IMG/VR virus record: IMGVR_UViG_3300014819_000072
Location: 1 to 23,535 of that record
Reading direction: 5' to 3' (one strand)
Source of the DNA: a virus
DNA length: 23,535 nucleotides
Shown: in pieces, positions 1 to 23,535 of the stretch
How positions within the stretch are numbered: the first letter of the stretch is position 1
Layout: each line of letters opens with the position of its first letter
Notes under the pieces: generated by a model
What the model was told of the DNA's origin: nothing
What the model saw: the letters and a program-made list of their open reading frames with translations, nothing else
Databases searched by the model: none
Made by a program: the position numbers and the translations under genes

Positions 1-2043
1 ATCTTCGGCAGCTTCAGCATCTTCATCTGCGGTTGATTCAGATTCACCGCTGTCAGGTGGATTATCTTCTTGCATACCACGCTTACTATCACTAGCAGGT
101 TGTGCTGTATTATGACCTGCTAATCTTTTTAGCTCGTCTAATTCATCTGTTTCTGCTACTTCTTCTTCCTCTTGGTCATATGTTTCAACTTCATCTACCA
201 TTTCTGATTCTTCGTGGCATTGACAAGCTGATTCTCCGCATACTTCACAATCTTCTTGGTGATCATGTTCATCACCGTGCTCATCACTATGTTCTTCATC
301 ACGGTAATCATCACCACCTTGATCCATACCTGCCATTTTCTTCATAATGCTCATCATGCCATCATGATCATCAACAACAGAAATATCACCATGTGCATGT
401 GTTGGATCTCCCTCTCCTGCTGATGTGTAATCCATAGCTTTATCATCAGCAAACAATCCTAATCCTGCTTGTTTTATGAAACTTAATAGTTTTTCTGCTT
501 CAGCATCTTGTGCAGACACAGTAACACTATCTGGTGCTCCTTGTTGTCCCTTACTGATAGAAACACTCATGCCTTCTTCAACTTTTTCACCTTCAACTAA
601 TAAGTCATTTAATTGTTGATCCAAACTTTCAAATGCCATTGATTCTTCATAATTACTTGTATCTGTGAATGTTTTGCCACCTACAGAAAACTTACCACCT
701 TTTGGAGTGTCTCTCAATGCTTTTGTAAATGCATTTCCTTCTTCCATGTCATCTTCCATTGCTGGCATTGCTTGGCTTGCCATACCTGGAACTGTTGCAG
801 CCGGGGTCTCCCCAACTACTACACCACGCATTGGCATCAATCCATAACATTCATCTAAGCCTTCTTTGTATCCTTCGTGATACATTTTAGCTTCTTCCAT
901 ATCCTCGTACTTACAATTGTACCCTTCTTTTGCAAGTGCATGGGCTTTACCCATCAATCTTGCTGCTGAATGTCTATGCCCGCTTTCGTTCATTTTCTTT
1001 TTCTTAGCATCTTTCGCTGCTTTTGAAATAGGTTCTTTAGTGTTTTTATCGTTATCAATATCAGGAAAATCAGGTTTAGCTGCTTCTTTTACCTGTTTCT
1101 TTTTCTTTTCATCATACTCAATATCTTTTGCAACTTTCTTACCTGCTTTTTCTGCTTTCTCATCTTCAGCATGACGCTTCTTGCCGTGAATCTTATCTTT
1201 TACTTTTTCATCATACTCAATATCTTTTGCAACTTTCTTACCTGCTTTTTCTGCTTTGTTATCACGTTTAGCAGTTTTCTTTGCTTCCTCTAACGCATTA
1301 TTACTGCGTCCAGCACCTAATCCTGCACCCATTGCAGTCATATTATCCATTGTTGGTTGTTCAACTTCATCTACCTTTTTGGCAATTTCATGACCTTTCT
1401 TAATTACTTTCTTTGGTAAATTAGTTGCAGGCTTTGTACCATATCCAAATTTCTTTTTAGCTGCTGCCATACCAATAGCATACGGATTTCTTGCTTCTTC
1501 TCCTAATTCATCACCAGCTAATGCCATTTCACCTTTACCAATAGCTGATTTTATTTGTGTAGCTAATCCTGGATTGCTGACGGTACCAAGTGTTTTTTGT
1601 CCTTGCTTAATGAGTTGTGTACTTTGTTTTGCAGGCTCAATGGTAACTTGCTCTGCTTCTTTTAACATTCTTTCATTATCTATTTGATCAAAAAACTCTT
1701 TTAGACTATGCTTTTTCTTTGGAAGCTTTTCAAGTTCTTTGCTTTTTTTAGGTTTTCCACTTATAAAACTTTGAAGATTTTTACCAGCTTCTTCTTTTTC
1801 TTTTTGTTTCTTTTTATCTTCAGGCTTGCTTACATGAGCACCTGTTTTTGCTGGTCGACCACGACCACGTTTTTCCGCTGGCTTATTAGCATCTTTATCG
1901 CCATCTTTTTCATCACCTTCTTCATCGGTGTCATATTTACGACCATAGCCGCCTGGCTCAGCTTTATGTACACGACCTGTTGGTGTTTCCTTTGTAGCTT
2001 CACTAAGCACTGTTAATTTGTCTAACATATCTTTTAAATTCAT
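1..2043 (-). CDS. Large charged protein of unknown function with AT-hook-like motif (3' end outside window)
   Basis: Reading from an ATG at 2043 the minus frame stays open to base 1: 681 codons with no stop, so the gene continues beyond the left edge. GAGGA lies just upstream of the ATG and the preceding gene ends 16 bases before. The product is very rich in Lys, Glu, Asp and Ala. Visible parts are an AT-hook-like KRGRGRPAK at residues 58-66, two copies of an 18-residue Lys/Glu-rich repeat from a perfect 53-bp DNA repeat, a His/Asp-rich stretch near 575-597, and a cysteine cluster C599-x2-C602-x4-C607-x-C609-H610. Several Leu-x-Glu|Ala/Gly sites (L13-E15, L127-E129, L251-E253, L482-E484) resemble T4 gp21 prohead-protease sites. 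It sits beside packaging and head genes. I infer an internal-head, scaffold-like or DNA-associated virion protein. I recognise no named family, so function is open; that the gene is real is nearly certain. Confidence 0.85.
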   Translation of the reverse strand, partial: MNLKDMLDKLTVLSEATKETPTGRVHKAEPGGYGRKYDTDEEGDEKDGDKDANKPAEKRGRGRPAKTGAHVSKPEDKKKQKEKEEAGKNLQSFISGKPKKSKELEKLPKKKHSLKEFFDQIDNERMLKEAEQVTIEPAKQSTQLIKQGQKTLGTVSNPGLATQIKSAIGKGEMALAGDELGEEARNPYAIGMAAAKKKFGYGTKPATNLPKKVIKKGHEIAKKVDEVEQPTMDNMTAMGAGLGAGRSNNALEEAKKTAKRDNKAEKAGKKVAKDIEYDEKVKDKIHGKKRHAEDEKAEKAGKKVAKDIEYDEKKKKQVKEAAKPDFPDIDNDKNTKEPISKAAKDAKKKKMNESGHRHSAARLMGKAHALAKEGYNCKYEDMEEAKMYHEGYKEGLDECYGLMPMRGVVVGETPAATVPGMASQAMPAMEDDMEEGNAFTKALRDTPKGGKFSVGGKTFTDTSNYEESMAFESLDQQLNDLLVEGEKVEEGMSVSISKGQQGAPDSVTVSAQDAEAEKLLSFIKQAGLGLFADDKAMDYTSAGEGDPTHAHGDISVVDDHDGMMSIMKKMAGMDQGGDDYRDEEHSDEHGDEHDHQEDCEVCGESACQCHEESEMVDEVETYDQEEEEVAETDELDELKRLAGHNTAQPASDSKRGMQEDNPPDSGESESTADEDAEAAED
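1106..1257. repeat. Perfect 53-bp direct repeat inside the large charged ORF
   Basis: Bases 1106-1158 and 1205-1257 are identical over 53 bp and lie 99 bp apart (33 codons), so the frame is kept. On the minus strand both encode a Lys/Glu-rich segment including KAEKAGKKVAKDIEYDE. Full DNA identity, including silent positions, points to a recent duplication or ongoing homogenisation. Confidence 0.95.
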
Positions 2044-2059
2044 TTTTTAATCCTCGTAA

Positions 2060-2683
2060 TTAAGCCATTGCGCCAGTCTTTGGCTTAGGCGGTCTTGTAA
2101 TTTTACTCATTGGGCTATTAATGCCTCTTGGATCATCTGCTAAATATGGTTTGAACGGATCAAATGCATCAGGTGTTTTTTTCCCAGCATATGGAATATC
2201 AATCTTGTTTCCTTTAGCTTGGTCTTTCATACTTTGTAAATAACTATCACCATATGCCTTACTAGCTTCTTTTGCTCCAGGTGCTGAACCCATTTCAGGT
2301 GTTAATAATAATGGATCTTCACGCATCTCATTTGCATAAGCATCTGCTTCACTATTAATACTATCATCATATGATGTACCTACAACACGCACCAAATCAA
2401 CATTATATCCACATAATTGTGCTATTTGTTGTATCATTGGTTCTGTTGCTGGATAACGAAACTCACATCTCATAATATGGATAGGTTGGTTTTGCACCCC
2501 AGGAAAGCCATATGGGGATTTTTGTATCGGTGTGCTTACTGGATCACTTATTTTGATTGGATCAAATTTTCCTAAGTTATATTTGAACAAATCTAAAAAG
2601 TTCTTATCCACCTCACCAGCTATCTTTATGGTATAGTTGTAAGTATGTACACTTTCCGCAATATATTGTTTCAAACTTTTCAT
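2060..2683 (-). CDS. Probable internal-head protein with T4-like capsid-targeting N-terminus
   Basis: 207 residues. The N-terminus MKSLKQYIAES closely resembles the capsid-targeting sequence of T4 internal proteins, recalled as MKTYQEFIAEA, in which the prohead protease gp21 cuts after Ile/Leu-x-Glu; here the site would be I8-A9-E10|S11. The rest has a compact alpha/beta part at about residues 15-105 and a polar C-terminal half ending in a Pro/Lys-rich tail. No enzyme motif is visible. The ATG at 2683 follows an AGGGACC element at normal spacing, and a GATAAATA late-promoter-like octamer lies upstream at 2702-2709. It lies between the small terminase and the large charged protein, which suits packaging into the prohead. 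The head location is inferred from the N-terminal match and the neighbours; the biochemical function is unknown. Confidence 0.75.
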   Translation of the reverse strand: MKSLKQYIAESVHTYNYTIKIAGEVDKNFLDLFKYNLGKFDPIKISDPVSTPIQKSPYGFPGVQNQPIHIMRCEFRYPATEPMIQQIAQLCGYNVDLVRVVGTSYDDSINSEADAYANEMREDPLLLTPEMGSAPGAKEASKAYGDSYLQSMKDQAKGNKIDIPYAGKKTPDAFDPFKPYLADDPRGINSPMSKITRPPKPKTGAMA

Positions 2684-2701
2684 ATTCAGGTCCCTATATT
2701 A

Positions 2702-2709
2702 TATTTATC
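2702..2709 (-). promoter_or_regulatory. Late-promoter-like GATAAATA upstream of the capsid-targeted protein
   Basis: GATAAATA on the minus strand, one base from the T4 late consensus TATAAATA. It overlaps the TGA stop of the preceding gene and lies 18 bases before the ATG at 2683, leaving room for the AGGGACC ribosome-binding element. Confidence 0.6.
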
Positions 2710-3190
2710 AATTAAGGTTATTTTTTCCGTTTAGAATTTTTAATAATTCGTTACGGTCTAAGGCTTGCCCATTCCCTAATGGAACATTAGAAATATCTTT
2801 TTCAACAGGGTTTAATTTAGCGTCAAGTGCTGCTTTTTTAAGTTGCAATTCAATCATTTTAAGTTTTTTATTTACTTTAGCTGTTTTAGCAGTTATTGCA
2901 TGTCCCAACATTGTGCCAGCTACTCCAAAGATTTCTGCACTAAATCTACTATCAACTTGCATCCCAAGATCCATCAAGTCTTTATAACTATCTTTAGCTA
3001 ATTCTACTAACTCATCCATTTCTACATCCGCAGTTTCTAAACCACGAACTTGAGGCAAAGCAGTTTCTATTTTTTGTAAACTATCTAACGCAGACTGTGT
3101 TATTTCAGCAGTCTGTTGAGGCAAAGGTTCAACCAAATCGTTTTTTTCGGATGTGGCTAATTCAAATAATTCTTCTAATTTTTTTGTCAT
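2708..3190 (-). CDS. gp16: Probable small terminase subunit (T4 gp16-like)
   Basis: 160 residues, almost wholly helical. Residues about 55-120 match the pattern of the T4 gp16 core: an acidic start, DSYKDLMDLG, a Phe/Ala-Glu-Ile-Phe helix (AEIFGVAGTMLGHAI) where T4 and cyanophage gp16 have an HMEVFATLMGQM-like helix, then a Lys-rich coiled helix (NKKLKMIELQLKKA). In T4-like phages gp16 forms rings that recognise DNA and stimulate the gp17 packaging motor; gp17 is not in this window. Length is close to the 164 residues of T4 gp16. It follows gp4 directly, and its ATG lies only five bases after AATAAATA with no ribosome-binding sequence. The call rests on pattern recall, not a database search; a generic coiled-coil structural protein is the alternative. 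Confidence 0.6.
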   Translation of the reverse strand: MTKKLEELFELATSEKNDLVEPLPQQTAEITQSALDSLQKIETALPQVRGLETADVEMDELVELAKDSYKDLMDLGMQVDSRFSAEIFGVAGTMLGHAITAKTAKVNKKLKMIELQLKKAALDAKLNPVEKDISNVPLGNGQALDRNELLKILNGKNNLN

Positions 3191-3195
3191 ATTGG

Positions 3196-3203
3196 TATTT
3201 ATT
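3196..3203 (-). promoter_or_regulatory. Late-promoter-like AATAAATA abutting the gp16-like start
   Basis: Minus-strand AATAAATA followed by CCAAT and then the ATG at 3190. It touches the gp4 stop codon. If used as a T4-type -10 element, the message would begin within a base or two of the start codon. Confidence 0.55.
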
Positions 3204-3640
3204 TACCTTTTCTTACCATTATAGAAAAGGTCATCCTCGGTAATTACTCTAAAAGCATATCCTTGACTTTTACAATATCCCATAGCCGCTGCCCATTTGG
3301 CATGATTAACTGCAACTATTGCTCTATCTTTTGCATTACTTACTTTACTCTCAATTAAACTTTGTTTTTTTGGTTTGATTTCTACAACTTCTGCCATTTT
3401 TTTACCAAACTTGTTTTCGTAAACAACAAAAAAATCTGGGATATAATTTGTTTTTTTACCTGTTATAGGATTAACATACGGAATACTTAATGCTTCACTT
3501 GCCCAATATAAAACATTTTTGTTTGAATCACAAAAGGTCATAAATGTAAGTTCCCATCCACTACGATATTTTGGTGAATGTTTGCCTATATATTTAGAAG
3601 GATTTTTAGGCGTGTATATGCCTTGTGCCCATTTACCCAT
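3203..3640 (-). CDS. gp4: Head completion protein with PD-(D/E)xK nuclease fold (T4 gp4 family)
   Basis: 145 residues, matching T4 gp4 (also called gp50) in length and motif order: basic N-terminus with NPSKYIG, then YRSGWE (E30), LYWASEALSIPY at 45-55, YIPDF (D69), and EIKPKK at 87-92. E30, D69 and E87-x-K89 form the nuclease core typical of this TnsA-like family, and the C-terminal FRVITEDDL is also shared. In T4, gp4 acts on filled heads before neck attachment; infection-ready particles are not made without it. The gene starts one base after the stop of the upstream gene (TAA-A-ATG), so translation is probably coupled. All expected catalytic residues are present. Confidence 0.92.
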   Translation of the reverse strand: MGKWAQGIYTPKNPSKYIGKHSPKYRSGWELTFMTFCDSNKNVLYWASEALSIPYVNPITGKKTNYIPDFFVVYENKFGKKMAEVVEIKPKKQSLIESKVSNAKDRAIVAVNHAKWAAAMGYCKSQGYAFRVITEDDLFYNGKKR

Positions 3641-3641
3641 T

Positions 3642-4007
3642 TTATAAAACTACATTTCGTGCTACTGGTATATTTGGCAATGGCATTCTTGATATACCAT
3701 ATAATGCAGTCTTTGATTTAAGACTGTTTAAATAATAAGCTATTGTTTTAGTTAATTTCAAATTTTCAGTGGTAGTACCACGTAATTCATTTAATAATGT
3801 TGTTACATTAATTCCAGTTTCTTGCGCTAATCTAAAAAGAATTACAGTAAAATTACCTGCTATATTGGTGTTTTTACTTGTACCATAAAAAAAACTGTAT
3901 ACTAAATCAAATTGTGTACCATCTACAACCAAATTAACATTGTAAAAACTATCGTAAATTTCAATAGTTCTATCTGGTCCGTTACCAAGTTCCAAAATTC
4001 TTGGCAT
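3642..4007 (-). CDS. Unknown small protein between gp4 and the tail-tube genes
   Basis: 121 residues from the ATG at 4007 (MPRILELGNG). An upstream in-frame TTG at 4022 would overlap the previous gene by 14 bases, so I prefer the ATG, which starts one base after that gene's TAG. The protein is mixed alpha/beta with a hydrophobic VYSFFYG at about 41-47, a helical region around 50-95 and a Pro-rich C-terminus (MPLPNIPV). There is no signal peptide, membrane segment or catalytic motif. Its place in an uninterrupted run with two tail-tube-like genes and gp4 suggests a virion-assembly role, perhaps at a joint. I do not recognise the family. Confidence 0.75.
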   Translation of the reverse strand: MPRILELGNGPDRTIEIYDSFYNVNLVVDGTQFDLVYSFFYGTSKNTNIAGNFTVILFRLAQETGINVTTLLNELRGTTTENLKLTKTIAYYLNSLKSKTALYGISRMPLPNIPVARNVVL

Positions 4008-4008
4008 A

Positions 4009-4293
4009 CTAAATTCCAGCAAATGGAGTGTTTGTTATGTACGGTGCTTTTTGTAATGCACCAACAGTAGGTGAACCTGCAGTACCTCTTGGTCCAGGTG
4101 TAGAACCCCATGGACCTGGTATTTCAAAAAAAGTATTTCTTAAATTATTGCTTGCTGCCTGTACGCTTTCTGCTTGCAAATCTACTAATGTTGGAAAATT
4201 AGATTTGTTTGGATTAGCAATATTTTGATAAAAAGTATTTTGATTATTTTGTGCGTTTTTTAAATTAAATAGCGTGCTATTTTGTAAATTCAT
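4009..4293 (-). CDS. Unknown small protein with Gly/Pro-rich segment
   Basis: 94 residues. The N-terminal half is Asn/Gln-rich (NAQNNQNTFYQN), followed by a helical stretch at about 35-52 and a short Gly/Pro segment (GPWGSTPGPRG) at 60-70. AGGA lies at good spacing before the ATG. The tail-tube-like gene ends ten bases upstream and the next gene starts one base after its stop, so it belongs to the same co-translated run. Composition suggests a flexible structural or linker protein. No family recognised. Confidence 0.7.
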   Translation of the reverse strand: MNLQNSTLFNLKNAQNNQNTFYQNIANPNKSNFPTLVDLQAESVQAASNNLRNTFFEIPGPWGSTPGPRGTAGSPTVGALQKAPYITNTPFAGI

Positions 4294-4302
4294 GATGTTA
4301 TC

Positions 4303-5109
4303 CTACTTTTTTTTGGGCCAAGGTGACTGTGTTACATCGTAATTTGGTTGTAGTCCAAAACCAGTAATAACATCTGATATTGTACGACCTTGCATTTCAC
4401 CATAATTATATACAACAGTTTCATAATCTAATGTCATCGTATTACGCATAGTACCACCACCTTCATCGTAGTTGTATTGGTCATGTGCGAATGCTGTAAT
4501 CATTGGATTAATAAGTGTATATGCTGTAAAGTTATTTAAGTGAAATCCAAACACTGTAATAGATTTAAAAAATGGGGCTTTAGTTGAACTACCACTATAT
4601 GATTCACCTATATATCCCCAATCAGCATTACCTGTGATACTTGGCGTATAAGTTGTCCTATTATTAAAGTCACTCATGGTGTTTGTTGTGGTTGTTCCAC
4701 CTGCACCTGTTGTCGCTTGGGTGTCATTACCTGCAACGCCTCCAATTACTATTTTTGGTTTTGCCCCGTCCCTGTAATAATACTTGTAATAACCTTCCCA
4801 CATTTGAGTTACTTTACTAAAATTATCATCATGAAAAGTGATTGTAACTGGGTCATAACTAATTTTAGTCTGCACAATTCTTTTACGATTGTATTGATTG
4901 AGTTGTTGCGTTTTTATACTGTAACTAGGTAATTTGACATCCTTCACCAATAGTCCATAGTTATCGCCTGTACTTAAATTACGATTAAAAGCTTGTTGAT
5001 TTATATCAAAATAAGTATGAAACAGGAACTTGTATTTAGGAGCATTTCTATATAGATTTCTCCTAAATACAGCACCTGCGTGTTGATAATCCCTAAGTAA
5101 TATTGTCAT
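4303..5109 (-). CDS. Second tail-tube-like protein (gp19 / gp48 / gp54-type fold)
   Basis: 268 residues. Residues about 26-110 have the tail-tube pattern: FLFHTYFDINQ, LLVKDVKLPSYSIKTQQL, then RKRIVQTKISYDPVTITFHDD, in which strands packing into the tube wall carry the 'conjugate plus Pro-x-Ser/Tyr' signature. The C-terminal part has ITVFGFHLNNFTAYTLINPMIT and TMTLDYETVVYNYGEMQG, typical closing strands. A Gly/Thr-rich loop at about 130-150 interrupts them. Its ATG overlaps the gp19 stop (TAATG), so the two are probably translated together. In T4 the baseplate proteins gp48 and gp54 share this fold and start tube polymerisation, so this may be a tube initiator, terminator or minor tube protein. 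Which of these is not decidable here. Confidence 0.65.
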   Translation of the reverse strand: MTILLRDYQHAGAVFRRNLYRNAPKYKFLFHTYFDINQQAFNRNLSTGDNYGLLVKDVKLPSYSIKTQQLNQYNRKRIVQTKISYDPVTITFHDDNFSKVTQMWEGYYKYYYRDGAKPKIVIGGVAGNDTQATTGAGGTTTTNTMSDFNNRTTYTPSITGNADWGYIGESYSGSSTKAPFFKSITVFGFHLNNFTAYTLINPMITAFAHDQYNYDEGGGTMRNTMTLDYETVVYNYGEMQGRTISDVITGFGLQPNYDVTQSPWPKKK

Positions 5110-5756
5110 TAGCCGTTTGTTGCTAAATCACCTGAGGTAGGTCTTGTATAAGTCTGACCAACACCAATAGTTGGGCTACCACCACTATCTGTTTGTATAG
5201 CATTATCATACTTTAATGTTAATGCGATTGTTACAACATCACTTGTAGCATAATTTAGTGTTTGATAATTTGCACTTTGTAAGTAACAGCCAACCAATTC
5301 CCAAGTTTCTAAGACAACAGGTAACGCAACTCCATTACCACCGTCTAGTATTTCAATAATTGTGCTAAACTTGTAATCACCTGCTGAAGCAGCAGTAGCT
5401 TGATTTACAAAATCGATTTGTTTCTGTAATTGTTGTCCAACACTTTTTGCTACTTGACCATTAGCATCATCTCTAACATTGATTGTCATTGGTTGCCAAG
5501 TATGTTTACCAGCCATGTAAATTCTTGAATTGTAAACATTTAATGTGATATCATCAAATTGTACTTGTGGTCTTGTAACATCAGTAACTTGTCTTGTTAA
5601 AGCAAGTGGTCCTTGGTTATCATTTAAAAAACCAAAATTGTAAAACTCTACTCTAAATCTGTATTGTAATTTTGGCATTAGTAAAATTTGATTACCAGTG
5701 CCTCCATCTGAACCGAAAACAGAAAGATTGTTTAATGATGCTAATGCGATTGACAT
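5109..5756 (-). CDS. gp19: Tail tube protein (T4 gp19)
   Basis: 215 residues, somewhat longer than T4 gp19. Recognised by LMPKLQYRFRVEFYNFG at about 26-42, the RQVTDVTRPQVQFDDITLNVYNS segment at 55-77, GKHTWQPMTINVRDD at 83-97, and the C-terminal WELVGCYLQSANYQTLNYATSDVVTIALTLKYDNA strand pair. The protein polymerises as stacked hexameric rings to make the inner tube inside the sheath. The gene has a clear AGGAG ribosome-binding site, its own GATAAATA octamer at 5778-5785, and a hairpin separating it from gp18, which allows expression separate from the sheath. The short C-terminal Gly/Ser/Thr tail after residue 190 is an extension. Confidence 0.92.
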   Translation of the reverse strand: MSIALASLNNLSVFGSDGGTGNQILLMPKLQYRFRVEFYNFGFLNDNQGPLALTRQVTDVTRPQVQFDDITLNVYNSRIYMAGKHTWQPMTINVRDDANGQVAKSVGQQLQKQIDFVNQATAASAGDYKFSTIIEILDGGNGVALPVVLETWELVGCYLQSANYQTLNYATSDVVTIALTLKYDNAIQTDSGGSPTIGVGQTYTRPTSGDLATNG

Positions 5757-5777
5757 TTAATATTTCTCCTGATATAT

Positions 5778-5785
5778 TATTTATC
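5778..5785 (-). promoter_or_regulatory. Late-promoter-like GATAAATA for gp19
   Basis: Minus-strand GATAAATA 21 bases upstream of the gp19 ATG, followed by a canonical AGGAG. It lies just downstream of the gp18/gp19 hairpin, the arrangement expected of a terminator followed by a new promoter. Confidence 0.65.
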
Positions 5786-5788
5786 TCA

Positions 5789-5816
5789 ATTAAGATGGGC
5801 TTTCGCCCATCTTAAT
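5789..5816 (-). terminator. 12-bp stem-loop between gp18 and gp19
   Basis: Perfect inverted repeat ATTAAGATGGGC / GCCCATCTTAAT with a 4-base loop, starting six bases past the gp18 stop. It lacks a long U-tract on the minus strand, so it may end transcription weakly, protect the gp18 message 3' end, or act as a processing site. It is the only strong hairpin in this block. Confidence 0.7.
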
Positions 5817-5821
5817 AAAGT

Positions 5822-8800
5822 TTATGCAGTTGTCGTTTCAGTTGTATTCAAGATTCTCACTGGAATATAAATAAACTCAACTGCCTTAATAGGTTGAATA
5901 GCTACATCAACCCATAATTCACTTCTATCAATTCTTGCGGGTGTATTATTAGAATTATCACAAACTACGCTATAATCTAAAATACCTCTTAACGCAACTA
6001 ATTCATTCATAAAAGCAGACATTGTGTTTTGAACTTGTGCTCTTGTAAATGCATCGTTTGGTTCAAATATAAATGGTCTTGCTAACAATGTTAACTGCCT
6101 TCTAATATATGCAACCAATCTTGCAACATTAATTCTATCCAATGCTGTTAATGAATTAAGACTTGTTTTATTACCATAATTTAATAAACCTTGTCCTGTA
6201 AAGAATACAAGAGGGTTAATAAAGTTGGTATAAAGCGTGTCTCTAATACCCATACGACTTCTTGTTGGAATAAACTCACCTGTAGTTGGGCTGACATAAC
6301 CAACTGAAGTTGCATTGTCAATAATACCTCTACGTGTACCTGCTGGAGCGAACCATGGATAAGCGATTTGGTCATTTCTTAACAATGTTCTTACCATCAT
6401 ATGTGATGGGGGGACTGCAACAAGATTACCACTAAAATCAGCAGTCAATCCACTTGGATAGAATAGACCCATATAACTGCTTCTTGTCACAAGACCTTCT
6501 TCACCTGTTTGACTTGCACCTGCAAAATTATTTGCCCATGCTTGAATATCAGTAGAACTATCTGGTAAACGCATTGGAGTATCACCAACAATGAATGCAG
6601 TCTCACCTCTGTCTGAATTTAGAACAATCATATTTGGTTGCAACTCAGGATAGTTAGGAGTAGCAATAATATTAAAGAAATAATCCTCATCTCTAATATT
6701 TGTATTGGTGTCTATTGCAGTTCTTAGACTTTGCACAACAACTGCACGTTGTGCTTTTCTACCCATATATGGTGAACCATCTGTTTGATTGCCACTAATT
6801 GTGACCCAAGCATCTTTTTGTGTTGGAAGAGTTGTATCTGGGAATCTAACATTGTTAAAATAATTTGTTGTAAATTGTTTAACATTAAATCCTGAACGTC
6901 TTGTGTTAAATAACAACATTCCAATTGGATAAGTGTCTGGACTTGGTGCATCTAAGTCTAGATAGTTGCTTGTTAATAGCGTAACAATAGTTGGAATAGG
7001 ATCATCAACAGGATTAATAGTTCCATTTTGTGCCCATCTTGCGTCCGCAAACAATACACCTTGGCCTGATGTTTGATCTGTGTTATCAATTAATACCCAT
7101 TTATCCTCTGTGTCAACTAATTGCCAACGTCTAATGATAGGATAGTTTTCTAAATCACTTGTATCAATCCAAATATCACCATATACTAATGCTGTACCAT
7201 CGCTTTGAACTGTTGGTTCAGTTGCCGATACAATTGGACCAGCTGGATCAGTTGCATTAGAACCTGTTGGTGTTGGGAAACCATTGTTATCATAATTGGT
7301 ATTTTTATACCCTTCCCAACCATTAGTTGTGTTTACCATGATATCAACTTGATTTTCTACACTGTAATACCAATTAGTTCCATTTGCTGGCGTTGCTACT
7401 GGTGCACCTTCGTTTGGTGTATATGTAAATTCTACCCAATTACTTAATAATGTAGAATATGTTTGTGCTGGTGTGCCTGAATAAATGCTTATTCCTGTAA
7501 CTCCACCTCCACCGTTAACAGTTACAACTTTACAAGTTATATTGTTTCCAGGTGCTACCCCAGCTAACAATGTTCCATTAACTACAATAGTATCCCCAGC
7601 TGCATAACCTGATCCTGCATTAACAATAGTATCAATTGTGTAAACACCATTTGTATTAGATACAGTCAATGCTAAATTACTACCAGAACCACCTGTCGTT
7701 GCAACGTTTGTAAATGTTAAATTATTAAACTCACCGTATTTTACTCCGGTTGTTGTTCCAATTACGAAACCAGCCTCTGACATTAGGTCAGATTCAACAC
7801 CAGTGTTTACATCATTAACTAAAATTATTCCACCTTCAGTGTGAGTTAACTGGATGGCTCCTGAACTTAATACCTCAGCAGTTGTAAATGGAACTCCTGC
7901 TGCTACCCAAGCATTTACAAAACTATCAGCATTAGTACTGTCTGCTAATGAAAATGCGTAAGCAGTTGACAATGTTGCACTACCAGGCAATGATACTTGA
8001 ATAGTTGCAGTGTATGGTCCGTTTGTAAAACTAGGCGCTGTATTAGTTCCTGTAATAACTGTTGGACCAGTAGCAATTCTTTCCCATAAATAAACTGGAC
8101 CTTGATACCATGTGCTATCATATGACCATTGTGCATATATAGTATTTGCTGGAATATTTTTTCCACCATCAATATCAAATGAATTAGTTATAGTCCAATC
8201 ATCTAATCCTAATGTAACTGTTTTGGGATTCCATGCTCTAATAACACTATCCCAACGTGATAACTCAGGTACTAAACCATTTCCTGATGCACCCATCTTA
8301 ATCCAAACAGAGCCTGTTGGTCTTGGGTACAACTGACTAGCAGCCCAAAGTGGCTGTTGCGACGAAGTGCCCATAAAGAATCCAACTTGATTATAAGTAC
8401 CTGCTGTGATACCTAAATCGGCAAGAACTGTTCCTGTTCCTGCTACAGTAATATCATTGACAACACTTACATCGCCATCTTCTTGTGCAGAATAAATTAT
8501 AAGTTTCCCACTTACTGTAGTAGCTGTTACTTCAGTTAACCCGTATGCATTAATACTATTTGCAACAACTGAAGCTAAGTTATTAGGTGCAGCCTGTACA
8601 GTTACAGTCAATGTGTATTTTCCACTTACATCCAATGTTAAAACATCACCAGGAGTTAATGTTGGATTAGATTCTGTAGCTTGAATTAAAGGCCAAGATT
8701 CTGCCCAATCTGCTGATCCTATTACTACCCATGTACCTGTTGAATTTTTATAAAAGAATTGTGCTGATGATGTAGCAGTTGGTGCTCCATAATCAGGAAT

Positions 8801-9367
8801 AGCGATAACTGCATAACTTCCTACTTGACCAATTGTGTCAACTGGTTTGTTTGCACTTACTAAATCTGCATCACTAATAACAATAGGAGTTTTAGCAATA
8901 AATCTATTTGTTGTTTGATTATATTCGTAAATTCCCCAAGTTGATGTGGTTGTGTTTAACCAATATGTACCATCTGCTGGTAATCCAGTTGGTCTTCCTG
9001 TTTGGCCAATTAAACCTGCTAAATTAACATCTGCTCTTACAACATATATATTGTTTACCAAACCAAGTGCTGAATAAGCTGCTAATAGACCATATTCATT
9101 TAATTCATAACCTTGAATTGGAGTACCATTTATTGTAGTATAAAAGAATGGATTTCCATATAATTGCACTAGCTCACGTTGGCTAGATACTTTATATAAT
9201 TTGCCTGCATTAGCGGCTGTTGTTCCTTGTGCAACTCTTGTGCTTGTTGGATCCGCCTTGTTCTGAGCGGTGGCAATTAAGAAGAAAGGAGTTGATCCAG
9301 TTGGGGCTGGAAGATATTGTGACTCATCAACAATACTTACTTCTACGCCCGGAGATAATAGTGCCAT
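5822..9367 (-). CDS. gp18: Tail sheath protein with large insertion (T4 gp18)
   Basis: 1181 residues against about 660 for T4 gp18. The N-terminus MALLSPGVEVSIVDES and the GLLAAYSALGLVNNIYVVRAD segment at 93-113 are typical sheath. Residues about 880-1175 carry the conserved C-terminal core: DRGETAFIVGDTP (919-931), FYPSG, PPSHMMVRTLLRND, YPWFAPAGTRRG (86-97 of this block), LNYGNKTSL, RLVAYIRRQL and ELWVDVAIQP. Sheath subunits surround the gp19 tube and contract on infection. Between about 115 and 880 the protein gains blocks reminiscent of fibre or adhesin domains: TYWLNTTTSTWGIYEYN near 134, a GSGYAAGDTIVV module near 580, and GDIWIDTSDLENYPIIRRWQ near 730. The reading frame is intact throughout. 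A late-promoter-like CATAAATA and a structured leader precede it, and AAAGGA serves as the ribosome-binding site. Confidence 0.95.
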   Translation of the reverse strand: MALLSPGVEVSIVDESQYLPAPTGSTPFFLIATAQNKADPTSTRVAQGTTAANAGKLYKVSSQRELVQLYGNPFFYTTINGTPIQGYELNEYGLLAAYSALGLVNNIYVVRADVNLAGLIGQTGRPTGLPADGTYWLNTTTSTWGIYEYNQTTNRFIAKTPIVISDADLVSANKPVDTIGQVGSYAVIAIPDYGAPTATSSAQFFYKNSTGTWVVIGSADWAESWPLIQATESNPTLTPGDVLTLDVSGKYTLTVTVQAAPNNLASVVANSINAYGLTEVTATTVSGKLIIYSAQEDGDVSVVNDITVAGTGTVLADLGITAGTYNQVGFFMGTSSQQPLWAASQLYPRPTGSVWIKMGASGNGLVPELSRWDSVIRAWNPKTVTLGLDDWTITNSFDIDGGKNIPANTIYAQWSYDSTWYQGPVYLWERIATGPTVITGTNTAPSFTNGPYTATIQVSLPGSATLSTAYAFSLADSTNADSFVNAWVAAGVPFTTAEVLSSGAIQLTHTEGGIILVNDVNTGVESDLMSEAGFVIGTTTGVKYGEFNNLTFTNVATTGGSGSNLALTVSNTNGVYTIDTIVNAGSGYAAGDTIVVNGTLLAGVAPGNNITCKVVTVNGGGGVTGISIYSGTPAQTYSTLLSNWVEFTYTPNEGAPVATPANGTNWYYSVENQVDIMVNTTNGWEGYKNTNYDNNGFPTPTGSNATDPAGPIVSATEPTVQSDGTALVYGDIWIDTSDLENYPIIRRWQLVDTEDKWVLIDNTDQTSGQGVLFADARWAQNGTINPVDDPIPTIVTLLTSNYLDLDAPSPDTYPIGMLLFNTRRSGFNVKQFTTNYFNNVRFPDTTLPTQKDAWVTISGNQTDGSPYMGRKAQRAVVVQSLRTAIDTNTNIRDEDYFFNIIATPNYPELQPNMIVLNSDRGETAFIVGDTPMRLPDSSTDIQAWANNFAGASQTGEEGLVTRSSYMGLFYPSGLTADFSGNLVAVPPSHMMVRTLLRNDQIAYPWFAPAGTRRGIIDNATSVGYVSPTTGEFIPTRSRMGIRDTLYTNFINPLVFFTGQGLLNYGNKTSLNSLTALDRINVARLVAYIRRQLTLLARPFIFEPNDAFTRAQVQNTMSAFMNELVALRGILDYSVVCDNSNNTPARIDRSELWVDVAIQPIKAVEFIYIPVRILNTTETTTA

Positions 9368-9388
9368 AATTGTTTTCCTTTATGTAAA

Positions 9389-9419
9389 ATTATGAGGTTT
9401 ACGACCTGACCCGCATAAT
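9389..9419 (-). promoter_or_regulatory. Structured 5' leader of gp18
   Basis: Between the CATAAATA octamer and the gp18 ATG, ATTATG (minus 9419-9414) can pair with CATAAT (9394-9389), and inside it AGGT pairs with ACCT around a 5-base loop, leaving a 6-base bulge. This puts a bulged hairpin at the 5' end of a message that must be highly expressed. Formation in RNA is inferred, not shown. Confidence 0.4.
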
Positions 9420-9421
9420 CT

Positions 9422-9429
9422 TATTTATG
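9422..9429 (-). promoter_or_regulatory. Late-promoter-like CATAAATA for gp18
   Basis: Minus-strand CATAAATA about 54 bases before the gp18 start, diverging from the plus-strand TATAAATA at 9471-9478. It shares the core ATAAATA with other gap-located copies in the window. Confidence 0.55.
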
Positions 9430-9458
9430 AATAACTAGGAAAAATACGGTACTAGCAT

Positions 9459-9470
9459 ACCTTCGAAGGT
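9459..9470. promoter_or_regulatory. 12-bp perfect palindrome adjoining the HNH-gene promoter
   Basis: ACCTTCGAAGGT is its own reverse complement and ends directly before the TATAAATA octamer at 9471. It lies between two divergent promoters, where an operator or small hairpin would affect both. No protein is known to bind it. Confidence 0.4.
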
Positions 9471-9478
9471 TATAAATA
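9471..9478 (+). promoter_or_regulatory. Exact T4 late-promoter octamer TATAAATA before the HNH-like gene
   Basis: TATAAATA followed by four bases (CAAT) and then the ATG at 9483. It matches the T4 late -10 consensus in all eight positions. No ribosome-binding sequence fits between it and the start, so a message made from it would be leaderless or nearly so. Confidence 0.65.
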
Positions 9479-9482
9479 CAAT

Positions 9483-9836
9483 ATGGCTACAATTAGACCT
9501 ATTTGTAAGGTGTGTAATAAAAATGTGTGTGCCGTTAATTATAAAAAATTAGGTGTGACACATTATAGAAGCCTGTGCGATAATTGTGGTAGAACTTTTA
9601 AGAAATTACCACCATTCAAACCAAATTGGGAAAAGGCAGGCTACATTAAGAAAGGTACATGTGATGTATGTGGGTTTAAATCACAGTACCATTCTCAAAT
9701 GACAGTTTACCATATTGATGGTAATTTACAAAATGTTAATTTCGTAAACTTAAGAACTGTATGTCTAAATTGTGTAGAGATTGTTAAAAGAAAACAACTT
9801 ACTTGGAAGCGTGGTGATTTACAAATTAACTATTGA
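9483..9836 (+). CDS. HNH-like / zinc-knuckle protein of T4-like marine phages
   Basis: 117 residues with four CxxC pairs: C8-x2-C11 and C32-x2-C35 in the N-terminal half, C60-x2-C63 and C94-x2-C97 in the C-terminal half. The second pair of knuckles frames YHIDGNLQNVNFVNLRTVC, which follows the HNH-endonuclease layout (His77, Asn81, Asn89-Leu90), although the usual first His of the HH pair is Tyr76. It therefore resembles an HNH nuclease with a changed catalytic start, and could be a nicking enzyme or a nucleic-acid-binding protein only. I recall close relatives of this size in T4-like cyanophages, annotated as hypothetical. It is on the opposite strand to both neighbours, and its last 18 bases overlap the end of the dNMP kinase gene. 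Expression appears late and leaderless. Confidence 0.8.
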   Translation: MATIRPICKVCNKNVCAVNYKKLGVTHYRSLCDNCGRTFKKLPPFKPNWEKAGYIKKGTCDVCGFKSQYHSQMTVYHIDGNLQNVNFVNLRTVCLNCVEIVKRKQLTWKRGDLQINY

Positions 9837-10451
9837 CTTAATTTTATTATGCAATTCATCAATAGTACCATTGTTGTCTATTGTAAAATCATAATCTAAT
9901 CCAACGCTACTATATTCGCTTGCATGTACATTATACTTAATCAATTCACTTTTCGCTAGAGCCCAACCTATTTTAGACGGCCCACGATTATATTGTTCAG
10001 CAAACTCATACCACTCAGGACGTATACCTCGTTCTATTCTACAAGTAATACCGCCTGCATTCTTAATTGCACTAACTTCATTAATAAACCTACAATCAGT
10101 AATCACAATATTATCTTTTGTACTTCGTAACTTATTCTCTACGCTTGCTACCCAAATGTCAGGATGAAATCCTTCTCTACATACTTCAGTGCCCCAATAT
10201 TGCATTACCCATCTTGGAGTAAGTTGAGGCATATTTAATCTTTCTGCCCACCATGTATCAACTTTTTCACGCCATTCACGGCTTGTTTTGGTCGTGCCCT
10301 CTAACATTTCACGATCCCAACCAAATACGCTACAAATAGCATCCTTTAAACTTGCTGCAAAACTTAATCGTTTGAATCCATGAAACGTGCAAAGATAATC
10401 TGCTACAGTATCTTTGCCACTACCGATAAGACCAGTAACACCAATAATCAT
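9819..10451 (-). CDS. gp1: Deoxynucleoside monophosphate kinase (T4 gp1)
   Basis: 210 residues. The Walker A loop GLIGSGKD at 7-14 (Lys13) follows strand MIIGVT. Further marks are FKRLSFAASLKDAICSVFGWDREMLEG at about 26-52, WVMQYWGTEVCREGFHPDIWV at 81-101, and NIVITDCRFINEVSAIKNAGG at 113-133, all characteristic of the T4 gp1 family. It phosphorylates dNMPs to dNDPs for phage DNA synthesis in the cytoplasm. GAGGGG at good spacing precedes the ATG. Unlike its late neighbours it has no ATAAATA octamer but has a sigma70-like promoter, which fits a nucleotide-metabolism gene expressed early. It overlaps the convergent HNH-like gene by 18 bases. Confidence 0.93.
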   Translation of the reverse strand: MIIGVTGLIGSGKDTVADYLCTFHGFKRLSFAASLKDAICSVFGWDREMLEGTTKTSREWREKVDTWWAERLNMPQLTPRWVMQYWGTEVCREGFHPDIWVASVENKLRSTKDNIVITDCRFINEVSAIKNAGGITCRIERGIRPEWYEFAEQYNRGPSKIGWALAKSELIKYNVHASEYSSVGLDYDFTIDNNGTIDELHNKIKSIVNL

Positions 10452-10472
10452 TAGTAACCCCTCTTTTATATT

Positions 10473-10500
10473 AGTGTAATATATTACAGAAAAAAGTCAA
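10473..10500 (-). promoter_or_regulatory. Sigma70-like promoter for the dNMP kinase with 14-bp palindrome
   Basis: On the minus strand TTGACT (10500-10495) and TACACT (10478-10473) are 16 bases apart, scoring five and four matches to TTGACA and TATAAT. Between and overlapping them is the perfect palindrome TGTAATATATTACA (10488-10475), placed like a repressor operator. It lies in the 57-base gap between gp13 and gp1. Promoter use and regulator binding are inferred. Confidence 0.5.
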
Positions 10501-10508
10501 GTACTAGT

Positions 10509-11294
10509 TTACCCTTGTATCCAAGTTAAAGGTTGACTGTAATCAACATAATTCTTAAGTTGATCCAATAATGCTGTTTGTGCTTCCTTAGCTTCTGCTT
10601 TCATCGCAGCTCCATTTAATGAGGTGCCACCACTTGGACCTGCAATCGTGCCAAATTTTTCTCTTGCTTCCCCTATAATCATTTTACATTGTGCTAAAAT
10701 AAAGTCTCCTATCCAAACACCTGCACCTGGATCTTGTAATAACTCTAACTCAGGACGTTGAACATCAGCCCAAATTAATATACGCTCACCTGTACCTTTA
10801 AAATCTCTGACTACTCTTAAAACTTTAGTGACAGGGTTGAAGGTATATGTGACATACCCTCCAAACATACGTGCTGCTAATTCAACATACCCAGCATAAA
10901 AATCATATGTTGCCATTCCACCTGTATAATTGTAATTAAGCAGATATGTGTTTAGTATAGCACTACTAAAAGGATCAAATGCTGTGGAACTTGGGCCTGT
11001 TTCTAACCCAACTGTTCTACGAAACAAAGAACGAACATTTATAAATTCACTAGGTAAAGTATAAGTGTCAATGTTTTTTATTACAGTCATCAATGTATAT
11101 GATTCAACTGTGGCATTTTGTGCTCTCTGTCTATAGACCTTAATAGCATAATTGTATGCGGCTTCGTAATGTTGAGGGTCTAGTTCAATATCTATGATAT
11201 CACCACCTAAACGAAGCCTGCAATTATCAAAAATTGCTTGTTTATATTCTTGTAAATCTAAATTAGTTGGGGTAGATAATAGATCAGCAGCCAT
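10509..11294 (-). CDS. gp13: Neck protein (T4 gp13-like)
   Basis: 261 residues. The opening LQEYKQAIFDNCRLRLGGDIIDIELDPQHYEAAYNYAIKVYRQ (about 14-56) is the helical head-interface pattern of gp13-type neck proteins in marine T4-like phages. This is followed by a beta section with YTLPSEFINVRSLFRR and a C-terminal RILIWADVQRPELELLQDP...WIGDFILAQCKMIIGEAREKF helix region. With gp14, gp13 seals the filled head and makes the tail-binding site. ACGAGGA precedes the ATG, and GATAAATA lies 18 bases further up at 11313-11320. Unlike in T4, it is not next to gp14: a 410-residue unknown and a strand switch separate them. Confidence 0.75.
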   Translation of the reverse strand: MAADLLSTPTNLDLQEYKQAIFDNCRLRLGGDIIDIELDPQHYEAAYNYAIKVYRQRAQNATVESYTLMTVIKNIDTYTLPSEFINVRSLFRRTVGLETGPSSTAFDPFSSAILNTYLLNYNYTGGMATYDFYAGYVELAARMFGGYVTYTFNPVTKVLRVVRDFKGTGERILIWADVQRPELELLQDPGAGVWIGDFILAQCKMIIGEAREKFGTIAGPSGGTSLNGAAMKAEAKEAQTALLDQLKNYVDYSQPLTWIQG

Positions 11295-11312
11295 GATAAT
11301 CCTCGTTTACAG

Positions 11313-11320
11313 TATTTATC
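11313..11320 (-). promoter_or_regulatory. Late-promoter-like GATAAATA for gp13
   Basis: Minus-strand GATAAATA followed by CTGTAAA, a GAGGA ribosome-binding site and the gp13 ATG, 18 bases after the octamer. The extension AAATACTGTAAA is shared with the octamer at 12584-12591. Confidence 0.65.
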
Positions 11321-11332
11321 AGGCTGCACTAA

Positions 11333-12562
11333 TCAAAATGCTTTAAGAATTATCATTGTTTCATTGAATCTACCATTTGGTACAACACTAACCGCTTTGA
11401 TATCTTTAAAATATTTTCTAGCGGCAGGCTTACTACCTACAATTTCTTTAATCTGTTCAGCAGGTTTACGTAAAGTTTTAACTTCACTTTGCTTAGTACA
11501 AAAGCCCAATAATGTGTTACCCTTTACACTAAATGTTTTACTGTAATCGTCCGCTACATAATGATGTAGCTTACGCTTTGCAGTATCATATACCCATGCT
11601 TCAGTAGCTCCGTGTAATTTAACTGGATGCAAACTAACCAAATCTAATTTTGTTGCAGGATCTTTAAATTCCTTTAGATACTTTAGTTTAGCAACTTGCT
11701 TTTCTACAGGAATTGCCTTACGTGCCCTAGGAGCCTTAGCAGCCTTCTTTACACTAACATAGCTGTTGAGGTCACTAATGACTTGTTCAATAAATTTGAT
11801 GATATTTTTAATTTGTACTTTGGTTAAATGTCTATAGCCTTCAATTAATTGGCTATCTTTACCTTTAAGCAAAGTTTCAAACTCGTCTTGTTTTTTCTTC
11901 CATACTTCAGTAAGTATGGAAATATGCTGTGGTAATATGTTTTTTCTTTGAACCTCATCTATTACTTTTGGAACAAATTTTGCACTTGCACCTTCAGTAA
12001 TAAAGTCATCAAATAAACCCTCTAGTTCACCACCTGCCTCACGGGTACGTTGACGCATGATATCTTGAACATTTGGTTTAACAGATTCTTTTTTGATGAC
12101 TGCGTTTTTACCCGTAGCTGAAATCTTTACTTCAGGCTTATGCACAGCCTTTATTAAACGTGAAATTTCTCTGTCCAATGTAGCTTGTTCCTGTTCGTTT
12201 AGTTCTAAGCCACGTAATTTCATTCGACTCAACCAACAAATAGTAGGAATCAATTCATTGTCATCTACTTTCCTGATAGTCTTAGCATCCACTACCCTGT
12301 CATTTTGGTCTAGATAGTGTGCAAGTGCTTCCTTAGCGTCTTTTCTTGCATAAAATCTATTGTACCAAGTAAAAGCTTTTGCCAATGCTGTAAAACGATT
12401 GTCGGGTTGTACAGTAAATTCAGGTTCATTACCGAAATATTTGGTATCAGGATCTTTAGGATCGAGTGATTTTATAAGTACTAACGAAGTCGCTAACTTT
12501 GTGACCTTTTTAATTGTCTTTTGTTTAGGTTCGACTGGTGCTGCTTTTGCCTTACGTGCCAT
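11333..12562 (-). CDS. Conserved-looking unknown protein, Lys/Arg-rich, between gp13 and gp14
   Basis: 409 residues from the ATG at 12562 (MARKAKAAP), chosen because GGAG lies six bases before it; an in-frame TTG at 12574 overlaps that ribosome-binding site and is unlikely. The first 30 residues are strongly basic. A globular section at about 28-135 has KLATSLVLIKSLDPKDPDTKY followed by a Trp-Tyr-rich helix (AFTWYNRFYARKDAKEALAHYL). A helical middle and a basic linker (KKAAKAPRARKA near 277-288) lead to a C-terminal domain ending FNETMIILKAF. No signal peptide or membrane segment is seen. I recall similar N-termini in uncultured marine phage contigs, without a function. Basic tails suggest nucleic-acid or DNA-filled-head contact; that is inference only. 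Confidence 0.8.
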   Translation of the reverse strand: MARKAKAAPVEPKQKTIKKVTKLATSLVLIKSLDPKDPDTKYFGNEPEFTVQPDNRFTALAKAFTWYNRFYARKDAKEALAHYLDQNDRVVDAKTIRKVDDNELIPTICWLSRMKLRGLELNEQEQATLDREISRLIKAVHKPEVKISATGKNAVIKKESVKPNVQDIMRQRTREAGGELEGLFDDFITEGASAKFVPKVIDEVQRKNILPQHISILTEVWKKKQDEFETLLKGKDSQLIEGYRHLTKVQIKNIIKFIEQVISDLNSYVSVKKAAKAPRARKAIPVEKQVAKLKYLKEFKDPATKLDLVSLHPVKLHGATEAWVYDTAKRKLHHYVADDYSKTFSVKGNTLLGFCTKQSEVKTLRKPAEQIKEIVGSKPAARKYFKDIKAVSVVPNGRFNETMIILKAF

Positions 12563-12583
12563 GTAATTCTCCAAAATTTACAG

Positions 12584-12591
12584 TATTTACG
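12584..12591 (-). promoter_or_regulatory. Weak late-promoter-like CGTAAATA
   Basis: Minus-strand CGTAAATA, two bases from consensus, upstream of the GGAG and ATG of the unknown gene ending at 11333. Its downstream CTGTAAA matches the gp13 promoter context. It diverges from the plus-strand octamer at 12630-12637. Confidence 0.4.
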
Positions 12592-12629
12592 ATTATACGA
12601 TAAAGCCCATTTATTGTCAAGCCTGATCC

Positions 12630-12637
12630 GATAAATA
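12630..12637 (+). promoter_or_regulatory. Late-promoter-like GATAAATA abutting the gp14 start
   Basis: GATAAATA followed by four bases (CTAT) and the ATG at 12642. There is no room for a ribosome-binding site after the octamer and no Gly-rich purine run near it. The layout matches those of the HNH-like and gp16-like genes. Confidence 0.6.
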
Positions 12638-12641
12638 CTAT

Positions 12642-14363
12642 ATGCCAAAATTATCTCTTTATAGACCAAATAAACAAAATGACTACAGGTTTTTCGATAA
12701 AACAATATCGGAGATGCTTACGGTTGGTGGCACTGATTTATACATCCACAAGTATTTAGGGCCAACTAATCAAGGTGCTAGTAATGATTATACCTTACCT
12801 GAATACAGCAATCTTAACCCAAACAATATTCAAGATTTATTATTTTTAGAAAACAGAGATCGTACATATGATCCAAATATTTATAGATTACGTGGACATT
12901 ACAACGTACAAAACCTTGATTTTGATTTAAGTCAATTTGGGTTATTCTTAAACAATGACATTATATTCATTACTGTGCATTATAATGACATGATAGACAT
13001 TATTGGTAGAAAATTAATGGTTGGAGATGTATTAGAGTTACCACATTTGCTTGACTATAATCCTTTACCCGAAACTATTCCTATTGCACTAAAACGCTTT
13101 TATCAGATAACTGATGCAAACTATGCAAGTGAGGGATTTAGTCAAACGTGGTTCCCACATTTATGGCGTATTAAATGTGAGCCATTAATTGATAGCCAAG
13201 AGTTTAGCCAAATACTTAAAGAACCAATTAACACTGATACTTATTTAGGTATATACGACAACACAAAAGTATATCCTGCTGGGTATGTCATTACATTTGG
13301 TAATAAAAACTATAAATCAAAAATTGAAGTACCCGCAGGAATTATGCCACCTAACAGTACATATTGGGAACTTGACACTGGTGGTGATCTTAAAGAAATA
13401 CTTACTACCTACAATAGAAATATTGAAATTAATAATGCTGTATTAGATGAAGCAAAACGTATTGTACCACTTAGTGGGTACGATGATAATCAATTATATG
13501 TTGTTCCTACATACGGTGTCTATCAAGAAAATGGAGTACTATCTTTAAAAGACGGACAGCCTGCACCACCAATTAATATAGTTGTAGACAGTTCAGGTGG
13601 ACCAACTACAACATTAACAGGTTCTGTTATGATGATTCGTAATCCTAAATACAAAGAACCAAGTGCTGTATTACGTGTTCCAAAGAGTACTTTGACAAGT
13701 ATATGGGATATGACTGCTGATATGGATCATATTAGCGAAAAAATTGATAAATTCGTTCAAGCAAGTTTAGAAGTTATTGAATATCGACCAGAGATGTTAG
13801 AAGGTGGTTCTGGTCCTGTAGAGGGAGATAAAGTATTAGTAGTTCAGTCAAATGGAGCAATAACTGGACCATATGGCACTGCTGATAATACATATGCTAC
13901 AGCCGATCAAGATCCAACACAGCCAGGCTTTACTGATACGATAACACCTCAGATGGACTTTAGGGCAGATTGCGATCCTAGATTTCAATTTATCGCAAGA
14001 GCCACACCTAGAAGTTTTGGTTATAGTGCAGGTTATTTAACAGGAAGAGAAACTCCTCCAAATGGATTACCATCAGGAGCAGGCATCTCCTTCCCACAAA
14101 ATCCACAAGTTGGTGATTACTTTTTAAGAATTGATTATTTACCACAAGTCTTATTTCGTTGGAATGGGCAATTATGGGTAAGAATTAGTTCATCAGTACG
14201 CACAGCAACAGGGTATACCAGTGATGATTTATCATTAAAATCATCATTCATAAATAACAATGCTCAAATATATATGCAACAGACAGGCACGTTTATACCA
14301 AGTGCACAAGGTCTGTCAGAAATTTTAGATTTGTCCCCACCTAATTTACCACCTAAGGCGTAA
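12642..14363 (+). CDS. gp14: Extended neck protein (T4 gp14-like)
   Basis: 573 residues, over twice T4 gp14 (about 256). Residues 15-190 carry the neck core: FFDKTISEMLTVGGTDLYIHKY (a subunit contact segment), DLLFLENRDRTYD at 65-77, and VGDVLELPHLLDYNPL ... KRFYQITDANYASEGFSQTWFPHLWRIKCEPL, matching the order in gp14 of marine T4-like phages. Residues 201-244 add a chitin-binding-type module (YLGIYDNTKVYPAGYVITFGN...YWEL). The C-terminal end has a GDYFLRIDYLPQVLFRWNGQLW module. The extra domains could be exposed at the neck and bind sugars; this is inferred. It starts a plus-strand block with gp15 and Nudix, one base separating its stop from the gp15 ATG. Confidence 0.75.
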   Translation: MPKLSLYRPNKQNDYRFFDKTISEMLTVGGTDLYIHKYLGPTNQGASNDYTLPEYSNLNPNNIQDLLFLENRDRTYDPNIYRLRGHYNVQNLDFDLSQFGLFLNNDIIFITVHYNDMIDIIGRKLMVGDVLELPHLLDYNPLPETIPIALKRFYQITDANYASEGFSQTWFPHLWRIKCEPLIDSQEFSQILKEPINTDTYLGIYDNTKVYPAGYVITFGNKNYKSKIEVPAGIMPPNSTYWELDTGGDLKEILTTYNRNIEINNAVLDEAKRIVPLSGYDDNQLYVVPTYGVYQENGVLSLKDGQPAPPINIVVDSSGGPTTTLTGSVMMIRNPKYKEPSAVLRVPKSTLTSIWDMTADMDHISEKIDKFVQASLEVIEYRPEMLEGGSGPVEGDKVLVVQSNGAITGPYGTADNTYATADQDPTQPGFTDTITPQMDFRADCDPRFQFIARATPRSFGYSAGYLTGRETPPNGLPSGAGISFPQNPQVGDYFLRIDYLPQVLFRWNGQLWVRISSSVRTATGYTSDDLSLKSSFINNNAQIYMQQTGTFIPSAQGLSEILDLSPPNLPPKA

Positions 14364-14364
14364 C

Positions 14365-15735
14365 ATGGCACAGTTTTTTTATGATGAACAAATACGTAGG
14401 TTTTTATTACAATTCGCTAAAATATTTTCAAATTGGTATGTAACTAGCGGTAAAGATCCTAATGGTAATAAAATATTAGTAAGAGTACCTATCATGTATG
14501 GCGATAGTAGTAGACAGGCAGCTACTATCATTGGTAAAAACTCTGCCAGTAACTTACCTAGTGCGCCTTTAATAACTTATTACATCAGTGGATTAGAATA
14601 TGATCAACGTAGAACCCAAGAACCATATTATGTAGATAGGACTCAAGTAAGACAAAGAGCATATGATCCTGAAACTCAATCTTACGAAACCGTACAAGGG
14701 CAAGCATTTACAATTGAGCGATTAATGCCTGTACCCTATACGTTAAGAATGACTGTAGATTTTTGGACTACAAACTATAATCAAAAATTAGAATTAGTTG
14801 AACAATTAGGAACATTATTCAATCCAAGCTTAGAAATACAAAGTACAGATAATTTTATAGATTGGACATCATTATCCGTTGTATATCAAGATGGGTTGAC
14901 ATTTTCATCGAGGTCTATTCCTCAAGGCACTAATAATCCAATAGACGTATTAACTTGGAAATTCTATATGCCAATTTGGATTAGTACTTCAAGTAAACTT
15001 AAAAAAGCAGGTGTTATACATAAAGTTATTGCTTCAATCTTTAAGGGACAAACTTTACTAGACATACAGGATGAAGATTTGTTGTTAGGGACACGACAAA
15101 AAATTAGTCCTTTTGGTTATAAAATTTTGTTTTTAAATAATACTTTGCAACTTATTCCACAAAATGAACCATTTAATCCGCCAAATAGTGATTTAGATTT
15201 ACCAACACCACCTAATACTTCAATATATTGGTCGTCATATTTAAATGCATTTGGTGCCTTTAAACCAGGTATAAGTCAGATTTGGTTAGAAAATCCATAT
15301 ATGGAAACTGAAATTGTTGGTACAGTAGTCCCTGATCCACTGGATGATAGAATACTAATATATAACGTTGACCCAGATACTTTGCCACAAAATACATTAG
15401 ATCCAGTTGACGGTGTAATTAACCCGCAAGTAGTAGGCCCTAACGCAGGTCTACCTGGACCTACACCAAATGCAAGATATCTAATTGTAGAGGAAATAGG
15501 TAATCCAGGATATCCTACTGCTGCATGGGGTAACCTAATCGCTAAGCCAAATGACATTATACAATTTGATGCAGGAACTATGGCATGGTTTGTATCTTTT
15601 AATGCTAATGAAAATTCAGGACCTGAATATGTTACAAATTTATCAAATAATGTTCAATACAGGTACACATCAGATGCTTGGTATAAATCGTATGAGGGTT
15701 GGTACAATGAAGGAGATTATTCTATTGTAATTTAA
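14365..15735 (+). CDS. gp15: Tail sheath stabiliser / tail completion protein (T4 gp15-like), C-terminally extended
   Basis: 456 residues against 272 for T4 gp15. The N-terminus FFYDEQIRRFLLQFAKIFSNWYV (4-26) lines up with the T4 pattern FYNSSFRRYATLMGDLFSNIQI, and ILVRVPIMYGD (37-47) with the T4 IRVPITYA. Around 121-160, IERLMPVPYTLRMTVDFWTTN and LELVEQLGTLFNPSLEIQ match the T4 segment with PSPIKMIYELSIF and IVEQILPYFQPHF. In T4, gp15 caps the finished tail as a hexamer and docks it to the neck. Residues after about 270 are an added Pro-rich region and a fibre-like C-terminus. The gene lies one base after gp14, as expected for two proteins that meet at the head-tail joint. Confidence 0.82.
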   Translation: MAQFFYDEQIRRFLLQFAKIFSNWYVTSGKDPNGNKILVRVPIMYGDSSRQAATIIGKNSASNLPSAPLITYYISGLEYDQRRTQEPYYVDRTQVRQRAYDPETQSYETVQGQAFTIERLMPVPYTLRMTVDFWTTNYNQKLELVEQLGTLFNPSLEIQSTDNFIDWTSLSVVYQDGLTFSSRSIPQGTNNPIDVLTWKFYMPIWISTSSKLKKAGVIHKVIASIFKGQTLLDIQDEDLLLGTRQKISPFGYKILFLNNTLQLIPQNEPFNPPNSDLDLPTPPNTSIYWSSYLNAFGAFKPGISQIWLENPYMETEIVGTVVPDPLDDRILIYNVDPDTLPQNTLDPVDGVINPQVVGPNAGLPGPTPNARYLIVEEIGNPGYPTAAWGNLIAKPNDIIQFDAGTMAWFVSFNANENSGPEYVTNLSNNVQYRYTSDAWYKSYEGWYNEGDYSIVI

Positions 15736-15752
15736 ATGTGATAAATTACAAT

Positions 15753-16169
15753 ATGAGTACAGCAGCTGGGATTTTCTTTTATAGTAGTATTACAAATCGT
15801 TATCTTTTTTTATTAAGAACAGACAAAAACGCATCATGGAGTATACCAGGCGGAAAAATAGAAAAAGACGAAACACTACTTACTGGGCTTGAAAGAGAAT
15901 GTATAGAAGAAATTAATTTTGATATTACACCGTACAAATTAATTCCTATCCAAAAGTTTGTAAATAAAGATTTTACTTATCATACTTTTTTTTGTGATGT
16001 GACAAAAGAATTTATACCTTTACTTAACAATGAACATTGCGGATATGCATGGGTAATAAAAGATCAGTATCCTAAACCATTACATCCTGGATTATTTTCT
16101 ACGATTAATTTTGAACTTGTAAAAGAAAAATTGAAATTAATTGAGGGGAAAATCCCCTCAATTAATTAA
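15753..16169 (+). CDS. Nudix hydrolase
   Basis: 138 residues from the ATG at 15753; a GTG at 15738 would add MINYN, but neither start has a good ribosome-binding site, so the start is uncertain. The Nudix box is G34-KIEKD-E40-x7-R48-E49-C50-I51-E52-E53-I54-N55, agreeing with GX5EX7REUXEEXGU except that the usual Gly is Asn55. These residues hold the metal for cleaving a nucleoside diphosphate linked to another group. SWSIPGGK before the box and CGYAWV near the end are also family-typical. The substrate cannot be told; candidates are oxidised or unusual (d)NTPs, NADH, ADP-ribose or capped RNA. It sits 17 bases after gp15 in the neck block and ends in a terminator hairpin. Confidence 0.88.
   Translation: MSTAAGIFFYSSITNRYLFLLRTDKNASWSIPGGKIEKDETLLTGLERECIEEINFDITPYKLIPIQKFVNKDFTYHTFFCDVTKEFIPLLNNEHCGYAWVIKDQYPKPLHPGLFSTINFELVKEKLKLIEGKIPSIN
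16135..16167. terminator. Bidirectional terminator hairpin between convergent genes
   Basis: Perfect 14-bp stem AATTAATTGAGGGG / CCCCTCAATTAATT with a 5-base AAAAT loop. It overlaps the last codons of the Nudix gene and the stop of the converging coiled-coil gene, so both messages end in it. Six G-C pairs at the top and an AT-rich base act in either direction. Confidence 0.8.
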
Positions 16170-16471
16170 CTACCTAATAGTTTACCTACTGTAGGCCAAC
16201 CTAAAGCCCCGATAACTACACCTGCACCCATTAACATCCAACGCCATTTTTCTAAAGCTGAAATTTTCTTACTTAACTCAGAATGTGCATTGGACGCTGA
16301 AATTTCCATAGACTTCATCATATCTGTATGTTCTTTGGAATGCCTTTCTAAAGATACACGCATATCTTTAACTTCAACTTTCAAATCATCGACTTTTTCA
16401 TCAAGATTTTTATATTGAACTTGAAGGATAGCGACCTCTGTTTCTGTCTGAACTTGTAATGGTTGTGCCAT
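16166..16471 (-). CDS. Coiled-coil protein with C-terminal membrane segment; possible holin-like (XhlA type)
   Basis: 101 residues. Residues about 10-72 form a continuous amphipathic coiled coil (heptad-like LQVQYKNLDEKVDDLKVEVKDM) and about 78-97 a single hydrophobic span, WRWMLMGAGVVIGALG, ending in a short tail. This architecture and size match the XhlA haemolysin/holin-accessory family. It may help release the lysis enzyme, or anchor another protein to the membrane. No lysin or spanin gene is next to it. It starts four bases after the stop of the 409-residue virion gene without its own ribosome-binding site, so translation is probably coupled. The topology is clear; the lysis role is a guess. 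Confidence 0.7.
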   Translation of the reverse strand: MAQPLQVQTETEVAILQVQYKNLDEKVDDLKVEVKDMRVSLERHSKEHTDMMKSMEISASNAHSELSKKISALEKWRWMLMGAGVVIGALGWPTVGKLLGS

Positions 16472-16475
16472 GATA

Positions 16476-17705
16476 TTATGCAGAAGCGATTTGTACTAAT
16501 GGGTAAATCAAACCATTTGCTGTGTTAGCTGCTACTGCACTATTAAATGTTCCATATACTGGAGTCGCATTTGTTAATACAATATTACCTGTTGCAATTG
16601 GTCCTGATGTTGCTGTAAACAATTCAGAATTAATATCACTTAAGCTTTGAACACGCTGAGTTGTTGTATTAGCATATGTAGCAAGTATACTCATTGAGTT
16701 AGGTATCAATGCTGTGTTTGCCAAATTTGCTGTGTAACATTGTGCTGTTAAACCACTTGTGGCACCTGTTACTAGATATTTTTGTTTACCTTTTTGACGA
16801 ACAATAAACCCTGCTTCATCATTTGCATAAATCCATGCACTATTGCTTGTAGTAACAACAGAATTAGCAGCCAATGTAAATGCATCTTGTGTTGCATTAG
16901 CTGTATCAGTATCATTTGTAACTGCAACTGCTACACCACCTTGTGTTGTAGAAACTGTAAAGTGTGTAGCGTTTGCAACTGTTTTAATGTAATATGTTGT
17001 GCCTGTTGTTAAACCACCAATATTTGCATCAAATGTTAATGGTGCATTTGGTAAAAAGTTTTGTGCATTACCGCTTGTTACAACGAAAGATCCTGTCGCT
17101 ACAGTATCAGTAATAGCTTCTGTAATAGCTGCAATTGCATTAACAAATCCAATATTTGTCACAGCGCCTGTTTGACTGTTAACAACTTGAATTGCTGATC
17201 CTGCTGCTAAATCTGCTACATTACCAAAATCAGTACCTTGTCCTACTACAATATTTCTTGCATCTGAAGTATAGATAGTGCCTGTACCACTTACCCCGAT
17301 AGCAACACGGCATAGAACTTGATTTCCAATGATAGCAGTATTACCACCAACCACACCATATGTATTTGCTGTACCTTCTGGATTGTTAAATCCACTATCA
17401 ACAACACCTACTGTTGCACTTACTGTAGTACCTGATGTATCACTTAATGCCACTACAGCATAAGTAGGATTAGCACTGAGTTGAGTTGCTGATACTGTAA
17501 AATTATTAGCGTTGATAACTTGCAAAATGTAATATGTTGTGCCTGCTGTTAAGCCACCTGTTGAACTTGCAGTAACAAAAGGCATACCTGCAATTACACC
17601 TAAATTTGTTAAACTTTGACTAACTGTTACATAATCTGTTGCTGCTGTGGTAGCTGTAATTGTTAGTATTGCTTGCGCTTTGGCAATTTTTAAAGGGCGT
17701 CCCAT
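16476..17705 (-). CDS. Beta-rich virion protein of unknown role
   Basis: 409 residues, dominated by Gly, Ala, Thr, Val and Asn, poor in Lys and Cys, with a basic start MGRPLKIAKAQ. Two copies of a module, GLTAGTTYYILQVINANNF near residue 50-75 and GLTTGTTYYIKTVANATHF near 231-250, lie 180 codons apart; the DNA of the two is also close. Between them is an AIGVSGTGTIYTSDARN segment. Residues near 300-325 (EAGFIVRQKGKQKYLVTGATSG) resemble a compact domain often seen in phage structural proteins. It is preceded by GATAAATA, three predicted hairpins and an AAGGAG, suggesting high expression. It lies in the tail-fibre block; a fibre-associated, baseplate or capsid-decorating protein is likely. Family not recognised. 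Confidence 0.8.
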   Translation of the reverse strand: MGRPLKIAKAQAILTITATTAATDYVTVSQSLTNLGVIAGMPFVTASSTGGLTAGTTYYILQVINANNFTVSATQLSANPTYAVVALSDTSGTTVSATVGVVDSGFNNPEGTANTYGVVGGNTAIIGNQVLCRVAIGVSGTGTIYTSDARNIVVGQGTDFGNVADLAAGSAIQVVNSQTGAVTNIGFVNAIAAITEAITDTVATGSFVVTSGNAQNFLPNAPLTFDANIGGLTTGTTYYIKTVANATHFTVSTTQGGVAVAVTNDTDTANATQDAFTLAANSVVTTSNSAWIYANDEAGFIVRQKGKQKYLVTGATSGLTAQCYTANLANTALIPNSMSILATYANTTTQRVQSLSDINSELFTATSGPIATGNIVLTNATPVYGTFNSAVAANTANGLIYPLVQIASA

Positions 17706-17724
17706 TTGTTTTCTCCTTATATAA

Positions 17725-17778
17725 AGTGGGTTCTATTCCACTACGCGGCGGGGACCGCATAAACTCACCCTATGTGAG
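17725..17778 (-). promoter_or_regulatory. Structured 5' leader with three small hairpins
   Basis: Between GATAAATA (17787-17794) and the start of the 409-residue gene lie three inverted repeats: CTCAC/GTGAG (17764-17778), GCGG/CCGC (17748-17758) and AGTGG/CCACT (17725-17742). The stretch is markedly more GC-rich than its surroundings. It may stabilise or control the message. It shares a TTATGCGG block and the ribosome-binding surrounding AAAACAA with the gp18 leader. Confidence 0.45.
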
Positions 17779-17786
17779 CTATAAAG

Positions 17787-17794
17787 TATTTATC
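17787..17794 (-). promoter_or_regulatory. Late-promoter-like GATAAATA upstream of the 409-residue gene
   Basis: Minus-strand GATAAATA two bases past the stop of the 91-residue gene and about 80 bases before the ATG at 17705, leaving a long leader unlike the other copies. Confidence 0.6.
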
Positions 17795-17796
17795 AA

Positions 17797-18072
17797 TTAA
17801 TTCCCAATTGGCATGCCTAACTCTGTGACAGAAAATGCGCCTGCAGCACCTGCAATATTGATATAAGCAATATAATTACCTTCTCCAACAATTACACTAT
17901 TCATAATTGTGTTAGCAGGAACTATTTCACATGCTGTTAAATTCGCTTCAACGTTTGCATTTCCTATCGCAATTGCAATAGCTGAAGTTGAAGTTGAAAT
18001 TCTTACCTTATCTGTGTCAATTTGATCACTAAGTTGACTTGATCCTGAAGCTGTATAGATATATGAAGCCAT
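17797..18072 (-). CDS. Small beta-rich unknown protein
   Basis: 91 residues. Ser/Thr/Ala-rich with an N-terminal YIYTASGSSQLSDQ, a central AIAIAIGNANVEANLT and a C-terminal AGAFSVTELGMPIGN; one Cys and no basic clusters. The pattern suggests a small immunoglobulin-like or jelly-roll sandwich, such as an adaptor, fibre cap or decoration protein. AAGGA precedes the ATG, 13 bases after the fibre stop. The late promoter for the next gene starts right after its own stop. No family recognised. Confidence 0.65.
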   Translation of the reverse strand: MASYIYTASGSSQLSDQIDTDKVRISTSTSAIAIAIGNANVEANLTACEIVPANTIMNSVIVGEGNYIAYINIAGAAGAFSVTELGMPIGN

Positions 18073-18085
18073 TTTATTTTCCTTG

Positions 18086-21000
18086 TTATGCGTAAGTAGC
18101 GCCTACTGTATACCATTGTGAAGTTGATACTGCAACATATTGCAACGTAGAAACCGTAGGTTGTGTATAAGCTGCATCTGCTGCTAAGGCATTAATTGCA
18201 GCACTAGAAGGCGGGTAAACTAATAAATTATTTGCACTACTATTTCTAATTATAATAACCATTCCTGCTATTGCTGTTGGCAATTTAACTCCTTGACCTG
18301 AGCTAACAGTTGATACAACATTAATATCTTTTGATAATCCAGTCGCTGTAGCTTGTGTACTACCATTAGCACTAATACCTGTACCAACAGAACGTATAAA
18401 ATAACTATTTGCAATTACATTATTACCAGTTATATTTCCTGAGGCACTTACGTTTCCTGTCGTTGTTATGTTACCACCTGAAACATTTCCAGTTGCAGTA
18501 ATATTATTAGTAGCACTAAAATTATTACCGCTTATATTACCATTTGCGACAACATTTACATTTGCCAATACATTAGCACTGGTAGTAATATTCCCCCCAA
18601 CATTTGCTAAATTACTGACACTTATGTTATTTGCAGTAACATTACCATCTACAGTTAAACTTGTACCTGTTGCTGCTCCAATATTTGGCGTAGTAAAAGT
18701 AGCACTAGTTTTTACAACTATGTTGCCACCGACAATAGCTGTAGTCGTGCCATCTGTATTAGCACTTATCAATGTACCAGAAATATTTATACCATTGCCT
18801 GCTGTATAGGATCCTGCTGCACTGAATTGGCTAAATGATATATTATTAGTACCAATTATTATTTCACCTGTTGGACTAGATAATACCCAACTTGTACCTG
18901 CGTTAGTAGATCCTTGAGTTACAAATAAATAATCTCCGGAGCCCATACCAGATGATGAACCAGGCACATATTTATTCATATCACTTGATCGTGTTAATAC
19001 CCAAGCAGTTGAACTATTACCAGGAGTAGTTACGACATAGACACCATTCTGTGCGTTTGCTGTTTGACCTACAAGCAATACTCGTTGTGCTGCACTTACT
19101 GTTATACCATCTATCGTTAATGCAGCATTGGCGCCTGAATTAGTTAGTGTTGCACCCACACCAGGGTTAGCTCTTGCTCCTTGAGACAATCCAGTACCAT
19201 TTGTTAATGTTGTTATTTCAGAACCAAAATAATTATTTTTAATTGTAATTTGAGTTGCAGCAGGAACAGTCGCTACCCAATACCCTTCACCACCTATTAT
19301 GCCATTAAATGTACTAGTCCAAACAATACCATCATTAACTGACAATCCATGCGCCCCACTAAATGTAATTGTGTTACCACCAGATATAGTAGTTGTAGTA
19401 GGTGTGGTACCACCATTGGCATATGTACCTGTCAAATTAGTTGTAAGTGCAACATTAGCAGGACTATGTATTGTTAACCCAGTTCCTGCAATAGCATCAA
19501 CGTATTCTTTATTTGTGGCATCATTAGGACTAGTTACTGAACCAACCTGGGTAATTCTTTTACCTCCTGCATCAACCGTTCCTGTACCAGTAGGTACTAA
19601 GTAAATTGATTCATTAGTACCTGCTGCCGAAATTGTGATATTACCTGAAGGTGCTGTGATTACAGCACTTTTTAGACTACCTGCTCTAAGTTCTGTAGTA
19701 ATGTTTGCGTTGCCACCAAATATATTACCATTTGCAGTAATATTACCATTAGCTTCAATATAACCTAAGGTAGCTTGAATATTTCCTGCTACTCTAAATC
19801 CTGTGCCTGTAAATGTTCCAATATTAGCGTTACCAGTTACACTTACTTCTACATTGGCATTATTGTAAACTTTTACATTACTATTACCATAACTTATGGA
19901 TCTTACATTACCAATACCACTCCCATCCCCAAAAATAATACCTGATCCAAAGAAACTATTACCATTTGCAATATATAATGACCATGCATTTGTAGTGCTT
20001 AAATTTCCAACTGTTATTGGTGCATTCTCTATGTATAATGTTGCGAGTTCAGTGGTAGAAACATTTGCGTTTGATGCCCCAACGGTTGGTTTACCTATAG
20101 CATGAACAGCAGCTACACTAATTGCTGTGTTAGCAGCAACTTGTGCTACATAATTTGAAGAAATAACTCTAAAACCTAAATTACCTGTTACAGTTGCAAC
20201 ATTTATATTACCAGTCAAATCACCTGTTATATTCAACAAAGGACCATTAAAATTACCAATTAGATAATTGCCATTTATGTTGCTGGAAACATTCATTGTG
20301 CCAGCAACATTTACACCTGTACCTGTAACTACTACAATATTTGAATTCCCAGCTATACTAATTGTAGCATTGCCATTCGCAGCTGGAATACTTACATTAC
20401 TATTTCCATTGCTTATGCTTGAGGTACTTATTGTTATCCAACTTAAATTACCACTTCCGTTCGTTGATAAAATTTGACCATTACTACCACCTGTTATAAT
20501 TACATTACCTACTGGGCCTAAATTAGATACACCTGTTGCAATTAATCCTGTTGTTCCTATATTTCCTACATTAGCATTAGCACTTACATTTAATGTACCT
20601 GTAACATTAACTCCTGTACCTGTAACTACAAGAATATTTGCATTACCTGCTGAACTAATGTTTACATTACCATTTGCAGCAGGAATAGCTAGGTTACTAT
20701 TGCCGTTTTGTAACAACCCACTATTAATAGTAGTAATATTACCTGTAGTTATTATAGCCGTATTTGTTCCTATATTTCCTATATTGGCATTACTGCTTAC
20801 ATTTAATGTACCTGTAACATTCACACCTGTACCTGTAACTACTACTATGTTTGCATTACCTGCTGAACTAATGTTTACATTACCATTTGCAGCTGGAATA
20901 GCTACGTTACTATTGCCATTTGCAAGAGGTCCTAATAGAGATCCAATAAAATAATTTGCTGTAACAGCGTTTCCTAAGTTTGCATTACCACTTGTTATAT

Positions 21001-22600
21001 TACTATTTGCAATAAAATTATTTGCAGTTAAGTTGCCAGTTTGTGGATCAAAACTAAACAATGTGTTTGAATATAATTGATAATTGTTTGCTATATTATC
21101 ATTCACAAATACTGGGTAAAATGTCCCAGTTGCTATCGCTTGTACATTTGAAAAATCACTAACATTTGCTCTTGCAACATTTAAATTAGCTACTCGTGTG
21201 GATGAAGTAACCGTTAATGGTGCTGTGCCTGTTGCTACATTAGAAATTAGTACAGGCGCAATAACTGTACTAGAAACATTTAAGTCATTACTTATATTAG
21301 CATTACCTGTAACACTTAAAACTTTAGGAGATAATCCAAAGTTCCAAGTTAATCCTGCATCTCCATCTAATAAATTATTATTATTAAATTGAATTGTTGT
21401 ATTTGAACCCGATGCCTCAGTCGCCCCAGAACTACCAATGGCAGAAATAATTCTACCACCTTCAACATAAACTGATGCTGAAGCAAAAATTTCATCCTGT
21501 ACAGGATAGACAGGGCCAGGTGTTCCGTTAGCAGTTGTTGCTGAAACTCGTATTGTAGTTATTGATGGTACTGCATTTACATAATAAGTTACTCCAGTAG
21601 ATAAATCACTATTGCCTAAATCCCCTACAAATCTAACAGGATCATTTACTGTAAACTGTGCTGAGTTACCGACTTCAATCGTATAATTTGCATTAAAAGA
21701 TTCTTGTAATGGTGTGTAAGCATAAGAAGTATAATTATTTGAATATAATGGTGTTGTTAAACCTGGATTTAAAAATAATCCTATTGTATTTGATGTAAGT
21801 AAATCTATATAAAATGAGTTGCCATTTAGTTCTGTCATTCCAATGGCATCTGTTATAGTTGCTTCAGCACCTTCTGTTAAAAAGTTAACTTCAGTGGTAG
21901 TTAATATAGTACCCACCATATTTAGGGTAAGATTACCTGTACCATTTGTTAATGTAATATTAGCATTACCTGGCGTATCTGTAATTGTAATTTGCGTTGA
22001 TGATAATACATTTCTAATATAATATAAGTTACCCACAGTAATATTACCAAAGCCGGTGCCCGAAAATGTAACAGGTGCATTAGCTGTATAGCCCGAACTA
22101 TTTGCAACTTGTATAATGTTATTACTAGCAAATGTGTTGGATGCTGTAGTTTGATATGTTGGTAATTTCGCAGGAGTTACATTTTCAATAAATGATATAA
22201 TTGTACCCTTTGGAGTCCAAGATAAATTACCAATTCCATCTGTGGTTAATACATAACCTATAGCACCGCCTGTTATTTTAACATTACTTACATCACCTAA
22301 GTTAATTAATCCACCTGACGCACCACCTCGATTAACCCAATCAGCTCCGTCAAAAGTTAAAACCTGTCCATCTTCTGCGGTAACAGGATTAATATTTAAA
22401 TTGCCATAACTTCCTGATAATGCGCCAAAGTTTATTTCAGAGTAGGTAGTAAGAATTTCTACATTTTCATTTGGAGTTGTTTTACCAATATATAGTTTTT
22501 TAACGTCTGTAGCCCAGCCTAGCTCGGCCTCGTCAAGTTGTGGTAAATCAACGATATTACCTGATCTTTGTTGAATTTTTGAAATTTGAATAATAGCCAT
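18086..22600 (-). CDS. Long tail fibre with repeated beta domains
   Basis: 1504 residues. Residues 1-45 (AIIQISKIQQRSGNIVDLPQLDEAELGWATDVKKLYIG) match the N-terminal fold that attaches receptor-binding proteins such as Mtd and many fibres to the baseplate. Most of 400-1000 is a long array of short Gly-Asn repeats (GNAN, GNVN, TGNI) typical of a triple beta-helix shaft, with three near-identical blocks around 560-600, 630-670 and 730-772. Residues 1020-1240 have a common fibre module (DATNKEYVDA, LVGQTANAQNGVYVV, SDMNKYV, NAGTSWVL). The last 130 residues (QATATGLSKDINVVSTV...NNLLVYPPSSAAINA) resemble a frequent fibre tip domain. Modules with a YY-I/V core are shared with the 409-residue neighbour. 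It is the likely host-recognition protein; no chaperone or peptidase motif was seen. Confidence 0.88.
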   Translation of the reverse strand: MAIIQISKIQQRSGNIVDLPQLDEAELGWATDVKKLYIGKTTPNENVEILTTYSEINFGALSGSYGNLNINPVTAEDGQVLTFDGADWVNRGGASGGLINLGDVSNVKITGGAIGYVLTTDGIGNLSWTPKGTIISFIENVTPAKLPTYQTTASNTFASNNIIQVANSSGYTANAPVTFSGTGFGNITVGNLYYIRNVLSSTQITITDTPGNANITLTNGTGNLTLNMVGTILTTTEVNFLTEGAEATITDAIGMTELNGNSFYIDLLTSNTIGLFLNPGLTTPLYSNNYTSYAYTPLQESFNANYTIEVGNSAQFTVNDPVRFVGDLGNSDLSTGVTYYVNAVPSITTIRVSATTANGTPGPVYPVQDEIFASASVYVEGGRIISAIGSSGATEASGSNTTIQFNNNNLLDGDAGLTWNFGLSPKVLSVTGNANISNDLNVSSTVIAPVLISNVATGTAPLTVTSSTRVANLNVARANVSDFSNVQAIATGTFYPVFVNDNIANNYQLYSNTLFSFDPQTGNLTANNFIANSNITSGNANLGNAVTANYFIGSLLGPLANGNSNVAIPAANGNVNISSAGNANIVVVTGTGVNVTGTLNVSSNANIGNIGTNTAIITTGNITTINSGLLQNGNSNLAIPAANGNVNISSAGNANILVVTGTGVNVTGTLNVSANANVGNIGTTGLIATGVSNLGPVGNVIITGGSNGQILSTNGSGNLSWITISTSSISNGNSNVSIPAANGNATISIAGNSNIVVVTGTGVNVAGTMNVSSNINGNYLIGNFNGPLLNITGDLTGNINVATVTGNLGFRVISSNYVAQVAANTAISVAAVHAIGKPTVGASNANVSTTELATLYIENAPITVGNLSTTNAWSLYIANGNSFFGSGIIFGDGSGIGNVRSISYGNSNVKVYNNANVEVSVTGNANIGTFTGTGFRVAGNIQATLGYIEANGNITANGNIFGGNANITTELRAGSLKSAVITAPSGNITISAAGTNESIYLVPTGTGTVDAGGKRITQVGSVTSPNDATNKEYVDAIAGTGLTIHSPANVALTTNLTGTYANGGTTPTTTTISGGNTITFSGAHGLSVNDGIVWTSTFNGIIGGEGYWVATVPAATQITIKNNYFGSEITTLTNGTGLSQGARANPGVGATLTNSGANAALTIDGITVSAAQRVLLVGQTANAQNGVYVVTTPGNSSTAWVLTRSSDMNKYVPGSSSGMGSGDYLFVTQGSTNAGTSWVLSSPTGEIIIGTNNISFSQFSAAGSYTAGNGINISGTLISANTDGTTTAIVGGNIVVKTSATFTTPNIGAATGTSLTVDGNVTANNISVSNLANVGGNITTSANVLANVNVVANGNISGNNFSATNNITATGNVSGGNITTTGNVSASGNITGNNVIANSYFIRSVGTGISANGSTQATATGLSKDINVVSTVSSGQGVKLPTAIAGMVIIIRNSSANNLLVYPPSSAAINALAADAAYTQPTVSTLQYVAVSTSQWYTVGATYA
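20286..20930. repeat. Three imperfect repeats within the tail fibre gene
   Basis: Three related blocks of about 125 bp begin near 20289, 20586 and 20799 on the plus strand. The second and third are about 213 bp apart (71 codons) and nearly identical; the first lies 297 bp before the second (99 codons) and is more diverged. On the coding strand each encodes NGNSN-(V/L)-(A/S)IPAANGN followed by VVTGTGVNV-(T/A)GT. In-frame spacing means copy number can change without breaking the gene. Confidence 0.85.
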
Positions 22601-22625
22601 AGTTTCACTTTAAGGTTACTATTGC

Positions 22626-22633
22626 TATTTATC
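22626..22633 (-). promoter_or_regulatory. Late-promoter-like GATAAATA for the tail fibre
   Basis: Minus-strand GATAAATA in the 38-base gap between the nuclease stop and the fibre ATG, 25 bases before the start. The fibre has only a weak ribosome-binding site (CTTAAAG). Confidence 0.6.
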
Positions 22634-22638
22634 TTAAA

Positions 22639-23325
22639 CTAAACGAACTTGGTGTAATATTCCTCTAGTCTTATAAACCATTGGTTAGACCAATGGTCGA
22701 ACTCAGCACCTTCTAAAATAAATTCTTGGTAAACATTATCTGCGGTACACATAAAAATAACACCTTTTTTAATGTTAGTTCCATGTACTTCATTGTGTGC
22801 ATTAGCATATGCAGTTAATTGCAAAAAATAATCACCGATCCATTCTTTCTTTTTAATCTTGTTAGATTGTTTATGATCCATAATAGCTTCACTGCCATTA
22901 TGTATCCCAACCAAATCAGTTGTGCCTGCATAAATTTTAGGAAAATATAATGATACTTCTGTACCCCAAAATTCATTACATTTACTTAATCCCTCATTGA
23001 TAATAGTCTTTGCCATTTTATGACTTTGTTGACTGTATGGATTACTACCAGGCTCCCCTGTCTCTCCAGTCTTAACATAATTCTCAAGCCACTTATGCAT
23101 CCTAGTACCACGACCTGCTGCTTCTGTAGTAATTTGTTGTGCTTTTTCAGGGCCTATACGCTTTCGCCATTCTTGTAATGCTTTCTTGGCTTCTTCTGGT
23201 TTGGTAGCATCTAAAATAGTTGTAACACTAGGCAACTTTTGTCCATCTGGAGTAGCATAACGTCTACCATTTGGAGTATCTATTTTATTGATTTTTGTGT
23301 ATTGAAACTTATGTGGGTTATACAT
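22639..23325 (-). CDS. RecB-type PD-(D/E)xK exonuclease
   Basis: 228 residues from the ATG at 23325; an in-frame ATG at 23388 would add 21 residues but would overlap the upstream HesB frame heavily, while 23325 overlaps it by only 8 bases and gives the usual N-terminus leading to [11 protein letters not shown]. Motifs in order: RGTRMH with His77, TEVSL with Glu123, GTTDLVG with Asp137, IMDHKQS with Asp150-x-Lys152, and the QLTAY (Gln169, Tyr173) of the RecB/Cas4 group. These residues bind metal and cleave DNA. It resembles exonucleases of T4-like cyanophages, likely for recombination or recycling host DNA. Only two cysteines are present, so it lacks the iron-sulfur cluster of Cas4/AddB. It follows the HesB gene with translational overlap. 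Confidence 0.88.
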
Positions 23326-23535
23326 TAAAACTTTCGCCGCATCCACAGCGATTTTTTTCGTTTGGGTTGATAAATTCAAATCCTTCATTTAATCCTTTTT
23401 TAACATAATCAATTGTCATTCCCTGCAAATATGGACAGCTTTTTTGATCCACATAAACAAAACAACCATTAAAATCTACTATTTGATCATCATTAAATGG
23501 ATTATCAACAAATTCTAATACATAGGCTAAGCCAG
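23318..23535 (-). CDS. HesB/IscA-type iron-sulfur carrier (5' end outside window)
   Basis: The minus frame from base 23535 to the TAA at 23318 gives 71 C-terminal residues and has no start inside the window. It begins [10 protein letters not shown], has [30 protein letters not shown] in the middle, and ends [16 protein letters not shown]. This is the A-type carrier pattern: the G-L-x-Y segment follows the first conserved Cys (just outside the window), and the C-terminal CGCG supplies the other two cluster ligands. Such proteins hold or pass on iron-sulfur clusters. Phage copies are known in T4-like aquatic phages as host-derived metabolic genes. It shares 8 bases with the downstream nuclease (ATGTATAA), implying coupled translation. 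What cluster client it serves is not visible here. Confidence 0.9.

Follow-up and report, generated by a model that had tools for sequence, protein, structure and literature searches.

Across a group of uncultured jumbo T4-like myoviruses, late-promoter boxes (TAAATA) fall into two classes according to their distance from the start codon, with a gap between them, and in the closer class the box lies only 4-5 nt before the ATG. The existence of the two classes across relatives is shown by sequence, as are the accompanying purine rule, conservation of spacing, absence of SD matches and adjacency to terminators. We consider it likely (probability roughly 0.8) that a T4-type late polymerase transcribes the closer class into late mRNAs that genuinely lack a leader, a reading in which RNA 5' ends, leaderless translation and gating are inferred in the absence of RNA data. 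The coexistence of two late-message classes, proposed in an initial annotation of the DNA, is supported by the distance classes and by the base composition of leadered promoters, with the RNA 5' end and a separate translation route remaining unproven.

Two distances between late box and start codon

The window, i.e. the whole stretch of DNA analysed, is a 23.5-kb IMG/VR virus record from this group. In three of its genes ATAAATA ends 4, 4 and 5 nt before the ATG with no SD at a usable distance, as the initial annotation had stated. The first is an HNH-endonuclease-like gene on the plus strand (9483-9836, 117 aa; PHROG 2255, E=1e-5; a Pfam HNH_3 match falls below that profile's cut-off), whose box at 9472-9478 (TATAAATA at 9471-9478) is followed by CAAT and the ATG at 9483. 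The second, also on the plus strand, is a gp14-like virion structural (neck) gene (12642-14363, 573 aa; PHROG 11591, E=5e-85), with the box at 12631-12637 followed by CTAT and the ATG at 12642; it opens a plus-strand operon in which gp15-like and NUDIX genes come after it, the gene directly downstream having a Pfam T4-gp15_tss match. The third lies on the minus strand (2708-3190, 160 aa) and matches PHROG 16202, of unknown function, rather than gp16 as had been suggested; its box (3202-3196) is followed by CCAAT and the ATG at 3190, and shares bases with the stop codon of the gene before it (3203-3640) and therefore sits inside an operon.

By contrast, other late promoters on the minus strand of the window are leadered: those of a gp13-like gene (10509-11294; box 11313-11319, 18 nt, GAGG), of gene 5109-5756 (box 5778-5784, 21 nt, AGGAG), of gene 2060-2683 (box 2702-2708, 18 nt, GGGA; 17 of 18 relatives are likewise leadered) and of a tail-fibre-like gene (18086-22600; box 22626-22632, 25 nt). 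With a further gene (ATG 9367), whose octamer is followed by a 54-nt leader, the leadered range in the window is 18-54 nt, and the earlier claim that other octamer genes have leaders of at least 18 bases held (18, 18, 21, 25 and 54 nt). Two details of that annotation fared less well: ATAAATAC is separated from ATATG by 1, 1 and 2 bases and not by 2-4, and the ATATG context is not kept in relatives. As a separate observation, a minus-strand box at 17793-17787 lies 81 nt before gene 16476-17705 with the GC-rich ctacgcggcggggaccgc in between (region 17706-17796), possibly a structured leader.

In 12 related contigs (set 1, 946 genes), with genes called by simple codon usage, we determined how far TAAATA lies from in-frame ATG starts. 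Single genes were found at each of 0, 1, 2 and 3 nt, followed by 32 at 4 nt, 28 at 5 nt and 7 at 6 nt, a trough above 6 nt and a broad second mode at 18-25 nt. Six further contigs (642 genes) replicated the peak (0 at 3 nt, 21 at 4 nt, 24 at 5 nt, 4 at 6 nt), and a pooled set of 21 related IMG/VR contigs with 1,663 ATG starts, all of them predicted, held 52 + 47 genes at 4-5 nt, 1 at 3 nt and 11 at 6 nt. The 99 starts at 4-5 nt compare with 22.8 expected when each gene's upstream sequence was rotated (300 draws, maximum 38), and permuted boxes gave no peak at this distance unless they were one-base shifts of TAAATA. The small tails at 6-8 nt imply leaders of 1-3 nt in some genes, and a strict 5'-AUG is therefore not universal. 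The sample is limited in that the contigs are related to each other and fragmentary, their host is unknown and gene starts are predicted.

Could such boxes arise beside start codons by chance in AT-rich DNA? The motif is indeed common, and its number in the window is unremarkable (5 ATAAATAC versus 3.0 expected), so that the signal is carried by position only. Against chance stand the excess over the rotation null, its replication in an independent contig set, the retention of the spacing in two gene families with 80 relatives sampled for each, and the fact that T4 and GAP32, which are similarly AT-rich, have no gene at 4-5 nt. Chance is all but excluded for the class, while any single gene could still owe its box to it.

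Predicted transcription start and ribosome sites

A purine occupies position 5 or 6 after the box in about 93% of leadered late promoters, and the purines at these two positions are mutually exclusive (282 promoters: YY 20, YR 93, RY 116, RR 53; Fisher p = 1e-17), with 2e-5 as the strongest signal for any other pair of neighbouring positions. The simplest reading, which is likely but inferred from base composition, is that RNA begins on the purine at position 5 or 6, which puts the box about one helical turn ahead of the start. This agrees with the numbering of the T4 late box from -13 to -6, which places +1 at position 6 (PMC2988020), and with the annotation's statement that T4 late transcripts start about six bases after the octamer. 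In predicted leaderless genes the A of the ATG occupies position 5 or position 6 and rarely any other. At 5-nt spacing a pyrimidine directly precedes the ATG in 54 of 64 genes, versus 53% at other ATG starts (p = 3e-7), as would be needed if RNA synthesis could otherwise begin one base too soon on a purine at that place; no such purine occurred in set 1, but 10/64 did in the full set, which weakens this result, and at 4-nt spacing the pyrimidine preference was not significant (p = 0.08). That the RNA 5' end falls at the AUG is thus inferred from the box distance and the purine rule, no RNA having been mapped.

The lack of ribosome sites sets the two classes apart. No SD match of even 3 nt was found in 44 of 60 predicted leaderless genes, and a 4-nt match in only 1/60, versus a match of at least 3 nt in 143 of 153 leadered ones. 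At 4-5 nt the start codon is almost always ATG (99/102, with 3/102 GTG or TTG); avoidance of GTG/TTG by leaderless genes could not be shown, as leadered genes also use few and are nearly all ATG. One could argue that TAAATA beside the AUG is an A/U-rich translation element (e.g. an S1 site) on a message started elsewhere, and the absence of an SD and the A/U richness of the element speak for this. It is nevertheless very unlikely: boxes of both classes agree in their flanking bases (an A in front and C, T/A, A, T behind), with an AT-rich segment downstream, the purine rule ties box distance to the transcription start, and box permutations other than one-base shifts produce no peak there.

In the leaderless reading, the TAAATA box fused to the start codon would be read by a gp55-like sigma factor (there are no infection data on dependence on gp33, gp45 or replication), and the polymerase would initiate at the purine that lies 5 or 6 bases downstream of the box, i.e. 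the A of the AUG. The late message would then begin 5'-AUG without a leader and would need initiation at a 5'-terminal AUG, while the same polymerase would serve a larger second late class, whose messages carry an SD and a leader of about 12-20 nt. Being only about 11-12 bp long, such a fused unit would fit tight intergenic gaps or the space behind a terminator, and as a read-through message from upstream would present an AUG without SD, translation would be tied to the gene's own late promoter. Candidate gp55-like sigma factors were found as open frames of about 300 aa with 28-34% identity to T4 gp55 in contigs G002, G018, G019 and G020; the match is weak and confined to these four, with none in the other contigs searched, all contigs being fragments.

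Gene context bears on a further alternative, namely that the boxes do act as late promoters while translational coupling on longer polycistronic messages supplies most of the protein, a start beside the AUG adding little. Among 86 predicted leaderless genes with a same-strand upstream neighbour, 46 lie less than 20 nt behind it and in 23 the box overlaps the upstream ORF, as it does for window gene 2708-3190, so that polycistronic transcripts and translational coupling are possible there. Against this, 35 of 121 predicted leaderless genes, including both plus-strand genes of the window, are divergent from the upstream neighbour and need their own promoter, and in 25 of these 35 the intervening gap contains just this one TAAATA on the strand concerned; further leaderless genes come after an intrinsic terminator, and coupling predicts no spike at 4-5 nt with an edge at 3-4 nt. 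We therefore regard coupling as an unlikely explanation. A terminator scan flagged 22/121 leaderless genes, many of them with a hairpin and T-run directly before the box, an arrangement that leaves little or no room for a leader. The scan flagged a similar share of leadered promoters (44/284), so that terminators show independent units but do not alone separate the classes. Where the upstream neighbour is on the same strand, leaderless genes follow it at a median distance of 18 nt and leadered genes at 44 nt, and compactness of the start unit where genes are closely packed is accordingly one plausible reason for the leaderless class. Another possibility is tight coupling of translation to late transcription, as unproven as compactness.

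Gene families and conservation of spacing

Leaderless or leadered state follows gene family: predicted leaderless members occur in 57 families, and of the 34 families in which three or more members were classified, 25 are pure. Among the families predicted to be leaderless are the gp14-like genes, PHROG 16202, PHROG 12928 (virion structural), the terminase large subunit and the gp25-type baseplate wedge; leadered ones include gp13, tail tube, tail fibre and Clp-like protease. Copy number was rejected as a sorting rule and remains a trend only, as low-copy gp13 is also leadered.

Loss of the spacing in relatives had been named beforehand as an outcome that would refute the idea; the comparison was run, and the spacing is kept in gp14-like and PHROG 16202 relatives. 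The gp14-like gene was compared with 80 IMG/VR relatives at 70-83% identity; in all except six of them TAAATA stands 4-5 nt before the ATG without an SD, and the remaining intergenic DNA varies while this spacing stays. The six exceptions (L035, L038, L039, L041, L050 and L062) have a leader with an SD instead. For PHROG 16202, most of 80 IMG/VR relatives are at 4-5 nt, few at 6-8 nt and about four are leadered. On trees of both families the spacing almost always stays within 4-5 nt, with at least five (gp14) and at least eight (PHROG 16202) switches between 4 and 5 nt. The fused box is also retained by most HNH relatives, whose identities extend as low as about 45%. A search of genome contigs for gp14-like relatives, undertaken for host prediction, found none.

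Some features of individual relatives deserve mention. In L035, L039, L041 and L050 the gp14-like gene has a late box 23-32 nt upstream with a strong SD (AAGGAG/AGGAGA) and an apparent ATT start, no in-frame ATG, GTG or TTG lying between the upstream stop and this codon; in L062 it starts with TTG. In the HNH family (L162-L203) a palindrome or hairpin (ACCTTCGAAGGT, AACTCTTCGGGAAGAGTT) lies just before the fused promoter, that of the window being a perfect 12-nt palindrome on the plus strand, ACCTTCGAAGGT at 9459-9470, which adjoins it; other members carry paired AAAAAGG repeats or hairpins longer than the window's at the same place. These elements could mark the boundary of a mobile cassette or form a regulatory hairpin.

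Cultured phages and known leaderless systems

T4 late promoters (TATAAATA; gp55, gp33, gp45) share the box, a start 5-6 nt downstream (inferred here) and the service of virion genes, but T4 late genes are leadered and none has a box at 4-8 nt. Late promoters of T4 soc, e and I-TevI lie near or inside hairpins at the ribosome-binding site, such that only the late RNA is translated; that late RNA keeps its SD, whereas here it would have none. Bacterial leaderless mRNAs and phage lambda cI are alike in having the AUG at the predicted +1 and no SD, and the accepted in silico signature of leaderless genes is a -10 box some 10 bp ahead of the start codon (PMC3160421). The present class differs from these in its phage late-sigma promoter, in its conserved set of virion genes and in the leadered class alongside under the same sigma.

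With the same pipeline, the numbers of genes at 4-5 nt versus 15-30 nt were 0/29 in T4, 0/24 in GAP32, 3/34 in Cassandra, 0/15 in S-PM2, 0/21 in Syn9 and 14/10 in HTVC008M. Among cultured phages, the PA5oct-like Pseudomonas jumbo phages (Arenbergviridae) have the nearest relatives of the gp14-like and PHROG 16202 genes, at about 35-40% identity, and their gp14 gene differs in being preceded by AGGAG and a leader of about 20 nt; Cassandra, one of them, shows no clear excess at 4-5 nt. We rejected the leaderless state as an ancestral jumbo-phage trait, as the gp14 box lies further upstream in Cassandra, Atu_ph07, Phosso, GAP32 and XaC1, several of these orthologues having a clear SD. No box was seen just upstream of the SCTP-2 orthologue, and pattern counts for Atu_ph07, Phosso, SCTP-2 and XaC1 showed no 4-5 nt excess over reversed controls.

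To our knowledge, based on the open-access literature searched, neither leaderless late transcripts nor a systematic leaderless class has been reported for T4-type late genes. If the leaderless reading is true, messages from a single late sigma enter two translation routes according to gene family, and these phages would be well suited to studying why bacteria retain leaderless translation. It also suggests an annotation rule for late genes (box, 4-5 nt, ATG, with a purine at position 5/6). A bolder reading, which we offer tentatively and would not favour on present evidence, is that late genes of some T4-like phages, though served by one late sigma, are translated under two regimes, a fixed, inherited virion set (neck, terminase, baseplate wedge) being made only from leaderless late messages. 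Translation of these virion genes would then be tied to late transcription and to ribosomes competent for a 5'-AUG, and would escape SD-directed control.

HTVC008M, a T4-like Pelagibacter phage (KC465899, loci L378-L385), has 14 genes at 4-5 nt, usually 5, mostly with TAAATAGnnnnATG and including the gp25 baseplate wedge and tail completion genes. Late-promoter prediction is reported to fail in pelagimyophages (PMC7029224), which a leaderless class may explain, and as this phage is cultured, the class is directly testable. HTVC008M differs from the window in being only distantly related, in having G and not C after the box, and in encoding ribosomal protein S21; phage-encoded S21, a candidate translation modifier, was not found in 13 contigs of the window's clade. 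Its GenBank start codons agree with the 4-5 nt class, and a few nt separate the box of gene 75559 from the end of a preceding terminator. The predicted leaderless late class of this phage is as large as its leadered class. For the gp25 gene, the box-to-ATG distance is 5 nt in HTVC008M, 8 nt in Mosig (L388) and 16 nt, with GGAG, in Melnitz (L390).
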